Part shown: piece after piece, positions 1 through 64,000 of the stretch
How positions within the stretch are numbered: the first letter of the stretch is position 1
Layout: every line of letters begins with the position of its first letter
Source of the DNA: Lentilactobacillus otakiensis DSM 19908 = JCM 15040
GTDB taxonomy: Bacteria; Bacillota; Bacilli; Lactobacillales; Lactobacillaceae
Length of the DNA stretch: 64,000 bases
Assembly (NCBI RefSeq): GCF_001434145.1
Contig: NZ_AZED01000008.1
Coordinates: forward strand, 62,001-126,000
Reading direction: 5' to 3'
The notes under the pieces: generated by a model
The model's input: the letters and a program-made list of their open reading frames with translations, nothing else
What the model was told of the DNA's origin: nothing
Databases searched by the model: none
Position numbers and translations under genes: made by a program

Positions 1-493
1 CAATGGCGATTAAATCCATCAAGCCACCGTTCGTACCAGTTGACGCAGTGGACAATGCCGTCGGTAGTTTTGCACCTAATGGCGAAATTAACCCTTGGAA
101 GTTTGCCGAAAGCCCTGACGCAACGAACGCCACAGCGATGAAGTATTCAGCTAACAGTGCCCAGCCGGCAATCCAGCCCCAGAACTCACCGAAAACAACG
201 TTGATCCATGAATAAGCAGAACCAGCGAATGGCATTGCGGCAGCCATTTCAGCGTAGGCAAAGGCCACGATTCCAGCAACGATTGCGGCCGCCAAGAATG
301 AAAGGGAAACGGCAGGACCAGCGTGTTGTGCAGCAACAACTCCAGGCAAGGTAAAAATAGAAGTTGAAACAATCGTTCCGACACCAAGCGCCAGGAAATC
401 TTTGGTGGTTAAGCTCCGAATCAAATGTGAATCCTTATCTTGATAAACAAGGGGATCTTCTTTTCGGAACATTTTATCAGTTAAACTACTCAT
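1..493 (-). CDS. APC-family amino acid permease, N-terminal part
   Basis: The reverse strand reads from an ATG at 493 without a stop to the window edge (164 codons), so only the N-terminal third is present. The protein begins MSSLTDKMFRKEDPLVYQ and soon reaches TTKDFLALGVGTIVSTSIFT, the first membrane segment with the conserved G-rich TM1 of the amino acid-polyamine-organocation (YfnA/cationic amino acid) permeases. Further hydrophobic segments follow (SFLAAAIVAGIVAFAYAEMA; GWIAGWALLAEYFIAVAFVA). The start is preceded by a good ribosome site (AGGAG, 7 nt before the ATG). Function is amino acid uptake or exchange across the cytoplasmic membrane; the substrate cannot be told from this part. Confidence 0.85.
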   Translation of the reverse strand, partial: MSSLTDKMFRKEDPLVYQDKDSHLIRSLTTKDFLALGVGTIVSTSIFTLPGVVAAQHAGPAVSLSFLAAAIVAGIVAFAYAEMAAAMPFAGSAYSWINVVFGEFWGWIAGWALLAEYFIAVAFVASGLSANFQGLISPLGAKLPTALSTASTGTNGGLMDLIAI

Positions 494-684
494 ATAATCA
501 CTCCTAATCTCAGTACAAAATTTTGCATACTAAACGAAAACTTTGAACACTGATAATTTATTTATTGTGGAAACCACACTTTCTAAATACGAAAACGATC
601 GCGGTTTCCTTCCTCGATCAACAATATGTAAATAATAATGACAAAAAAACAAAATTTCTCTCAAATTCCATTCAGCATGCGAGT
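494..684 (-). promoter_or_regulatory. Long AT-rich leader upstream of the permease
   Basis: No gene is visible here. The only structure seen is a hairpin with a 7-bp stem GGAAACC / GGTTTCC (569-575 and 603-609). No known riboswitch or T-box core (no GGTGGTACCGCG-like motif) was recognised. It may be an ordinary long 5' UTR. Confidence 0.25.
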
Positions 685-714
685 AGTTTAACGCATTTTT
701 AATTAGATTGTCAA
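685..714 (-). promoter_or_regulatory. Promoter for the permease, with an inverted repeat at the -35
   Basis: On the minus strand there is TTGACA (709-714), an 18-bp spacer and TAAACT (685-690). An inverted repeat ATTAGATT (702-709) / AATCTAAT (720-727) straddles the -35, which suggests an operator. Transcription from here would give a leader of about 180 nt before the permease start at 493. Confidence 0.45.
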
Positions 715-788
715 TATAAAATCTAATTAAAATCTCATTTTAAAAGGAAGACTATTATAATAAATTAGACACAAACTTCAGATTTCAT

Positions 789-823
789 TTGCCGAACCGT
801 GCCTTAATCACTATAATAGTGAT
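789..823 (+). promoter_or_regulatory. Promoter whose -10 lies inside a perfect palindrome
   Basis: TTGCCG (789-794), a 17-bp spacer and TATAAT (812-817). The -10 sits in a perfect 8-1-8 inverted repeat, ATCACTATAATAGTGAT (807-823). It lies 58 bp upstream of the HTH protein gene starting at 881, and is placed like an autoregulatory operator. Confidence 0.55.
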
Positions 824-880
824 GTGTGACTGCGAACAGCCTGTTTGCAAACTAAAATTATTCATGTTGGGGGCGACATT

Positions 881-1414
881 ATGGAACTGACTATCAAAGA
901 GTTGGCGGACGAATTATCGGTATCGAAAACTGCAATTAGAAAACATATGGACGATAAGTTCAGAGATACATATACGATAAAAAAGGGAAACAAGATTCTG
1001 ATCAAAGATGAGGGTGTTGAGGTTCTCAAAGGTCAATTCAAGAACCAGAATGAACACACCGAGAGCGAACAGCCAAAGCAAACCGCTAACCAGTTATCCG
1101 TTAAGGGCGGCGATAAGCAGACTGCCCTTTTAGCTGAGCAGCTCGAAGATCAACGGAAACAAATTGATGCAAAGGACAAACAAATTGCTGAGTTACATCA
1201 ACTTCTCGACCAATCACAACGGTTGCAATTGGATGTTCAAAACAAACTCAAACAGTTGGAAAGCCAAGGTACTTCTTCAGTAAAACAAACCATTCCAGAA
1301 TCAGTTAATGAAGAAGATCATTCAGAGGACAAAATTCCTGACAGCTACCAGCCGAGCAATGCGCGATTTCAAGAAGCAGGGAAGAAAAAGCACTGGTGGC
1401 AGTTTGGCAGATAA
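881..1414 (+). CDS. HTH / coiled-coil protein, DUF536-like
   Basis: 177 residues. The N-terminal ~45 residues (MELTIKELADELSVSKTAIRKH...) look like a helix-turn-helix. Residues ~90-140 form a heptad-rich coiled coil with repeated KQI units (QIDAKDKQIAELHQLLDQ). The protein ends with a basic/aromatic tail KKKHWWQFGR. This arrangement is typical of the DUF536 proteins usually encoded beside replication genes on lactobacillus plasmids, though chromosomal copies exist. The ATG at 881 is chosen because GGGGGCG precedes it at good spacing; the in-frame TTG at 845 has none. DNA binding and oligomerisation are inferred; the biological role is unknown. The palindrome at 807-823 may be its own target. 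Confidence 0.65.
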   Translation: MELTIKELADELSVSKTAIRKHMDDKFRDTYTIKKGNKILIKDEGVEVLKGQFKNQNEHTESEQPKQTANQLSVKGGDKQTALLAEQLEDQRKQIDAKDKQIAELHQLLDQSQRLQLDVQNKLKQLESQGTSSVKQTIPESVNEEDHSEDKIPDSYQPSNARFQEAGKKKHWWQFGR

Positions 1415-1512
1415 GATTTTTAACTCATTTTTTGAATAGCATTTATCATTCATGGTCATATCGGCGTCGGCCGAACTAACAGCTATTATTTGGACAGCTA
1501 GTCAATTCGTAC

Positions 1513-1551
1513 AAAAAGGAAGCGGGGAGAAATCCCTGCTTCCTTTTTTTT
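1513..1551. terminator. Bidirectional terminator
   Basis: Stem GGAAGC-GGGGA / TCCCT-GCTTCC with a GAAA loop, A-run before and T-run after. It serves the convergent genes ending at 1414 (+) and 1565 (-). Confidence 0.85.
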
Positions 1552-1564
1552 GTTAATGACGTGA

Positions 1565-2029
1565 TTATTCTTTTTTGAAGCGATATTCGAACCAGAGTCG
1601 GTCTTCATATGGTTTGAGGGCCTTTTCGAGTTGTGATCGTAATAGATTAACCCGTAAGTCGGCCGCCAAGATGATGGCACAGAATGCAAGCATTGTCAGT
1701 TCAACCGCAATGAGCCCCCAATTTTGCTTGGCGGTCATCACTAGCCATTCTTCCAAAACAAGTAAGAAGATCATTGATTTGGTCTTGCTTGCAAGCCAGT
1801 ACCAATGATTGATTCCTCTTAATTTTTTGGTCACGAAGGCCAATTTTTCTCCTGCCAGCCTAACTGGGTATTTAATCGCAACCTTTAGAGGGGAAGCATC
1901 TTGTGAGACCAGCCTTGATACGTAAGATGAAGATTTTCCAAGAGAATTTTTTGATAAGAAGTCGCCAATCCAAAGAGAAATCAGCAGATAAAGCATCAGA
2001 CAATCAGTAATATCCAGAAATACTTTCAT
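1565..2029 (-). CDS. Hypothetical membrane protein
   Basis: 154 residues. An N-terminal hydrophobic segment (DITDCLMLYLLISLWIGDFL) and two more in the second half (MIFLLVLEEWLVMTA, LIAVELTMLAFCAIILAADL) flank a basic soluble stretch (KVAIKYPVRLAGEKLAFVTKK). The ATG at 2029 has AGGAGG 8 nt upstream, better than the longer in-frame extension. No family recognised. Convergent with the DUF536-like gene. Confidence 0.6.
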   Translation of the reverse strand: MKVFLDITDCLMLYLLISLWIGDFLSKNSLGKSSSYVSRLVSQDASPLKVAIKYPVRLAGEKLAFVTKKLRGINHWYWLASKTKSMIFLLVLEEWLVMTAKQNWGLIAVELTMLAFCAIILAADLRVNLLRSQLEKALKPYEDRLWFEYRFKKE

Positions 2030-2377
2030 GACAAGACCTCCTAGAGCATATGTATTTAGGATTTCTCTTGAAAACAGTCCGTAAGTTTTCAAACGATCGT
2101 TTTCAAGCCAAACCCTTATTTGAAGCGAGTATACAATGCTTTGAAGGTGTTTTCTATTTATATTTAAAACTTAATAATGTTGGTGTTTTCATGAAAACGA
2201 ACACAATTGTTTTATGATAAACGATTGAGCTAATTATTAAGAAATTCTTAAGGCCACCAAAAAAGAGCAATTTTTTGAAGTGCAAAACAATGTATTTCGG
2301 CGTGGGGAATGAGTAAAATACAGGTAGATAGTTATTTCTGGTGAGTTGTTGGGATGATGCTGAAAAGGGGCAGTGAA

Positions 2378-3154
2378 ATGACAACGATTCAATCGATTTT
2401 AAAGCGAAGATATCAAGCGATTCTGGTCGAGAACACTCGGTATCTTAATAACCCATACGACCCGGAACGGGCCCATGATTTGCGGGTCATGATCCGGACA
2501 CTCCGAGGACTAATCAAATTTTTGAAACGGCGGATCGATCCTGCCGTTTATACGGATATTGACACAAATTTAAGCCAGGCTGCCATCTTGTTCGGTGACT
2601 TAAGGGAATTAGATGTGTTAATTGAACAAGCTGGACTGTACGCATATGATCACCCGGATAAGGACGCCGATTACTTCCATTTGTTTTCGGTGTTACGTCA
2701 AAACAGACGGGATGAAATGCGACAGACATTGAATGATCAAGCTCAAGAGAAGTTTCAAAATGAGTTAAAGCAGGTTGATAAGCAACTTACCAAACTCAAA
2801 TTCACCCAGTCCACTGGCTGGCATCAATATATTGTTAAAGAACTCAACCGTCGCAATCACAAATTAGTTAAGATTTATGAGGAACTAAATTTTAAGGACT
2901 ATCCTGAAGTTCATCATGTGCGGAAACGTTCTAAAACCCTCAGGTATGCATCGACGTATTTTGGCGACTTTGCACCGAACAAAGCCAATAAAAGTGCCAA
3001 ACTGGCTAAGGATATTCAAGATGATACTGGGACAATTACCGACGCTCATGTGAACTATATGCGGCTGCGCCAGTTGGCAGACAAAATGACCAAAGACGCC
3101 GATAAGCAACTGTTATTGAAAATTGCGGATGAGCAACTCAAAAAATTTGAATGA
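2378..3154 (+). CDS. CHAD domain protein
   Basis: 258 residues, all alpha-helical and very rich in Lys/Arg/His. The N-terminal part carries the CHAD hallmark HDLRVMIRTLRGLIKFLKRR, and a second conserved His/Arg block occurs near VHHVRKRSKTLRYA. CHAD (conserved histidine alpha-helical domain) proteins bind inorganic polyphosphate through these basic residues and are often near polyphosphate enzymes; none is next door here. The ATG at 2378 is preferred (AAGGGG, 8 nt upstream) over the ATG at 2354. It is followed after 18 bp by an esterase gene and probably cotranscribed. Confidence 0.85.
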   Translation: MTTIQSILKRRYQAILVENTRYLNNPYDPERAHDLRVMIRTLRGLIKFLKRRIDPAVYTDIDTNLSQAAILFGDLRELDVLIEQAGLYAYDHPDKDADYFHLFSVLRQNRRDEMRQTLNDQAQEKFQNELKQVDKQLTKLKFTQSTGWHQYIVKELNRRNHKLVKIYEELNFKDYPEVHHVRKRSKTLRYASTYFGDFAPNKANKSAKLAKDIQDDTGTITDAHVNYMRLRQLADKMTKDADKQLLLKIADEQLKKFE

Positions 3155-3172
3155 ACGTGAAGGAGCAATTCA

Positions 3173-3925
3173 ATGGCAATTCTTAGCTTAACTCGCGCTT
3201 GGTCAGCTTTAGAGGAACAGACCACGATTCATGTGATCTTGCCAAACGAGGTTCAGAAAAATCAAAAGTTACAGGTACTGTGGCTGCTCCACGGATTAGG
3301 AGATAACGGCAGCGGCTGGATTCGTAAGACAAATTTGGAAGTACTGATCAAATATACCAATCTGGCTGTGATCACTCCGGAAATGAACCGCAGTTTTTAT
3401 ATGAATTTGAAAAATGATTTACCGTACTGGGATTATTTAACTCAAGAGGTCATACCGGAAATGCGCAAGATACTACCACTATCGACAGAACCAAAGGACA
3501 ACTTTGTTGGCGGTGCCTCGATGGGCGGATTCGGTGCCCTGAAGTTAGCTTTCACGCATCCTGATTGGTTCAGTGCAGTGATGCCGATGTCACCAGTGGT
3601 GGATTTAACCGAATTGCCAAAGATGATGCCGGATTACCAAGCTATTTTGGACGGAATCAGACCCCAAAAATACTTGGAAAATCTAGCGGAAAGTGTGCTG
3701 ACTTCCGCACTGAGAAATCTCCGGTATTATTATTGTATTGGGGACCAGGATGTTCTAAAGCCATCGAATGACCAGTTCGTAGAATATATGAAAAATGACT
3801 TAGGACTCGATGTCGATTATTATACTGGCACAGGTGCTCACGACTGGTTATACTGGCAAAAGATGTTGCCGGGGATGCTGACGTGGCTGCTTCATGTCAA
3901 TTTATTGGATGGGAAACCAATTTAA
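3173..3925 (+). CDS. estA: Esterase, EstA/tributyrin esterase type
   Basis: 250-residue alpha/beta hydrolase of the esterase D / acetyl esterase group. The nucleophile elbow G-A-S-M-G-G puts the catalytic Ser near residue 116. The oxyanion-hole motif LLHGLGDNGSGW is near residue 38, the Asp is likely in CIGDQDVL and the His in GTGAHDW near the C-terminus. Related lactic-acid-bacterial EstA enzymes hydrolyse short-chain fatty acid esters. The protein has no signal peptide, so it is cytoplasmic. AAGGAG lies 7-8 nt before the ATG. Confidence 0.85.
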   Translation: MAILSLTRAWSALEEQTTIHVILPNEVQKNQKLQVLWLLHGLGDNGSGWIRKTNLEVLIKYTNLAVITPEMNRSFYMNLKNDLPYWDYLTQEVIPEMRKILPLSTEPKDNFVGGASMGGFGALKLAFTHPDWFSAVMPMSPVVDLTELPKMMPDYQAILDGIRPQKYLENLAESVLTSALRNLRYYYCIGDQDVLKPSNDQFVEYMKNDLGLDVDYYTGTGAHDWLYWQKMLPGMLTWLLHVNLLDGKPI

Positions 3926-3960
3926 AAAACAGTTGCCAATTTGCATTGGTAACTGTTTTT
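3925..3960 (+). terminator. Rho-independent terminator
   Basis: AACAGTTGCCAAT / ATTGGTAACTGTT hairpin followed by T5, flanked by an A-run; also usable by the convergent uppP. Confidence 0.85.
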
Positions 3961-3964
3961 GTCT

Positions 3965-4798
3965 CTAGTGTGCTAAAAATCCGAAGTAGCCGATCACGAT
4001 GATACTCAAGATAATTCGGTACCAGCCAAATACTTTAAAGTTATTGTGCTGGATGTAGTTAAGCAAGAAGCGAATTGCAAAGTAAGCAACGATAAAGGAA
4101 ACCAGCATTCCGGTTAGCAGAATAGTCGTTTGCAGACCTGTGAAGGCACCACCGTTACTGAAGTATTTATAAACCTTGAGTAGTGATGCACCAAACATGG
4201 TGGGAATGGCAAGGAAAAACGAAAACTCAGTAGCAACATATCTTGACGTTCCAATTATGATTCCACCTAAGATAGTTGCGCCAGACCGGGAAGTTCCGGG
4301 AATCAGCGAGAGCAACTGAAACATACCAATGATAAAGGCGGTGCTATACGATAATCTACTGAGATCAGTAAACTGAGGTTGCCGGTTTGCGTTCCGGTTT
4401 TCGATTACAATGAACAAAATCCCGTAAAGCAATAACATTGCCGAAACGACCTGCCAGTTCATCAAGTGAGCATCCATCCAGTCATTGAACAACAGACCGA
4501 TCACCACAGAAGGCAACACGGCGACAATCACTTTGAACCAGAGTACCCAAGTTTCATGTTGCTCGACATGAGTTTTTCTTGGCGAGAGGGGATTGAGCTT
4601 GTGGAAATAAAGAACCACAACTGCCATGATTGCGCCCAACTGAATCACTACATTGAACATATCTGTGAATTGGGTGGTCTGACTCATTTTGATAAATTCA
4701 TTGACCAGGATTAAATGGCCAGTTGAACTGATTGGCAGAAATTCAGTAATGCCTTCAACGATTCCTAATATAATTGCTTTGATAATGTCTAACATCAT
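3965..4798 (-). CDS. uppP: Undecaprenyl-diphosphatase UppP
   Basis: 277 residues, polytopic membrane protein of the BacA/UppP family. The two family signatures are intact: [17 protein letters not shown] in the first ~35 residues and PGTSRSGAT in the middle ([16 protein letters not shown]). The enzyme dephosphorylates undecaprenyl diphosphate to recycle the lipid carrier of cell-wall synthesis, and overexpression gives bacitracin tolerance. Two adjacent ATGs (4798 and 4795) fit the GGAAG site equally; the longer is listed. Convergent with estA. Confidence 0.95.
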
Positions 4799-4987
4799 GC
4801 CAACTTCCAATCTATTTAATTTATGGGATAAGCATGCCATAAAAGGTGCTTTGAAAGTTGTGATTTACCTATTATTTACAATTTATCCACTTAATCTTTA
4901 CATTATACGCTTCGATTCGACTTGCTTGCCCAAGCCTATGATTGCGCTTACAATTGCGCTAGTAACACAAATGAGGAGGAAGATATT

Positions 4988-5902
4988 ATGAAGGCATATG
5001 GATATGAAAAGCATGGAGATCCAGAAGTTTTTCAAGAGTTTGAAGTTCCCGAACCAGCCCCATCTGCTAACCAGGTGCTCATTCGAACGATCGCAATTGG
5101 TTTGAACAATCGGGAGCGAGCTGAACGTGCTGGGGGCTTTGGCGTTATGTCATCACCATATATTCCTGGACGAGACGTCGTCGGTGAGATTATCAAAATT
5201 GGCGATCAGGTTTCTGATTTGAGTGTTGGAGAATTGGTCATGACTCACACAGAACGCGGCTATGCTGAGCTGGTACTTGGTGATTTGGATGCAACCGTCG
5301 TGATTCCTGATGGGATTACCCCAACTCGGGCGGCTGGCTTAATTACACCAGGCCTGACAGCATACAAAGCTGTTAAATATTTTGCGGATGTTCAGCCTGA
5401 TCAGACCGTGATTGTCAAAGGTGCTTCTGGTGGCGTGGGTTCACTAGCAGTTCAGATTGCAACTGATTTGGGGGCCAATGTGATTGGCATTGCATCCAGT
5501 CATAATAAGGACTACGTTGAATCCATCGGGGCGACTCAGTTTGTTGCCTATGATCAAACTGATCCAGCAACAGAGTTGGCCGATACTGGTGATGTTGTTC
5601 TCAACACGGCAATGAATGGTGCCGGTACCGACGATGACGTGAAGATAGTGAAGCCGGATGGTGTTATTGCCAGCGTCGCTCATAATTCACCCGTCACGGA
5701 TAAGCCATTGAAATTTGCCCACATTCATCCAACAGATGCGATGAGTGATCGCGAAGCCATGCAGGCGGTCATTGAGCTGATGCGTGAGGGTAAACTTGAT
5801 ATTAACATTGGGTACAAGTTACCATTTGATAGAGATGGGTTTGTTAAAGGCCACCAGTTGCTGGAAGAGAAGCATGATGGTCGGGTAATTATTGTTCATT
5901 AG
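4988..5902 (+). CDS. NADP-dependent medium-chain oxidoreductase (quinone reductase-like)
   Basis: 304 residues, zinc-independent MDR superfamily. An N-terminal GroES-like part (YGYEKHGDPEVFQEFEVPEP) is followed by the cofactor fold with VKGASGGVGSLAVQIATDLG near residue 140. No catalytic zinc cysteines are visible, which points to quinone oxidoreductase / enoyl reductase-like enzymes rather than classical alcohol dehydrogenases. The ATG at 4988 follows GAGGAGG; the upstream in-frame codons lack a site. It is a single-gene transcription unit ending at the terminator at 5918-5959. Substrate unknown. Confidence 0.85.
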   Translation: MKAYGYEKHGDPEVFQEFEVPEPAPSANQVLIRTIAIGLNNRERAERAGGFGVMSSPYIPGRDVVGEIIKIGDQVSDLSVGELVMTHTERGYAELVLGDLDATVVIPDGITPTRAAGLITPGLTAYKAVKYFADVQPDQTVIVKGASGGVGSLAVQIATDLGANVIGIASSHNKDYVESIGATQFVAYDQTDPATELADTGDVVLNTAMNGAGTDDDVKIVKPDGVIASVAHNSPVTDKPLKFAHIHPTDAMSDREAMQAVIELMREGKLDINIGYKLPFDRDGFVKGHQLLEEKHDGRVIIVH

Positions 5903-5917
5903 ACTTTTTTGTAAGTT

Positions 5918-5959
5918 AAGAGCCGAACTTCCTTGATAGTGGGAGTTCGGCTCTTTTTT
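5918..5959. terminator. Rho-independent terminator
   Basis: 12-bp stem AAGAGCCGAACT / AGTTCGGCTCTT followed by T6. It lies between convergent genes and directly before structured repeat A. Confidence 0.85.
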
Positions 5960-6003
5960 GGTTAAATTTGGATTTAGTTTGTGGTTGGTTCACTGTTGGT
6001 TGG

Positions 6004-6124
6004 CTGAAACGTGTTCCGACGCAACTGATGCTAACTTCTAAGGATGCTTTGACCAAAACCCGAAACCCGGGTTTTAATCAAAGCACCCTTAGAAACCGCA
6101 TCTCCCGGGTCTCGTCGCACTCTA
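6004..6124 (+). repeat. Structured intergenic repeat, class 1, copy A
   Basis: A long imperfect palindrome. The 5' end CTGAAACGTGTTCCGACG can pair at its edge with the 3' end CGTCGCACTCTA (CGACG/CGTCG, GTG/CAC). Inside are GATGC/GCATC, CTAAG/CTTAG, TGCTTTGA/TCAAAGCA and AAAACCC/GGGTTTT. Copies B (7657) and E (38161) have the same plan with different paired sequence. The 3' end overlaps the stop codon of thrE. Confidence 0.75.
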
Positions 6125-7477
6125 ATCAAAGTGTCTCCACTCCCTATCCATCAATGCTCGGGCGACAAACAAGCCCATCGGTAGGAAGATGATAATCAGT
6201 GCTGCCTTTGTCAGCCAGAGTGCGCCGACGCTGATTTGATTGATTCCGATGCTATACACCGCTCTGTAAATATACAATCCCGGAACCATGATTACAATTG
6301 ATGGGACGGTCAATGAAATTCTTGGGTATCCGTTATATCTGTTAACTAACGAAGCAATTAGGCCAGCGACTAATGCCGCGATGAAGGCTGCTGCTGCTGG
6401 TGGAACGCTCGTTAGGTCGACCATTTCCAGTCTCAATGTGTTGGCAACTGCTCCGATTAATCCGGCAGTCATTGCCATTTTTTGTGAACTGTTAAACATA
6501 ATCGAGAAGCCGTAGACCCCACAAAAACTGGCGGGAATCCGCAACAGCATGAGCATCAATGGTGATAATCCTAAAGGGAGAAAGTTTTCTGGTCGGAAAT
6601 CGAACAGAAGCGCAACCAGCCAGCCAACGAGGGCTGCAACGGCCGTAATCATGATAGCGTATGCCATGCGCTCTAATCCCGATCGCATATCTAATTTGGA
6701 AATATCCAAGAAACTGGTGATAAACGGAAATCCGGGAATCACGAACAACATGGCGCCAATATAACCAGCTTCATGTTGCGCCAAAATTTGGAAGTTGGAT
6801 TCAAATATTTTGAATGAGAACATGTAGGCGAGACAAGCGATCGCCACTGCAATTGAAATGCTGGCAATGGTCGTGATGTGTTGTTTACCCATGGAGCCAC
6901 GGAAATATTGACCAATTCCAGCACCGATAAAGGAACAGATCATTTCAGGAATGCCACCGCCCAGCAAAAAAATAAATCCGCTGCAGGCCAATGCTGCTGC
7001 AAATCCCGAAATGATCGGACTGTATTGAACGGGTCGTCGCTCAATTTCACTGATCTTGGTATGAATTTGTTTGACGGTTGCTGTGCCAAAGTCTCGTTCA
7101 AAATAGTTCACAAAATTTTCTAACGTATTCAATTTATCAGTGTTGACACCCGTATTTGGTAAAGCGAGTACTTGCGAGTAACTGTGATCGTTGATAAAAC
7201 AGGTAAATTGAAGTGAACTCAGGCCGATATCTGCTGAACAGGTGAGGCCAAGCACTCTGGCGACCGTATTCATAGCGTCACGAACCCGCCAGGCTCCGGT
7301 TCCACAGGAAAGCATCACAATACCAACTCGGCCAACAATAGAAGCCCGTTCCCTCAAACCGGCTTCTTTGGCAGGAACAGACTCATCAGTGGTAAACGAT
7401 TTCCAAGGAATCGTCATATGATGATTCTGAGATAAATGGAATTTTTTCGGTACATTTGGTTGCTGGCTGTTTGCCAT
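6122..7477 (-). CDS. thrE: Threonine/serine exporter, ThrE family
   Basis: 451 residues. The N-terminal half has the ThrE (DUF1212) pattern, with ERASIVGRVGIVMLSCGTGAWRV (shown in parts) and a cytosolic segment up to the HTKISEIERRP stretch, then about ten membrane segments. The second half (GNQ/PENFLPLGLSPLMLMLL...) corresponds to the ThrE-2 (DUF3815) domain, so both domains are fused in one chain as in corynebacterial ThrE. The family exports threonine and serine. It lies next to thrB, thrC, hom and aspartokinase, which supports threonine overflow control. The start at 7477 has GGAGG 7 nt upstream. Confidence 0.85.
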   Translation of the reverse strand: MANSQQPNVPKKFHLSQNHHMTIPWKSFTTDESVPAKEAGLRERASIVGRVGIVMLSCGTGAWRVRDAMNTVARVLGLTCSADIGLSSLQFTCFINDHSYSQVLALPNTGVNTDKLNTLENFVNYFERDFGTATVKQIHTKISEIERRPVQYSPIISGFAAALACSGFIFLLGGGIPEMICSFIGAGIGQYFRGSMGKQHITTIASISIAVAIACLAYMFSFKIFESNFQILAQHEAGYIGAMLFVIPGFPFITSFLDISKLDMRSGLERMAYAIMITAVAALVGWLVALLFDFRPENFLPLGLSPLMLMLLRIPASFCGVYGFSIMFNSSQKMAMTAGLIGAVANTLRLEMVDLTSVPPAAAAFIAALVAGLIASLVNRYNGYPRISLTVPSIVIMVPGLYIYRAVYSIGINQISVGALWLTKAALIIIFLPMGLFVARALMDREWRHFD

Positions 7478-7597
7478 GATTTCCTCCAGAATACTTTTTA
7501 AATCGGTAAATGCATACAATATTGTATTATATGCGGACTGTGAAACAACTTTCAAGTTGGTAAGGGCTTACAGTTGGAAGTTTAATTAATTGGCAAA

Positions 7598-7628
7598 TAA
7601 AAAATCCCTGATGTGGGCATCGGGGATT
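7598..7628 (-). terminator. Terminator of the thrC-thrB-ACT operon
   Basis: On the minus strand AATCCCCGATG / CATCAGGGATT is followed by a T-rich run. Repeat B lies between the operon's last stop codon and this terminator. Confidence 0.7.
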
Positions 7629-7656
7629 GGTGTTTCGCTGTTTTACTGTTATTTTG

Positions 7657-7778
7657 TTGAAACGTGCTCCGACACAACTGACACTGCGATCTAAGATTCT
7701 CGGGTTAAAATCCAAAACCGGGATTTAAACCCGAGAAGCCTTAGTTCTCCGTGTCAAACCGTTGTTTGTCGCACTCTA
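7657..7778 (+). repeat. Structured intergenic repeat, class 1, copy B
   Basis: It has the same ends as copy A (TTGAAACGTGCTCCGAC ... GTCGCACTCTA) and the same nested helices, with changed sequence: GACAC/GTGTC, CTAAG/CTTAG, TCTCGGGTT/AACCCGAGA and AAATCC/GGATTT. The 3' end contains the stop codon of the ACT-domain gene (7776-7778). Confidence 0.75.
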
Positions 7779-8210
7779 TTCAATTGACACCAACTGCACA
7801 TTACTAGCGCCATCCACCAGCCGGATATTTCCCAATAGGCTGTCGATAGTACCGGTGAAATGGCTCAAGTCCAATGAAATCACGATACTGGCGATGTTAT
7901 GAATCGGGATGTTTTGGTTAATCGTCAACACGCTGGCACTGGTTTCCGAAATAGTTGTCAGGACCTTTGACAAGATTCCCCGTTGGTTTTCGAGCATCAA
8001 AGAAATGACGGCTTTTCGATCCATCATATTTTCTTCCGGCAAAAACACCAGGTCCTTATATTTGTAGAAAGTTCCTCGACTAATGCCGACAACCTTGACC
8101 GCTTCACTGACCTGCTTGACTTTGCCGCTCTCCAATAATTGACGGGCGTGAATCACCTTGTCAAACGACTCTGGGAGAATTGAGCTATCAACGATGTAAT
8201 ACTTTTCCAC
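7776..8210 (-). CDS. ACT domain-containing protein (PheB/UPF0735 family)
   Basis: About 144 residues. The N-terminal ~60 residues contain a predicted HTH (QVSEAVKVVGISRGTFYKYKD). The C-terminal part is an ACT domain (MDRKAVISLMLENQRGILSKVL...), the small-molecule sensor fold that binds amino acids. It corresponds to the UPF0735/PheB family. Either of two GTG codons (8216 or 8210) can start it; 8210 is preferred for its 9-nt spacing from GAGG. It overlaps thrB by about 20 bp, so it is translationally coupled to threonine synthesis, and a sensor/regulator role is inferred. Confidence 0.75.
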   Translation of the reverse strand: MEKYYIVDSSILPESFDKVIHARQLLESGKVKQVSEAVKVVGISRGTFYKYKDLVFLPEENMMDRKAVISLMLENQRGILSKVLTTISETSASVLTINQNIPIHNIASIVISLDLSHFTGTIDSLLGNIRLVDGASNVQLVSIE

Positions 8211-9093
8211 GTTCACTTACCTCACTCACTACGCCGGTCGAATCAACCGCCATCTTGCGGACATTCCATTTTGGGAATGCCGCTTTGGCATTGGCTACGA
8301 TTTGATCAGCGTTCTTTTCATTTGCAGTGATAGCCATCATGGTCGAACCACTGCCGCTAATGTACATGGTACCGCCAAACTGTTCTGAAATATTCTTAGC
8401 CTGGCTGTAATCTGGAATTAATTTGGCGCGATATGGTTCGTGCATCCGGTCGTCACAAGCTTCATGAATCATGTGGATGTCGCCGATTTCCAGAGCCTTG
8501 GTCATGGCAGCGCAGTGGCTAACTTGGTGAATTGCGTCCGCGTAACTCATTGATGTTGGTAATACCTTTCGTGCGGCATGCGTACTAACCTCGTAATCTG
8601 GAATCAGGGCAACAAAGTGCAGCTTGTCGCTGACACCGTACTGAATGATTTCCGGTTGATTCTGATCATTCAGAAATGACACGCACAATCCACCAAGAAT
8701 GGCGGGGGTGACATTATCCGGATGGCCTTCCATCTCAGTGGCCAGGACCAGCAGTTGATCCGTTGAAATGGCATTGTCATACCAAACGCTGGCAGCCTTC
8801 AAGCCGGCAACAACGCAGACAGAAGAACTACCAAGACCGCGGGCAACCGGAACATCGCCCTCAATATCGATTTTGACATCCGGCACCGGCTTGTCTAAGA
8901 AATCACAGCCCTTAACAAATGCTTGATAGACCAAGTTATCTTCATTTTGAAATTCTTTCGGAGATCCGGTGATTACTAAATGCTCTAAACTTTTATCAAA
9001 TGCAATCGTTGAATAATACGATACTGCCAAGCCGAGGCAGTCGAAACCGACGCCGACGTTGGCACTAGTTGCTGGCACTTTGATCTTTATCAT
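8188..9093 (-). CDS. thrB: Homoserine kinase
   Basis: 301 residues, GHMP kinase family. The ATP-binding motif PVARGLGSSS is at residues 82-91, with the N-terminal MIKIKVPATSANVGVGFD typical of ThrB and a C-terminal glycine-rich motif GSGSTMMA. It phosphorylates homoserine to O-phosphohomoserine, the substrate of the threonine synthase encoded just upstream. The start at 9093 has GAGGAGG 7 nt upstream and overlaps the end of thrC by 29 bp, indicating translational coupling. Confidence 0.95.
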   Translation of the reverse strand: MIKIKVPATSANVGVGFDCLGLAVSYYSTIAFDKSLEHLVITGSPKEFQNEDNLVYQAFVKGCDFLDKPVPDVKIDIEGDVPVARGLGSSSVCVVAGLKAASVWYDNAISTDQLLVLATEMEGHPDNVTPAILGGLCVSFLNDQNQPEIIQYGVSDKLHFVALIPDYEVSTHAARKVLPTSMSYADAIHQVSHCAAMTKALEIGDIHMIHEACDDRMHEPYRAKLIPDYSQAKNISEQFGGTMYISGSGSTMMAITANEKNADQIVANAKAAFPKWNVRKMAVDSTGVVSEVSERGKVLHR

Positions 9094-10570
9094 AGAATAC
9101 CTCCTCAACTTTTTGTTTTACATAATCAGTCATTTGATCTTTTTGAATCACACTTTCGTGGCGGACAGGCAAGTCCCAGACTTTTTGCAGGTTATCCGGA
9201 ATTGGTTCATTGGTTGCTTCATGCAAATCCTTCATCACTTGTTGGACATCATCTGAAGTCTCGGGCAGAACCGCATTAGCCACCGCATTGACAAATTTGT
9301 ATGGGCTGGCAGTGCTCAACAGGATCATCGGTGTGTCAGGATCGATCTTCTGATAGTCGCGCATGACCTTGTAACCAGCGGCGGTATGTGGATCCATCAA
9401 ATAGCCGTTTTCTTCGTAAACCTCAGCAATTGAGCTCTCAATGTCAGCATCAGTGCTGTACCCACAATAGAAGTCTTCTTGAATATTGGCCAAAACTTCT
9501 TTAGAAACTTCATACTTACCGCTGTCTTCTAAATCATCCATCAGCTGTTTCACATATTCGGTATCTTCGCCACTCTTATAGTAGAGTAACCGTTCAAAGT
9601 TGCTAGAGATTTGAATATCCATACTTGGGGCGACTGTCTGGAAGAACGGACGATTACGGTCATAGACACCGTGGTTGAAGAAGTTAGCCAAGACGTTATT
9701 TTCGTTACATGCCACGACAAACTTGTTCACGGGCAAGCCAAGCATCTTTGCATAGTAACCGGCCAAGACATCACCGAAGTTTCCGGTTGGCACGGTGAAG
9801 TTCACTTTCTCGCCAACTTTAATCGAGCCGTTGTTCACCAGTTGTTTGTATGAATCGAAGTAGTAAACAACTTGGGGGATCAGCCGGCCGATGTTGATCG
9901 AGTTGGCACTGGATAAGCTGACGTCATCACCGAGTGACTTTTTCAAATCAGCATCGTTAAAGATCCGTTTGACATTGGTTTGGGCATCGTCAAAGTTACC
10001 TTCGATGGCGGCAACTTTGGTATTATTCCCGCCAGTTGTGATCATTTGCAGCTTTTGAATCTTGCTGACACCACCATCGGGATAAAAGACGATGATCCCC
10101 ATGTTGGCCAGGTCCTTAAAGCCTTCCAGGGCAGCCTTACCAGTGTCACCACTGGTAGCCGTTAAGATCATTACCTTATTATTGTCGGTTAAAACATGTT
10201 TCATTAATTGAGGTAACAATTGCAGGCCGACATCTTTAAAGGCACTCGTTGGCCCGTGGAATAGTTCCAAGACGTGGAAGTCATCCACATCGACTACCGG
10301 GGTGATCTTTTGCGTATCAAAACTGTCTTGATATGCGGCGGAAATACTTTCATCAATTTCATCGGCTGAGAAGTCCGGTAAGAGGATTGTGAGGACTGCT
10401 CGGGCGATATCTTGATAATTTAATTTTAATAATTTTTCGAAGTTTACTTGGAGTTTTTCCAAGTCAGGATAAACGAAGAGACCCTTGTCATCAGCGAAGC
10501 CCTTCTTGATAGCTTTCTTGGCTGAAATTTGTACTGAACCGTTTCTGGTACTCGTATAATATTTATTCAT
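9065..10570 (-). CDS. thrC: Threonine synthase
   Basis: 501 residues, fold-type II PLP enzyme of the long (yeast/E. coli-like) threonine synthase class. The PLP lysine is K112 in HGPTSAFKDVGLQ. The N-terminal MNKYYTSTRNGSVQISAKKA matches the family's thr_synth N-terminal domain. It converts O-phosphohomoserine to threonine. First gene of the minus-strand operon thrC-thrB-ACT. The start at 10570 has AAGGAG 8 nt upstream. It diverges from hom across 103 bp, so one control region can serve both. Confidence 0.95.
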   Translation of the reverse strand: MNKYYTSTRNGSVQISAKKAIKKGFADDKGLFVYPDLEKLQVNFEKLLKLNYQDIARAVLTILLPDFSADEIDESISAAYQDSFDTQKITPVVDVDDFHVLELFHGPTSAFKDVGLQLLPQLMKHVLTDNNKVMILTATSGDTGKAALEGFKDLANMGIIVFYPDGGVSKIQKLQMITTGGNNTKVAAIEGNFDDAQTNVKRIFNDADLKKSLGDDVSLSSANSINIGRLIPQVVYYFDSYKQLVNNGSIKVGEKVNFTVPTGNFGDVLAGYYAKMLGLPVNKFVVACNENNVLANFFNHGVYDRNRPFFQTVAPSMDIQISSNFERLLYYKSGEDTEYVKQLMDDLEDSGKYEVSKEVLANIQEDFYCGYSTDADIESSIAEVYEENGYLMDPHTAAGYKVMRDYQKIDPDTPMILLSTASPYKFVNAVANAVLPETSDDVQQVMKDLHEATNEPIPDNLQKVWDLPVRHESVIQKDQMTDYVKQKVEEVFYDKDQSASN

Positions 10571-10673
10571 CAACTTTACTCCTTGCATTTCTATGATTTA
10601 TATGATAATCTGTTTTCATGTTAAATACAAGTGTTTATTATTTGTGAACACAAGAAAATTGGAGGTTGAAGCT

Positions 10674-11855
10674 GTGAATATTGCGATATTAGGATTCGGG
10701 ACAGTTGGTTCCGGCGTTTACAAAATTATTAAAAATGCAAAGCGCCAAGCCCAAAACCTCCATGTAAAGCATATTTTAATCAGAAAGAATAAAAAACCGG
10801 ATTTACCGGAAATGACTGATAGTATTGATGAGATTTTGAACGACAAGGATGTCGATGTGGTGGTCGAAGTCATTGGTGGCATCGAGCCTGCCCATCAATA
10901 CATAGTGGATGCGCTGAAGCACAAGAAACACGTGATCACCGCTAACAAAGCTGTGATTGCGCAGTATATGGATGAATTTACCAAGGTGGCTGCTGAAAAT
11001 GACGCCAAGTTCTACTTTGAATCAAGCGTCGGTGGTGGGATCCCATGGATTCAAGGTTTGGAAAGAGCATTGCGAGTCGACGATGTGAACAAGATTCATG
11101 GAATCTTCAATGGAACGAGTAATTTTATCCTGGATCAGATGCATCGGACCGGTAAGCCGTTTAACGACGTCTTGATGGAAGCTCAACAATTAGGATATGC
11201 TGAAGCCGATCCAAGTGCTGATATCGACGGTCTCGACGTTGCCAACAAATTATGTATCAGCGTGGACATTGCTTACGATCTCTTCATTAGACCCACCGAC
11301 GATTTGCCAATCTTTGGAATTCGGAATATTACCGAAGATGATATGACGCATTTTGATAAGTTGGGAATGACCATTAAATTAATGGGAAAGAGTCATCAGC
11401 GTGGAGATGAATTCGACTACGTGGTTGAACCGACCTTGTATTACGGCGACACCCTTGAAGCCCATACCCGTGACAATTACAATTTGATCTCTCTAATTGG
11501 GGAAACCATTGGCACCTTGAAGTTTATGGGTCAGGGAGCTGGTCAATTACCAACTGCCAATGCGGTAATTCAAGATATTCTCGATATTTTCCAAGGCAAG
11601 GAACATTTGAAGCGCGAGTTCAAGAGTACATTCAAGTTCCAACCTAATTTGACCAAGAATAATTACATTGTCAGATCAGAAATCGATTGCTCGCAGCTGT
11701 TTGGCGACTTTGCCCCCGAGCTTCGTGGCGACTACCTAGTCGTTCACGACATTCCGGTGGGCGAGATGCACCGATTGATGAGACAAGTGCTACAACGCGA
11801 TGAAACCGCGTTTATGGCAAGTTTACCAACTAAGAAAGGAGGAGCAGTAAAATGA
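10674..11855 (+). CDS. hom: Homoserine dehydrogenase
   Basis: 393 residues starting with GTG; GGAGG lies 8 nt upstream. The NAD(P)-binding motif ILGFGTVGSGV opens the protein, and the catalytic block contains FESSVGGGIP and GIFNGTSNFILDQM, followed by YAEADPSADIDGLD. It reduces aspartate semialdehyde to homoserine. It is shorter than the ~430-residue enzymes with a full C-terminal ACT domain, so allosteric control may be reduced or rest in a rudimentary domain. It overlaps the aspartokinase start by ATGA. Confidence 0.93.
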   Translation: MNIAILGFGTVGSGVYKIIKNAKRQAQNLHVKHILIRKNKKPDLPEMTDSIDEILNDKDVDVVVEVIGGIEPAHQYIVDALKHKKHVITANKAVIAQYMDEFTKVAAENDAKFYFESSVGGGIPWIQGLERALRVDDVNKIHGIFNGTSNFILDQMHRTGKPFNDVLMEAQQLGYAEADPSADIDGLDVANKLCISVDIAYDLFIRPTDDLPIFGIRNITEDDMTHFDKLGMTIKLMGKSHQRGDEFDYVVEPTLYYGDTLEAHTRDNYNLISLIGETIGTLKFMGQGAGQLPTANAVIQDILDIFQGKEHLKREFKSTFKFQPNLTKNNYIVRSEIDCSQLFGDFAPELRGDYLVVHDIPVGEMHRLMRQVLQRDETAFMASLPTKKGGAVK

Positions 11856-13180
11856 TAGTAGCTAAATTTGGTGGAAGTTCAGTTGCAGACGCGGGCCAGT
11901 TCAAAAAGGTTCGTGCAATCGTTGAAGCAAATGCAGATCGAAAAGTAATCGTGGTGAGTGCCGCAGGTAAGAGTGATAGTGAGGCCATTAAAGTCACCGA
12001 TTTACTGATTCAAGTGGAAAAATTGAGAGACGCGGGTGAAGATTACATGCCAGTGTTCAATCACATCCAAAGTCGATTTGTTGGAATTAGGGATGCACTT
12101 GGTTTGAAGGTGGCGATCGAAACCGACTTGAAGAAGATCGGCAAACAGATTCCAACTTGCAGCCATGATTATCTGGTATCCCGTGGTGAATTTTTAACTG
12201 CCAAATTAATGGCTGACTTTTTGGGCTACCAATTCATTGATGCTGCCCGCTTCTTGGTATTTGACCAAAACGGCGTTAACTACGGTGAATCAATCAACCG
12301 GCTTCGTGACTTCATGAGCTATGATGATCATATTGTGGTTCCTGGATTCTACGGTGTTGACGAAAATGGGTTGACTCACTTGATGCCTCGCGGAGGAAGT
12401 GACATTTCCGGTGCCTTGTTGGCAAACTTTGTTGATGCTGACTTATATGAGAATTGGACTGACGTTTCTGGTATCAAGATGGCTGATCCGCGGATTATCA
12501 ATAACTCCCGTAAGATCAACGAACTTACTTATGAGGAACTTCAAGAACTGTCCTACATGGGCATCAGCGTCTTCCAAGAAGAAGCTATTCAACCGGCTAA
12601 AGAAAAGCAGATTCCGATTGCAATTTTGAACACCAACCATCCTGAAGAAGATGGAACGTTGGTTGTCGATTCCGCAGACCACAAGTCTCACCAACTGGTA
12701 ACAGGAATTGCCGGTAAGAAAGATTACGTTGTGATCTCCATTCAAAAATATCAATTAAACAAACGTCTCGATGTGATGGCCAAGGTTTTTTCCGTCATTC
12801 AACGATTCAATGTTAAATTTGATTACGTTCCAGCCGGTACTGATTCCGTTCGTTTCCTGGCAAAACGTGCAGATGTTGACGGCCAATTAATGGCGATCGT
12901 CAATGCATTGAAGTCAGAATGCGACTTGGACAGTGTGAAGTTGGAAAAGAATATTGCCATGGTTGCCGCTGTTTCCTCACAACTTGGTAAACGGCCAGCG
13001 ATTGCTGGTAAGATTCTTGACCTTCTCGATAACAGCCAAATCAAAATTCATTTGGTAGTTCAAGAAGGTAGTGACATCAAGGTTGTTTTCGGGGTTGCCA
13101 ATAGCGACTACGAAAAAACCATTGAGAAGATTTATCGGAGCACTGCTGTAAGTGCGACCAGGCTTAAGATGGTAATATAG
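11852..13180 (+). CDS. Aspartate kinase
   Basis: 442 residues. The kinase motif KFGGSSVA (residues 5-12) and MPRGGSDISGALLA place it in the amino acid kinase family, followed by DLYENWTDVSGIKMADPR. The C-terminal ~150 residues hold two ACT domains (VVISIQKYQLNKRLDVMAKV; MVAAVSSQLGKRPAIAGKI) for feedback control. It makes aspartyl phosphate, the first step to homoserine, threonine and lysine. The ATG overlaps the hom stop codon (ATGA), with AGGAGGAG upstream. The hom context suggests a threonine-dedicated isozyme; other aspartokinases may exist elsewhere. Confidence 0.93.
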   Translation: MIVAKFGGSSVADAGQFKKVRAIVEANADRKVIVVSAAGKSDSEAIKVTDLLIQVEKLRDAGEDYMPVFNHIQSRFVGIRDALGLKVAIETDLKKIGKQIPTCSHDYLVSRGEFLTAKLMADFLGYQFIDAARFLVFDQNGVNYGESINRLRDFMSYDDHIVVPGFYGVDENGLTHLMPRGGSDISGALLANFVDADLYENWTDVSGIKMADPRIINNSRKINELTYEELQELSYMGISVFQEEAIQPAKEKQIPIAILNTNHPEEDGTLVVDSADHKSHQLVTGIAGKKDYVVISIQKYQLNKRLDVMAKVFSVIQRFNVKFDYVPAGTDSVRFLAKRADVDGQLMAIVNALKSECDLDSVKLEKNIAMVAAVSSQLGKRPAIAGKILDLLDNSQIKIHLVVQEGSDIKVVFGVANSDYEKTIEKIYRSTAVSATRLKMVI

Positions 13181-13195
13181 GTGCACGCAAATAGG

Positions 13196-13234
13196 AAGCT
13201 GGGACAAAAGTGCAAACTTTTGCCTCAGCTTTTT
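13196..13234 (+). terminator. Terminator of hom-aspartokinase
   Basis: AAGCTGGGACAAAAGT, loop GCAA, then ACTTTTGCCTCAGCTT and T4. The same GGGACAAAAGT...ACTTTTG core recurs in the terminator at 63291-63334. Confidence 0.85.
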
Positions 13235-13254
13235 AGTGGTTCCATTATTACTTA

Positions 13255-13326
13255 GTCGAAACGTGCTCAAATCGGCTGATCCCGGCCATTTAAGGGATCA
13301 AAACGCCTCTTTTCCCACTCTCTTTT
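13255..13326 (+). repeat. Structured intergenic repeat, class 1, short copy C
   Basis: It begins GTCGAAACGTGCTC and ends CCCACTCTC, with an internal GATCCC/GGGATC hairpin. It closely matches copy H (63139-63268, minus) but lacks the long inner hairpin of H. It lies between a plus-strand terminator and the stop codon of the minus-strand LysR gene, the same setting as copies A and B. Confidence 0.65.
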
Positions 13327-13329
13327 GCT

Positions 13330-14136
13330 TTACTTGATGAGCTGAATGATAGAATTCAGAATCTCGTCCCGACTACTTTCTTCTCTCACCAATAAATAGA
13401 AATCACGAACGAAATGTTCGCCAAGAGATTCAACAGGAACATTTGCCGGCAGATCCTTATCAGAAAGCAGTGCCTGGCCAACTCCTTGCGCCACCATTCG
13501 GCGGATCAAGCCACTGTTATTGACGTGAATGAGCTTGGCTGGCTGGACATCAGCTTCTCGGAAATACTGTTCGGTGTAGTAGCCAATCCCGGAACCGGGT
13601 TCTCTGGTAATCCAGTTACCATTGTCGACACCGGCTTTAACTAACTGATCTTTGCCGATCGAAATTCGAGAAATGTTTTCGGTGACCAACGGTTTTTCGA
13701 TGATCCCGATATCAATTTTATAAGTCTCTAATTGATTTAAGACGCCCTCAGAGTTGGAGACGGTGACGTCAAAATCGAGATTGGGAAGGGATGTTACTAA
13801 CTGATTGGCAATCTTGGCAAACAAAATTCGTGAAACGGTTTGGGAAATGCCAAACTTGACCTTTTCGTTGCCCTCAGCGCCCAAGCGGGTGATTTGATCG
13901 TTGACGTCCTGCCAGTTCTTAAGGATTTTGCCAGCACGTTTGTACAGCAGTTTGGCGGCTTCTGTGGGCACAATCTCACGTCGGCTCTTACGTTCGAACA
14001 GCTCTGTGTGTAGTTGTAACTCGAGCTGCTTGATCTGATTAGAGACCGTTGGCTGGGTGATGAACAGCTGTTGAGCAGCTAACGAAAAACTGCGGGTTTT
14101 ATAGACGACCATGAAGGTTTCCAAGAATTTGAACAT
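13330..14136 (-). CDS. LysR-family transcriptional regulator
   Basis: 268 residues. The N-terminal winged HTH MFKFLETFMVVYKTRSFSLAAQ...TQPTVSNQIKQLE is diagnostic. The rest is a somewhat short substrate-binding-like effector domain (typical members are ~300 residues). It is divergently transcribed from the TDT transporter at 14246, separated by 109 bp of AT-rich DNA with an ATAAAT...ATTTAT inverted repeat. LysR proteins usually control the divergent neighbour, so the transporter is the likely target. Confidence 0.88.
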   Translation of the reverse strand: MFKFLETFMVVYKTRSFSLAAQQLFITQPTVSNQIKQLELQLHTELFERKSRREIVPTEAAKLLYKRAGKILKNWQDVNDQITRLGAEGNEKVKFGISQTVSRILFAKIANQLVTSLPNLDFDVTVSNSEGVLNQLETYKIDIGIIEKPLVTENISRISIGKDQLVKAGVDNGNWITREPGSGIGYYTEQYFREADVQPAKLIHVNNSGLIRRMVAQGVGQALLSDKDLPANVPVESLGEHFVRDFYLLVREESSRDEILNSIIQLIK

Positions 14137-14245
14137 GTTGTCGGCTCCTTATAGATTTCATTTATAATAAATATACATAATATCAATTTTATTTATTCTA
14201 CCACACATGCTATTATTAAGCTCATCTAAGAGAGGAGACGACCGC

Positions 14246-15229
14246 ATGAAGTTATTTTTGAAGAAGTTACCTTTACCAATTTGTGGATTAATACTTGGAA
14301 TTGTGTCATTGGGGAATTTATTTAAGACCATTGGGTTACCAATCGTCGGGAACGCATTTGGAATTCTATCAATCGTACTAATTCTCCTGGTGATCGCAAA
14401 GATTGGGGTTCATTTCAAATTAAGTCTCAATGATTTAAATGATCCGATTATTGCATCAGTTGCCCCAACCTTCACGATGTCCCTGATGATTATCAGCACT
14501 TTTCTGAAATCATGGGGCATTCCAGTATTACCAATTACCGTTTGGACATTCGCAGTGATTTTGCAATTCGTTATTATGGGTTATTTCATTTATCGCCATT
14601 TACTACGTCCAACCGTTGAACTCGATCACGTCTACCCAAGTTGGTTTGTACTTTTCGTTGGGATCGGGGTTATCCCGGTAACAGCCAATAACTTCATCCC
14701 AGCAGTCGGCACACCGGTCCTTTGGTTGTCATTAGGACTATATGCCATCCTGCTGCCAATCGTCTGCATTCGCTTGTTAAGACGTGAATTCATGTTCGAA
14801 GCTACTTTGCCTTTACTGACAATCATGGCAGCCCCGGCATCACTTTGTTTGACCGGCTACTTGTCAATGAATGCCAACCCATCATGGGGCTTCTCACTGG
14901 CAATGGTTCTGTTGGCTCAAGCATTATACTGGGGAACTTTGACTAAGATTTTCAAATACGTGCGCTTATCTTTCTACCCTAGTTTTGGCGCCTTCACTTT
15001 CCCATTGGTGATCTCAGCTACTGCCTTAAACTTATTTAATAACAGCTTCCACATGGCAAACGGCCTGAACTCAATCATTGGAATGGTCGCAAACTTGGAA
15101 ATCACAATCGCAACCTTCATGGTTGTCTTCGTGGTGATCAAGTATGGGCAATTCCTGGTTAATCTTGCCAGCCAAGCAACTGAAACTAAAAAAGTGACTG
15201 TCTCTGAAGATGAGACAATTACCAAATAA
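14246..15229 (+). CDS. TDT-family transporter (tellurite resistance/dicarboxylate type)
   Basis: 327 residues with ten hydrophobic segments and the SLAC1/TehA-like pattern (LPLPICGLILGIVSLGNL at the start, SFYPSFGAFTFPLVISATAL near the end). Members move dicarboxylates, sulfite or anions; the substrate here is not determinable. The ATG at 14246 follows AGAGGAG; the upstream in-frame TTG/ATG codons at 14207 have none. Likely controlled by the divergent LysR gene. A strong terminator follows. Confidence 0.8.
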   Translation: MKLFLKKLPLPICGLILGIVSLGNLFKTIGLPIVGNAFGILSIVLILLVIAKIGVHFKLSLNDLNDPIIASVAPTFTMSLMIISTFLKSWGIPVLPITVWTFAVILQFVIMGYFIYRHLLRPTVELDHVYPSWFVLFVGIGVIPVTANNFIPAVGTPVLWLSLGLYAILLPIVCIRLLRREFMFEATLPLLTIMAAPASLCLTGYLSMNANPSWGFSLAMVLLAQALYWGTLTKIFKYVRLSFYPSFGAFTFPLVISATALNLFNNSFHMANGLNSIIGMVANLEITIATFMVVFVVIKYGQFLVNLASQATETKKVTVSEDETITK

Positions 15230-15232
15230 ACC

Positions 15233-15271
15233 AAAAAACGGAAACCAGTCACAAACTGGTTTCCGTTTTTT
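15233..15271. terminator. Bidirectional terminator
   Basis: 17-bp perfect stem with A6 on the left and T6 on the right (arms ACGGAAACCAGT / ACTGGTTTCCGT), between convergent genes. Confidence 0.9.
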
Positions 15272-15274
15272 AAT

Positions 15275-15802
15275 TTACATATCAAAGGCTTTTAAATACT
15301 GAACCGTTCCATGAACCCCATCCAGCCCGCCATCGATAAGCGGCTTAGCCATAAATACATCATCAGGAACCGGCATTGGTGACTTGATGCCAAATTGACT
15401 TGCCTTTTGATAGCCGAACTTTGGATAATAGTCTGGCCAACCAGTGACAACAATGAACTTATAGCCAAGTTTGATTGCCCGGTTGTCGAGCTCGCCAATA
15501 ATCAAACCGCCAACGCCGGATTTTTGGGCGGCCGGGGCAACTGCCAAAGGTGCTAAAGCCAGTCCGGTTGCTGAAGTGTCGCCGTCCACAACTCGAACTT
15601 CGCTCAACAGGCCATGGCCAAGTAATTGAACACCATTTTCAGCAACTACTTCCAGTCGTTTTTGATAAGTGGGATCTTCCCGAATTTTATCCACTAATTC
15701 GGCTTCGTGACGATATCCGTTTGCCGTTTTTGAAAACGCTGTTCGGATCAAGTCACTCACAGCAGAGTAATCACTTTGGCGAACTGTTCTAATCATCAAC
15801 AT
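15275..15802 (-). CDS. GNAT-family N-acetyltransferase
   Basis: 175 residues. The acetyl-CoA-binding region LAPLAVAPAAQKSGVGGLII (Q/R-x-x-G-x-G/A-like) and the following FIVVTGWPDYYPKFGYQ are typical of the YhbS-like GNAT subgroup. It transfers an acetyl group to an unknown amine. The ATG at 15802 has GGAGGGG 7 nt upstream. Upstream on the same strand lies a small membrane gene with its own ribosome site. Confidence 0.82.
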   Translation of the reverse strand: MLMIRTVRQSDYSAVSDLIRTAFSKTANGYRHEAELVDKIREDPTYQKRLEVVAENGVQLLGHGLLSEVRVVDGDTSATGLALAPLAVAPAAQKSGVGGLIIGELDNRAIKLGYKFIVVTGWPDYYPKFGYQKASQFGIKSPMPVPDDVFMAKPLIDGGLDGVHGTVQYLKAFDM

Positions 15803-15844
15803 GCAGACACCCCTCCAATTCAACTTATGTATTTAATCCTAGTC

Positions 15845-16024
15845 TCATTTTTTATGATCTGTATGGGTAATGTACGATGCTGCACCGTAACAGACGATCA
15901 AAATAACTAAGCCAACACTTACCAATGGAACAGCGACTGTCCGGTTGCCCATAATCAAGAAGATCACGGCAGCAATACACATTACCATTGAAATTAAGCC
16001 TGCAAACCCAATTAATGCCCGCAT
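15845..16024 (-). CDS. Small two-helix membrane protein (59 aa)
   Basis: A 59-residue frame starting MRALIGFAGLISMVMCIAAV and ending HTDHKK, preceded by a strong GGAGG site 8 nt from the ATG. It is two hydrophobic segments joined by a short polar turn (GNRT). No known function. The strong ribosome site and clean composition support a real gene. It is 42 bp upstream of the GNAT gene and may be cotranscribed. Confidence 0.7.
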   Translation of the reverse strand: MRALIGFAGLISMVMCIAAVIFLIMGNRTVAVPLVSVGLVILIVCYGAASYITHTDHKK

Positions 16025-16173
16025 TTAATTTACCTCCATAAATTATCTAATACATCGAGTATAACCGAAAGTACCACCCAATTTCAAAACTTTCAAAAGA
16101 TTTTTAAACGCCCAGATCCATTGATAAGATGGCATTTTAATGAGATTTCTCTCATAAAAATTTAAAAAGGTTG

Positions 16174-16203
16174 TTGACAGACTCTCCGTTCATGAGCTAT
16201 AGT
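16174..16203 (+). promoter_or_regulatory. Promoter of the T-box operon
   Basis: TTGACA (16174-16179), 18-bp spacer, TATAGT (16198-16203). Confidence 0.75.
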
Positions 16204-16209
16204 TCATTC

Positions 16210-16490
16210 AACATTTAAATACGACTAATTGATTTGGTCCGGTGGATTAGAATCCTAGCTTTACAAAGAGAGTGCCTGGTTGGTGTGAGGGCATTAAAAC
16301 TCCGATTTGAAAGATCGAATTCGATAAGTTCACTTTTCGAGGTGAGATGGTAGCACCCATTAACGTGCGGGCGTATCGGAAGTTTTCTTCCTGTACGCTT
16401 CGAGGAGTTGTTTGTGAGAATAACTCAAATTAAGGTGGTACCGCGTTAACTTAACGTCCTTTGGTTTTTATAACCAGAGGGCGTTTTTTT
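16210..16490 (+). promoter_or_regulatory. T-box leader, probable Ile specifier (ATC)
   Basis: The T-box core AAGGTGGTACCGCG is at 16432-16445. The competing terminator is CGTCCTTTGGT / ACCAGAGGGCG plus T7 (16453-16490). Stem I carries AGAGAG and the GGTTGGTG apical segment. Aligned on the apical stem with the Met T-box of this window (55821-56100), the triplet 19 nt after the apical stem is ATC (Ile), where the other leader has ATG. A TTC (Phe) a few nt later is the alternative reading. Uncharged cognate tRNA would stabilise the antiterminator and switch on the two genes downstream. Confidence 0.88.
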
Positions 16491-16525
16491 AGTCGGATTA
16501 ATAAAAAATAAAAGGAGTGGTCATT

Positions 16526-17542
16526 ATGAAGTACGGTATTATTGGCGCAGGAGCAATGGGAGTTAGGTATGGCGTAATGTTACAAGAAAACGCCGGAGTC
16601 GACGTTGATTTCATCGATACTTGGGAACCCAACGTTGACAAGATTCGTCAACAAGGTGGCGTTACGGTTGCCCGTGATCACGAAAATCGGCGGGTTGTTC
16701 CAATCAACATTTACTATCCAGAAGAATATACAGGCCACCCAGACGTTTGGATCGTCTTTAAGAAGCAAATGCAATTAGCTGAAGAACTCGAGCGCGACAA
16801 TAAAGCTGGCATCTTTCATGATGATCAATATGTTTTCTCAGCAATGAACGGCATGGGCCACTTTGAGAAAATCGCAAAGTATTTTCCCAAAGATAACATC
16901 ATTTGTGGGACCGCGATGATTGCCACTCGAATGGATGGACCTGCTGATATCGACTTTATGGGAGCTGAAGGCGACGAAGTCATGCACATGGCGCGTTACA
17001 ATAACGAAAAGCCAGATACTAAGACCAAAGCCATTTTCGATGATTTCACCAATGCCAAATTAGGACCAGTCTTCGCTGATGAATGGAAAGGCATGTGCAT
17101 GTCAAAGGTTGTCTTCAACGCCGTGACCAACACATTATGTACAATGTTTGAAATGCAAATGGGTCAATTTATCGAATATCCTGGTGTACGTAAAATGTCT
17201 CAGCAATTATTTGATGAAGCTTACGATGCTTGTGAGCGGGCTGGCATTTACTTGATCGCCACTCGTCAAGAACAAGTTGATTCAGTGATCACTGTAAGTA
17301 AGGAATACAAGTATCACTATCCATCAATGTATCAAGACTTCTCAAAGGGTCGGCCAACCGAAGTTGATTATATCAATGGTTACATTGCCAAAATCGGTCG
17401 GGAACATGATTACGTCTGCCGAACGCATGAGTTTGTTGTTCAGGAAGTTCACATGGCAGAAATGATGCGGAAATATCACAAACCACAAACTAACGTTGCA
17501 GATAAGAACGACGATTCACAAAAGGCAGGTGTTCGCGTATGA
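16526..17542 (+). CDS. Ketopantoate reductase-like 2-hydroxyacid dehydrogenase
   Basis: 338 residues. The N-terminal MKYGIIGAGAMGVRYG is an NAD(P) Rossmann motif, and the conserved catalytic Lys region WKGMCMSKVVFNAVTNTL is typical of ApbA/PanE-family C-terminal domains. Annotation pipelines would call it 2-dehydropantoate 2-reductase. Genomic context argues for alpha-keto acid reduction instead: it is under a T-box and coupled to an aminotransferase, and the Lactococcus lactis protein named PanE is known to reduce branched-chain 2-keto acids to D-hydroxy acids. The ATG at 16526 has AAAGGAG upstream. Confidence 0.8.
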   Translation: MKYGIIGAGAMGVRYGVMLQENAGVDVDFIDTWEPNVDKIRQQGGVTVARDHENRRVVPINIYYPEEYTGHPDVWIVFKKQMQLAEELERDNKAGIFHDDQYVFSAMNGMGHFEKIAKYFPKDNIICGTAMIATRMDGPADIDFMGAEGDEVMHMARYNNEKPDTKTKAIFDDFTNAKLGPVFADEWKGMCMSKVVFNAVTNTLCTMFEMQMGQFIEYPGVRKMSQQLFDEAYDACERAGIYLIATRQEQVDSVITVSKEYKYHYPSMYQDFSKGRPTEVDYINGYIAKIGREHDYVCRTHEFVVQEVHMAEMMRKYHKPQTNVADKNDDSQKAGVRV

Positions 17543-18753
17543 GTTTCCAATTTTCAGAACGGGTTCCCAAAAACGATAGCGATCCAGTCGGCGACATTTT
17601 AAAGGTTGCCGGCAGTCCAGATGTCATTTCCTTTGCTGGTGGGTTACCAGCCCCGGAATTATTTCCCATTGAGGCTTTAAAGAAAGTTACCAACCAAGTT
17701 TTTGATGAAAGCGGTCGAGAAGCTTTACAGTACGCCTCCGCAATTGGGTATCCGGCTTTACGTCAGCAGATCGCCCAACGGATGAACAAGCAGGGCATCA
17801 AGGCAACCGTTGATAATATCATGATTACCACCGGTTCACAGCAGTCAATCGACATCACAGCTAAAATGTTTATCAATCCTGGTGATACAGTGATTGTCGA
17901 GAAACCAACCTACCTCTGTGCCTTAGATGTATTCCGCAGTTACGGTGCCCATATTGTTGGCGTTGAAATGGACGAGGATGGCATGAAGATGGATCAATTA
18001 GAGAAAGCCGTTGCTGAGAATTCGAACACTAAATTTATCTACACGATTCCTAATTTCCAAAATCCAACTGGCAGAACCATGTCCGCTGAACGCCGTAAGC
18101 AGATGATTGAAATTGCCAATAAATATGACATCATGATTATGGAAGATGATCCATACGGCGCCATTCGATTTGCGGGCGACGACATCGAACCAGTGAAGTT
18201 CTATGACAAAGAACAACGTGTGATTTACTTAAGCACGTTCTCTAAGATCTTAGCACCTGGCTTAAGATTAGGCTGGATCGTCATGAATAAAGATTTAATG
18301 CCCAAGTACAGCGTGATGAAACAATCCGCTGATGTGCATTCAGATAATTTAACGCAACACATTGTTGCCAAATTTATGTCCGAATACAACATTGATGAAC
18401 ATGTTGACAAGATTCGCAAAGTCTACCGTCAACGTGAAAACGTCATGATGGCGGCCATCGAGAAGTATTTCCCAGCCGGCGTTAACTACAGTCATCCTGA
18501 AGGCGGTCTGTTCATCTGGGTCGAAGTTCCCGGTGACGTTGACACGATCAAATTATTCAACACCTGCATTAAGCATAATGTGGCCTTTGTACCAGGCGAA
18601 CCATTTTACCCCGATAAGGTCACCCCGGGCACATTCAGATTGAATTACTCCAACATGTCTGAAGATCAAATTCAAACCGGAATTGAGCGCTTAGGCAGTG
18701 CGATTAAAGAAACGATTGAACAAAACGAAACATCCAGTGTGGCTCAGCATTAA
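17539..18753 (+). CDS. PLP-dependent aminotransferase, class I/II
   Basis: 404 residues, AAT fold-type I. Visible hallmarks are ISFAGGLPAPELFP near the N-terminus, the PNFQNPTG motif, EDDPYG, and the PLP lysine in STFSKILAPGLRLGW. It is similar to the broad-range aminoadipate/aromatic/branched-chain (LysN/AraT-like) group. The ATG overlaps the stop of the preceding dehydrogenase gene (ATGA), so the two are translationally coupled. Together they would convert an amino acid to its 2-keto acid and then to the 2-hydroxy acid. Specificity is inferred from the leader, not proven. Confidence 0.85.
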   Translation: MSFQFSERVPKNDSDPVGDILKVAGSPDVISFAGGLPAPELFPIEALKKVTNQVFDESGREALQYASAIGYPALRQQIAQRMNKQGIKATVDNIMITTGSQQSIDITAKMFINPGDTVIVEKPTYLCALDVFRSYGAHIVGVEMDEDGMKMDQLEKAVAENSNTKFIYTIPNFQNPTGRTMSAERRKQMIEIANKYDIMIMEDDPYGAIRFAGDDIEPVKFYDKEQRVIYLSTFSKILAPGLRLGWIVMNKDLMPKYSVMKQSADVHSDNLTQHIVAKFMSEYNIDEHVDKIRKVYRQRENVMMAAIEKYFPAGVNYSHPEGGLFIWVEVPGDVDTIKLFNTCIKHNVAFVPGEPFYPDKVTPGTFRLNYSNMSEDQIQTGIERLGSAIKETIEQNETSSVAQH

Positions 18754-18800
18754 TCGAAGATTCCTTAAGGGGGTTGATACCAGCATTTATATATAGAAAA

Positions 18801-18930
18801 TTGACCAACTCAGAAAACGATCGACATAGTGATGATTGCAGGAGAATCCTGACACATAGTATAGAAGAAACATGAGAATAATATGATGAAATGAAATTGG
18901 AAGTTCCCGCAGGCATGTGGGGACTTTTTT
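18801..18930 (+). ncRNA. Possible small RNA unit (promoter plus terminator, no ORF)
   Basis: TTGACC (18801-18806), 18-bp spacer and CATAGT (18825-18830) lie 70-100 bp upstream of the terminator at 18901-18930, with no convincing ORF between. A small CAGGA-GAA-TCCTG hairpin lies near the predicted 5' end. It may equally be the 3' UTR of the aminotransferase operon. Confidence 0.25.
18901..18930 (+). terminator. Rho-independent terminator
   Basis: AAGTTCCC / GGGGACTT hairpin followed by T6; ends the T-box operon region. Confidence 0.8.
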
Positions 18931-19002
18931 GATACATAAGCTTCATTTAAGTTCCCCAAAGTAAACTTCATTCATCAACTAAAAATGAATGGAGGATTCA
19001 AA

Positions 19003-19470
19003 ATGGATATTTTAAAAATGGATGCAACTGAATATTGGGAAGATTTTATGAGCCGCAATCAGGTTCACCACGCAAACTTTGAAACCTGGTCATTCACGGA
19101 TCGACCGAACTCAGCTGATATGTTGGTTGAAATGGTTGTCCGTGGACAGAAAACCGCATACAGCTCCTGGTTTGATTTTTATGACGCTGATCAGGTTGTG
19201 CCAACAGTCGGTGATTACCGGATGATACTACGGCAGAATGGTGATCCAGCCGGGATTGTTCAATTGAGAGTTGTCGAAATCGTTCCGTTTAAGTGGGTTT
19301 CACAAGAACACGCCTATTTGGAAGGTGAAGGGAACCGCTCACTGAAGTATTGGCGTCAGCTGCATAAGCAACTATTCCGTAAACAGGCCAAATTTCGTGG
19401 CAAGTCGTTCTCACTGGAAAGCCCAGTTATTTGTGAGGTATTCGAGGTGATTGATCTCCCACAGATTTAA
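19003..19470 (+). CDS. ASCH domain protein
   Basis: 155 residues. The central region (PTVGDYRMILRQNGDPAGIV...VVEIVPFKWVSQEHAYLEGEG) and the motif SLKYWRQLHKQLFRKQ match the ASCH/PUA-like fold, with the family's F-G-D/E-N-Y spacing altered. ASCH proteins bind RNA or modified nucleosides; some are nucleases or amidohydrolases. The start at 19003 is set by GGAGG 7 nt upstream, not the ATG at 18985. It stands alone with its own ribosome site. Confidence 0.8.
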   Translation: MDILKMDATEYWEDFMSRNQVHHANFETWSFTDRPNSADMLVEMVVRGQKTAYSSWFDFYDADQVVPTVGDYRMILRQNGDPAGIVQLRVVEIVPFKWVSQEHAYLEGEGNRSLKYWRQLHKQLFRKQAKFRGKSFSLESPVICEVFEVIDLPQI

Positions 19471-19551
19471 TTGTCTCACCCCCTTGAATAAATGATAGTA
19501 TATTAGTTGCGAGTTAATTCGACTGCTAATAAATTCTATGGGGGCAACAAG

Positions 19552-20949
19552 GTGAAATCCACAGCTAACGAGCAAAATGATAATGCTAAAAAGCATCCAT
19601 TTCTAGTCATTACCATTGTGGCGTTCATGACTTTCATGGGTGTTCTGACGGAAACTTCAATGAACGTCACGTTTCCAACTTTAATGAAACAATTCAACAT
19701 TTCGCTGCCAACGGTCCAGTGGGTGACGACTGGGTATCTGTTGATGGTGGCTTTGCTAACAATAACGTCGGCCTTTTTAAAGCGGCGATTCACAAATAAG
19801 CAGTTATTCGTCTCGGCGGCGTTGCTGTTCATTACTGGTGATATTATGTGTGGTCTTGCTCCCAGTTATTGGGTGCTGCTGGTCGGCCGATTGATCCAGG
19901 CAGGATGTGTTGGCCTCACTGGTCCTTTGATGAATAACATTATTTTGGATATTGTTCCACCCCACAAATTAGGTACCTACATGGGGATGGCGAACCTGAT
20001 TGTTTTGGTTGCGCCAGCACTGGGGCCAACGTTTGGTGGAGCCGTGGTGTCCTTTGCCAGCTGGCGGATGATTTTTTGGATCACCGTTCCGATCACGTTA
20101 ATTTTGTTAGTGCTGGGAATTTTTATTATCAGACAGTATACGCAGACCGAACGTTATGAGTTTGATTGGTTGCGGTTTGGTGTCCTGGCAATGGGGATGA
20201 TCACCTTGCTGTTAGGCTTTAACATCATGGGTCAGCCAGGTGTCCTAGTGAAATTTCTTTGTTATATGGTCGTCAGTCTGGCACTTTTCGTTCTTTTTGG
20301 GTGGTTGTCAAAACACAGCCACAAGGCCTTATTTAAACTTTCGGTCTTCAAGCGGCCGGTATTTTTGTTCAGTTTCCTACCATATATATTTCTCCAGTAC
20401 TCAAACATCGGCCTGAATTTCATGCTGCCAAGTTATGTTCAAATGGTCAACGGAGCGACCGCTTTTATTGGTGGACTGATTCTGTTGCCCGGCAGTGTGC
20501 TCAATGGATTAGGACAGCCGATTTATGGTTGGATGCTCGACCGTTTTGGCGGTAAGCTGCCGCTATATCTTGGTAATTCACTATTTCTGGTACCAATCGT
20601 GATCATGATGGTCATGGGCCAGCAGATGTCTGTTCTGGTTGTAACAATTCTGTATACAGTCTTTGCAACTGGCCGCTCGATGGCTTTTGGAAATAGTATG
20701 GCATATGGATTGAAACATTTGCCTAGAAATGAGCAACAGGACGCAAATGCCATTTATGGAACAGGAAATATGTTGGCTGGATCACTTGGAACCACGGTAA
20801 TCGCAACAATGATGACCTCAATCCACATTGCTAATTTTTCACGTGTTCAAAACATTGTGGCAGGTAGTCGATTGGCATTTGGGATGTTGGCACTATTTGG
20901 TGTGATTAACTTTTTCTTGTTTAGGAGATTGTTTAAGAGTAGCAAGTAA
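19552..20949 (+). CDS. MFS multidrug transporter, DHA2 type
   Basis: 465 residues, about 14 membrane segments. Motifs visible: LTETSMNVTFPTLMKQFN in TM1, QWVTTGYLLMVALLT in TM2, and the drug:H+ antiporter motif C GPTFGGAVVSFASWRMIFWI. It exports drugs or amphiphiles by proton antiport. The start is taken as GTG at 19552, downstream of GGGGGCAACAAG; the upstream in-frame ATG/TTG at 19507 has no ribosome site. Monocistronic as far as can be seen. Confidence 0.88.
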   Translation: MKSTANEQNDNAKKHPFLVITIVAFMTFMGVLTETSMNVTFPTLMKQFNISLPTVQWVTTGYLLMVALLTITSAFLKRRFTNKQLFVSAALLFITGDIMCGLAPSYWVLLVGRLIQAGCVGLTGPLMNNIILDIVPPHKLGTYMGMANLIVLVAPALGPTFGGAVVSFASWRMIFWITVPITLILLVLGIFIIRQYTQTERYEFDWLRFGVLAMGMITLLLGFNIMGQPGVLVKFLCYMVVSLALFVLFGWLSKHSHKALFKLSVFKRPVFLFSFLPYIFLQYSNIGLNFMLPSYVQMVNGATAFIGGLILLPGSVLNGLGQPIYGWMLDRFGGKLPLYLGNSLFLVPIVIMMVMGQQMSVLVVTILYTVFATGRSMAFGNSMAYGLKHLPRNEQQDANAIYGTGNMLAGSLGTTVIATMMTSIHIANFSRVQNIVAGSRLAFGMLALFGVINFFLFRRLFKSSK

Positions 20950-20981
20950 TAGAATGCTTGAGAATAAACTAAGCCAGCCAA

Positions 20982-21482
20982 ATGGCCAAGGGCCGTTCCA
21001 AAAATTATCATGGCAATGTGGTTGTTTATCTCTCGGATTTTGATAATACTAGTGATTATCTAAACTACGTCAAAGATAATAATCATCAAAAATTAGCCAG
21101 AGAGATTATTAAGTTGTTCCCCAATACACCAGTTGACTATCAGCTTTCATATTATGCTGCGGAAAACTATGGTATCGAACGTGACCCGGGATGGGATGGT
21201 GATGACTTTGATCCCGATCCAGTTAAAGGATACACGGATATCGTGTCGTTCAAACCAATTGCCAACTATTTAATGAATCATCGAAATGAATCAAATGCTA
21301 AAAAGTTGGCTGGCGTCAAAAAATTACTCGCAAAATCAGGTTATCCAGCTGCCAAGCGGGATAACCTGTCCGGGTATCATCTGGGAATCTACATTGTGAA
21401 CAATGTTAAGACTTCCCAATCCATAACAGATCATTCCAAATTGAACTGGTATGGTCTAATTATTGGAAAGCCGTCGAGCTGA
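20982..21482 (+). CDS. Hypothetical protein, possibly an N-terminally truncated secreted protein
   Basis: 166 residues, acidic and Tyr/Asn-rich (YQLSYYAAENYGIERDPG, DGDDFDPDPVKGYTD), no membrane segment or signal peptide. A TAA stop lies four codons before the ATG and no Shine-Dalgarno site is visible, unlike its neighbours. The C-terminal GYHLGIYIV resembles GHYGLYIV in the secreted protein at 49233-50105. It may therefore be the remnant of a secreted protein that has lost its leader. Expression is doubtful. Confidence 0.5.
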   Translation: MAKGRSKNYHGNVVVYLSDFDNTSDYLNYVKDNNHQKLAREIIKLFPNTPVDYQLSYYAAENYGIERDPGWDGDDFDPDPVKGYTDIVSFKPIANYLMNHRNESNAKKLAGVKKLLAKSGYPAAKRDNLSGYHLGIYIVNNVKTSQSITDHSKLNWYGLIIGKPSS

Positions 21483-21543
21483 GTTAGCTCTTGGTAGTTT
21501 CGGGGGTTAGATAAATAGTTTCATATGAATCTACAAATTAAGA

Positions 21544-21586
21544 AGGCATCCCAAAATCTCTGATTAGATTTTAGGATGCCTTTTTA
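21544..21586. terminator. Rho-independent terminator
   Basis: Nested stems AAGGCATCC / GGATGCCTT and AAAATCT / AGATTTT, then T5. Confidence 0.85.
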
Positions 21587-21661
21587 CTATCTTTCTTAAG
21601 CTATATGAATAATTTTTGAACTAGAACTAAATGTTTACAAGTGAATTTCAGTTGAATAGAA

Positions 21662-22849
21662 TCAGTTTTTGCTCGTTGACCTGATATTCCCCAGCGTTTG
21701 CTTAAACGCTTCTTGAACCTTGTGATTGTTGAGCATTAAGAAAACCACGACTAGTTCGATGATTCTTGTGATGATGATAAATTCTATCTCGTACGAAGAC
21801 ATAGAGCCGGAGAACGGACCACCATTTGTCATCGGGTAGCCGATTAAATCAATCATTGAATGAAGTGCCACAACAATCCAAATGTTTCCTGTATACAGTG
21901 TGATTACACTAAAAAGCATACCAACACCAAATGCAGCAAAGATTTGTAAGAACGTTTCAATAATGCTCTGACCGTTCAATATATTGGATGCATGGGAAAT
22001 ACCAAAGAGTCCAGAGCTTATTAGTATGGCTACTAGGATGCGGTTCTTATCCGATTTGATCTTTGCCGTCAGCAAAGCCCAAAGAGCAATGTACCGAAAC
22101 ATAAATTCTTCCTTGAACCCAGTCCACACGATCATCAATGTAATCCCGACTAAGGATGTTTGACCCAGAGCAAGATCAAAATGGCCAAATAGTCGTGCCC
22201 AGCTTCCTGCATTCATCCCAAAATTCAATAACGCGGTAAATATAGTTAGAAGTAGCCACCAGTAACTGACCTTTGAGTTGATTCCTAACTTTGGGAGCTT
22301 GTAACCCCAAGCTTTCATTGTATATATTAAAATCACAAATATCGAGATGATGGCAAATGGAACAATTGGTGCAGTGTATGAAAACTGAAACCCGAATGTT
22401 TTCGATGTAATAGCAATTGACGTGAACGATAATGTGAGTACATATGCGGTAAGTATTCGTAAGGTAATTCCAGATGTTGGTACAATTACCAATTGAACGT
22501 AGGGAATAAGCAAGAAAATAAATACGACAAGTGAAATAATTAATACTGTCCACTTTTGAATGCTTAGTGTCCCAATGAATGGATGTGCAAGAATTGATAT
22601 TGCACTCATAAGTGTGAAAGGGAATAATGCAACTAAGATGATTCTCAATAAGTTATTCACTAATGCAGCAAGACGCTTTGCGGGTTCCGCTTGAAGACAA
22701 GTCCCGAACACAAGCGATATTCCAGCAATGATAATTTCCTTTTGTGGTGACTGTGAGCTACTACTTTTAAGCAGAAATGCAGTACCAATGATGATGAACG
22801 CCAAGAAGCATTCTAACTTGAAAACTAGAAGCATTCGATTTTTGGTCAA
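21662..22849 (-). CDS. CPBP-family intramembrane metalloprotease
   Basis: 395 residues, about ten hydrophobic segments. The CPBP (CAAX protease and bacteriocin-processing) motifs are intact: FKEEFMFRY (E-E-x-x-x-R), FGISHASN and ALHSMIDL, giving the zinc-binding Glu/His set. The family includes Abi proteins for prenyl-protein processing and bacteriocin self-immunity. A TTG start at 22849 is chosen because AGGAG lies 9 nt upstream. It follows the DUF2975 and HTH genes in a likely operon. Physiological substrate unknown. Confidence 0.82.
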   Translation of the reverse strand: MTKNRMLLVFKLECFLAFIIIGTAFLLKSSSSQSPQKEIIIAGISLVFGTCLQAEPAKRLAALVNNLLRIILVALFPFTLMSAISILAHPFIGTLSIQKWTVLIISLVVFIFLLIPYVQLVIVPTSGITLRILTAYVLTLSFTSIAITSKTFGFQFSYTAPIVPFAIISIFVILIYTMKAWGYKLPKLGINSKVSYWWLLLTIFTALLNFGMNAGSWARLFGHFDLALGQTSLVGITLMIVWTGFKEEFMFRYIALWALLTAKIKSDKNRILVAILISSGLFGISHASNILNGQSIIETFLQIFAAFGVGMLFSVITLYTGNIWIVVALHSMIDLIGYPMTNGGPFSGSMSSYEIEFIIITRIIELVVVFLMLNNHKVQEAFKQTLGNIRSTSKN

Positions 22850-22888
22850 TTTAACTATCTCCTATTATTTGCTTTGACTTGTGGTGCC

Positions 22889-23107
22889 CTATTCATTTGC
22901 TTCATTATCTGACACATACTCCAAAATGTCCCCCGGCTGACAATCCAAAACTTCACAAATCTTTGAAAGGGTTTCAAAGCGAATCCCCTTGGCTTTGCCA
23001 GTTTTAAGGATTGATAAGTTGGCGGGGGTAATGTCGATCTCTGCAGCTAACATTTTTGAAGTAATGCTTTTATCCAGTAATACTCTGTCTAAATTTACTT
23101 TGATCAA
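22889..23107 (-). CDS. Small XRE/YozG-type HTH regulator
   Basis: About 72 residues. The sequence IKVNLDRVLLDKSITSKMLA...DITPANLSILK...FETLSKICEVLDCQPGDIL is the typical YozG-like Cro/C1 HTH. Start is TTG at 23107 (GGCGG 8 nt upstream), matching the usual family N-terminus; a GTG at 23116 is possible but too near the ribosome site. It lies 12 bp after the DUF2975 gene; this pair is a recurrent module in Firmicutes. Probably autoregulates the cluster. Confidence 0.82.
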   Translation of the reverse strand: MIKVNLDRVLLDKSITSKMLAAEIDITPANLSILKTGKAKGIRFETLSKICEVLDCQPGDILEYVSDNEANE

Positions 23108-23119
23108 AGATATCACCGC

Positions 23120-23662
23120 CTAAACAATTTTGTCGGAGTCTTCTTGCAGTTGAATACCATATTTGAACATGATATAGATCACGTAGAAGGCAAACCAAAT
23201 TAGGAGAGACGTCCCTTCACTTCCCTGGTCCGGAGAAATTGATGATGAGTTTATATTAAAGGCACTCCCTAATACGTCACCGCAATAACTCGTCAGAAGC
23301 ATGCCACCATAACCCCATAGGATTCCCTTCATGTATTTTAAATTCACGGGTTTAAAGTAAATGGTCTGGCGGACATTTGAAATGAGCTTGAATACCGAGA
23401 AGGAAACCAGTGTGATGAATCCCAACATAAGTAAAAGAAATATGAATGATAGCAAAATGACCCAAATGTTTGACGAGCCACCAATTCCGCTGATAATCTC
23501 ATGAACAACGCCATTTCGTGATGCGGGGATGAGCAAATAGGCAATTCCTGAAATAACAAAAATGATTCCCAAGGTCCCAAAAGCAATAACAAGGGAGGCT
23601 AAACTTAATAGACTGATAATGTATAGAAAATTTATAAATGTGCCTGGTTCTTTCTTAATCAT
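23120..23662 (-). CDS. DUF2975 membrane protein
   Basis: 180 residues with four hydrophobic segments in the DUF2975 arrangement (ISLLSLASLVIAFGTLGIIF; ILLSFIFLLLMLGFITLVSF; the GILWGYGGMLLTSYCGDVLG block; a C-terminal FAFYVIYIMFKYG). The start at 23662 has GGAAAG upstream. It is the first gene of a DUF2975-HTH-CPBP cluster. No molecular function is established; the pairing with a YozG-type regulator suggests a membrane sensor or effector of that regulator. Confidence 0.78.
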   Translation of the reverse strand: MIKKEPGTFINFLYIISLLSLASLVIAFGTLGIIFVISGIAYLLIPASRNGVVHEIISGIGGSSNIWVILLSFIFLLLMLGFITLVSFSVFKLISNVRQTIYFKPVNLKYMKGILWGYGGMLLTSYCGDVLGSAFNINSSSISPDQGSEGTSLLIWFAFYVIYIMFKYGIQLQEDSDKIV

Positions 23663-23686
23663 AATAACCACTTTCCTTTCGATATT

Positions 23687-23732
23687 ATTGTATCGCAGAA
23701 ACAAATTATTGCAAGACAATAATTAATTATTG
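23687..23732 (-). promoter_or_regulatory. Promoter and operator-like palindromes of the DUF2975 cluster
   Basis: On the minus strand: TTGCAA (23709-23714), 16-bp spacer, TACAAT (23687-23692). Immediately upstream of the -35 is a perfect palindrome CAATAATTAATTATTG (23717-23732), and the -10 lies inside CGATA-TTATTG-TATCG (23680-23695). ATTATTG recurs three times. Likely binding sites for the YozG-like regulator. Confidence 0.5.
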
Positions 23733-23751
23733 CCTCGCAAAAATATCATTC

Positions 23752-23789
23752 ACAAAAAATACCCCCAAGTTTTTCAACTTGGAGGTATT
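23752..23789 (-). terminator. Terminator of the 3-hydroxyacyl-CoA dehydrogenase gene
   Basis: On the minus strand AATACCTCCAAGTT / AACTTGGGGGTATT followed by T5. Confidence 0.85.
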
Positions 23790-23811
23790 CAATAATGACT
23801 CAATTTTTAAC

Positions 23812-24708
23812 TTAAATCTTCAAAAAGTCTGGACTCTTATATTCCGGATTTGGATAGTGGTAGAATCCTTCGCCAGATTCCATCCCCAACTTACCTGCAT
23901 CAAGCAGTTCCTTCAACTTGTCAGCAAGGATCTGCGCATTTTGATCGTTGTCAGCCTTGGCTTGGGCTGAAGTAATGTTGTAAGCAGTCCGAATTCCGAC
24001 GACGTCCAAGATGGCAAATGGTCCCATTGGTGCACCGGTGGCTGCCATCCAGGTCTTGTCGATCATTTGTGGATCAGCAACTCCTTTAACCCAGAGACCT
24101 TCACCCGCACTCAGCAGTGGAATTAATAGAGAGTTCAAGATGTAGCCGGGTTGTTCTTTCTTCAACTCAATTGGAATCATGCCGATGTTACGGGCAAATT
24201 GGACGATTTCCTTGTAAATAGCAGGATCAGTCTTTGGTGAGCCCATGATTTCAGCGGTATTGTTCAGCCATACTTGGTTGGCAAAATGCATGTTCAAGAA
24301 CTGACCTGGCCGGCCAGTGTCTTCCATGAACATACTTGGTACCAAAGTTGATGAGTTGCTGGTGAAGATGGCCTCTTTTGGTGCCATTTTGGCAATCTTA
24401 GTATAGAAGTCCTTCTTAATATCCGGACGTTCTGGAATGGCTTCGATGACCAGATCAGCATTCTTCACTGCTTCCGCTAAGTCCCAAGTATAACTAATTC
24501 GTGACAAACCGGCTTCAAAATCGGCATCCGTGGCAGCTATGTCATGCTTATACATGTGACGCAGCCCCTTGATCCGCTCTTTAGCCGTGTTAATTGCATC
24601 CTCGTTAATATCATAAACAGTCACATTAAATCCCTTAAACGCGGTTTGGAAAGCAATCTGGCTTCCCAGAACACCACTACCTGCAACCGTTACGTTTTTG
24701 ATTGTCAT
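23812..24708 (-). CDS. 3-hydroxyacyl-CoA dehydrogenase family protein
   Basis: 298 residues. N-terminal NAD-binding motif VTVAGSGVLGSQIAFQ and DADLVIEAIPE-like segment (NADLVIEAIPERPDIKK). The catalytic region FTSNSSTLVPS and NMHFANQV (usually H-F-x-x-P) carries the active-site Ser and His, but the Pro that normally follows is replaced. The ending GKLGMESGEGFYHYPNP is canonical. Lactobacilli lack beta-oxidation, so the enzyme may act on a free hydroxy acid or other substrate. GGGGG site upstream of the ATG. Divergent from the GyrI-like gene. Confidence 0.85.
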   Translation of the reverse strand: MTIKNVTVAGSGVLGSQIAFQTAFKGFNVTVYDINEDAINTAKERIKGLRHMYKHDIAATDADFEAGLSRISYTWDLAEAVKNADLVIEAIPERPDIKKDFYTKIAKMAPKEAIFTSNSSTLVPSMFMEDTGRPGQFLNMHFANQVWLNNTAEIMGSPKTDPAIYKEIVQFARNIGMIPIELKKEQPGYILNSLLIPLLSAGEGLWVKGVADPQMIDKTWMAATGAPMGPFAILDVVGIRTAYNITSAQAKADNDQNAQILADKLKELLDAGKLGMESGEGFYHYPNPEYKSPDFLKI

Positions 24709-24865
24709 GGTTAAATCCCCCTTATTAAATGAAAGCGGTTACGTGATTCACCTTAATTATAAGTGGTCGGGTATGGAAAGCAATCAAATGCATTCTTAAT
24801 TCTATTTCCTTGCTTTCACTGTTAAATAGGCTTATATTGACCGCGAAATCAAAGGGGGAATTACT

Positions 24866-25483
24866 ATGTTTAATTGGGAAACATTCGAACCAGACGAGTA
24901 CAGCCGCGATCCAGAACCAAGTTTTGTGGATCTGACCACACGAAGTTATGTAACCGCTGAGGGGCATGCGACCAAGCATACGGATGACCCCGACTTTTTG
25001 CGATTGGCCAATGCTGCTGCTGAAGTTGCCAAGACGATTAGTGGCGGCCCTGATAAGGGGATTCCGGTAGAAGGCTTTAAGGAATACCGACCATATCCAC
25101 TCCAAGCAGTTTGGACGGACACAGGGGATGGTGAGGATTTCAAGATCTGGATTAAGCAGCCACTGTTCATTAATGAAAAGGACTTTGACGCAGCGTTAAC
25201 TCAGATTGATTTCTCAGACTTTGATCTAGGTGAAATTAAATTTGAGCGCTTAGCTGAAGGCATCGAAATTCAGACGGTCAATACTGGGGCCGTGACAACC
25301 GAAAGCGAAGCACTGAAGGTATTGACTGACACCATTCAGAAGCAAGGCTTTACCCGACTGCATGATGACCAGCACCGGGAAGTCTACATCGATGGCGTGC
25401 CGGTGGATTCCACTAAATTAGTTTTGGTCCGGTTGGCGATTGATGCGAATGGGAAGCAATTGCCGGGACTGGTGCATAATTAA
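24866..25483 (+). CDS. GyrI-like small-molecule-binding protein
   Basis: 205 residues. The repeats around EYRPYPLQAVWTDTG, FKIWIKQPLFINEKDFD and the closing HREVYIDGVPVDSTKLVLVR follow the stand-alone GyrI-like (SOUL/effector-binding) family. These proteins bind or hydrolyse cyclic/hydrophobic small molecules. A strong AAAGGGGG site precedes the ATG. The gene is divergent from the dehydrogenase gene with 157 bp between. A specific role cannot be assigned. Confidence 0.7.
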   Translation: MFNWETFEPDEYSRDPEPSFVDLTTRSYVTAEGHATKHTDDPDFLRLANAAAEVAKTISGGPDKGIPVEGFKEYRPYPLQAVWTDTGDGEDFKIWIKQPLFINEKDFDAALTQIDFSDFDLGEIKFERLAEGIEIQTVNTGAVTTESEALKVLTDTIQKQGFTRLHDDQHREVYIDGVPVDSTKLVLVRLAIDANGKQLPGLVHN

Positions 25484-25532
25484 AAGTTTAAGAGCACGTC
25501 TTTATCTTACATTCCAAAAAATGAGCTTAAAC

Positions 25533-25577
25533 GTAAAGTCATACTAACCAGATTAATTTCTGCTTAGTATGGCTTTA
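25533..25577. terminator. Hairpin between convergent genes
   Basis: TAAAGTCATACTAA / TTAGTATGGCTTTA (one G-U pair), with weak T-runs. Probable bidirectional terminator. Confidence 0.55.
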
Positions 25578-25584
25578 TGATTTT

Positions 25585-25779
25585 CTAAAATAGTAATTCA
25601 TTAATATCGCAATGAAAGATCTGACTCAACTTAACCAAGTTTTCAATATCGGGATAAGTTATATTGTGTTCCCATTGGGAAACGGCTTGGCGAGTTACGC
25701 CCAGTTTCTTAGCGACGGTCATTTGCGAAACTTCACGTCTGTTGCGGATCTTTTTTAAGTTAGCACTTAGATTGATCAT
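25585..25779 (-). CDS. Small XRE-family HTH regulator
   Basis: 64 residues, almost entirely a Cro/C1 HTH: NLKKIRNRREVSQMTVAKKL...TRQAVSQWEHNITYPDIENLVKLSQIF. GGAGG lies 6 nt before the ATG. It diverges from the ABC permease/ATPase pair at 25845-27426, with ~65 bp between, and probably regulates it. No C-terminal effector domain. Confidence 0.88.
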   Translation of the reverse strand: MINLSANLKKIRNRREVSQMTVAKKLGVTRQAVSQWEHNITYPDIENLVKLSQIFHCDINELLF

Positions 25780-25844
25780 AACGCCTCCAAATCTAGTATG
25801 GCATATTTACATTTAATCATACTTATGTGAATATTTTGTGAAGT

Positions 25845-26762
25845 TTGGGAAATTATCTCCACGCAAGTAATGCTTTCTTGTTTTCTATGTGGATTTTGTT
25901 GATAATACAAACCAAACGATTCATTATCAGGTTTGGAGGCCGCCACTTGCTATCATCAGAAATCAGCGCAATTAAAAATTCAAAAATCAGTCGCAAAACC
26001 ATTTATTACACAATTATAATGATTCTGCTGGGAGAATTCCTCACCTGGAAATCGTATTTTTTCCAGTCAGTTGCCGGCTATCCACATAGAGTCCCAGCGT
26101 CCCAGATTATTAATCCACCGACAGCAGCATTCCTCTCATTGAATTCTTCGGGAGAGTTTCTGCAGCTCATTTTGATGTTATTAATGCCAATGTTTCTAAT
26201 CTTGATCACGATTCAACGGTCAATTGAGCGAAGTCAGGACAATAGCACTTTTGTCCTGTATACTAGAATGGGAAATTTAAACAAATCACTGATTAACGGA
26301 CAGTTGGTACAGTTTACGATTTTCACGCTGCTCTACATTGCCTTATTTGCTGGTGATTTTCTAATAAACATTGTTCTCTTTCATAGAGGCACCAGTTTTA
26401 AAGGGGTGGAGGATGCGACCATCAATTCTCATCTATTGAGTTTGGAACTATCACATCCTTACTTAACGTATCTTATTTTTATCTTCGTTGTTAGTGTGGC
26501 TTTTGGAATTTATGCCGTCGTCACTTATGTGCTCGCATTGAGTTTAAGGAAAACATTTTTAGTCTACCTTGTTTCATTGGGACTTTGGATTATGATGTTT
26601 GCATTGCCTTATAGTTCGTCATATTTCATGCAGCCATTTATCGAGTATGACTGGAAAGAATATGGTTTATCTATGCTAAGTTATTTGGTTATTTGTGGGG
26701 CAGTTATACTGGTTGGCAACTGGATTGTTCGGCTACAAAGCCACCATATCTATGCAAAGTAA
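25845..26762 (+). CDS. ABC-2-like membrane protein
   Basis: About 305 residues with six or more hydrophobic segments (TIIMILLGEFL, FLQLILMLLMPMFLILI, FTIFTLLYIALFAGDFLI, YLIFIFVVSVAFGIYAVVTYV, LGLWIMMFALPY, MLSYLVICGAVILVGNWIV). It is followed directly by an ABC ATPase gene, so it is probably the permease of an exporter. The start is uncertain: the listed TTG has no Shine-Dalgarno site, and later candidates are TTG 25881 and ATG 25887. An N-terminal truncation cannot be excluded. Confidence 0.6.
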   Translation: MGNYLHASNAFLFSMWILLIIQTKRFIIRFGGRHLLSSEISAIKNSKISRKTIYYTIIMILLGEFLTWKSYFFQSVAGYPHRVPASQIINPPTAAFLSLNSSGEFLQLILMLLMPMFLILITIQRSIERSQDNSTFVLYTRMGNLNKSLINGQLVQFTIFTLLYIALFAGDFLINIVLFHRGTSFKGVEDATINSHLLSLELSHPYLTYLIFIFVVSVAFGIYAVVTYVLALSLRKTFLVYLVSLGLWIMMFALPYSSSYFMQPFIEYDWKEYGLSMLSYLVICGAVILVGNWIVRLQSHHIYAK

Positions 26763-26790
26763 CCTGCAGTGTGAAATGAAAGGAGCGCCA

Positions 26791-27426
26791 ATGACAGTTG
26801 AATTAGTGAATGTTTCTAAGACAATCATGCGGAACCAAGTTTTGGATCATGTGTCGTTTCATTTTGATTCGCCAAAGATATACGGTGTGACTGGTCGAAA
26901 CGGGTCCGGAAAAACGATGCTAATTAGAGCAATCGCCGGGCTGTTGATTCCAACGTCAGGGCAAGTGATCGTCGATGGTGATGTTCTCCATGACAAAATC
27001 GATTTTCCTAGTAGTATGGGTGTCACGATTGAGAATACAACATTTCCCAGGGATCTTACCGGGTTTCAGAATTTGGTGTCATTGTCTAAAATTAAGAAAA
27101 CTGCAACAACGGCGGATATCAAGGATGCATTTAGGAAAGTTGGGTTAAGCGAGAATGACTGGAACACAAAGGTTGCCAACTACTCCCTAGGAATGCGTCA
27201 GAAATTAAGTATCGCCCAAGCAATTTTTGAGAAACCGAAGTTGCTTCTGTTGGATGAACCAACGAATGGCTTGGATGAAGAAAGTACTTGGATTCTAAGA
27301 AATACACTCAAGGTAATTGCCCATGCGGGAAGTACTGTCATTCTCGCTAGCCACGATAAAGAGGACATTGCATATTTGAGCGATGAAGTGATTCAGATAG
27401 ATGGTGGCAAAATTGTTAATAATTAA
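26791..27426 (+). CDS. ABC transporter ATP-binding protein
   Basis: 211 residues, a complete small ABC ATPase: Walker A GRNGSGKT (~residue 36), signature YSLGMRQKLSIAQ (LSGGQ variant), Walker B LLLLDEPTNGLD, and the switch His in ILASHDKED. AAAGGAG precedes the ATG at 26791. It partners the membrane protein encoded upstream. The ABC signature SLGMRQ is typical of ABC-2 (antimicrobial peptide or lipid) exporters of the BcrA/NatA type. Substrate unknown. Confidence 0.88.
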   Translation: MTVELVNVSKTIMRNQVLDHVSFHFDSPKIYGVTGRNGSGKTMLIRAIAGLLIPTSGQVIVDGDVLHDKIDFPSSMGVTIENTTFPRDLTGFQNLVSLSKIKKTATTADIKDAFRKVGLSENDWNTKVANYSLGMRQKLSIAQAIFEKPKLLLLDEPTNGLDEESTWILRNTLKVIAHAGSTVILASHDKEDIAYLSDEVIQIDGGKIVNN

Positions 27427-27436
27427 TTCCCAATGA

Positions 27437-27469
27437 CCGTTGCAGGTACCGATGCAGCGGTTTTCTTTT
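27437..27469 (+). terminator. Rho-independent terminator
   Basis: ACCGTTGCA / TGCAGCGGT hairpin (one U-G pair) followed by TTTCTTTT. Confidence 0.75.
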
Positions 27470-27499
27470 GCCCTAAATATAAAATAATGAGTCTTTCAC

Positions 27500-27549
27500 T
27501 TGTACTTTTGGATGAATGGAGTTATAGTGTAATAGTAAAATATAACACT
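27500..27549 (+). promoter_or_regulatory. Promoter and YtrA-type operator
   Basis: TTGTAC (27500-27505), 17-bp spacer, TATAGT (27523-27528). An inverted repeat with half-sites AGTGTAATAG and ATAACACT (27526-27549) overlaps the -10 and the start site. This is the AGTGT...ACACT form expected for autoregulation by the GntR/YtrA repressor encoded next. Confidence 0.65.
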
Positions 27550-27563
27550 AGGGAGGTGGCACA

Positions 27564-27938
27564 ATGAAGTTCGATGACAAGATCCCAATTTACTACCAGA
27601 TTAAGAACTATATTTATCGCCAGATCATCATTGGCGAATTAGCACCCGGCGATAAGCTCCCGGCCGTCCGCCAATTAGCCGTGGATTTGACCGTCAATGT
27701 GAACACCGTGCAGCGTGCGCTGGGCGAACTGATTTCAGAAAAGATTATTGAACCCCAACGAGGCAAAGGCAACTTTGTGACTGAAGATAAACAAACGATT
27801 GAGAAACTCAAAAAACTATTGATTACAGACCAACTAAAAGAATTGTATGAGAACCTCCACAAACTGAATGTGACAGACCAGGAAATCCTGAACTATTTGC
27901 AAGATTATATTAACGAAAGAAAGCAGGTGCAATCATGA
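27564..27938 (+). CDS. GntR-family regulator, YtrA subfamily
   Basis: 124 residues. Winged HTH with PIYYQIKNYIYRQIIIGELAPGDKLPAVRQLA and VNTVQRALGELISEKII, followed by only ~50 residues (the short effector tail characteristic of YtrA). AGGGAGG is 7 nt before the ATG. It overlaps the following ABC ATPase gene by ATGA and heads the operon, the usual organisation for a repressor of an ABC exporter that responds to envelope-active compounds. Confidence 0.9.
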   Translation: MKFDDKIPIYYQIKNYIYRQIIIGELAPGDKLPAVRQLAVDLTVNVNTVQRALGELISEKIIEPQRGKGNFVTEDKQTIEKLKKLLITDQLKELYENLHKLNVTDQEILNYLQDYINERKQVQS

Positions 27939-28648
27939 CGAACACGATTGAAATTAAGAATTTGAATTATCGCAAGAACTATCGCAGCATCCTGGAAGAT
28001 GTTAACTTGAACATTGAATCTGGCAAGACGGTGGGGCTGCTTGGAGAGAACGGCGCCGGCAAGACAACGTTGATGCGATTGATTGCCGGAGTTGCCAAAG
28101 GTGCTTCCGGCAGCATTACCGTTGCTGGTAAGAATGGCGTACCAGAAAAGAAATCATTTATCAGCTTCAGTGAGCAGTTGGATGGGTTCAATCCCAGCAT
28201 GCGAATTGATAAGATCATTCGCTTCTATGAAGACGTCTACCCAGACTTCTCCACTGAAAAATATAACCAGATGGCCGGATTCCTGCAGATCGATGAAGGT
28301 TTGCGTTTATCTGCCTTGTCTAAAGGGATGAAAGAGAAACTGGTTATCGGTTTGACGTTATCACGAGATACCAAAGTCTATCTGTTAGATGAACCCTTTG
28401 GTGGGATTGATAGCATGTCTCGTAAGAAGATCATCCAAAGCATTATCAAGTGGAAGAGCGACGATGCGGTGATTCTGGTTTCCGATCACTATGTTTCCGA
28501 AATTGCCAGCATCCTCGACGAAGTGGTGATCATCAAAGACCGGACGATCTACACGCAAAAGAGTGCCGAAGAAATTCGGTCAAAATACGCTGAAGGAATT
28601 GAGCAATACTACGAAAGTATCTATGAAGGGAATGACACAAATGACTAG
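27935..28648 (+). CDS. ABC transporter ATP-binding protein (YtrB-like)
   Basis: 237 residues. Walker A GENGAGKTT, Walker B KVYLLDEPFGGID, signature LSKGMKEKLVIGLTLS and switch His VSDHYVSE. It is translationally coupled to both neighbours (ATGA with the regulator, 8-bp overlap with the permease). Function: ATPase of an exporter induced through the GntR regulator. The likely trigger is a cell-envelope antibiotic or peptide by analogy with ytr operons; that is an inference. Confidence 0.9.
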   Translation: MTNTIEIKNLNYRKNYRSILEDVNLNIESGKTVGLLGENGAGKTTLMRLIAGVAKGASGSITVAGKNGVPEKKSFISFSEQLDGFNPSMRIDKIIRFYEDVYPDFSTEKYNQMAGFLQIDEGLRLSALSKGMKEKLVIGLTLSRDTKVYLLDEPFGGIDSMSRKKIIQSIIKWKSDDAVILVSDHYVSEIASILDEVVIIKDRTIYTQKSAEEIRSKYAEGIEQYYESIYEGNDTND

Positions 28649-29423
28649 TTTCTATAATTTATTGAAATCATTATCTCGGCCCAAACTTCGAATGATGAAT
28701 CGGATCCTGTTAATTGATGTCATTGCCATTGTATTGACACTGTTGTATCAAGTTTACCGTGGTGATTTGACGTCCGATAGCCCAATTGGAATTGCCCTAT
28801 TTTACTCAGTCTTTGTTGAAATGGTTGCGTTTGTCGTCCTTTCGCGGAATAGTGAGCACGTCTTTGTGAGTGACTCATATCGATTGATTCCCGCCAGCGA
28901 TACAAAACTCTATAGTGTTAACCTGCTGTCATCGTTCATTGCAATCTTCTATGCAGGGTTTGTCCAGTTGTTTTTCTTCCTACTGACCTCAATTCCATTC
29001 TGGAATGAAGTCATGGATTCATTAAAACAATTTGCTCATTATAGCGCTGACAAACCGAACTTTATCCCGAATCTGATCTATACTTCAATCGGTGGCCTAG
29101 TCCTTGGAATTGCTGCAACTATTCTGCTGTGGACATCAATCACACTGATTCATTTGACCGGAAATGCGTTGACCGCTTTTCTGCCGGATTCACGTCAGAA
29201 GTTCTTTAGATTTATCTTGTATGTGGTCGTGATTGTTGCGTTCTTATACATCTCTTCGATTGTTGTCAATCGGGTTGATGGCGTCTTGAATCACTTCTTT
29301 AATCTAAACGGTGATACGATTGCCAGTCTTTACTATGCGGCGGTTTATCTGCTGGGATTTGCTGCTTTGGAATCGGTTGGGAGTGTCTATCTCTTGAAAC
29401 GTTGGGTAGAAACTGGCGACTAA
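28641..29423 (+). CDS. ABC transporter permease
   Basis: 260 residues with six hydrophobic segments (ILLIDVIAIVLTLLYQVY; IALFYSVFVEMVAFVVL; LLSSFIAIFYAGFVQLFFFLL; IGGLVLGIAATILLWTSITL; FILYVVVIVAFLYISSIVV; YYAAVYLLGFAALESVGSVYLL). The start at 28641 has AAGGG 10 nt upstream and overlaps the ATPase gene. It is the membrane half of the GntR-controlled ABC exporter. A strong terminator follows. Confidence 0.8.
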   Translation: MTSFYNLLKSLSRPKLRMMNRILLIDVIAIVLTLLYQVYRGDLTSDSPIGIALFYSVFVEMVAFVVLSRNSEHVFVSDSYRLIPASDTKLYSVNLLSSFIAIFYAGFVQLFFFLLTSIPFWNEVMDSLKQFAHYSADKPNFIPNLIYTSIGGLVLGIAATILLWTSITLIHLTGNALTAFLPDSRQKFFRFILYVVVIVAFLYISSIVVNRVDGVLNHFFNLNGDTIASLYYAAVYLLGFAALESVGSVYLLKRWVETGD

Positions 29424-29443
29424 TCCTTAATGAAATACCTGTG

Positions 29444-29486
29444 GGGCTGTGACAAAACTAATGTTTTGTTCACAGCTCTTTTTTTA
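29444..29486 (+). terminator. Rho-independent terminator
   Basis: GGGCTGTGACAAAAC / GTTTTGTTCACAGCTC hairpin followed by T7; ends the GntR-ABC operon. Confidence 0.9.
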
Positions 29487-29495
29487 TTTTTATAT

Positions 29496-29650
29496 AGCCA
29501 GAACGTGTTCCGAAAGGCTGCTTCCTAGGCATAACTACGAACCACTTTCCGAGCTTTCAGCTCAAAAAGTGATTCTAGGTTATGCTACGACGGCCATGAA
29601 ATGCCTAGCCTACTCGGCGGAAGCAACCCCACCTTTCTTCACACTCCCAT
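29496..29650 (+). repeat. Structured intergenic repeat, class 1, divergent copy D
   Basis: It starts AGCCAGAACGTGTTCCGA and ends TTCACACTCCC, resembling the class-1 ends, and directly follows a terminator. Inside are CCTAGGCAT/ATGCCTAG, CATAAC/GTTATG, CACTTT/AAAGTG and GAGCT/AGCTC helices. Its core sequence differs from copies A, B and E. Confidence 0.55.
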
Positions 29651-29715
29651 TTTTTGTTAATCAGATTTAGTGATATAATCAAAATCTAAATCAAACGAAA
29701 CGGAAGGCTGCAATT

Positions 29716-30372
29716 TTGAGAAAACCATGGTCACTGACGACATTTTATCTGAACTTCGGACTTTTAATTGTGCTGTGGTTCTTTGGTCGGGAACTGATTA
29801 ATTTTATTGAACATAACTATACCAACGGAATGGCTAGTGATCTGACTAGTCTGGCGATCAAAGCCGTCATTATGGTGGGGCTTGGTGTGTTTTGGATCAG
29901 CCGGACCAACGCTCAACTGTGGGTCCCCGAACGCAAACTGTATAACGGAAACTTTCCGATGGTGTTTTGGGTTGTTCTGGGGATGTTCATTGCTTACCTG
30001 ATCTTCTTGATGTTCGGTGCTCATCATGGTTTCTATATTCAGTCTGATCCATTTAAAAGCGGCGAGTTCCTCAGTGTGACTTTGGGTGCCGGCTTAATTG
30101 AAGAGTTCCTGTTTCGGGGGTTCTTCATGAATTTTTTGATGAAACATTATGGCGTTGTGACTGCCAATATTATTCAGGCAGTTTTGTTTCAGATCAGTCA
30201 TTTTCCGCTATATTATTTGGAAGGCTTAACGTTCTCGGCTTGGCTGATTAATATTGCTAATGTTTTGCCGCTGGGATTGATCTTTGGTTGGATGTTTTAT
30301 CGAACCAAGAACCTGTGGCCCAGCACGATTTTGCATTGTGTGTGGGATACTGGGGTGACTTTGTTCATTTAA
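29716..30372 (+). CDS. CPBP-family intramembrane metalloprotease
   Basis: 218 residues, seven or so hydrophobic segments. Motifs GLIEEFLFRGFFMNF, ISHFPLYY and ILHCVWDTG supply the catalytic Glu-Glu/Arg and zinc-binding His residues of the CPBP/Abi family. The start is TTG at 29716, with GGAAGG 8 nt upstream. Shorter than the paralogue at 21662-22849, which has an extra N-terminal membrane block. Role unknown; candidates are protein processing or bacteriocin immunity. Confidence 0.82.
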   Translation: MRKPWSLTTFYLNFGLLIVLWFFGRELINFIEHNYTNGMASDLTSLAIKAVIMVGLGVFWISRTNAQLWVPERKLYNGNFPMVFWVVLGMFIAYLIFLMFGAHHGFYIQSDPFKSGEFLSVTLGAGLIEEFLFRGFFMNFLMKHYGVVTANIIQAVLFQISHFPLYYLEGLTFSAWLINIANVLPLGLIFGWMFYRTKNLWPSTILHCVWDTGVTLFI

Positions 30373-30383
30373 ACATACAATTC

Positions 30384-30428
30384 TTGACACATTGCTTGTT
30401 TCTTGCCATAATAGTAACCGTTACTATT
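30384..30428 (+). promoter_or_regulatory. Promoter with Zur-type box
   Basis: TTGACA (30384-30389), 17-bp spacer, CATAAT (30407-30412). The -10 overlaps a perfect 9-1-9 palindrome AATAGTAACCGTTACTATT (30410-30428), the form expected for a Fur-family (Zur) repressor. Location ahead of a zinc-independent S14 gene fits Zur. Confidence 0.7.
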
Positions 30429-30490
30429 GAGTGTACACAAAATAACCTAAAACCCACAAATTGATTAACTATTTTATTTGGAGGTATTAC

Positions 30491-30760
30491 ATGGCAAAGA
30501 AGTCAAAGATTGAAAAGAACAAACGTCAAGAAGCATTGATTGAGAAGTACGCCAGCATTCGTCGCGAGCTCAAGAAGGAAGGCAATTACGAGGCATTAGC
30601 CAAGTTGCCAAAGGATTCTAATCCTAACCGACTGCGTAATCGTGATGAATTGGACGGTCGTCCTCGTGGTTACATGCGAAAATTTGGCATGTCCCGCCTG
30701 AACTTCCGGAAGTATGCCCACCTTGGTCAGATCCCTGGTGTTCATAAGGCCAGCTGGTAA
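30491..30760 (+). CDS. rpsN: 30S ribosomal protein S14, zinc-independent form
   Basis: 89 residues. [20 protein letters not shown] at the start and [21 protein letters not shown] in the C-terminal half match the longer S14 type. The CxxC...CxxC zinc ribbon of the short S14 is absent. Such C-minus paralogues replace the zinc-binding S14 in 30S subunits when zinc is scarce, and are typically Zur-repressed. The ATG at 30491 has GGAGG 6 nt upstream. It is cotranscribed with a 38-aa gene 27 bp downstream. Confidence 0.93.
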
Positions 30761-30787
30761 TTTTCATTCTGTAAAGGAGCGACTCAT

Positions 30788-30904
30788 ATGGAAAAACAAG
30801 ATTTAGCAAGTGCCTATCGCCGTCTGAAGAGCCCCAGCATTAAGATTCGCAAGCGAGCTTTAAAGATTATTCACGATGCTAAGGCTAATAAGCCACAAAG
30901 GTAA
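30788..30904 (+). CDS. 38-aa basic protein (putative metal homeostasis protein)
   Basis: 38 residues, MEKQDLASAYRRLKSPSIKI followed by RKRALKIIHDAKANKPQR; strongly basic (about 11 Lys/Arg). AAAGGAG lies 8 nt before the ATG. It sits between rpsN and the operon terminator, so it shares the Zur-type promoter. It resembles short lactobacillus proteins annotated as putative metal homeostasis proteins; this identification is from memory and needs a search. A ribosome- or RNA-associated role during zinc limitation is possible. Confidence 0.72.
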   Translation: MEKQDLASAYRRLKSPSIKIRKRALKIIHDAKANKPQR

Positions 30905-30913
30905 TATGAAGAA

Positions 30914-30955
30914 GCCCGATCACCCACGAAGTGTGGTAGTCGGGTTTTATTTTTT
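30914..30955 (+). terminator. Terminator of rpsN operon
   Basis: CCCGA...ACCCAC / GTGTGGT..TCGGG hairpin followed by TTTTATTTTTT. Confidence 0.8.
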
Positions 30956-31009
30956 GAGATTAATGGTATGTTAGAAAGTAGATAATTTGGTAGTAAGAGG
31001 GTGTGGTGG

Positions 31010-31546
31010 ATGGAGAAAATTCGGATTAATAAGCCAGTGGTGAAGGCTTTACTATGGTTCGGCGCACTCGTGTGGCTTTTCTGGATCATGATAATCCTGC
31101 CCAATTTCAAAGACTTGATGGCCTTGCATGATCCAAGCAATTTTGGTGTTACCCAATATCGATTGGACGCCGTACTCTACAATGCCTGGCATTTCCCACT
31201 GGTATTTCTCGTGATTTCACTCATCCATACAAAATGGTCCGTCCTCTTTCCAGTTACAGTGTATTATTCAATCTGGCTGGTGGATGCGCTTGGCGTAATT
31301 GTGGATATCATTAGAGGGGATTTTATTCCTGCACTGATGTTTTTCATTGGGGCGCTTGGATTTGGGGCCGCAATCTACTTCTTCTCGCTGGTAAGTTTAC
31401 GAATTATTCATAACAACATGTTTATCAAAAATGATCACTATCTTGTTAGGTGGGCCGGTGCAGTGAAGATGTCACTGGGTGAATATTGGCAGTGGCTATT
31501 GGCGGCGTATGCATTTTATTTGATCGTGACATTATTTGCAGGGTAA
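31010..31546 (+). CDS. Hypothetical membrane protein
   Basis: 178 residues with about five hydrophobic segments (VVKALLWFGALVWLFWIMIILP; HFPLVFLVISLI; VLFPVTVYYSIWLVDALGVIV; IPALMFFIGALGFGAAIYFF; C-terminal WQWLLAAYAFYLIVTLF). The ATG at 31010 is chosen over GTG 31001 because AGAGGG lies 8 nt upstream. It is 14 bp from the SAP-domain gene and probably in operon with it. No family recognised. Confidence 0.6.
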   Translation: MEKIRINKPVVKALLWFGALVWLFWIMIILPNFKDLMALHDPSNFGVTQYRLDAVLYNAWHFPLVFLVISLIHTKWSVLFPVTVYYSIWLVDALGVIVDIIRGDFIPALMFFIGALGFGAAIYFFSLVSLRIIHNNMFIKNDHYLVRWAGAVKMSLGEYWQWLLAAYAFYLIVTLFAG

Positions 31547-31560
31547 AATCGGAGGGCGAC

Positions 31561-32190
31561 ATGTCTCTAACAGTTGAGAAATTCAAATCCACATATTTTT
31601 ATAAAACCGAGTTAGTTCAACTGTGTCGAAAGTATGGGCTGCCGACATATGGGACAAAGGCGGAACTCAATACATATATCCTTAAGTACTTATCAGGAGT
31701 TCCATCCTCTGATATTAAGCCAGCTAGATCCTTAATTCATCAGAAGGCTTTAACTGCAGACAAGATTAAGTTGGATACGCCACTTGTCGGATCAGGATTC
31801 AAGTTCAACTCCGGTTCTCGACAATTCTTTTGCAACTATTTTGGGACAACCCACTTTTCATTCACAAAACAAATGGCTGCTCTAATGCGAAAGGCAGAAA
31901 GAGAGAATGATACAGAAATCACGGTTGGTGATCTAATCGAATTTCTGAATCGTGGCGAAAAGCAGAAGGTTATAAACTCACCTGAAGAGTCTACCTACCA
32001 GTGGAACAATTTTGTGAAAGACTTTTTTTCTGATCCAGCAACTGCAAAATATACTAACAAAATGGCAGTAGCAGCTATTCTTTGGAATAAAGTTAAATTA
32101 TCGGATGATCCAAAAGTGTATTCCTATCAACTATTAAGCCAATACGCATCAAGTTTAGAAAACATAAAAGATGGTAATTCTCAGTCTTGA
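31561..32190 (+). CDS. SAP domain-containing protein
   Basis: 209 residues. Residues ~8-45 (KSTYFYKTELVQLCRKYGLP...AELNTYILKYLSG) form a SAP-like helix-extended loop-helix, a putative DNA/RNA-binding motif. The rest (GTTHFSFTKQMAALMRKAE...ITVGDLIEFLNRG) matches lactobacillus proteins annotated as SAP domain/DUF6434. CGGAGGG precedes the ATG. Its last codons and stop lie within the terminator hairpin at 32170-32204. Confidence 0.75.
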   Translation: MSLTVEKFKSTYFYKTELVQLCRKYGLPTYGTKAELNTYILKYLSGVPSSDIKPARSLIHQKALTADKIKLDTPLVGSGFKFNSGSRQFFCNYFGTTHFSFTKQMAALMRKAERENDTEITVGDLIEFLNRGEKQKVINSPEESTYQWNNFVKDFFSDPATAKYTNKMAVAAILWNKVKLSDDPKVYSYQLLSQYASSLENIKDGNSQS

Positions 32191-32204
32191 GAATTACCAT
32201 CTTT
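32170..32204. terminator. Terminator overlapping a stop codon
   Basis: Perfect 14-bp stem GATGGTAATTCTCA / TGAGAATTACCATC with loop GTCT. The TGA at 32188 is the stop codon of the SAP-domain gene. Confidence 0.8.
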
Positions 32205-32216
32205 ACATCTCGTTCT

Positions 32217-32792
32217 TTAGAAAGACCAGTGCAACCAGTAAACACCAATTAAAAGTGTTAGCAACAACCCAATTGCTAGTCCTGTTAGCGCTCCAAGAAT
32301 TGCCAGCATGAGATTGTGTCTTTTACTGATCTTCCTTTTTGAAATAATTTTTCCCGTTTTAATGTAATGCGATATTTCTTGATAAGTATGAAGTTGCAAA
32401 AAGTTTGTTTTCGTTATGAGAATTATCAAAAATACCACGCCTAATGTCGAACTGATTGACAGAAGCATGACCGAAAATAAAAAGGGGAACCATTTCATAC
32501 TAATCAGTGATAAATAGGTTATCACAATACAAATGATGCTTCCCGCCAGTACCCATCTTGTCTGTTTTAACGTTGACTTCGATTTTAATGCTTTTACATC
32601 ATCATGAATTAAGTCGTCAAGTGAAATATCATACACATCGCAAAGTAACAACAGACTTTGGATATCCGGGTAATTTTTTCCTGTTTCCCAATGTGAAATA
32701 GTTTGTCTGGAAACGTGAATTTTATTTGCCAGATCGTCCTGAGTTAGACCATTTAGTTTGCGAAAATGGATTAACTGTTTCGTAACGAACAT
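32217..32792 (-). CDS. XRE-family regulator with membrane domain
   Basis: 191 residues. N-terminal Cro/C1 HTH (LIHFRKLNGLTQDDLANKI...SRQTISHWETGKNYPDIQSLLLL), then a linker and four hydrophobic segments (WVLAGSIICIVITYLSLI; FLFSVMLLSISSTLGVVFLIIL; LMLAILGALTGLAIGLLLTLL). Such membrane-tethered XRE proteins are common in lactobacilli. GGAAGGAC upstream of the ATG. Its target is unknown; the divergent gene at 32954 is a candidate. Confidence 0.85.
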   Translation of the reverse strand: MFVTKQLIHFRKLNGLTQDDLANKIHVSRQTISHWETGKNYPDIQSLLLLCDVYDISLDDLIHDDVKALKSKSTLKQTRWVLAGSIICIVITYLSLISMKWFPFLFSVMLLSISSTLGVVFLIILITKTNFLQLHTYQEISHYIKTGKIISKRKISKRHNLMLAILGALTGLAIGLLLTLLIGVYWLHWSF

Positions 32793-32953
32793 CTGTACCA
32801 GTCCTTCCTGTCTGTGCTTGGTTTGTGATTTCGAAGTGCGATGTACAATGTCTTTTACATTTGGTCGAAGTTGGTACTAACCTCTAGAACATCTGACTTG
32901 GACATGTTAATTTGTATATAAATTGGCACACAGATTCTAGTGGAGGTATCGGA

Positions 32954-33310
32954 ATGGAGCAGAATGAAGACTTTTTAACAAGACAGATTCGCGCAATTGG
33001 CTCTGGCCTGGCATACACGATTGGTGGAAAGGATAAGGGTGGTAGCCAAATTATATTCCCGAAAAAGCAAAGTGAACAATTACCACATCAACTTGATTTG
33101 CAAACGTTGATTGACCAACACAGATTTAGTGAGGCTGCAGAACAACTTTCCAGGTTGGAATTCACGATTCCTGGTGAAAAATACTTTAATCTGTGCTTGT
33201 GGTTTTTTTCCACATTGAATCAGTTTACGGACGATGAGCTCCGCCGTGGTGACTACTCCAAAATTCAAATCTACGATCATCTTTCAAAGTTAAAGGAGCA
33301 GATTAAATAA
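32954..33310 (+). CDS. Small cytosolic protein, DUF6483-like
   Basis: 118 residues: NEDFLTRQIRAIGSGLAYTIGGKDKGG, then a helical TPR-like part (LQTLIDQHRFSEAAEQLSRLE...YFNLCLWFFSTLNQFTDDEL). It resembles the lactobacillus DUF6483 family by pattern; no function known. The ATG at 32954 has GGAGG 7 nt upstream, so the upstream ATG at 32912 is not used. Confidence 0.68.
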   Translation: MEQNEDFLTRQIRAIGSGLAYTIGGKDKGGSQIIFPKKQSEQLPHQLDLQTLIDQHRFSEAAEQLSRLEFTIPGEKYFNLCLWFFSTLNQFTDDELRRGDYSKIQIYDHLSKLKEQIK

Positions 33311-33322
33311 GGCTCCCATCTT

Positions 33323-33586
33323 TTATTTATAATAGTCGTGACTTCCAGCAAGCTTACTGAGCCAATGAAAAAATAAGATGAACACAAACGGAACTATCCA
33401 GCCAACAATTATGAGGATAATCATGCAGACCGTAAAACTGGCCAATCCATTGTTCAAAAAAGTTTGGACCAAGTCAAAAATTTGAATTTTTCTTTGAAAT
33501 ATCATATCTAATGGAATGGACAGGATTCCAAACAGGATGGTAATTATAAGCAATGCATTAGTATCGTGGACTGCTTTTCTAATCAT
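33323..33586 (-). CDS. Small membrane protein (87 aa)
   Basis: 87 residues, two hydrophobic helices (LLIITILFGILSIPLDMIF; FTVCMIILIIVGWIVPFVFILFF) and a charged linker. GGAGG lies 9 nt before the ATG. It is convergent with the DUF6483-like gene with only 12 bp between stops. No family recognised. Confidence 0.62.
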   Translation of the reverse strand: MIRKAVHDTNALLIITILFGILSIPLDMIFQRKIQIFDLVQTFLNNGLASFTVCMIILIIVGWIVPFVFILFFHWLSKLAGSHDYYK

Positions 33587-33726
33587 TGAAATTGGCCTCC
33601 TTCAACAGAAAATCTTCCTTTACCTTACAAGAAAAATTGAATTTGGACAAGGACATCATGGAAAGAAGTATAATTACTAGTATTTACTAAGCAGAAATAT
33701 GGATTGTCAGGCAAATCAGCATAAGT

Positions 33727-33763
33727 AAAATGGTCACTCTCATCAACGAGAATGACCATTTTT
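33727..33763. terminator. Hairpin terminator
   Basis: AAAATGGTCACTCT / GAGAATGACCATTTT; pairing is better on the minus strand, where it ends the DUF805 gene. Confidence 0.6.
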
Positions 33764-33770
33764 GTTTACA

Positions 33771-34154
33771 TTAAACTTGCGTCTGATTTTTCCTCCATCG
33801 GGAATTCTTCACGCCGGGTAGAATCATCAAGATGAAGAACCATATCGTTCCAATGATTGGAATGAGTTCGATCAGAATCCACAATGCGCTTCGATCAGTA
33901 TCGTGGAGCCTGCGGGCTTTAACGGTGAAGCTGCCAATCCAGTCCAAGAATACGACAATCCGGGTTACTAGAGCGAAGCTTTCATCCGTCCAGTTGTAGA
34001 TGTGGTCAATCGGATGACCGGACATTTTTTCGATGATGGCTAGTATCATACCACCCAGTAGATAATTGACAATCACTGGAATCCAATACTGACTTCGATC
34101 TGCTTTGGCGTTCCAGGTAAATAGATGCGTCCAAAATTCTGTATAGCTTTGCAT
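33771..34154 (-). CDS. DUF805 membrane protein
   Basis: 127 residues: SYTEFWTHLFTWNAKADRSQYW followed by three to four membrane segments and VKARRLHDTDRSALWIL, the DUF805 (YhaH-like) pattern with its conserved R-x-x-Y/F-W and R-R-L-H-D motifs. GGGAG precedes the ATG. Two near-identical palindromes lie upstream (34214-34270) and probably regulate it. Molecular function unknown. Confidence 0.82.
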   Translation of the reverse strand: MQSYTEFWTHLFTWNAKADRSQYWIPVIVNYLLGGMILAIIEKMSGHPIDHIYNWTDESFALVTRIVVFLDWIGSFTVKARRLHDTDRSALWILIELIPIIGTIWFFILMILPGVKNSRWRKNQTQV

Positions 34155-34213
34155 GTTTTACTCCCATAGAAAAAGTGCATGTCATTGATTTTTACTACTG
34201 TGTACGTTTTATA

Positions 34214-34270
34214 AAAATGGAACTATAGTTCCATTTTAAAAAAATCACATGAAATAGGAACTATACTTCC
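34214..34270 (-). promoter_or_regulatory. Tandem palindromic operators upstream of the DUF805 gene
   Basis: A perfect 24-bp palindrome centred on GGAACTATAGTTCC (34214-34237), flanked by AAAAT/ATTTT, and a second near-copy GGAACTATACTTCC at 34257-34270. No assigned regulator. Confidence 0.55.
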
Positions 34271-34282
34271 AATCCAGTTTAT

Positions 34283-35665
34283 TTAGTTTCGATGATTATT
34301 GGTCATATCAATTGGTTTCATCCATTTGTCAAAATCTTCTGCAGTGACGTACCCAAGCTTTACGGCGGCTACTTTCAACTTGGTTCCATCTTGATGGGCC
34401 TTTTGAACAATCTCAGCCGCTTTATGATAGCCGATGTGTGGTGAGAGCGCGGTGACCGTCATCAACGAGTTATCAACCAGTTGCTTCATTCGATCTTGAT
34501 TGACGGTGATGCCGGCGACCATTTTATCGGTGAAGTTATGCATGACGCCCGTGAGCAGTTCAACCGACTCAAGAAAATTGAAGATGATTACTGGTTTATA
34601 GACATTCATCTCAAAGTTACCTTGGCTGGCAGCGACCTCTATCGTAGTGTCGTTTCCCATCACTCGGGTGGCAGCCATGGTCATGGCCTCTGCTTGAGTT
34701 GGATTGACTTTGCCAGGCATGATGGATGATCCGGGCTCATTGGCGGGGATGTGCAATTCACCATAAGCAGCCCGGGGACCGCTGGCTAAGAAACGAATAT
34801 CATTGGCAATCTTCAATAAGTCTGCTGCTAGTGTCCGGATTGCACCATGTGTAACGGTTAATCCTGAATGATTGGCCAGGCCGTAAAATTTGTTGCCAGT
34901 CGTGAAATTGGTCGAGTAATCATTTGATAATGTAGCAACGATTTTGGTGTCAAAACCTGGTAAAGTGTTTAGTCCGGTACCGACCGCCGTACCACCAATT
35001 GGCAATTCAAGCAAGGCTTGACTGGTTTCCTGAATAAAATGAAGATCGTGTTCCAGTGCACCGACCCAGCCGCTAATTTCCTGTCCGAAGGTGATCGGAG
35101 TGGCATCCTGGAGGTGAGTTCGACCAATTTTAACGACGTTCCAGTATTCAGCCTGTTTCTGTTTCAAAACGGAAACCAGGTGTTCGATTTCGGGTGTAAG
35201 TTTATTAAGCGCACAAATGCCGGCAATGTTCATGGCAGTTGGAAATGTGTCGTTAGAGCTTTGCGAGCGGTTAACGTCGTCATTTGGGGTGATCCGAACT
35301 GATGGATCGATCTGCTTGCATTGGTTGGCAATCACTTCGTTCACGTTCATATTGGTTTGCGTTCCGGATCCCGTTTGATAAACGTGGAGGGGAAAGTCAG
35401 CCATTAACTGTGAGTCATCTAAAATGAGCAACTGAGCTGCAGCTTGCTGAATCAAGTCCGCTTTTTGTTCGTCCAAATTATCCTGCCCGTGATTAACCTC
35501 GGCCGCATTCATTTTGATGTGAATTAAGGCGCGGATAACTGTGGTTGGCATCAATGGTCCAGTCGGGAAGTTGTGGCGACTCCGTTCAGTTTGTGGACCC
35601 CACAAAGCATTCTTAGGAACTTTGACTTTGCCAAGGGTATCTTCTTCCATCCGATATTCAGTCAT
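34283..35665 (-). CDS. fumC: Class II fumarate hydratase
   Basis: 460 residues. The fumarase/aspartase signature GSSIMPGKVNP is present, with SQSSNDTFPTAMNIA and GRTHLQDATPITFGQE forming the other active-site blocks. It interconverts fumarate and L-malate. It starts 13 bp after the malolactic-type enzyme gene on the same strand, so both form an operon for malate/fumarate metabolism. GGAGG 6 nt before the ATG. Confidence 0.95.
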   Translation of the reverse strand: MTEYRMEEDTLGKVKVPKNALWGPQTERSRHNFPTGPLMPTTVIRALIHIKMNAAEVNHGQDNLDEQKADLIQQAAAQLLILDDSQLMADFPLHVYQTGSGTQTNMNVNEVIANQCKQIDPSVRITPNDDVNRSQSSNDTFPTAMNIAGICALNKLTPEIEHLVSVLKQKQAEYWNVVKIGRTHLQDATPITFGQEISGWVGALEHDLHFIQETSQALLELPIGGTAVGTGLNTLPGFDTKIVATLSNDYSTNFTTGNKFYGLANHSGLTVTHGAIRTLAADLLKIANDIRFLASGPRAAYGELHIPANEPGSSIMPGKVNPTQAEAMTMAATRVMGNDTTIEVAASQGNFEMNVYKPVIIFNFLESVELLTGVMHNFTDKMVAGITVNQDRMKQLVDNSLMTVTALSPHIGYHKAAEIVQKAHQDGTKLKVAAVKLGYVTAEDFDKWMKPIDMTNNHRN

Positions 35666-35678
35666 GTTTTACCTCCAT

Positions 35679-37298
35679 TTAATACTTAGGTTCCCATTTA
35701 GTTGCTTGAATCACATCGGAAACCGACTGAATCGGTTTCTGATTAAGTTTCTGATCAACAGCACTTTGGGCAACGGCCGCTGCAACGGTGTCTGAGAATG
35801 AACTTAGTTTGGAAACTGGCGGTAATACCGCAGCCCCTGGTTGATCTGGGTCGACAATTCCACCAAGTGAATGGGCAGCTGCTGAAATCATTTGGTCGTT
35901 CAAGACGGATGCTGAGCTTGCGATTGCACCCATTCCCAAGCCGGGATAAATAAGCGCATTGTTTGCCTGGCCAATTTGGTAACTAATGCCATTGTATTCA
36001 ACGTCATCAGAAGGGACGCCGGTTGCGACGAGACCCTTACCGTTTGTCCATTTGATGAGATCTGCCGCGTGTGCTTCGATTAACTTGGTTGGATTTGAAA
36101 TTGGGAAAATGATCGGACGGTCAGTATGAGCGGCCATTTCCTTCACAACTTCTTCAGTAAATGTGCCAGGTTGTGTTGAGGTTCCCACCATGATAGTTGG
36201 ATGAATTGCCTTTACAACCGCAAGCAAGTCAGTGAGCTCATCGGCATTCGCAAACTCGCTTCGCAATCTGGCAAACGGTTTCTGTTCTGGGGTCAGACCG
36301 GGGGTATCAGTAAAGAGCAGCCCTTGCTTGTCCACCATATAAAAGTGTTTGCGAGCTTCTTCAGGAGACAATCCGGCAGCGACCATTTCATTATAAATGC
36401 GTTCAGTGATTCCAGCACCAGCAGTGCCGGCACCAAAACACAGGTATGTTTGATCGATTAATTTTTGTTTTGAGATATTTAAAGCGCCAATGATTCCAGC
36501 TAAAACGATGATCCCGGTTCCTTGGATATCGTCATTGAATACCAGTTGATGATCCTTATATTTGTTTAAGATATTTGCGGCATTTGAGCGACCGAAATCC
36601 TCGAAATGAAGATAAACATCTGGGAATAGCTTCTCCACAGTTTCCACAAATTGATCGATATAAGTGTAGTAACGGTCACCGCGAACCCGATGTTCTTTCA
36701 ATCCCAAATAAAGTGGGTTATTTAAGAGGGCTTCGTTGTTGGTACCTGCGTCAATCACAACCGGAAGTACCAGACTGGGGTCAATCCCGGCAGCGGCCGT
36801 GTATACCATCAATTTACCGACTGTGATATCGACACCTTGAGTGCCCCAATCACCAATTCCCAGAATTCCCTCGCCATCGGTGACACACAGGAGTCTGATA
36901 TCGCGATCACCAGCAGCGTTTTTCAAGGTTGCTTCAATAGATTCTGGATTCTCAATGGAGAGGAACGCTGCGTTTTGTGGTTGGACAAAAAATTCACTAT
37001 ACTTTTCGACGGTTGTCGCGATGGTTGGATCGTACACGATGGGCATGAACTCGGCCACATGCTGTGAAAAGACCTTGAAGAAAAGCGTTCGATTTTCATT
37101 GAAAATGCTCATCAATAAGAACCGTTTTTCGAGTGCAGACGACTTTGACTGATATTGCTGATAGACTTGGTTGGCCTGCTCATCAATTGTTTGGACTTTC
37201 GGTGGCAGCATGCCCACAATTCCCAGTTGTTCGCGTTCTTCCTCAGTGAAGCCTGTTCCCTTATTCTTGAAAGGGTCATTCAAAATTGAATCAGTCAT
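35679..37298 (-). CDS. Malolactic enzyme / NAD-malic enzyme family
   Basis: 539 residues. The N-terminal [18 protein letters not shown] and the [11 protein letters not shown] segment closely resemble lactic-acid-bacterial malolactic enzymes. Catalytic and metal-binding blocks are [44 protein letters not shown] and the dinucleotide motif [10 protein letters not shown]. Malolactic enzyme decarboxylates L-malate to lactate using bound NAD; NAD-malic enzymes of the same family give pyruvate, and sequence alone does not fully separate them. No mleP transporter or mleR regulator is adjacent. It forms an operon with fumC. Confidence 0.85.
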
Positions 37299-37373
37299 GT
37301 CTTATTCGTCCTCTCCCTAATCGTGTCGTATTAATAAGGTCAATCATACCTCATAACCTCGATGGCATAAAGA

Positions 37374-37410
37374 CAAAAAAACTCAACCAATTCTCAAATT
37401 GGCTGAGTTG
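37374..37410 (-). terminator. Terminator of pduO-type gene
   Basis: On the minus strand ACTCAGCCAATT / AATTGGTTGAGT followed by T6. Confidence 0.85.
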
Positions 37411-37420
37411 TGATAGTAAG

Positions 37421-37960
37421 TTATTTCATTTTACTTTCAACTTCTTGATAACCTTCTAGAAAATTTGCATAACGTGCAAGTGCAAATAGGTAATCAGAAA
37501 GGCGGTTCAAATACTCAAAAATTTCATCATTGAGGGGCTGCTGTTTATCGTTAAGTTCAATTACCATTCGTTCTGCGCGTCGAGCCAATGCCCGGGCATA
37601 TTGCAGCGAAGCGCCAGCCTGGTTGCCGCCGGGGAGGATGAATGCCTTAATGGCTGGCAGCTTATCCATAATGCGATCAATTTCTGACTCTAACTGCTTG
37701 GTATCGTCGAAGGTGATGTTGTGATGACGTTTGACGGTGATATCGGCTTGGAGTTCGTATAGGTTTCGCTGGACAGTTTGGATAGCAGGCGCGAGCTCTG
37801 CACTCTTTGGTGATAGTACTGAGACTACATAGCCTAGATAAGAATCAAGCTCATCCAGGGCGCCTAAGGCCTCAATTTGTAAGTCGTACTTTGGGACCAT
37901 TTTGCCGGTGACTTGCTTCGTCTTACCGTGATCGCCGACTTTTGTATAAATCTTTAACAT
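37421..37960 (-). CDS. pduO: Cob(I)alamin adenosyltransferase, PduO type
   Basis: 179 residues: KIYTKVGDHGKTKQVTGKMVPKYD at the N-terminus (ATP-binding, T-G-D-x-G-x-T region), EALGALDELDSYLGYV, then ILPGGNQAGASLQYARALARRAER, all hallmarks of the PduO/EutT-like MMAB family. It makes adenosylcobalamin. The next gene in the same orientation, nrdJ, encodes an adenosylcobalamin-dependent reductase, so it likely supplies that cofactor; gene symbol by family, not by a pdu operon. GGAGG 7 nt before the ATG. Confidence 0.9.
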   Translation of the reverse strand: MLKIYTKVGDHGKTKQVTGKMVPKYDLQIEALGALDELDSYLGYVVSVLSPKSAELAPAIQTVQRNLYELQADITVKRHHNITFDDTKQLESEIDRIMDKLPAIKAFILPGGNQAGASLQYARALARRAERMVIELNDKQQPLNDEIFEYLNRLSDYLFALARYANFLEGYQEVESKMK

Positions 37961-37987
37961 TGTTGTACCTCCGTGATTTATGTAATG

Positions 37988-38025
37988 AAAAAGGTCAGAG
38001 GCAAAATAACCTTTTGTCCTGACCT
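37988..38025 (-). terminator. Hairpin downstream of nrdJ and repeat E
   Basis: On the minus strand GAGGTCAGGACAAAAGG ... TTTTGCCTCTGACC followed by T5; same GGACAAAAG core as terminators at 13196 and 63291. Confidence 0.65.
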
Positions 38026-38160
38026 CATTCCGTGCAAATGATTGTTTTTAACTTGGCCTTTCGATGGGGGCCGGAAGACCAAGGTGGAACACATTAGTTT
38101 AGTGGTGCTGGTGGAGTTGGTTTGGCTGGGGTGTTTCGTTTTGGTTCACTTTTACCTAGC

Positions 38161-38280
38161 CGAAACTTGTTCCGACGCAACTGATGCTAACTTCTAAGTG
38201 CGCTTCGACTCAAACCCAGAACCAGGGTTTAAGCCGAAGCACCCTTAGAAACCGCATCACCCGTTGCTCGTCACACTCTA
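38161..38280 (+). repeat. Structured intergenic repeat, class 1, copy E
   Basis: Nearly the same ends and outer helices as copy A (CCGAAACTTGTTCCGACG ... CGTCACACTCTA; GATGC/GCATC; CTAAG/CTTAG). The next helix GCTTCG/CGAAGC replaces GCTTTG/CAAAGC of copy A, a compensatory change. It ends 2 bp before the nrdJ stop codon. Confidence 0.75.
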
Positions 38281-38282
38281 CT

Positions 38283-40532
38283 CTACTTCACAGGGCAAGC
38301 TCCCCCTGCACAATCCGTTTGGTCAACCAACTCGATACCCTTCTTATCATGGTTATCGTTTTGCTTTGCGAAGACCGTTGCGACATCGCCGTGGATTTCC
38401 ATGACTTTGTCTTCATAAGTCTTCTCATCGATTGGTTCCTTAGGGGCTTGTTTGAATTCATTTCCCACGTAAGGAAGCAATGAGGTTGACTTGGTTGTGA
38501 AGCGGTATTGTCTCATCAATGGGGCAATTTGGTCGCCTTCGTTTGGTTGGAAGGTAACGGTACAACTAACCGCGTTATCTGACCAATAAGTCTGCAGGAA
38601 GGCTTGGGTTGCGAATTGTTCTGCAATCGAAACGTTACCAGCTGAGGCGAAGTTATCGCTGTCAGCGTGTGATGCGCGGATTGGGAATTCTGCAACCATC
38701 GTGCTCTTGGTGTAAACGTCTGGTTCAACGTGGTAGCCACAAGCCTTCAAAGCTGGCAGCAATGGATCTGAATCTTGGAAACGAATCCGTTGAATCAAGT
38801 AACCAGCGTAGTGGAAATGCATTCCCTCAGAAACACCGGCTAATTTAGCAACAGTTCCGGATGGCTTAACAGTCGTGTGCTTGATAGATGGTTTGCATCC
38901 AAGTGTATCGGAGTAATTCTTATCAGCGGCAACAACTGCCTTGTAAAGGCCATCAACTTCCTTAACGATCCGTGGGTCATAAATAGGCTTCTTGATTGCT
39001 TCACCGGTTTCAGGATCAGTCGCATCTTCATAGCCAGTTACAACTCGGTTGCCAAAGGTTGCCAAGATCCAGTCTTGAATTCCTGACATTGAAATACCGA
39101 TCCGACGGTTATTTTCAATGACGTTACGAGAAACTTCCCAGTCATAGTTACTGAAGGTAACCCGCTTTGAGAAACGTGTTCCCAAAGTGAAGGCTTCGTT
39201 CAGGTCCCAGCCTTGTTGAGTTGCAACATAAGGGAAGACTTCAAACAAGTTACATGGTTCACCATTGGCTAATGAAATTTCACCACAGGGGTTAGTTCCT
39301 TCAACGTTGGCATCGATGTCTTTTTGCAGACCATCGATTTTACGGCCATAGTTCTTGGAAAGTTCCAAGTTAACGATTCCGGGTTCACCATTATGTTGGA
39401 TGGAATCAGCAACTGGACCGTAGTTATCAAATTCTGAATCAACGGCAACACTGTTGTTGGATGCCCAACGGTGATGGTAAAGCTTGTCTTTGTCTTGCTT
39501 CATGGTAATGAAGTCTTCGTCATCAGCTGAGCCTAAAGCTAATTCAGCAGAACGACGAACGTTTCCGGCAACAACAGTTTTACCAATCAAGTTACCAATG
39601 TCAGTTGCATCAACGGATGACAAATGACGGCCAACGCGTGAGTTGAGTAAATCATTGATGTCAAATAACATTTCGATCAATGGCATTGGACCTGACGCAG
39701 TTCCACCGAAGCCCTTGATCTTGGCACCTTTTTCACGGATGTCGCTCATATCAAGAACCAAGTCGGTCTTACCATCAGCGTTGGTGCCGTTGAAATGCAT
39801 ATCGATCATGTGGGCATTTGCAATAACCCAGCCTTCACGAGTATCTGGCAGACGGTAGTAACGAACGTCTTTGATTGAATGATTCTTTAACCATTCATCT
39901 TTGTCAGTCGCACCCATATCAAGGGAATCCTTGTATGACTTGCTGTTTTTATCGATGATGACTTTCAAGTTAATTGTCTTATCAACTAATGGAATCTTAT
40001 GAATGTTGTTTTTAGTGACAGAAAAACCAACACCGCCGCCCTTCATTAATTGGTCAAACATGAATGAATAAGGCATTGAAACTGCGGGAGTTTCTGGTTG
40101 GAGATACTCTGGTAAAATGTGGCTGTGACCATATGATTGTGGACGAACAGCGATGAACCAACAGTTGTTCAGGGCATCACCGTTACGATCTTGGTAGCTG
40201 GTACCAGAGATCCAAAGGTTACGGCCTGATGGGGTAGCTGAGAGGCCATAGATTAATTTGTATAATTTATGAGCTTCTTCGGTTAAGTCATCAACAACTT
40301 GTGGATCAACGTTGTCTTCGTGCAAACGAGGGTCGAGGTTGATATTTCCTTCGACAACTCGCTTAACAGTTTCGTCCCAGTTCTCGGTCCGGCCTTTTTC
40401 AGGCAGCCAACGCGCATAAGTCCGTTTGTAGGTAACCCAGCCTAATTCTCCCCAGTGTGGTGTAACTTCATCTTTAACTTGGTTTATAAATTCATCAGAT
40501 AGTGAAACTGATGAAAGTTTCATAGCTTGCAT
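38283..40532 (-). CDS. nrdJ: Adenosylcobalamin-dependent ribonucleoside-triphosphate reductase
   Basis: 749 residues, class II monomeric RTPR of the Lactobacillus leichmannii type. Active-site cysteine in NNCWF (C124), GTNPCGEISL with the radical-bearing Cys, and the C-terminal reducing pair in CAGGACPVK. It reduces NTPs to dNTPs using adenosylcobalamin, with thioredoxin as electron donor. The start at 40532 has GGAGG 7 nt upstream. Tandem NrdR-like boxes lie 57-104 bp upstream. Repeat E lies at its 3' end and the cobalamin adenosyltransferase gene follows. Confidence 0.96.
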   Translation of the reverse strand: MQAMKLSSVSLSDEFINQVKDEVTPHWGELGWVTYKRTYARWLPEKGRTENWDETVKRVVEGNINLDPRLHEDNVDPQVVDDLTEEAHKLYKLIYGLSATPSGRNLWISGTSYQDRNGDALNNCWFIAVRPQSYGHSHILPEYLQPETPAVSMPYSFMFDQLMKGGGVGFSVTKNNIHKIPLVDKTINLKVIIDKNSKSYKDSLDMGATDKDEWLKNHSIKDVRYYRLPDTREGWVIANAHMIDMHFNGTNADGKTDLVLDMSDIREKGAKIKGFGGTASGPMPLIEMLFDINDLLNSRVGRHLSSVDATDIGNLIGKTVVAGNVRRSAELALGSADDEDFITMKQDKDKLYHHRWASNNSVAVDSEFDNYGPVADSIQHNGEPGIVNLELSKNYGRKIDGLQKDIDANVEGTNPCGEISLANGEPCNLFEVFPYVATQQGWDLNEAFTLGTRFSKRVTFSNYDWEVSRNVIENNRRIGISMSGIQDWILATFGNRVVTGYEDATDPETGEAIKKPIYDPRIVKEVDGLYKAVVAADKNYSDTLGCKPSIKHTTVKPSGTVAKLAGVSEGMHFHYAGYLIQRIRFQDSDPLLPALKACGYHVEPDVYTKSTMVAEFPIRASHADSDNFASAGNVSIAEQFATQAFLQTYWSDNAVSCTVTFQPNEGDQIAPLMRQYRFTTKSTSLLPYVGNEFKQAPKEPIDEKTYEDKVMEIHGDVATVFAKQNDNHDKKGIELVDQTDCAGGACPVK

Positions 40533-40588
40533 AATGATTCCTCCCATATGTACATTATATTCTCATTTCGTTTGAATTGCTCGAACTG

Positions 40589-40636
40589 ATACTATATATA
40601 GTATATCTAACCGGTTTCAGAATCAATATATTGTGT
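40589..40636 (-). promoter_or_regulatory. Tandem NrdR-like boxes upstream of nrdJ
   Basis: Box 1 ATACTATATATAGTAT (40589-40604) and box 2 AATCAATATATTGTGT (40621-40636) fit the NrdR consensus ACACWATATATWGTGT. Their centres are 32 bp apart, about three helical turns, the spacing typical of NrdR operators. NrdR senses dATP/ATP and represses ribonucleotide reductase genes. Confidence 0.75.
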
Positions 40637-41064
40637 ATCCGCCAGATTTGCTTGTACCGTGCATAATGGCGTAAAGGCGCGGATTGGACGAATTTAAAAA
40701 ATTTTAAATCACACTGAGGGTGGTCTTAAGGATGACAAATAGTTGTGCTGATTTGGTGGATCTTTCCCTATATATAGTCAATATCTGGTGGTGGGGTCTA
40801 TCAGATAACCACATAGTGTGTCGGCTTGACCAACGGATTGTGTGCTGAAAACGACAATCTGATGTATTTGGAATATATTTCGTGTTTTGCTAATATATGA
40901 TGGATATATTGTTTTAAATAGAGTATTATTTAATTCATAGACGAACAATAATGCTGAATAGGTACTTTTAGTTTACAGATATCACAATTCAAATCATAAC
41001 GATTCAATTATTTTGAAATGATTTTCATACCTTTCTTTCTATATATAGAGGTTGGAGGATAACA
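40637..41064. other. AT-rich gap with two further CTATATATAG motifs
   Basis: No ORF with a ribosome site, no recognised RNA. CTATATATAG palindromes occur at 40768-40777 and 41039-41048, the latter just ahead of the phosphoribosyltransferase gene; they may be weak NrdR sites or chance in AT-rich DNA. No cobalamin-riboswitch core was seen despite the B12-dependent gene. Confidence 0.4.
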
Positions 41065-41619
41065 ATGCAAAAGGAATATGAACTCACAATCGGAAAGTTA
41101 AAGCGAACGTTGCCAATTATCCCAATTACCGACACGGCTGCGATTGCCTCATTTGTTTTGTTGGGGGATGCTGAACTCACCCATTATGCGGCTAAGGAGT
41201 TAGCCAAGCGGATTAACATCCCATTTGATTATTTGGTGACTTTGGAAAGCAAAGGGATTCCATTGGCTCAAGAACTCAGCTTGATCACCCATCATCCGCG
41301 GTACTTTGTTCTGCGTAAAAGCGTCAAGGCATACATGAGAAATCCAATTGCGATTGGCATGCGCTCAATCACGACTGACTATCACCAGAAACTGGTCCTC
41401 GATGGTTGTGACGCTGAAAAGTTGCGTGGCAAACGAGTCATCATTGTCGACGATGTAATCAGCACTGGTGGCTCGCTGGCTTCCGCGGAACATTTATTGA
41501 AGAAAGTCGGCGCTCAGGTTGTCCAACGTTGCTCGATTTTGGCGGAAGGTCCCGCTGTTAACCGGGATGATTGTGTCTTCTTGAACACATTGCCCATGTT
41601 TGCGGTGAAGAACGCTTAA
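41065..41619 (+). CDS. Phosphoribosyltransferase family protein (APRT-like)
   Basis: 184 residues, type I PRT fold. The PRPP-binding loop VIIVDDVISTGGSLAS (~residues 130-145) is intact, with the substrate-side segment VTLESKGIPLAQELS. Most like adenine/xanthine phosphoribosyltransferases but the purine specificity is not clear. GGAGG 7 nt before the ATG. It is divergent from nrdJ across 532 bp and has its own terminator. A purine riboswitch was not seen upstream. Confidence 0.82.
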   Translation: MQKEYELTIGKLKRTLPIIPITDTAAIASFVLLGDAELTHYAAKELAKRINIPFDYLVTLESKGIPLAQELSLITHHPRYFVLRKSVKAYMRNPIAIGMRSITTDYHQKLVLDGCDAEKLRGKRVIIVDDVISTGGSLASAEHLLKKVGAQVVQRCSILAEGPAVNRDDCVFLNTLPMFAVKNA

Positions 41620-41646
41620 TTATCCATATAACAAAAGCGCAAAAAT

Positions 41647-41689
41647 AGGAGTCACGAATCTCGTTTGAGATTTGTGGCTCCTGTTTTTT
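41647..41689. terminator. Rho-independent terminator
   Basis: 15-bp stem AGGAGTCACGAATCT / AGATTTGTGGCTCCT (two G-U pairs) then T6. Confidence 0.88.
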
Positions 41690-41704
41690 GTTGAGGATAC
41701 TTAA

Positions 41705-42067
41705 TTATTGAAGACTTTTATATCTTGCAAACCCGTCCACTAAATAGTTTGAAATGAGTAACCAGGTAATGAAAAGTGCAATATTTTGAATCAAATCAAG
41801 TTTGATGATTAAGAATAGGAAACCGATTGTCCCCAAGGTGGCTAGCAAAATCGAAATTGGTCCTCTCTGGTAATTGTGATAATTGAATTCAGGATGGCGG
41901 TTGTAAATTTTCCAACCTGCATAGGCGTACCAAAGAATCCAAGTAAGAATAATGACCAGGATTAGCCAGATTGGATCAATCTTGAAGAGCTTCATGACGA
42001 TATAGATGACCAAGGTGATGAATAACGGGGTGTTCGTGAAGGCTGCGTATTTCCAGTTAAATGTCAT
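41705..42067 (-). CDS. Small membrane protein, paralogue 1
   Basis: 120 residues, four hydrophobic segments, with a central polar motif YNRHPEFNYHNYQRG and a C-terminal VDGFARYKSL. The same pattern (KRHPELDPHN ... VNGFKSYRG) occurs in the gene immediately upstream, so the two are tandem paralogues. The ATG overlaps the upstream stop (ATGA), indicating translational coupling. Function unknown. Confidence 0.68.
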   Translation of the reverse strand: MTFNWKYAAFTNTPLFITLVIYIVMKLFKIDPIWLILVIILTWILWYAYAGWKIYNRHPEFNYHNYQRGPISILLATLGTIGFLFLIIKLDLIQNIALFITWLLISNYLVDGFARYKSLQ

Positions 42068-42441
42068 TTTGTCGTTCCCCTGTATGATTTGAAGCCGTTA
42101 ACTACGGAGTAGTATAAACCAAACGACAACAAGATGACCGCTGGATTGTCCCAATACATGCCTGTCAGCGTCAGTCCGACAAGAGCGACGAATCCCAGTC
42201 CAACGACAATGTTTGCCATTGTGGTTAACTCCAGATTGTGGGGATCCAATTCAGGATGTCGTTTGAAAAATGGCTTGGCGTATTGATAATGAACAAGATT
42301 ATACAAAATTGAAAAAATTCCCACACCAACCAGCAAGGCAATCACTTTGTTCGATATGTATAGGTGAACCAGGAAATAAAGAACGATTAAAGGAACGTAT
42401 GGCAAAAAACAAACCAGGGCAATCTTCAAATTGAATTTCAT
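42064..42441 (-). CDS. Small membrane protein, paralogue 2
   Basis: 125 residues, four hydrophobic segments (ALVCFLPYVPLIVLYFLVHLY; VIALLVGVGIFSILYNLV; IVVGLGFVALVGLTLTGMYW; PAVILLSFGLYYSVVNGF) and the motif FFKRHPELDPHNLEL. Start at 42441 with AAGGAG 9 nt upstream; longer in-frame extensions lack a site. First of a two-gene unit with its paralogue. Function unknown. Confidence 0.68.
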   Translation of the reverse strand: MKFNLKIALVCFLPYVPLIVLYFLVHLYISNKVIALLVGVGIFSILYNLVHYQYAKPFFKRHPELDPHNLELTTMANIVVGLGFVALVGLTLTGMYWDNPAVILLSFGLYYSVVNGFKSYRGTTK

Positions 42442-42566
42442 AAAACAACTCTCCTTAACAAAATTCCCCCACTCCTCAGAAAATTGTTGGTTACAGCGTA
42501 TCATATATGAAGAAAATCGTAAAATTGATTCAAAATATGTTAGAATTTGGTTATTCAAATAAGATC

Positions 42567-42648
42567 ACTAGGGGTGCCTTGTGCTGAGATGGCGATTTGC
42601 CAATCCCTTTGAACCTGATTTGGTTAATACCAACGTAGGGAAGTGGAA
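42567..42648 (+). promoter_or_regulatory. TPP riboswitch (THI element)
   Basis: Conserved blocks GGGGTGCC, GCTGAGAT, CCCTTTGAACCTGATTTGG and TTAATACCAACGTAGGGAAG occur in order. No intrinsic terminator follows, so control is probably at translation initiation. It precedes a 23-codon frame and tenA. Confidence 0.95.
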
Positions 42649-42650
42649 AA

Positions 42651-42722
42651 ATGACAACAACATGTACCAAGTCTGGTCGCGTTCTGTTTGAAAATTTTGC
42701 TTTAAGGAGTATTGACTCATGA
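42651..42722 (+). CDS. Possible 23-codon leader ORF coupled to tenA
   Basis: ATG at 42651 directly after the riboswitch 3' strand (AGGGAAGTGG could act as its ribosome site), then 23 sense codons (starts MTTTCTKSGR, ends LRSIDS), with TGA overlapping the tenA ATG as ATGA. It may be a coupling leader peptide, a relic, or chance. Confidence 0.35.
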   Translation: MTTTCTKSGRVLFENFALRSIDS

Positions 42723-43417
42723 AATTTTCTGAAGAATTAGTCGCAGCTGGACAACCAATTTTACACGAGATTTATCAACACCCATTTGTCGAAGGCATTG
42801 GCAATGGGGATTTACCAAAAGAAGCACTGACGTTTTATGTCGGCCAGGATTACAACTACCTGAATGCGTTTATCAAGGTCTATGCTGATGCAATTCAGAA
42901 ATCGCAAACCAGAGCTGATATGGCAATCTTTGCCAAACAAATTGACTTTATTTTGAACAGTGAAATTCATCCCCACCACAACTTCTGCAACGTTGCCGGG
43001 GTGAAATATGAAACGTTGCAGCACGAGCCGCAAGCCCCCGGCACTTACCTATACAATGAGCATATGTACCGGGCTGCGCGAACTGGTGACCTGATTGACA
43101 TCGTGGCGGCGATGACACCGTGCCCATGGACGTATCTGGAAATCGCAAACCGGTTTGTGAAGCAGGGCAAGAATAGCGACGACAATGTCTTCAAACCATG
43201 GATCGACTTTTATGCCGATATGGGGGATGAAGATGACAGCATTTTATCGCAAATGTTTGCCTTGATTGACCGAGAAGCTGAGCACTATGATCAGCATCAT
43301 TTGGATGTCGTTAAAGAAGAGTTTTTGAAGAGCTGTGAACTGGAGTGGGAGTTCTGGGATCAAGCTTATCACCAGCGGAGTTGGCATTTTGTGAAGCCAA
43401 TGAAGCAATATCGTTAA
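42719..43417 (+). CDS. tenA: Aminopyrimidine aminohydrolase / thiaminase II TenA
   Basis: 232 residues, all-helical TenA fold. Catalytic Cys135 in MTPCPWTYLEIA, Asp44 in GQDYNYL, and a C-terminal Glu in SCELEWEFWD. TenA salvages the thiamine pyrimidine (HMP) from degraded thiamine. The upstream TPP riboswitch confirms regulation by thiamine pyrophosphate. AAGGAG lies 8 nt before the ATG and inside the short upstream frame. No other thiamine genes are adjacent. Confidence 0.94.
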   Translation: MKFSEELVAAGQPILHEIYQHPFVEGIGNGDLPKEALTFYVGQDYNYLNAFIKVYADAIQKSQTRADMAIFAKQIDFILNSEIHPHHNFCNVAGVKYETLQHEPQAPGTYLYNEHMYRAARTGDLIDIVAAMTPCPWTYLEIANRFVKQGKNSDDNVFKPWIDFYADMGDEDDSILSQMFALIDREAEHYDQHHLDVVKEEFLKSCELEWEFWDQAYHQRSWHFVKPMKQYR

Positions 43418-43424
43418 AATGCAA

Positions 43425-43458
43425 AACAGGATTCCATTATGGAATCCTGTTTTTTTAT
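43425..43458. terminator. Bidirectional terminator
   Basis: AACAGGATTCCA / TGGAATCCTGTT with T7; between convergent tenA and the surface protein gene. Confidence 0.88.
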
Positions 43459-46400
43459 TTATTCGTGTTTTCTTAATTTTAGTTTTGAGAGCCCAAGCAA
43501 TCCTAACAATGAAAGGCCTAATACTGATAACCAACTAAGTTGATGGCTATCACCAGTTTGAGGTAATTGAGAGGAACCAAGGCCTGCTTTTGTGACATTT
43601 GATTTATCCAAATTCACTTTTGTAGGTGATGAACTCTGGTACTTCCACTGACTGGTCTTGGGTTGAACGCTGGTATCTGTGTTGCTCTTTAGATGCATGA
43701 CACCGTCGTCGCGTTCAGCTGTAACATTGTTAGCAGTTGGGTTGTTATCCTCATCCTCAATTGATGGGATGCCCATTGGATCTTCGATGTCTTCTGGAAG
43801 ATTAACGGATGGGGATTCTTCAACGGGTGGTGTTGGAACTGAAGGCACCTCAGGAGTTTCGGGTGTTTCTGGGGTGGTCGTCGGTGGCGTCACAGGGGGA
43901 GTCACTGGAGGTGTGACAGGTGGCGTTACCGGCGGAACAGTTTCATTTACTAATTCCACACCGTATTTTTCATTTACGCCATACGTGTATAACGGTGTTT
44001 CGGTTTTGTCATACTGCTGGTTTTCTGCGTAAACGTAGGATGTGGCGTCGTGAACCCCATAAGACTGCTGCTGAGCATAGTTGTAAGTTGGGATTTGAAG
44101 ATTGTATTGAACCTTTAAGTTGGACAAGTTATTCCCGCGTTCAAGGTAGAAAATCTTCATTTGATGTTGTGAGCCGGCTTCTTTCCAGTTGATATCACTG
44201 CCTTCAAAGACTTTATCCAGCGTGGTCTGAACCCGTTCACCAGATGCGTCAACAACCGTCACATCGCCGCTGTTGAAATCAATCGTTCCGGATGCAACAC
44301 CGTGGATACCACCAAGGTCTAACGCCAACTTGCCATCAATGAATAACCAGAAATCATCATCGCCACTGAAATGGAAGGTCATTGGTTTGCCCTCCGCAAC
44401 CTCTGGCGAATCTTTGGTTGTCTCCGTGATCATCCCATTCTCTGGCTGAATGTATTCAAGTTCCATCTTGACCCCAAAGTAATGATTGGGAGTGGATTTA
44501 CTTGAACTACTGGTTGGATAATCTTTTGGGTTTCCGTCATTATCGAAGAACATGTCCTTTTCATCAAACGGGAAAAATTGGCCATTAGTATCTGCATTTG
44601 GTTTGCTTGCCAAATTATAGACCACCAATTTGTACTGTCCGTTTTCGTCCTTCTGGAGTTGGGCATAGTGCGCAGCACTGTTGAATTCGTAATTACCTTT
44701 ACCATCACTAATGAATAATGGCAGCTCCTTACCGGCTACATAGTTTCTACGCGAACCGGTGCTGGTTTCACTTCCTTCATCAGAGAGACCGTTGAACAAG
44801 TACGCTAATGATTCAGGGGATTGACCATCAGGTAAAGTTTCTCCGGAATTTGTTGAAAGAACTGGATAGCCATCCACCAGATCTTTGGCCACAATTCCGG
44901 TTGTAATCCCATTTTGATCGTATGAGTTCCAAGGATTGCCGTCACCACTACCACCAGAGAATTTAAGCGTATGACCAGCATTAATCCCACTTGTTAGCAG
45001 TGATGCCTTCTTATCCTCATTTTCACTTGATACCCAGTAATCGGTGATGGTTGTTTCGACACCACCAGTTGCAGGGTTTTGGATTGGCGTCAGGGTTGTG
45101 TCGCTTGGAACCGTACTTTCAATTTCAACGTATGGTTCCATGTCTAAGTAGTACGCAACGTCTTCGCCAAGCTTGTCGATGGTCGACTTATTATGAACCC
45201 CAACAATTTTGTAGAGTTTGCCATCTACAGAAACGATATTATTTCCGGCTTCAAGCGCAGCCTTAATCTGGTCGCTGTTGGCAGTTGATCCATCTGAATC
45301 CTTCAGGGTATCAACTTTTACTGCGCCATCAGGATGGGTTTCGGAAAGTTGGCCTTTGGCTGCCAAGTATTGCTGAATTTCTGCGGATTCTAATCCCACC
45401 AGTTGTTCGTTTTCATACTTCCAAAGGGCACCGTTGGCATCTTCAAAGACGGTGACAATAGTTGTGCCATCAGGTATGCTGGATTCATCTGGGTGGTATA
45501 GGGTTGTTTCAACAGAAGTGAATTGCTGATCCTCAGGTAATCCCGGATCTTCGGTAGTTGTGACCACCTTGTACTGGTCATATTTCGTTAACACAATTCC
45601 GTTCTCTTTGGCTGCTTCATACGCGCCCTTAATTGTTGCCAAGTCAGTAGTTGCTCTAATTGTTTGTGCTTTTTCTTTGGCTTCGAGGTATTCATCTGTG
45701 ATCTCTGTGTAGACAGGTTGGCCATTTTCGTCTTCTGCATACGTATAATATTTGCCGTCCTCTTCGACAGCTACCACAGTTTCAGCGTTTGACGGTCCTT
45801 GACCAACTTCAAAATATTCTTTGCCAACATGTTCGTATACCAAAATGTTGTCTGCTGGTTTTTCTGTTGTGGTGACAACCTTATATTCATCGATGTTATC
45901 GTCTTTGTTTTCAACGGCACTTTGGAGCTTGGTCAAAGCATCGCCCTTAACTTCAGCTTCTTCGCCAAAATAATGCTTGCTAATGACACTGGCATCGTCT
46001 GCTTCGTTGATTTCTTCAAGAATGTCCGGGTCGGAAATTTCAAAATACTTATTGGTTTCCTCGTCGTAGAGATAGTAATTGGTTGATTTTGATGAATCGG
46101 TTTGACGATAAATAATTCGTCTGTACTGATTTTCGCCGGTAGCATCTTCATAAGGGATGTATTTTTTCGTTTGTGCTTTTGGCGTAACCGAATCCTTTAC
46201 GTCCTTGTCGGCTGACTGCTTAGTTTCAGTTTGTGAAGCCTGTTTGTGGGTGCTCTGAGTTTTCTGGGTCGTTTGCTGTTTTGAAACAGGAGTTGTTTTG
46301 GGTGCTGGGGTGTTATGAACCGCTTGAGTCGGCTTCTCATTCACAGGGGCTTGATCAGCCGCATTCGACTCAGTGGGGGTTGTTTGTGTCTGCGGCGTTT

Positions 46401-46710
46401 CGGCTTGTTGAACATCGGTCGTGGTTTGCTGATCTGTAGCAGGCGGTTGCTCTTCAGCTGATTCTTCATAAGCCTGTGGCACATTACTTTCGACTTTTGT
46501 CGATGATGATTGTGCCGGCTTTTGAAAAGTGGTTGTGTCTGAGGTGGAAGTAGCCGTTGCGTTCTCCGTAGCTGAATTGTCGACCGTGGTATTGGCGGTC
46601 GGTGTTGTTTCATCTGCGTTGGCAGTTGATTGGTCGATTGCTGAGGTTGTTGATAGTCCTACTAAAACACCAGTTGCGAGTAAGACATTATTTCTAAACT
46701 TTTTGTTCAT
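43459..46710 (-). CDS. LPXTG-anchored surface protein with fibro-slime domain
   Basis: 1083 residues. Signal peptide at 1-33 (NNVLLATGVLVGLSTTSAI, then NADE), a Thr/Gln/Ser-rich low-complexity region to ~180, and a middle part with degenerate repeats containing YKVVTTTE. A fibro-slime-like domain (TFHFSGDDDFWLFIDGKLAL, DLGGIHGVASGTID) lies at roughly 600-900. Then follow a proline-rich wall-spanning stretch with PPVT units, LPQTG at ~1049, a hydrophobic helix and a KLRKHE tail. It is exported, sortase-anchored to peptidoglycan and probably an adhesin or carbohydrate-binding protein; ligand unknown. GGAGG upstream of the ATG. Confidence 0.88.
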   Translation of the reverse strand: MNKKFRNNVLLATGVLVGLSTTSAIDQSTANADETTPTANTTVDNSATENATATSTSDTTTFQKPAQSSSTKVESNVPQAYEESAEEQPPATDQQTTTDVQQAETPQTQTTPTESNAADQAPVNEKPTQAVHNTPAPKTTPVSKQQTTQKTQSTHKQASQTETKQSADKDVKDSVTPKAQTKKYIPYEDATGENQYRRIIYRQTDSSKSTNYYLYDEETNKYFEISDPDILEEINEADDASVISKHYFGEEAEVKGDALTKLQSAVENKDDNIDEYKVVTTTEKPADNILVYEHVGKEYFEVGQGPSNAETVVAVEEDGKYYTYAEDENGQPVYTEITDEYLEAKEKAQTIRATTDLATIKGAYEAAKENGIVLTKYDQYKVVTTTEDPGLPEDQQFTSVETTLYHPDESSIPDGTTIVTVFEDANGALWKYENEQLVGLESAEIQQYLAAKGQLSETHPDGAVKVDTLKDSDGSTANSDQIKAALEAGNNIVSVDGKLYKIVGVHNKSTIDKLGEDVAYYLDMEPYVEIESTVPSDTTLTPIQNPATGGVETTITDYWVSSENEDKKASLLTSGINAGHTLKFSGGSGDGNPWNSYDQNGITTGIVAKDLVDGYPVLSTNSGETLPDGQSPESLAYLFNGLSDEGSETSTGSRRNYVAGKELPLFISDGKGNYEFNSAAHYAQLQKDENGQYKLVVYNLASKPNADTNGQFFPFDEKDMFFDNDGNPKDYPTSSSSKSTPNHYFGVKMELEYIQPENGMITETTKDSPEVAEGKPMTFHFSGDDDFWLFIDGKLALDLGGIHGVASGTIDFNSGDVTVVDASGERVQTTLDKVFEGSDINWKEAGSQHQMKIFYLERGNNLSNLKVQYNLQIPTYNYAQQQSYGVHDATSYVYAENQQYDKTETPLYTYGVNEKYGVELVNETVPPVTPPVTPPVTPPVTPPTTTPETPETPEVPSVPTPPVEESPSVNLPEDIEDPMGIPSIEDEDNNPTANNVTAERDDGVMHLKSNTDTSVQPKTSQWKYQSSSPTKVNLDKSNVTKAGLGSSQLPQTGDSHQLSWLSVLGLSLLGLLGLSKLKLRKHE
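43886..43933 (-). repeat. Four 12-bp tandem units encoding PPVT
   Basis: Four degenerate 12-bp units (for example GGCGTCACAGGG, GGAGTCACTGGA) within the surface protein gene, giving a wall-spanning Pro-rich repeat. Copy number is likely variable between strains. Confidence 0.75.
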
Positions 46711-46943
46711 AAGCGATCCTCCAAGATTAATTAGGTTTTTGATACAAGGACTACATTAGCAAACACTTATGAATTAAATTCGAATAAAGTTTGAATTAAA
46801 ATTGGATTAATAAAAATTTGAGTAGCAAATATCATGACAATCGGCGAGCAAATAACAATGTGAACGGATACAATTAAATAGACGAAAGATTCGAAAAAAA
46901 GTTGACTTATGGTATGATTAAAAAAACGAAAGGGGCTGAACAA

Positions 46944-47840
46944 ATGCTCTCAATCAAACATCTTCGTAAACAATTTGGTTCTGTAAAAGCTTTAGACGAC
47001 GTCAGTTTCGACGTCCCCGACAACCAAATTACCGGCTTGATCGGCCAAAACGGATCTGGTAAATCAACAACCTTTCATAGTATCTTGAACTTTCTCAAGT
47101 ACGATGGCGAAATTCGTTGGAACGGTCAACCCATCAAGGAGGCAGATTTTGACTCGATTGGCTATTTGCCCGAAGAACGAAGCTTGATGCCCAAATTAAC
47201 GATTGAACAACAGATTATTTACTTAGCCCGACTTAAAAGCAAACCCGCCAAGGAAATCCGGCCGCAAATTGACGGCTGGCTTGAGAAGTTTGCTGTAAAA
47301 GGCAAGAAGACTGATAAAATTAAAGATCTTTCAAAAGGAAATCAACAGAAGGTTCAATTAATTGTGACTCTGATTCACCACCCCAGGTTAATTATTCTAG
47401 ACGAACCGTTCAGTGGCCTCGATCCAGTTAACGCCGATTTATTGAAGAAGGCGATTCTGGAAGCTCGTGATCAAGGCGCTGCCATCATTTTCTCCAGTCA
47501 TGATATGGCCAACGTCGAAGCAGTTTGCGATCGGCTGGTGATGCTGCGAACCGGAGACGTTGTTTTGAACGGTACAATCAGCGAAGTCCGGGATCAATTT
47601 GGTAAGTCGGAAATCTACGTGACAACTGACTGGACGGAAGATCAGCTGAAGCAATTACCCCATGTGATCAAAGTGCAAAACATCCGTGGGAATCGGTTCT
47701 TATTGCAGATTGATGATCCCAGCAAAGGCCCGGAAGTCTTTGAGAAACTGACTGATGGCAAATACATCGAAGAATTCAGTCAACAGCCACCGACCCTTGA
47801 TGAAATTTTCAGAATGAAAGCGGGGATTCAACATGAATAA
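46944..47840 (+). CDS. ABC transporter ATP-binding protein (NatA-like)
   Basis: 298 residues. Walker A GQNGSGKST, signature LSKGNQQKVQLI, Walker B LIILDEPFSGLDP, switch His FSSHDMANVE, and a ~90-residue C-terminal domain ending in PTLDEIFRMK, typical of the NatA/ABC-2 exporter ATPases (DUF4162-like tail). The ATG at 46944 has AAGGGG upstream. It overlaps the permease gene by 8 bp. Probable role is export of Na+ or an unknown compound. Confidence 0.9.
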   Translation: MLSIKHLRKQFGSVKALDDVSFDVPDNQITGLIGQNGSGKSTTFHSILNFLKYDGEIRWNGQPIKEADFDSIGYLPEERSLMPKLTIEQQIIYLARLKSKPAKEIRPQIDGWLEKFAVKGKKTDKIKDLSKGNQQKVQLIVTLIHHPRLIILDEPFSGLDPVNADLLKKAILEARDQGAAIIFSSHDMANVEAVCDRLVMLRTGDVVLNGTISEVRDQFGKSEIYVTTDWTEDQLKQLPHVIKVQNIRGNRFLLQIDDPSKGPEVFEKLTDGKYIEEFSQQPPTLDEIFRMKAGIQHE

Positions 47841-49056
47841 AACGTTAATTGTCGCCATGGAAACTTATCTTGGACAAGTGAAATCCTGGAGTTTCATTAT
47901 GCTGGTGCTGTCCCCATTTATCCTGTTGGCGATTTCTTTGGGGATTGGTTACACCAGTGCCACATCCAGCTCGGATCAACAGCGGATCGCGGTGGTCTCG
48001 GAGCAACCGGCACTTCGTCAACGATTCATCAAGGCGAATCGCGATGACGTGAAAGCAAGTGTCACTTCGGCTGCCGCTGCCCAAAAGAGTGTCGATAACA
48101 ATAACTTGTCGGGGTATCTCGTGTTATCGGCTGACAAAGCCAAAGTCACCGGGGTCTACCATTCCAGCGATTCATTAAGCGGCGGGATGAAAGTTAAAAT
48201 CAACGCTTTTCTGGCGCAAACTCAACAGCAGTTGAACTTGGCCAATGCTCAGCTGAGTTCCAAACAGGTGAAGTCACTTGCTGTCCAACCGGCGTTTCAA
48301 GAAAAAATTAAAGCCAGTCATGGCGGTGCCAATTTGGCGAAAATCATTTCATTTTGGGTACTGGTATTTATGATTTACATGGTTTTGATTACCTATTCTT
48401 CCGTCACCGCACAGGAGATTGCCTCTGAAAAGGGGACCAAGGTCATGGAAATTATCTTTTCCAGTACTAAAGCCTCCAAGTACTTTGTGGGTAAAATTCT
48501 GGGTGTGTTTGGCGTTATCCTGACTCAGATTGTCGTCTACATTGTTGGTGGGTACGGCTTCTTCCAGATTGCGATGCATTTGGATAACATCAAGCAGTTG
48601 ATCACCGACAACCAGTCACTGGTCAATGGCGTCATCAAGAATATGCTGGGCATTAACCTGCTGTTTGTCTTCCTCGGGGTCATCATTTACACGATTATCT
48701 CGGCATTCAGCGGCGCGCTGGTTGCCAAGGCTGAAGATGCGCCAAAAGCGGCCCAGCCGGCTATCTATCTGAGCATGATTGCTTTCTTTTTAACGATGCC
48801 ATTCCAAAGCAATTCGGATGCCTTAATTTCTAGGATTTTGTCCTACGTGCCATTCTTCTCTTCGTACTTCATGCCGATGAGAATTATTAACGACAACGCA
48901 AGTGGGATGGAGATTGGCCTTTCTTTGCTGATTTTAGTTGCAAGTATCGGCCTGTTGACCTGGTACATTGGCCAGATTTATGAAGGGTTGATTCTGCAGA
49001 CGGACGATACCAGTTTTTGGAAACGTCTTAGAAGAGGCCTATCCTATCAAAAGTAA
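47833..49056 (+). CDS. ABC-2 type permease (NatB-like)
   Basis: 407 residues. One N-terminal membrane helix (FIMLVLSPFILLAISLGIGY) is followed by a ~150-residue extracytoplasmic domain and then five more membrane segments from ~residue 170, the NatB/ABC-2_3 arrangement; the TSAQEIASEKGTKVMEII-type motif (SVTAQEIASEKGTKVMEI) is diagnostic. It pairs with the overlapping ATPase gene as a two-gene exporter operon ending in a strong terminator. Confidence 0.88.
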   Translation: MNKTLIVAMETYLGQVKSWSFIMLVLSPFILLAISLGIGYTSATSSSDQQRIAVVSEQPALRQRFIKANRDDVKASVTSAAAAQKSVDNNNLSGYLVLSADKAKVTGVYHSSDSLSGGMKVKINAFLAQTQQQLNLANAQLSSKQVKSLAVQPAFQEKIKASHGGANLAKIISFWVLVFMIYMVLITYSSVTAQEIASEKGTKVMEIIFSSTKASKYFVGKILGVFGVILTQIVVYIVGGYGFFQIAMHLDNIKQLITDNQSLVNGVIKNMLGINLLFVFLGVIIYTIISAFSGALVAKAEDAPKAAQPAIYLSMIAFFLTMPFQSNSDALISRILSYVPFFSSYFMPMRIINDNASGMEIGLSLLILVASIGLLTWYIGQIYEGLILQTDDTSFWKRLRRGLSYQK

Positions 49057-49066
49057 CTGTAGTCTA

Positions 49067-49109
49067 AAGAAGCAAGCTGCCAGATCCCTGGGTCGCTTGC
49101 TTCTTTTTT
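49067..49109 (+). terminator. Rho-independent terminator
   Basis: AAGAAGCAAGC / GCTTGCTTCTT with T6, after the Nat-type ABC operon. A fragment GCGGCGCACTCTTTT at ~49138-49152 resembles a class-1 repeat 3' end. Confidence 0.85.
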
Positions 49110-49193
49110 GTCTGCTTCTACAAAGACTAACCGGCTTGCGGCGCACTCTTTTGCGGATATCTTCACCAGAGGGCATATTTTAAACCGTTTTTC

Positions 49194-49202
49194 TGATATA
49201 AT
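49194..49202 (+). promoter_or_regulatory. Extended -10 promoter element
   Basis: TGATATAAT (49194-49202) has TGn plus a perfect TATAAT, with no clear -35; it lies 31 bp upstream of the secreted-protein gene. Confidence 0.5.
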
Positions 49203-49232
49203 TAGTTGGCTAGTACATAGGAGGAAAACATC

Positions 49233-50105
49233 ATGAAAAAGTTATTTTTGCTTGCGCTGGTGACGCTTGGACTCGTCACCGCAACGAGCCTTCCAGTTTC
49301 AGGAAACACGACCACTAAGACGCCGAACACCACCACCACAGCCACCACAACTGATCCCAGCTACGTTTGGACCAAGGTGCTGAGTCGCAATACCGCCGTG
49401 GCCTATCATGCCAAATCCAAAAGCGCAGTTTATCTGTGGAATGCGACCCATACTAAACGCGTCCACAATTTAAAAAATTATCCAAATACCACTTGGTACG
49501 TTAAAAATAGTGTCGTCATGCAACATGGCAATAAGAGCCACGTTTACTATGAAGTCTATAACTACGGCAACGCCGCAGATGGTTTTATTTGGCGCGGATA
49601 TTTGACCAAAGGGGTTAATCCTTCCCAACGGGCTTTAGCTGCCAAAGGGGTGATTAAGTTATCATCAGAACGCTCACTACAGTTCTTCCAAGATAATTTA
49701 ACGACCTTGGCAAGCCTGCCACAGAGTCAATTCCAAAAATTGGTGACCGATCAGGTGGCTGCCAAACTGACTAAGAGTGTTTCTGATACCAAACTAGATG
49801 CCATGGCCAAGATTCTGGCAACTCAAGATATCAGTACTCGGGATGCTGCCGTTAAAGCTGGGGTTACCAATCCCAAAACCACTAATTTTACGGTTAAACA
49901 AGTCGATCCCAAGACAATGACCGGTTACTATTCATATTGGGCCAAATATCGCACCACTAACGCCCTGCACTATTACGCAGCAGTTGTCGCCAGTCATGTT
50001 TCTGGTCTGACCGGCAATTCGGTTAACGGCCATTACGGGTTGTATATTGTACCGGATACGACTGCCAAAACCTGGAAACCACAAATTACGATTGTGACCG
50101 ACTAG
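49233..50105 (+). CDS. Secreted protein of unknown function
   Basis: 290 residues with a signal peptide (MKKLFLLALVTLGLVTATSL, cleavage near VSGN), a Thr-rich linker, an SH3/GW-like segment (VWTKVLSRNTAVAYHAKSKS...WYVKNSVVMQHG...GFIWRGYLTKGVNP), then a helical region and a C-terminal domain ending GHYGLYIVPDTTAKTWKP. Likely exported and wall-associated. GGAGG precedes the ATG. The two genes downstream (membrane protein, lipoprotein) may form an operon with it. Related C-terminal sequence occurs at 20982-21482. Confidence 0.7.
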   Translation: MKKLFLLALVTLGLVTATSLPVSGNTTTKTPNTTTTATTTDPSYVWTKVLSRNTAVAYHAKSKSAVYLWNATHTKRVHNLKNYPNTTWYVKNSVVMQHGNKSHVYYEVYNYGNAADGFIWRGYLTKGVNPSQRALAAKGVIKLSSERSLQFFQDNLTTLASLPQSQFQKLVTDQVAAKLTKSVSDTKLDAMAKILATQDISTRDAAVKAGVTNPKTTNFTVKQVDPKTMTGYYSYWAKYRTTNALHYYAAVVASHVSGLTGNSVNGHYGLYIVPDTTAKTWKPQITIVTD

Positions 50106-50136
50106 ACACTCATTAACCTATAAAGGAGGTGTTCGT

Positions 50137-50661
50137 TTGCTGGAAAATCTAAAGTTACGTCGCTCAACATACATTTTGTTTATAGTCTGGGGTGTCGTGG
50201 CTTTCTTTGTGGCGGCTGCAATTTTTAAAGTCCAGCCACTCACAGTCAATTTTTCAATTAACGATCGCCGCCTCCTGCAGGGATTATTGCGAGGACTTTT
50301 ATTGCTCTTGGCATATGTAATTTTCACTATCATTCCCGCGAGAATGGCGATCGTAATTCCCAGCTTTTTTTATTTCGGCCTGCTGGGGTCATATCTCTGG
50401 CAGTTCGGCATGGTCATTTTAAGTGGTCACTGGCGGGGAATTGCCATGGACCTGTTATTTGTCATTGCTTACACGGTCTTGATATATTGTGCCACTATGA
50501 CCGCATTTCAGATTATTAATGTTGTTCAGAAAAATCGGTCAGTCTATTATTTTTCAAAGTGGTTCAAGTCCGTTAAGCGGGTAATGAAGGCGCACTGGCT
50601 GTCACTATCCGTGGTGACCGGTGCCTACGTTGTTCTCTGGTCGATGTTTAGCCTGATTTAA
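50137..50661 (+). CDS. Hypothetical membrane protein
   Basis: 174 residues, five hydrophobic segments (YILFIVWGVVAFFVAAAIF; GLLLLLAYVIFTIIPARMAI; FFYFGLLGSYLWQFGMVIL; DLLFVIAYTVLIYCATMTAF; C-terminal LSVVTGAYVVLWSMFSLI). The start is TTG at 50137, with AAGGAGG 7 nt upstream. It lies 31 bp after the secreted-protein gene and 19 bp before the lipoprotein gene, so probably one operon. No family recognised. Confidence 0.62.
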   Translation: MLENLKLRRSTYILFIVWGVVAFFVAAAIFKVQPLTVNFSINDRRLLQGLLRGLLLLLAYVIFTIIPARMAIVIPSFFYFGLLGSYLWQFGMVILSGHWRGIAMDLLFVIAYTVLIYCATMTAFQIINVVQKNRSVYYFSKWFKSVKRVMKAHWLSLSVVTGAYVVLWSMFSLI

Positions 50662-50680
50662 ATTTTAAAGGGAGATTATC

Positions 50681-51463
50681 ATGAAAAAAGTAATCATTGC
50701 CGCCATTGCCATCATGGGAATCGGCTTGGCAGGCTGTTCTTCAAGTAAATCTACCAGTAAGCCTTCCGAGGCTGTCAAAGTCGTCAACCAGGCACAAAAA
50801 GCCGCTCATAGCATTAAGAGCGGGAATGTGTTGCTGGTGACTAAAAATACCCAGAACAAAAAGACTTCTACCGGCAAGATTGCCGCAAAATTCTATCTTA
50901 AGCCAATGATCGTTCAGGCCAAACTCAACAACACTGCCGGTTTGGTCAAAAACTATGATTATTTCATTGAAGGTCGGACGGTCTATATTCACGCTGACAA
51001 TAATTGGTCCAAACAACGTTTACCGAAAAAGAGCCCATTGATTAAGAGTGTTAAGCGTCAGGTTTCGGCAAGTGCAGCAGTTAGGGCAATGGCATATTTA
51101 AAAAATCATTTGAAACTTCAGAAGAATCAAGCCACCGATACGCTTTCATATAATGGCCATGGCAAGTTGGGTTCAATGGTCGCTAAGAAGATCATTCTGG
51201 CTGAAGCCAACCACAGTGAGAGCACTAAGAATGTCTTGAAAAAGGTCAAAATTACCAAATTTACTTATAAATATACTTTGGATAAGAAGACTGATCTGCC
51301 AACCAATACTTACATTTATATGCAGTATCAAGACAGATCATCGAAAAAGTCAATTACTGAAGAAGTAACCGAGACATATACCAATGTGAACAAGGTTAAG
51401 AAATTCAAGGTCCCTGCTGATATCAAGCAGAACGCACCCAGCACGAACCAAGTGAACGAATAA
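50681..51463 (+). CDS. Lipoprotein, DUF6612-like
   Basis: 260 residues. Signal peptide with lipobox LAGC (Cys19) followed by Ser/Lys-rich linker. The body is a beta-rich domain (KFYLKPMIVQAKLNN, YDYFIEGRTVYIHADNNW, FTYKYTLDKKTDLPTNTYIYMQ) resembling the LolA/DUF6612 lipoproteins of Firmicutes. It is anchored to the outer face of the membrane. AAGGGAG 7-8 nt before the ATG. Function unknown. Confidence 0.75.
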   Translation: MKKVIIAAIAIMGIGLAGCSSSKSTSKPSEAVKVVNQAQKAAHSIKSGNVLLVTKNTQNKKTSTGKIAAKFYLKPMIVQAKLNNTAGLVKNYDYFIEGRTVYIHADNNWSKQRLPKKSPLIKSVKRQVSASAAVRAMAYLKNHLKLQKNQATDTLSYNGHGKLGSMVAKKIILAEANHSESTKNVLKKVKITKFTYKYTLDKKTDLPTNTYIYMQYQDRSSKKSITEEVTETYTNVNKVKKFKVPADIKQNAPSTNQVNE

Positions 51464-51620
51464 GCCAACCTGTCATGGTGATGTTGCAAACGAACAAATT
51501 TCTAAATGACACGACCTTGCCAGCATGGTTAAGGCTTAGTAAAGGTTGATCTGGCGGGGAATTGTCCGGATCAATTAGCGCTACAATATGCTTAAATTAT
51601 TTTTGGGGGAGATCAAGGAA

Positions 51621-52916
51621 ATGGATAATACACAAGCATTAGCAGTTAAGTATCCACAAGTGAAAGATTTAATGAATGAAACACCAATTTTTTGGAAGAA
51701 TCCAGATTACGGGCAGAGTGCTAAGCTGCCATTTTCTAAAGAAGATATTTTGGATGCTGTTGCCCGTTGGGATCGCTTTGCGCCGTTCATCGAGGCTGCT
51801 TTTCCAGAAACAAAGAAGATGCATGGGGTGATTGAATCACCGCTAATCAAACTCGATCAGATGAAAAAGGCTTGGAATGACGAGCACGAAACACCACTGG
51901 CAGGAAGTTTGTACTTAAAAGCCGATAGTGAGCTGCCAATTTCTGGGTCGATCAAGTCTCGTGGCGGGATTTATGAAGTATTGAAATTCGCTGAACACGT
52001 GGCAATGACTAAAGGAACGCTCAAGCAGACTGACAACTACGCGATTTTAAAATCGCCCGAGTATAAACAAGTATTTGCTCAATACGGTGTCATGGTGGCC
52101 TCTACCGGGAACTTGGCGTTGAGTGTGGGAATTGCTGCATCGACGTTTGGTTTCAAGACAACAGTTTATATGTCACGCGATGCCAAGGAGTGGAAGAAAG
52201 CTAAGCTCCGGGCAAATGGCGTCGACGTGGTTGAACTGGATACGGATTTTTCATCCGTGATCCCACAGGCTCGCCAAGCTGCCGCCGAAGACCCCAACGT
52301 TCATTTTATTGACGATGAAGGTTCGTCTGATCTGTTTATTGGCTATGCTGTTGCCGGTGTGCGGCTCAAACAGCAGTTTGATAAGCAGGGCATCAAAGTT
52401 GATCGCAACCACCCAGTGATCGTGTACCTGCCAGCTGGAGTTGGCGGCAGTCCCAGTGGGGTGACTTTTGGACTCAAGATGATCATTGGCCCATATATTC
52501 ACGCAATCTTCTGTGAGCCAACCCATGTGCCATCAGTGACCTTGGGGATGATGACTAAGCTCAATAATGAAATTTCAGTATTTGATATTGGCTTGGATGG
52601 CAAGACTGCCGCTGATGGCTTGGCAGTTGGTCGACCATCTCGGATTGCCGGAAAAGTCATGCGAACCCTGTTATTTGGGAGTGTCACTTTCCAAGATCCA
52701 ACCATTTACAAGTATGAGGCCCAACTCATGGACACTGAAAACATCACGGTTGAACCTTCAGCTGCAGCGGGGTTCACCGCAATTGATCGGGCAATTACTG
52801 AAGTTCCCGCTTTCAACACTGCCAATGCCACCCACATTGTCTGGGCGACTGGCGGCAGTATGATGCCAGAGAGTGAACGTCGGGTTGATCATGATAAGGG
52901 TGAAGCATTACTATAA
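51621..52916 (+). CDS. dsdA: D-serine ammonia-lyase
   Basis: 431 residues, fold-type II PLP enzyme. PLP lysine K112 in SGSIKSRGGIYEV; the phosphate-binding glycine loop is PAGVGGSPSG; the N-terminal NPDYG and SPLIKLDQMK are typical of DsdA. It deaminates D-serine to pyruvate and ammonia, relieving D-serine toxicity. The start at 51621 has GGGGAG and AAGGAA upstream. Single gene; no DsdC-type regulator adjacent. Confidence 0.93.
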   Translation: MDNTQALAVKYPQVKDLMNETPIFWKNPDYGQSAKLPFSKEDILDAVARWDRFAPFIEAAFPETKKMHGVIESPLIKLDQMKKAWNDEHETPLAGSLYLKADSELPISGSIKSRGGIYEVLKFAEHVAMTKGTLKQTDNYAILKSPEYKQVFAQYGVMVASTGNLALSVGIAASTFGFKTTVYMSRDAKEWKKAKLRANGVDVVELDTDFSSVIPQARQAAAEDPNVHFIDDEGSSDLFIGYAVAGVRLKQQFDKQGIKVDRNHPVIVYLPAGVGGSPSGVTFGLKMIIGPYIHAIFCEPTHVPSVTLGMMTKLNNEISVFDIGLDGKTAADGLAVGRPSRIAGKVMRTLLFGSVTFQDPTIYKYEAQLMDTENITVEPSAAAGFTAIDRAITEVPAFNTANATHIVWATGGSMMPESERRVDHDKGEALL

Positions 52917-52921
52917 TTATG

Positions 52922-52975
52922 ATAATAAAGGAGGCCGTGAACAAAACATGCGTTTTGCTCACGGCCTCCTTTATT
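52922..52975. terminator. Long bidirectional hairpin terminator
   Basis: 24-bp near-perfect stem (arms begin AATAAAGGAGGCCGTGA and end TCACGGCCTCCTTTATT) between convergent dsdA and an MFS gene. Confidence 0.8.
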
Positions 52976-52989
52976 GTTAGGTTTTGAAA

Positions 52990-54162
52990 TTATTTAGGAC
53001 TCACAAAACTTCGTCTCATGACAATCAGGACAACTGCGAGGGCACAGCCCACAAGCCCAAATCCAAACGAGAAACCATTCATTTGGATCAGCCAGCCAAG
53101 CAGTGGAAATGCGATGATCATCACTGCTGAGAAGAGGACGTTGGCAACACTTAGCAACGTTGCCCGTTCTTCGGAGCTGATCATTTCATTATAGTAACTG
53201 CTGAAGATGGGGGTGATGAGGGATGGTAACAGTTGGGAGATTAAAAACATAACGATTAATATTGGTAGCCAGGAAAGCCATGTCAACATCAGTAGGCAGA
53301 CAAGGCTGACACTTAATGCCAGAATCAATTCCCGCTTTGAGAATTTCTTTTGAATCATCGGGGTAAGTTGGATGCCGATGATATTAAGCAAGGCAGACAT
53401 GACCATCAACACTGAAATCAGCCAACCCGAAAAGTGATTGGTTTCCATCAAAGTTTGAAAATAGAAAAAGTAGGACGTACAAACCGTGGCGTATAAGGCA
53501 TCAAATAACATCAGATTTCGTAATTGATGATTTCCCTTCATTGTTCTGTAGGAATTCACCACAATTGATTTTACCGAGGTTGGTTTTTCAACTGCCCGCT
53601 TTTTGATCACCGGTTCCTTGAAGAATAGGACGGTAATCAGTCCCATCACGCCAACGACAATGCCAATGACATAGGTCAATTCAAAATACCAATGAATTAG
53701 GAGGCCGGCAAGGACAACCCCCAAGGTGTCCGCAAATTCGATAATGACATCAATGTGGCTGATAACCTTGGGATATTTTTTTGTTAGGTCGTCTTTGACC
53801 AGTGAGTCGTACAACAGGGCTTCCAAAGTTCCCGACTGCATATTATAAGACAGGGCGTTGATGACAAACCCCAAAGCAAACAGCCAGAATGTCTGACCAA
53901 AAAGGATAATTACGGCAGACAGAATCGCCGCCAGCCGGCCGATGACCAAGTCAAATTTATAAGTGAGTCGATCGGCCAAAACACCGGAGGGCACTTCGAA
54001 TAAAAAGCTGGCAATGTGAAAGATACTCTCACACAGGCCGATTTCCACAAGTGTCAGGCCCTTTGTCTGCAAGTACATTACCCACAGGCTGGTAATCCCA
54101 AACCACGATAGAAAGCTGTAAGTATAACCTTTATTAATATTTGAAGCATAATTCGTTTTCAT
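52990..54162 (-). CDS. MFS transporter
   Basis: 390 residues, 12 hydrophobic segments. The MFS motif A-like loop FEVPSGVLADRLTYKFDL between TM2 and TM3 is visible, with a central charged loop (KEPVIKKRAVEKPTSVKS). It resembles the multidrug/YfkF-like single-component MFS exporters. GGAGTG lies upstream of the ATG. An imperfect palindrome (54185-54235) lies in its leader. Substrate unknown. Confidence 0.85.
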   Translation of the reverse strand: MKTNYASNINKGYTYSFLSWFGITSLWVMYLQTKGLTLVEIGLCESIFHIASFLFEVPSGVLADRLTYKFDLVIGRLAAILSAVIILFGQTFWLFALGFVINALSYNMQSGTLEALLYDSLVKDDLTKKYPKVISHIDVIIEFADTLGVVLAGLLIHWYFELTYVIGIVVGVMGLITVLFFKEPVIKKRAVEKPTSVKSIVVNSYRTMKGNHQLRNLMLFDALYATVCTSYFFYFQTLMETNHFSGWLISVLMVMSALLNIIGIQLTPMIQKKFSKRELILALSVSLVCLLMLTWLSWLPILIVMFLISQLLPSLITPIFSSYYNEMISSEERATLLSVANVLFSAVMIIAFPLLGWLIQMNGFSFGFGLVGCALAVVLIVMRRSFVSPK

Positions 54163-54184
54163 TTATCTGCACTCCAGTTAATGC

Positions 54185-54235
54185 AAGATCCATAACTATT
54201 CGGTGTATTTGAAGAAGTCCGAGTTATGTGATCTT
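54185..54235 (-). promoter_or_regulatory. Imperfect palindrome upstream of the MFS gene
   Basis: AAGATC-CATAACT (54185-54197) pairs with AGTTATG-T-GATCTT (54222-54235). It may be a leader hairpin or operator. Confidence 0.3.
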
Positions 54236-54377
54236 TGAGAATCTACAACTGAAGTGCGTTGATCTCGAAAATGCTGTGTTGCAAGCTAATCCAAGCGAGC
54301 ATGTTCATCATTCCTTTACATAATTATGAGAAGTATTTAATGAAAGTCTACCTGTTTTCAAGTCTTGAGGCAACATG

Positions 54378-54411
54378 CAAAAATCTGCCGGTTTCCACGA
54401 AGCTGACAGAT
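54378..54411 (-). terminator. Terminator of the 65-aa membrane gene
   Basis: On the minus strand ATCTGTC / GGCAGAT followed by T5. Confidence 0.7.
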
Positions 54412-54420
54412 TATTGAATG

Positions 54421-54618
54421 CTATTTGTTTTTCTTGAAATCCAAGAAACCACTCATTCCCAGCACAATGCCGACAAAAGTGAAGAAGGTCCCGGTACGAA
54501 AGCTAAACAGGGCATCAATTGCCAGACCGACAACCAAGCCAATTGACAATCCCAGCCAATGATTCTCTTGGTTATAAGTGTTCTGAGATTGTGGATGCTT
54601 TTCTCTAATTTGATCCAT
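54421..54618 (-). CDS. Small membrane protein (65 aa)
   Basis: 65 residues: a polar N-terminus (MDQIREKHPQSQNTYNQENH), then two hydrophobic segments (LGLSIGLVVGLAIDALFSF; GTFFTFVGIVLGMSGFLDF) and a basic tail. GAGGG lies 7 nt before the ATG. It starts 29 bp after the MetE-like gene on the same strand, so it may be in the Met T-box operon. Function unknown. Confidence 0.65.
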   Translation of the reverse strand: MDQIREKHPQSQNTYNQENHWLGLSIGLVVGLAIDALFSFRTGTFFTFVGIVLGMSGFLDFKKNK

Positions 54619-54647
54619 GAGAATCCCTCATTTCCATTCTGTGATCC

Positions 54648-55781
54648 TTAGTCGACGTCCCAAACTTCTCGAGCAATGTCACGAACCAATTTAAGCTTGT
54701 TCCATTGCTGTTGTTCAGTGAGCTTGTTGCCTTCTTCAGTGGAGGCAAAGCCACATTGGGTTGAGAGTGCCAAATTTTCTAGCGGTACTTTGCTGCTGGC
54801 CTGGTTGATCCGGTTGATGACGGCGTCCTTGTCTTCCAGTTCAGGAGATTTCGAAGTGATCAGCCCTAGGACAATCCGTTTGTTCTTGTCACCATTCCAG
54901 ATTTTGCCTAATGGTGAAAAATCACCGGCGCGTTCGCTGTCATACTCGAGGAACAAACCATCGTAGTTGAGCTGACCCAGATAGTCGGCAACGTCGTCAT
55001 AGCCGCCTGAGAAGAGGAAGGTTGACTTAAAGTTGCCACGACAGATATGGGTTGTGACGGTTAAGTCATCTGGCAAATCGGCGAGTAACTTGTTGATGAC
55101 TTTGACTGAATCTTCAGCGAGTTTGACATATTTGGCATGAGCTTTCGGATCATCGGCTGTTTCATTTAGCTTACTGATCAGAAATGCCCAGGTGGTGTCG
55201 TCGAGTTGAACATAACGGGCACCGAGTTCATAGAAATGCAAAATCGTTTCATGATAAGCTTTGGCAACGTCATCCAAATATTGATCCCATGTGTCATAGA
55301 ACTTGGACCAGTTATCACTTCGATTATCACGGAAGAGCATCGTTGGTGATGGGATGGTTTGCTTGGGTGTGACACCATCTGGCGTGATTGATTCCAGAAA
55401 CTCGAAGCTGTCGAAGAAGGGATGCGCTGGATTAAAGGCAATTTTGCCGGATAACTCGGCGTTGTCAGTTCGAGTTTTACTGCCATGGAATTTATAGCTC
55501 TTATGGTAATCGTACTTTTCGACGCCGGTTAATCCCCAGAGGAAGTCCAAGTGCCACCAGCTGCGGTTAAATTCACCGTCTGTAATATCTTTTAAGCCGA
55601 GTTCGACTTGTTTGTCGACGATTTTCCTGGTTTCTTCATGTTGAACCTTTTGTAAGTCCGCGGCGTTGATTTGGCCGGCGTTAAATTTAGCATGGGCATC
55701 CTTTAACGCTTGAGTTCTTAATAGACTACCGACGACATCGTACCGATATGGAAATTTTGTTTGAATAGCTGATTTTGTCAT
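54648..55781 (-). CDS. MetE-like cobalamin-independent methionine synthase family (YxjG/YxjH type)
   Basis: 377 residues, the length of the stand-alone C-terminal MetE domain. FPYRYDVVGSLLRTQALKDA at the start, ITDGEFNRSWWHLDFLWGL, QLDDTTWAFL, HICRGNFKS and STQCGFASTEEGNKL supply the homocysteine and zinc site (His, Cys, Glu, Cys) of the family. It transfers a methyl group to homocysteine; YxjG/H-type enzymes may use a donor other than folate. The Met T-box upstream supports a role in methionine supply. GGAGG 8 nt before the ATG. Confidence 0.9.
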   Translation of the reverse strand: MTKSAIQTKFPYRYDVVGSLLRTQALKDAHAKFNAGQINAADLQKVQHEETRKIVDKQVELGLKDITDGEFNRSWWHLDFLWGLTGVEKYDYHKSYKFHGSKTRTDNAELSGKIAFNPAHPFFDSFEFLESITPDGVTPKQTIPSPTMLFRDNRSDNWSKFYDTWDQYLDDVAKAYHETILHFYELGARYVQLDDTTWAFLISKLNETADDPKAHAKYVKLAEDSVKVINKLLADLPDDLTVTTHICRGNFKSTFLFSGGYDDVADYLGQLNYDGLFLEYDSERAGDFSPLGKIWNGDKNKRIVLGLITSKSPELEDKDAVINRINQASSKVPLENLALSTQCGFASTEEGNKLTEQQQWNKLKLVRDIAREVWDVD

Positions 55782-55820
55782 GTGTAAATCCTCCTATAAT
55801 TTTAAAAGTTCAACTTACGA

Positions 55821-56100
55821 AAAAAAGCACTCGTCCCCTGACTGTCATTTTGACAGTCAAGGGACGAATGCTCGCGTTACCACCCTAATTCGCGTCGTTC
55901 TCACAAACAACGCCTCACCGGTACCCATTGATACCCGGGAAGTTAACGGTTCCTACCGATCAATCCGCGTGAACGGACTAATGCCTTTTGGAGCTCATCT
56001 TCACCGTCGTTTCGATACCTGCTCTCATCTGCCAGGCTTTCTGAAATCGATCCGAGTGGTTACTCTTCTCCTCATAGCTTGAAATTTCGTAAGTCTTCTA
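55821..56100 (-). promoter_or_regulatory. T-box leader, Met specifier (ATG)
   Basis: On the minus strand: AGGGTGGTAACGCGAG (T-box core, about 55872-55887) followed by the terminator GCATTCGTCCC...GGGACGAGTGC plus T6. Stem I has AGAGTAACC, the GCAGATGAGAGC apical segment and GGTGAAG-ATG-AGCTCC, giving a Met specifier. It controls the MetE-like gene. Confidence 0.92.
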
Positions 56101-56110
56101 ATTGCTTTTT

Positions 56111-56139
56111 AATCTAAACCAAATCTAAGTAAATGTCAA
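56111..56139 (-). promoter_or_regulatory. Promoter of the Met T-box operon
   Basis: On the minus strand TTGACA (56134-56139), 17-bp spacer, TAGATT (56111-56116). It overlaps the 3' end of the DUF1275 gene. Confidence 0.7.
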
Positions 56140-56813
56140 CTCATTGTTTCATGACGCTTACTAATTCGAAAGTGGATGTGGATGGCTGCCAATAAGATTA
56201 GATTCAGTAAAGCGGCCACGATGAACACTTCTACGCCAATTGCTCTGAGAAGGTAGGCGCTACACATGATGCCGATCACAAACATGACAATTGCGCTCAA
56301 AAAATGACCGGCTTTAAACATGGCAGTTTTGTCGTGACTAAAGATTGCCTCGTAGACATTATTGGCGAAGTTCTTTAAATTCCCGGTCATGATGCCGTTA
56401 TTGACGCTGGTCTCACCAATGCGGTTAAAGACGGTTAATTCATACCCAGAGAATAGGCCGAGGCTAAAAAGCATATCCAATTCAGGTAGGTCGGCGACTG
56501 CCGCAATTGCCAGCAGCCCAAGAAAGATAATGCTGAAGCCTAATAGGAGATTAAAACGATGATTCGGGCTGAGCTTGATATGCTTGCAGCCTTGAGAAAT
56601 GAATGCGCCCAACAGAAATCCAAGAAGTACCGGCACGCGAATGTAGGCGGTCGTCCAACCCTTGGTCGCATATTCATAAGCGAAGATGACCAGGTTTCCG
56701 GTTTGGGCACTCACAAATGAGCCGTTAAAATTCTGAAATGTATAGGCATCAATGGAACCCATGATAAAAGTCTGGGCAAGTGTCGTAATACTGTGTTTCG
56801 TAAAAAAAGACAT
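56136..56813 (-). CDS. YoaK/DUF1275 family membrane protein
   Basis: 225 residues, six hydrophobic segments. FIMGSIDAYTFQNFNGSFVSAQTGNLVIF is the conserved DUF1275 N-terminal region (shown; key residues D, G-N, Q-T-G-N), with GIMTGNLKNFANN in the second half. Function unknown, proposed small-molecule transport. The ATG at 56813 has AAGAG 8 nt upstream; a GTG at 56822 would add three residues. Confidence 0.83.
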   Translation of the reverse strand: MSFFTKHSITTLAQTFIMGSIDAYTFQNFNGSFVSAQTGNLVIFAYEYATKGWTTAYIRVPVLLGFLLGAFISQGCKHIKLSPNHRFNLLLGFSIIFLGLLAIAAVADLPELDMLFSLGLFSGYELTVFNRIGETSVNNGIMTGNLKNFANNVYEAIFSHDKTAMFKAGHFLSAIVMFVIGIMCSAYLLRAIGVEVFIVAALLNLILLAAIHIHFRISKRHETMS

Positions 56814-57019
56814 GGTGATCACTCTTTTCTATATCCGAAATGTTTACAGCTCTACTATACCAGAGTGATCGACATTAAAAGCAAACTGTCTATTGTTTCT
56901 TCTGGGAATCTTGGTATACTTAAAATACTTTTGATGAGAGAATGTTACATTTAATGTGTAAGCTATTAACTTTTTAATCGTCAATGGGGTACAATGTTTG
57001 TAACACATCTTATGGAAGG

Positions 57020-57883
57020 ATGATCATTATCAAATCGAGTGTCTTAATTGCTGAAGATTTTTCAGCTGTCGGTAGGCTTTCTGCTACGGCGGCAATTGCT
57101 GTCTTTTCCGCATTTGGAATTCAGACAGCGACGTTACCGACAGAACTTCTTTCTACTCAGACAGAAGGTTTTGGCCAACCGTCTACGCTCAGTACTGATG
57201 CCTTTCTGCACAGAGCAGTTACACACTGGAATAGCTTGGATAGTTTGAAATTCAATTCAGGCATTGTTGGCTATGTTGGCAAATCCAGTACAGTGGATTT
57301 TCTGCATGATTATCTTTCGACTCTTGATTTAGCGACACTGTTGATCGACCCCGTCATGGGCGATCAGGGGGAAATGTACGCGGGCTTTGACGATGACTAT
57401 CTGGCAAGCATTAAACGGTTAGTGAAAATTGCGAATGTCATCACACCGAACATCACAGAGTTGGGTTTGCTGAGCGGTGAGAATTTGGCAGCTGACGCAA
57501 ATGACGGTGTCATCGGCCAAGCAATTCAAAAATGCCGAGTGGCCAACCATTCCCATGCACAGGTGATTGTAACTGGTGTGCTGAGAGATGGCGGCATCGG
57601 CTGTGTTTACATGAATGATGGCAAACTCAAATGGGCAGGGTCCCCATTAATTCCCGGTCATTTTTATGGCACCGGTGACTTATTTTCAGCACTCTTAATT
57701 GGTTATTTGAACTTTGATTTGGATCTTGATACTGCAATCCAAAAAGCAGTGATCGGTGTTTATGATGCGGTTAGTTTAACCAGCCACGCACCAAAAGGCC
57801 AGCGCAAATTTGGATTGAATTTGACCAGATCATTGTATAATGTGGCGAAGTTTACGTTAGGGCAAACAGGGGAAGAAGTGTAA
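57020..57883 (+). CDS. Pyridoxal kinase (PfkB/PdxK-type)
   Basis: 287 residues, ribokinase superfamily. SVLIAEDFSAVGRLSATAAIAV, LLIDPVMGDQGEMY, ANVITPNITELGLLSG and the anion-hole motif PGHFYGTGDLFSALLIGYL (GTGD with catalytic Asp) identify the pyridoxal/HMP kinase group. It phosphorylates vitamin B6 vitamers to PLP. The start is uncertain: ATG 57020 directly follows GGAAGG; ATG 56984 has no site, and ATT 57026 would have better spacing. First gene of a three-gene operon with YwlG-like and ECF-S genes. Confidence 0.85.
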   Translation: MIIIKSSVLIAEDFSAVGRLSATAAIAVFSAFGIQTATLPTELLSTQTEGFGQPSTLSTDAFLHRAVTHWNSLDSLKFNSGIVGYVGKSSTVDFLHDYLSTLDLATLLIDPVMGDQGEMYAGFDDDYLASIKRLVKIANVITPNITELGLLSGENLAADANDGVIGQAIQKCRVANHSHAQVIVTGVLRDGGIGCVYMNDGKLKWAGSPLIPGHFYGTGDLFSALLIGYLNFDLDLDTAIQKAVIGVYDAVSLTSHAPKGQRKFGLNLTRSLYNVAKFTLGQTGEEV

Positions 57884-57886
57884 AAG

Positions 57887-58474
57887 ATGGATTTACTCAC
57901 AATTAAAAGCGACTTGTCGGACGTCTTAACTGAATATTTTGATAAAGTTAAATTCCCAGAAAATGGCATCTTTGTCGTGGGCTGTAGTACTAGTGAAATA
58001 TCAGGTGACTGGAAAGGAACCAATTCGCGGCTGGATGTCGGTAAAGCGGTGGTTTCGACTTTGGAAACCTTCTTAATCCCCCGCAATATCAATTTGGCAA
58101 TTCAGGGATGTGAACATATCAACCGGGCATTATTGTTGGAACGAAGGGTGGCCGAACGACACAATTTGGAAATCGTGTCAGTCGTGCCAGCCATGCATGC
58201 CGGCGGTGGCACTCAGGTTGCCGCCTATGAACGATTAGATGACCCGGTGGAAGTTGAGCACATCACCGCGTTTGGCGGCATTGATATTGGTGGCACCGAG
58301 ATTGGAATGCACGTAAAATACGTGCAGATTCCGGTGAGGATGACTAATCGTCACGTTGGGGCAGCGAATGTTGTCTGCCTGTCATCACGACCAAAACTCA
58401 TTGGTGGCCAACGCGCTAAATATGATTTTACTGAAGCAAATAAGGAAGATTATGTATTGGGAGGAAGCAAGTAA
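57887..58474 (+). CDS. TIGR01440 / UPF0340 (YwlG) family protein
   Basis: 195 residues: GIFVVGCSTSEISGDWKGTNS, NLAIQGCEHINRALLLERR, VVPAMHAGGGTQVAAYERL and EHITAFGGIDIGGTEIGMH are the conserved UPF0340 blocks, with invariant Cys and His residues. Function unknown. It starts 3 bp after the kinase stop and its TAA overlaps the ATG of the transporter gene, so all three are coupled; a part in vitamin B6 metabolism is inferred only from this context. Confidence 0.88.
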   Translation: MDLLTIKSDLSDVLTEYFDKVKFPENGIFVVGCSTSEISGDWKGTNSRLDVGKAVVSTLETFLIPRNINLAIQGCEHINRALLLERRVAERHNLEIVSVVPAMHAGGGTQVAAYERLDDPVEVEHITAFGGIDIGGTEIGMHVKYVQIPVRMTNRHVGAANVVCLSSRPKLIGGQRAKYDFTEANKEDYVLGGSK

Positions 58475-58986
58475 TGGATCGCAAAAGTGTAGGTGGCAAG
58501 GTAAGTAGTGATATTTTCAAGGTCGTCTTAACGGCAATGTTTATCGCCGTGACGGTTGCGATCAGTCGATTTTTCATCATCCCAATTCCGATGACTCATG
58601 GAAATATTAACTTGTGTGATGCTGGTATTTTTATTAGTGCCTTATTATTGGGACCCAGAGTCGGTGGGGTTGTCGGTGGCGCCAGTGGGTTTCTGCTGGA
58701 TCTGATTTCAGGTTATGGTCAATATATGTGGTTTTCTTTGATTGTTCACGGCGCTGAAGGCCTGATTGTCGGCTTGATTGCGGGTAAGCATGCTGATCGT
58801 AAGTGGACCAAGCTGATTGCCGTTTCTGTTGGAATTGTGATCATGGTGATCGGTTATTTTGTGGCTGATTCAGTTCTTTATAACCTTTATGCCGGGTATG
58901 TCGGGATCGGGACCAACCTGATTCAAGGGGCTGTTGGCGCATTGATTGCTTATCTGGTGACTCCACGACTTAGGAAACGCATATAA
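58474..58986 (+). CDS. ECF transporter S component, probable vitamin B6 specificity
   Basis: 170 residues, six hydrophobic segments. The TM1 Ala/Arg interaction region FKVVLTAMFIAVTVAISRF and the pattern PMTHGNINLCDAGIFISALLLG, GGASGFLLDLISGYGQY fit ECF S components of the PdxU/HmpT group. It captures a vitamin at the membrane and works with a shared EcfAAT module encoded elsewhere. Coupling to a pyridoxal kinase gene argues for pyridoxine/pyridoxal; hydroxymethylpyrimidine is the alternative. Confidence 0.8.
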   Translation: MDRKSVGGKVSSDIFKVVLTAMFIAVTVAISRFFIIPIPMTHGNINLCDAGIFISALLLGPRVGGVVGGASGFLLDLISGYGQYMWFSLIVHGAEGLIVGLIAGKHADRKWTKLIAVSVGIVIMVIGYFVADSVLYNLYAGYVGIGTNLIQGAVGALIAYLVTPRLRKRI

Positions 58987-59030
58987 AATCAATCAACTAT
59001 GTTGACTTGGAGATTAAACATAACACTATA

Positions 59031-59178
59031 GATTTTGCTGGCTTGGTTCCGCCTGCCATAGTGGCACGAATTTCGAGCCTGTAGTCTCGAAATATCGTGG
59101 TGTTGTAATCGCTGATTTCATCAGCTTCAACAACACTTTCACTACGGCTGGCAATACCAAGCCAGCAAAATCCGGCTA
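59031..59178 (-). repeat. Structured repeat, class 2, copy F
   Basis: A branched inverted-repeat element. A perfect 16-bp outer stem GATTTTGCTGGCTTGG / CCAAGCCAGCAAAATC (59031-59046, 59157-59172) encloses two hairpins. One has arms GTGTTGT/ACAACAC; the other has the arms ATTTCGAG/CTCGAAAT extended by CACGA/TCGTG. Read on the minus strand it aligns with copy G and keeps pairing although the helices differ in sequence. Confidence 0.8.
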
Positions 59179-59189
59179 CAAAGAGTTGA

Positions 59190-59217
59190 GTCTACAAATG
59201 AGTTTGTGGACTTTTTT
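59190..59217 (+). terminator. Terminator of the B6 operon region
   Basis: GTCTACAAA / TTTGTGGAC (one U-G pair) followed by T6. Confidence 0.75.
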
Positions 59218-59330
59218 ACTTTGCGGATTGTATGCGTCTTTGGGAAGGTAAGCATCTTTCATATTCCTAATATATTTGCGGAAACGTCGTTAATGTCCTA
59301 GTGGTGATCAAAGTTAGAACCATCTTCAAA

Positions 59331-59483
59331 GTAGCCGTGTCTCAGTTCGCCGGCATTGCCAGCAGTAGTGTCAATGCTGTTGAAACGACTGAAAGTCGTG
59401 ATTACAGCATCTTGGTATTTCGAGACTACAGGCTCGAAATCCAAGCCACTACAGCAGGCGTGGCCGGCGGGCTGAGACACGGC
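59331..59483 (+). repeat. Structured repeat, class 2, copy G
   Basis: A 21-bp outer stem (59334-59354 with 59463-59483, beginning GCCGTGTCTCAG / CTGAGACACGGC, with two G-U pairs). It contains GTAGTG/CACTAC, a hairpin with arms ATGCTGT/ACAGCAT and inner ACGACT/AGTCGT, and the invariant ATTTCGAG-ACTACAGG-CTCGAAAT hairpin extended by CTTGG/CCAAG. It lies 113 bp upstream of pepC. Confidence 0.8.
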
Positions 59484-59596
59484 GAAAGGCGTGACACTCA
59501 TTTAATGCATCTGGACAAGGGCCATCAACAAGGTCCATTGCGGCTAAATCAGAAAAGATCTACAATGTTACACAATTACATAGGAGGGATGTCTGC

Positions 59597-60922
59597 ATGA
59601 CTGATAAGAACAGTGTTTTAACTGATAAAGATTTCTCGGAGCTCCACAATGATTTCAAAAGCGCACCAAAGAGTGATGTGTTATCGAGAATCATTGAGCA
59701 AAACGGCATTAACCAAGCTGCCCAGGATCCCGACGCCCAAGTTCGTTTGAATCCAGTGTTTTCGGTGGATTTGCAGACAGGCTCAGTGACTAATCAGAAG
59801 CAAAGCGGCCGCTGCTGGTTGTTTTCTCTGGTCAACACGTTGCGTCACCAATTTGCATCGAAATATAAGGTGAAGGATTTTAATCTTTCACAAAAATACT
59901 TATTCTTCTGGGACAAAATCGAACGGGCCAATATTTTCTATGATCGAATTCTGGCAACCGCCAGTCGGCCTGCCGATGACCGTGAAGTGGAAAATTATTT
60001 GAGCTTTCCTGGTGATGATGGTGGCCAATGGGCTATGGCAGCCGCATTGGTTCAAAAGTACGGCGTGGTTCCGGTGAGCGACTTCCCTGAAACTGCCAAC
60101 GTGGAGAATACCGGCGCATTTGATATCGTTATGAATCGGAAACTGCGGATCGATGCTGCTAATCTTCGCCAAATGGTCAAAGGCGAAAAGTCCGATGACG
60201 AAATTAGTGCCGCTCGCAAAAAGATGTTGAGCGAAGTTTATCGAATCACGGCATACTCATTCGGTGAGCCGCCAACAACGGTTGACTTTGCTTATCGGGA
60301 TGATGATAAGAAATATCACAAGGTTTCAGGTCTGACACCCAAAGAATTTTATGCCAAATACTTTGACGTTGATTTGGACGACTACGTGGTTTTGTCGAAT
60401 TCGCCTGAGAAGGATTATAACCAGCTGTATTCCCTGCCCAGTCAAAATAACGTGGTCGGTGGTAAGCAAATTCAGTTCCTGAACTTACCAATGGATGTCC
60501 TGAAAAAAGCGACGATTGCTCAGCTCAAAGACGGTGAAACTGTCTGGTTTGGCAATGATGTTCTTGAGCAAATGGATCGCAAGAAGGGCTTCCTCGATAG
60601 CCACTTATTCCGTTATTCAGAATTGTTCGATACGGATTTGGAAATGGATAAAGGCACTCGGCTTCAATATCATCAAGCCGAGGTTTCCCACGCCATGACC
60701 TTTACCGGTGTTGATTTGGATGGCGACACCCCAACGAAATGGAAAGTTGAAAATTCTTGGGGCGACAAGAATGGTGAGAAAGGTTACTTCACGATGAATG
60801 ACGACTGGATGGATGACTATGTCTATGAAGTAGTTGTTCACAAAAAGTATCTCTCTGACGATCAGAAAACCTTGCTGAAACAGGCGCCAATTGAATTGCC
60901 AGCTTGGGATTCGTTGGCATAA
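59597..60922 (+). CDS. pepC: Aminopeptidase C (C1B cysteine peptidase)
   Basis: 441 residues, bleomycin hydrolase family, full length. Catalytic Cys73 in QKQSGRCWLFS, His in EVSHAMTFTGV and Asn in VENSWGDKNGEKG. Cytosolic hexameric peptidase removing N-terminal residues from casein-derived and other peptides. GGAGGG precedes the ATG. The PepC/PepE/PepG subtypes cannot be fully separated by eye. Confidence 0.93.
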   Translation: MTDKNSVLTDKDFSELHNDFKSAPKSDVLSRIIEQNGINQAAQDPDAQVRLNPVFSVDLQTGSVTNQKQSGRCWLFSLVNTLRHQFASKYKVKDFNLSQKYLFFWDKIERANIFYDRILATASRPADDREVENYLSFPGDDGGQWAMAAALVQKYGVVPVSDFPETANVENTGAFDIVMNRKLRIDAANLRQMVKGEKSDDEISAARKKMLSEVYRITAYSFGEPPTTVDFAYRDDDKKYHKVSGLTPKEFYAKYFDVDLDDYVVLSNSPEKDYNQLYSLPSQNNVVGGKQIQFLNLPMDVLKKATIAQLKDGETVWFGNDVLEQMDRKKGFLDSHLFRYSELFDTDLEMDKGTRLQYHQAEVSHAMTFTGVDLDGDTPTKWKVENSWGDKNGEKGYFTMNDDWMDDYVYEVVVHKKYLSDDQKTLLKQAPIELPAWDSLA

Positions 60923-60938
60923 AAACGAATCATGAATA

Positions 60939-60967
60939 TTGACACCGTCTAAGCGCCTATGTATGAT
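60939..60967 (+). promoter_or_regulatory. Promoter of the antisense (antitoxin) RNA
   Basis: TTGACA (60939-60944), 17-bp spacer, TATGAT (60962-60967). It drives a ~60-nt transcript toward the toxin gene. Confidence 0.75.
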
Positions 60968-60973
60968 TAACTT

Positions 60974-61034
60974 GTAAGTAGAGAAAGTATTTCATCACTA
61001 AAAAAAGGAACCCGGGTGAGGGGTTCCTTTTTTT
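60974..61034 (+). ncRNA. Predicted antisense antitoxin RNA (RNA II-like)
   Basis: From about 60974 to the terminator at 61001-61034. It contains GTAGAGAAAGTATTTCATCA (60978-60997), which is largely complementary to the toxin mRNA around its ribosome site and start codon; the matching plus-strand direct repeat is at 61126-61147. This is the par/Fst type I arrangement: convergent RNAs, direct repeats and a shared terminator. Inferred from sequence only. Confidence 0.65.
61001..61034. terminator. Shared bidirectional terminator of the toxin-antitoxin locus
   Basis: AAGGAACCC / GGGTTCCTT with A7 on one side and T8 on the other, so it can stop both the antisense RNA (+) and the toxin mRNA (-). 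Confidence 0.85.
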
Positions 61035-61060
61035 ATGGCTACGTTCACCGCCAAGAACAA

Positions 61061-61144
61061 TTATCGTCGGTTGCTAAAAATAGCAACAATAATACCGGCT
61101 AAAACAGCCATAAGAAATTGGGTGAGTAGAGAAAGCAATTCCAT
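61061..61144 (-). CDS. Fst-like type I toxin peptide (27 aa)
   Basis: 27 residues starting MELLSLLTQF, a single hydrophobic helix (FLMAVLAGIIVAIF) and a charged SNRR end, the form of Fst/Ldr-type membrane toxins. The ribosome site AAGGAGGTG is very strong but only 2 nt from the ATG; a TTG two codons later (61138) has 8-nt spacing and may be the true start. The leader contains CTTTC/GAAAG pairing that could mask the ribosome site, as in Fst mRNAs. It would depolarise the membrane if translated without its antisense RNA. Confidence 0.7.
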   Translation of the reverse strand: MELLSLLTQFLMAVLAGIIVAIFSNRR

Positions 61145-61189
61145 CACCTCCTTTCCAATAGGCTCATCAGAAAGATTGACGGTTCTTTA

Positions 61190-61218
61190 ATCATACCGGA
61201 AAAAGCGTAATCTGCATA
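61190..61218 (-). promoter_or_regulatory. Probable promoter of the toxin mRNA
   Basis: On the minus strand TATGAT (61190-61195) with TATGCA (61213-61218) 17 bp upstream. The -10 context TATGATTAA is the same as in the antisense promoter; the -35 is poor. Confidence 0.45.
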
Positions 61219-61281
61219 AGTACATAAGTGTTGGGTAACATCTGTTGGAGCTATTCCATAACACTCATAGAAATAACCTAA

Positions 61282-63072
61282 CTATTTTTGCTCATCCTGT
61301 AATTCATTTGAATAAATCAGCAGGCGTTGCGCATAGCTTGGGTGATCAAAGGTGGATTTGATGGTTCCTTTAAGCTGGGTCAGATTATCCGTGATGATAC
61401 CATCGACGTTTAAGAATAACATTTTAGTCATATCGGGCTCATCGTCCACGGTCCAAGCATAGACCTGCTGACGGCGAAAATGGGCTTCGTTGACGAACTG
61501 GTCATTGAGAGTGGTTTCCTCCATCGTGTAAGCATTCGCCTTGGTCTGTGGGAACGAGAAGTTGTAGGGCAGAATGTAGCTGACAAATAGTTTGGGTGCC
61601 TGTTTCTTCAATCCACTGATTACGTCATAATCAAGTGAATGAATATGGTCATGATCACTTAATAGCCGGGTTTCGTAACGTTTAACAAATAGTTTTAACA
61701 TATCTGGACTGTCATGAGACGTTGTTTTGATTTCAACCAACAGCTTTTGGTGATCGCGCTCAGCAGCCTTTAAATATTGATCAAAGCTGGCAATATGCGC
61801 TGTGTGGCCATTTTCATGAACTTTTAGCTTCGTCATCTGTGAGAGGGTCATCTGGTAGGGCGCCTTATTCACACCAGCCAGATTTGATAAATTCTCATCG
61901 TGCATGACGACAAATTGATGATCCTTGGTTTCATGCAGGTCCATTTCAACGTAGTCGGGCTTATCCTTACTGGTTCGGTTCAGTGCCGGAATGGTATTTT
62001 GGACCCCATTGCCATCATTGACGCCGCGGTGAGAAATCGTTGCCGGGCGGCTCAATAGAGCACCTTGAAGGTAGACGGCATTGAAGGTGACATCACCAAT
62101 TAAGAATAAACCAATTAGTACAGCACCCATCAACCGCCGGCCAATTCTTCGCTTGCGGGGGAGACGAGTGACGACGGATTCAGTGTGCCATTTGGATTCA
62201 TCTAGAACCATTAACAGGATCAGCATAAACACAACCACACTGAATGAGGCGACCAGCCGCTGCCAGACGGTTAGGAGACCCATGTTGGTAATTGCACCGA
62301 CGAAGCCGATCAGCTTGGCCTGCGAATCCAAATACGTTTGCAAGAAATAAAGTAGGTAAGAGACGATGGTCGTCGAGGCCAGACTGATTAATCCCAAGAC
62401 AAAGATTCGCCACAGGTACTGCCAAGTGTTATGCCGCGTTAGCTGCCAACTGTTTTTGGCAGCCTCAAGTCCGCGCTGATGATGAATAATCATCATTGGC
62501 AACACTTGGATCAAACGAATGCTTAGATAGAAGATTGCGATACCCAGAACGGTGATCAAGATAGCTATTAATGGCTTTTTCTCTAAATCATCTAAAATGA
62601 ATGTCGGAATGGTGGCTTTGGAAAGCAGCGGTGAATTGAGGTAGGCAACTGAGAAGGGTAAGACCAAAATAAAGTAGCCAATGAAGAACAAAAAGCTACC
62701 TAACCGCAATCGCCGCATGTCATGAATCGCGTTCTTGAAAACTTCCCACAGACTCATATTCTGTTTGAGGGCAATGTTGTTAATGCCGTAAAGCAGAAAA
62801 GCAAACTGCCAGAAGACGAGGGCAAAAATCACCAGCAGTAAGATGAATAATTCCACAACTGCCAGGGGCTTTTGTGTCAGCAGCCAAACTGCGTTGGTGT
62901 ATGACAGATATGGGATCCGGTTGATTTGGAGAATTAATCCGGTCACATACTGCATGATTGGAACGACTACGATGCCTAATAATAAATTAATAATAATGAC
63001 TAAACTGACATAGGCACCCCAGTTGTTGAAAAATGTTCTGATTGATCGTCGTAAAAGCTTGTTGCCTTTCAT
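61282..63072 (-). CDS. Membrane glycerophosphodiester phosphodiesterase
   Basis: 596 residues. The N-terminal ~330 residues hold eight or so membrane segments (GPDP membrane domain). The C-terminal ~250 residues are the GDPD catalytic domain: ISHRGVNDGNGVQNTIPAL (His-Arg, catalytic His), YVEMDLHETKDHQFVVMHDENL (Glu-Asp metal site and second His), LLVEIKTT and QVYAWTVDDEPDM. It hydrolyses glycerophosphodiesters or lipoteichoic-acid-related substrates at the cell surface. GAAGG precedes the ATG. Confidence 0.92.
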   Translation of the reverse strand: MKGNKLLRRSIRTFFNNWGAYVSLVIIINLLLGIVVVPIMQYVTGLILQINRIPYLSYTNAVWLLTQKPLAVVELFILLLVIFALVFWQFAFLLYGINNIALKQNMSLWEVFKNAIHDMRRLRLGSFLFFIGYFILVLPFSVAYLNSPLLSKATIPTFILDDLEKKPLIAILITVLGIAIFYLSIRLIQVLPMMIIHHQRGLEAAKNSWQLTRHNTWQYLWRIFVLGLISLASTTIVSYLLYFLQTYLDSQAKLIGFVGAITNMGLLTVWQRLVASFSVVVFMLILLMVLDESKWHTESVVTRLPRKRRIGRRLMGAVLIGLFLIGDVTFNAVYLQGALLSRPATISHRGVNDGNGVQNTIPALNRTSKDKPDYVEMDLHETKDHQFVVMHDENLSNLAGVNKAPYQMTLSQMTKLKVHENGHTAHIASFDQYLKAAERDHQKLLVEIKTTSHDSPDMLKLFVKRYETRLLSDHDHIHSLDYDVISGLKKQAPKLFVSYILPYNFSFPQTKANAYTMEETTLNDQFVNEAHFRRQQVYAWTVDDEPDMTKMLFLNVDGIITDNLTQLKGTIKSTFDHPSYAQRLLIYSNELQDEQK

Positions 63073-63138
63073 GTTCGAGTTACCTTCTTTTTAAAGTTCG
63101 ATATTTTTATCCTACCATAACTCCAAGCAGAACTAACA

Positions 63139-63268
63139 AAAAGAGAGTGCGAAAAAAGGCGATTTGATCCCAGAATTTAAGGGGGTAAATCAATTATTCC
63201 TGGTTCTGAAATGGTTGATTTATCTCCTTAAATGGCCGGGATCAGCCGATTTGAGCACGTTTTTGCTA
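63139..63268 (-). repeat. Structured intergenic repeat, class 1, long copy H
   Basis: Read on the minus strand: AAAAACGTGCTCAAATCGGC ... GATCCC/GGGATC and TTTAAGG/CCTTAAA helices, an inner GATAAATCAA/TTGATTTA hairpin, and the 3' end CGCACTCTC. Copy C (13255-13326) is the same element without the inner part. It follows the terminator of the lipoprotein gene. Confidence 0.68.
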
Positions 63269-63284
63269 GGTGATAATGGCGCCA

Positions 63285-63334
63285 CCAAAAAAGGAGACCG
63301 AGGCAAAAGTTTGCACTTTTGTCCCAGTCTCCTT
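63285..63334 (-). terminator. Terminator of the lipoprotein gene
   Basis: 20-bp stem with AAGGAGAC...AAAAGT and ACTTTT...GTCTCCTT arms; on the minus strand followed by T6. Core GGGACAAAAGT shared with the terminator at 13196. Confidence 0.85.
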
Positions 63335-63343
63335 GATACTTAT

Positions 63344-63901
63344 TTAATCTTTAGGTGTAACCCATACTTGTGGTGCAGGATCTTCATCCAGGTTCCGAAC
63401 AACTTTATAACCAGTTACCTTCAACTTGGACTGATGGTTCTTCCCGGCAACGGTATTCTTTACAGAAATCGTTTGGTGCATTGGGATGTCTGAAAGCTTC
63501 CCCTTCATATAAATCACCGGTTTATTAGCCGAGTCGTTCTTGAAGGTATACTTCAAAGTTCCCTGCTTATCCAGATCATTTGCTTTTTTAGCTTCACTGT
63601 ATGTTTTGTACATCTTATTCACACTGTAGATTGTCACAGTGTGATTTTTGCTGTTAAATTTGTATGCATCAATGCCTGACTTGCTCTTATAATTAATTGA
63701 ACCGTTCATATACCAAAGATTATCGTTGGATGTTAAAACCTCTTTGGCTGATTTATTCTGAACCTGGTTCTGCATGCTGGCCTTGCTGCTGTCGTTATTT
63801 GAACTCTTATTTGAAGAACTGCTGCAGCCAGCCAAAATTAGTGCAAAGCTTGCAACAACCGCCAAAATAACGGCTAATGATCTGCTCTTTTTCATTTCCA
63901 T
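63344..63901 (-). CDS. Lipoprotein of unknown function
   Basis: 185 residues. Signal peptide (KKSRSLAVILAVVASFALIL) with lipobox LAGC, followed by a Ser/Asn-rich linker and a small beta-rich domain (NLWYMNGSINYKSKSGIDAYKF...HTVTIYSVNKMYKTYSEAKKAN). Anchored to the outer face of the membrane. ATG 63901 with GAGG 5 nt upstream is listed; ATG 63895 is the alternative. No family recognised. It is followed by a terminator and repeat H. Confidence 0.75.
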   Translation of the reverse strand: MEMKKSRSLAVILAVVASFALILAGCSSSSNKSSNNDSSKASMQNQVQNKSAKEVLTSNDNLWYMNGSINYKSKSGIDAYKFNSKNHTVTIYSVNKMYKTYSEAKKANDLDKQGTLKYTFKNDSANKPVIYMKGKLSDIPMHQTISVKNTVAGKNHQSKLKVTGYKVVRNLDEDPAPQVWVTPKD

Positions 63902-64000
63902 AATCACCTCATATGTTGAAATTATCACATAACACTGTCAAAATCTAGTAGTATGGTTCATTATTAATAATTGATACAAAAGTTTAACAAGATCGCAACT
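63902..64000. other. Right-edge intergenic segment
   Basis: AT-rich, no gene or recognised RNA; presumably the promoter region of the lipoprotein gene. Confidence 0.4.

Follow-up and report, generated by a model that had tools for sequence, protein, structure and literature searches.

The inverted pair of folded elements F and G in the window (the whole 64,000-nt stretch of Lentilactobacillus otakiensis DNA analysed here) is best read, with a probability of roughly 0.6, as the two outward-pointing structured arms of a single gene-less, MITE-like unit belonging to a repeat family of the Lactobacillaceae. The fold, its covariation, the divergent pairing and the distribution are observed directly. 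The unit in the window would itself be an old copy of such a mobile element that has lost its ends, a descent argued from arm homology and the shared layout of the pair.

Fold and layout of the F/G pair

Folding computed for both elements gave F and G one multibranch fold with compensated helices (Table 1), as an earlier sequence-only reading of this DNA had proposed. The helix replacements listed there between the two copies, the constant TTGCCAGC and hairpin ATTTCGAG-ACTACAGG-CTCGAAAT, and the outer stems, which are 16 and 21 bp long and unrelated, are all present. Its remark that G-U pairs lie in the sense orientation of both copies agrees with counts of 6 on the sense versus 1 on the opposite strand in F, and 3 versus 0 in G. 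Both strands of either arm fold well, with RNA energies of -84.9 kcal/mol for F (opposite strand, -79.5) and -95.5 kcal/mol for G (opposite strand, -88.0). The 3' end of F is directed out of the unit to a transporter-like gene upstream, and that of G to a pepC-like gene at 59597. Letters resembling the terminator-like hairpin of the spacer also occur upstream of the F arm at two further sites of this genome (B and D).

Table 1. Positions of the two arms, their spacer and the R1 covariance-model matches
Feature	Window position	Contig position	Strand	Description
Arm F	59031..59175		minus	16-bp outer stem, then a stem with an A/A mismatch, then a junction with two hairpins
Arm G	59334..59483		plus	Same fold as arm F; outer stem of 21 bp
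Spacer	59176..59333		none	Separates the 5' ends of arms F and G
Terminator-like hairpin and T-run	59189..59217		plus	Within the F/G spacer
R1 match on arm F	59038-59165	121038-121165
R1 match on arm G	59345-59472	121345-121472

A known RNA family was rejected as an identity for the arms, in line with the earlier failure to recognise one: Rfam covariance models matched nothing in the 701 bases scanned at E up to 5, and a further Rfam scan matched at four places, none of them on the arms. A coding reading was likewise set aside: although some arms are crossed by an open frame, copies differ by one-base indels and their stem letters change freely.

Copies in the genome holding the window

The search for further copies with covariance models, which the sequence-only reading had called for, returned many in this genome, in the genus and across the Lactobacillaceae. 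A DNA search of the genome against itself gave 13 matches, made up of 11 copies that are full or nearly so, plus two short inverted echoes. The R1 model gave 19, namely those 11, one copy cut by Ns and seven weaker antisense matches that are copies counted already, for a total of 11 full copies and a twelfth that an assembly gap interrupts. This twelfth is the G-type copy at site B, where a run of 10 N (G000:C4 about 62625-62694; L014 1270-1339) probably marks a gap in the assembly at the hairpin. At sites A, C and D, each pair combines one F-type with one G-type arm, and at site B the pair partner is the N-cut copy.

The likeness of the F and G folds is no chance result, because it extends to 11 full copies in whose alignment both sides have changed in 20 of 48 pairs and 94.7% of cells are paired, versus 28-42% after shifting partners by 1-3 columns. 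Many pairs are broken in two of the copies (L003 and L006). Strand asymmetry, by which we mean an excess of G-U over A-C, is clearly evident only with many copies: the 11 own-genome copies hold 11 of each, and 9 and 3 remain after removal of two decayed copies.

Covariation and strand asymmetry

The large alignment comprised 148 matches from 94 chosen loci, or 143 distinct rows. Fitted to the covariance model and hence leaning towards it, it shows both-side changes in 47 of 48 pairs across the distinct copies. Double-change cells number 2065, as against 594 after shuffling and 310-555 after partners were slid, and 91.6% of cells are paired, as against 38-43% with slid partners. The outer stem is paired in 97.5% of cells and uses the pair types nearly freely, and the short inner helices also covary. 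The near-constant letters are GTG-AAA (junction), TT and TTA (P2), A-G-A and GGCT (P3), and CCCA.

On one strand, 146 rows held 305 G-U versus 100 A-C (two antisense rows, part of the 148-match covariation set, were left out here). By part, G-U to A-C stood at 30:11 for the outer stem, 28:22 for the stem that follows, 2:9 for the lower and 71:6 for the upper part of P2, and 174:52 for P3. Of 47 copies, 32 were more stable on the sense strand (Wilcoxon p 4e-5). Six orthologous arm sets, from which two decayed copies were excluded (F at site D in the window's genome, G at site C in G013), carried 38 G-U and 3 A-C on the sense strand and 12 and 3 on the antisense strand. Changes between orthologous arms, tallied in 18 comparisons that are not independent of one another, comprised 99 double changes, 50 one-sided changes that kept pairing and 101 that broke it, 39 of the last from a single decayed copy.

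A folded single strand is favoured because of the G-U excess on one strand; this asymmetry and the constant loop letters together argue for recognition of that strand by some partner. As a first guess, the folded form would be RNA rather than single-stranded DNA.

Part of the covariation may come from template correction within stems or from conversion between copies. That such DNA processes are its main source, with template switching and conversion preserving pairing in a fold that is never used, appears quite unlikely. This explanation would accommodate the surplus of double over one-sided changes between orthologs, the nearly free choice of pair types and the few G-U in the outer stem, and the A-C majority in lower P2. 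It is at odds with the G-U excess overall and even in the outer stem, with unpaired letters that stay near constant across genera, and with the covariation of the short inner helices.

Distribution among relatives

R1 matched 7 of 24 genomes of the genus and 18 of 397 genomes of the Lactobacillaceae. Unconstrained folding of 21 weaker matches gave, in most cases, a 3-way junction or a 4-way one that has an additional hairpin; L054 and the remnant L039 adopt these forms poorly. A second model, R2, built on 22 distant matches, detected the family in 134 of the 397 genomes and 15 of 40 genera, with at most 7 candidates scored per genome. Fuller scoring raised the counts to 149 matches in G331 (150 candidates scored) and 89 in G147, antisense echoes included. 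Among 395 genomes drawn from the order, 35 matched R2, 26 of them Lactobacillaceae and nine from one genus in another family of the same order. Each of these nine (G571, G601, G628, G639, G666, G684, G696, G702 and G711) has one weak match, at E 4e-5 to 3e-4.

A strict pattern run over 84,980 named species genomes found 90 stretches, and all 80 among the matches listed belong to Lactobacillaceae (Companilactobacillus, Levilactobacillus, Lactiplantibacillus, Secundilactobacillus, Furfurilactobacillus and one uncultured Lactobacillus bin). The genus g4, which includes G147 and G331, is probably Companilactobacillus, and our data suggest Levilactobacillus for genus g15. A phage or plasmid origin of the arms was rejected: the pattern search of viral contigs found no arm family member, phages searched for the G arm gave none, and plasmids searched with the F arm, a G147 unit and an L079 unit gave none, the one plasmid result being a partial match of 59 bp between an L076 unit and a Levilactobacillus brevis plasmid.

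Divergent pairing and shared sites

Copies lying at most 600 bp apart are divergent, with 5' ends facing, in 45 of 47 cases (two tandem, none convergent), and in 36 of 38 once nine pairs fetched as pairs (L135, L143, L150-L156) are omitted. The F/G spacing in the window conforms to this arrangement. Neighbours farther apart than 600 bp included three convergent, one divergent and one tandem pair. Terminator-like hairpins occupy 11 of 45 spacers, that of the window (L001) included, versus 5.3 expected, and a central terminator was rejected as a general part of the unit on these numbers.

Inverted doublets with a mainly intergenic location, and the TAG/GTAG edge seen by eye on the 5' side of many arms, recall REPIN-type elements moved by a RAYT (Y1) transposase. 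We consider this identity extremely improbable and rejected it. The Y1_Tnp domain (PF01797) occurs in 7 of 24 genomes of the genus, yet in just one of the seven with R1 matches, and is absent from the genome holding the window; moreover, the arms measure about 150 nt and the g4 units carry 8-bp duplications.

The unit sites of the L. otakiensis genome are common to related species. At site C the whole unit is reversed in G022 (482 bp, 73% identity), and at site B the F arm is reversed between G000, the genome holding the window, and G001 (181 bp, 88%). The opposite orientations of a whole unit at one site in two species (L016 1475-1947 and L026) suggest an inversion or a second insertion. Loss or decay at shared sites is seen in the absence of F at site A in G001, the decayed F at site D in the window's genome and the remnant copy L039 in G015. 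A clean empty site D was sought in the relative G008, which proved too diverged. Flanking frames of 62 units were tandem in 40, convergent in 8 and divergent in 8, six units having no flanking frame, and 13 of the 62 overlap a predicted open frame of at least 110 aa. A preference for convergent gene ends, of which these counts gave no sign, was rejected.

These shared sites bear on whether the arms are working host RNAs, either small RNAs or segments of transcript ends, which transposition spread and the host now retains for a purpose such as protecting or forming 3' ends. Such a role would be in keeping with the continued folding of most orthologous arms, also in the window's genome where terminal repeats are invisible, with more double changes than independent change would produce in most of the 18 non-independent comparisons, and with the sense-strand G-U excess at orthologous sites. 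The loss and decay of copies at sites A and D and in L039, the mixed gene contexts and neighbouring genes that share no common function by eye speak against it, and we regard it as unlikely.

Mobility in two g4 genomes

Terminal repeats, target duplications and terminator targeting demonstrate mobility of the family in two g4 genomes. Among 30 loci of G147, the 70 longest matches span 274-801 bp at 82-98% identity. An inverted repeat close to GGTTCTTTCTTAARTTRGRTTAGT lies outside the arms; at up to three mismatches it has 27 matches in G147 and 17 in G331, versus 0 for the backward control. The same threshold gives 0 matches in the window's genome, and the window unit has no visible ends. Both ends were present in 19 units of G147 and G331, of 281-528 bp, which are too short for a transposase gene and carry none (ten loci checked by eye for frames). 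On average 5.8 of their 8 flanking bases agree, versus 3.5 for mispaired flanks. The resulting 8-bp target duplications are imperfect: at least 6 of 8 bases agree in 12 of 19 units, versus 7.3% of mispaired flanks, and 7 or 8 agree in only 3 of 19 (1.5% expected), L127 and L161 having a perfect or 8/8 duplication.

Every one of the 19 end-bounded units has at least one arm. Only four (L127, L145, L168 and L186) have two at the thresholds used, the ten of G331 having one each, and the divergent pair and the end-bounded unit therefore coincide only partly. L165, which has one end match and stands outside the 19, has no arm. Since terminal repeats, duplications and copies up to 98% identical occur in two g4 genomes, the setting is mobile DNA. 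Of the earlier reading as selection on a folded RNA or DNA cruciform, a conserved multibranch structure kept by compensatory change is supported, while the object is a mobile repeat family and not a lone RNA gene.

Terminator targets and the candidate mover

Once one duplication is removed, a terminator-like hairpin can be seen by eye in the flanks of L127, L142, L168, L169, L175, L183, L185 and L186, and its loop is where the insertion lies. Flank complementarity exceeds that of permuted flanks (0/20,000; p 5e-5); individually, 7 of 19 units fall below the 5th percentile and 12 fall short of the 5% level, with no complementarity in L163, L167, L177 and L187.

Elements of the ISL3 family are marked by an 8-bp duplication and a family end sequence. 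All 16 ISL3 copies in G147 and G288 (loci L190, L191 and L194-L207) are flanked by perfect 8-bp duplications, and about 11 of these copies lie in or directly after a stem-loop (by eye); the flank complementarity test on the same 16 copies gave p 0.004. An ISL3 element of Enterococcus faecium, inserted halfway through a terminator with an 8-bp duplication according to passages of PMC11702846, points the same way. An ISL3-family transposase is probable as the mover because of the duplication length, the target class and the first bases of the ends, and the units are thus most likely moved by it in trans. Agreement between ISL3 ends in G147 and unit ends is confined to these first bases, and the inner repeat differs. 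A 79-aa remnant is the only ISL3 match in the window's genome; G331 has one partial match, and the family-bearing genome G339 has none. In G331, a 389-aa frame beside a terminal-repeat match (L171 206-1375, plus strand) has what we take to be a TnpB/IS605-type appearance.

A model of the element and its relation to known systems

In the reading that we prefer, the young form of the family, seen in the two g4 genomes, would be a unit of the size given above with one or two arms between terminal inverted repeats. It would often insert, with an 8-bp target duplication, in the loop or A/T-run of rho-independent terminators, most likely through an ISL3-family transposase acting in trans. The arms are predicted to fold on the outward-reading strand around a 3-way junction, elsewhere a 4-way one, and their fold and near-constant junction and internal-loop letters are kept while stem letters vary. 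The folded strand, RNA or single-stranded DNA, may be recognised by a protein during or after movement. Units in the window's genome would be old, as judged from sites common to related species and the absence of a visible terminal repeat; most of their arms have kept the fold.

A more far-reaching and tentative proposal, which we think possible but somewhat doubtful, is a family-wide class of transposable structured RNAs. The payload of the mobile element would be a multibranch RNA of about 150 nt, present once or twice, reading outward and with a fold conserved over the Lactobacillaceae, planted at the 3' ends of host transcripts by terminator-seeking transposition and acting on those ends or recruiting the transposase.

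Like ISL3-moved MITEs, the units are short and gene-less, with terminal inverted repeats starting GGTTCT, 8-bp duplications and the terminator targets of ISL3 copies. The present family differs in its long arms and in a branched fold conserved over many genera; furthermore, the inner terminal repeat departs from the ISL3 seen, and ends are absent from the window's genome. REPINs and REP doublets, as presented in passages of PMC3116915, also spread as an inverted doublet of folded repeats, mainly between genes, whereas the present arms are about 150 nt long and multibranched, have target duplications and show no Y1/RAYT link. The repeats bcr1-bcr18 of the Bacillus cereus group, according to portions of PMC3446304, are intergenic, some MITE-like and some with a conserved secondary structure predicted to function as RNA; the divergently paired Lactobacillaceae arms are set apart from them by description. 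Among open-licence papers we recognised no description of the arm family, and the terms Lactobacill, Firmicutes and Gram-positive do not appear in the main text of PMC3733652.

In common food bacteria the family reaches dozens of copies per genome, and its covariation is very strong, yet Rfam has no family for it. Two questions become testable with it: why a MITE-like element should retain a branched structure, and whether the hairpin is recognised by elements inserting into terminators. It also carries a caution, since one copy of an element of this kind can be mistaken for a lone structured RNA gene.

Elsewhere in the window, a TPP riboswitch (RF00059, 84.6 bits) at 42560-42658 on the plus strand lies upstream of a frame at 42720 that starts MKFSEELVAAGQPILHEIY and presumably encodes a TenA-type protein.
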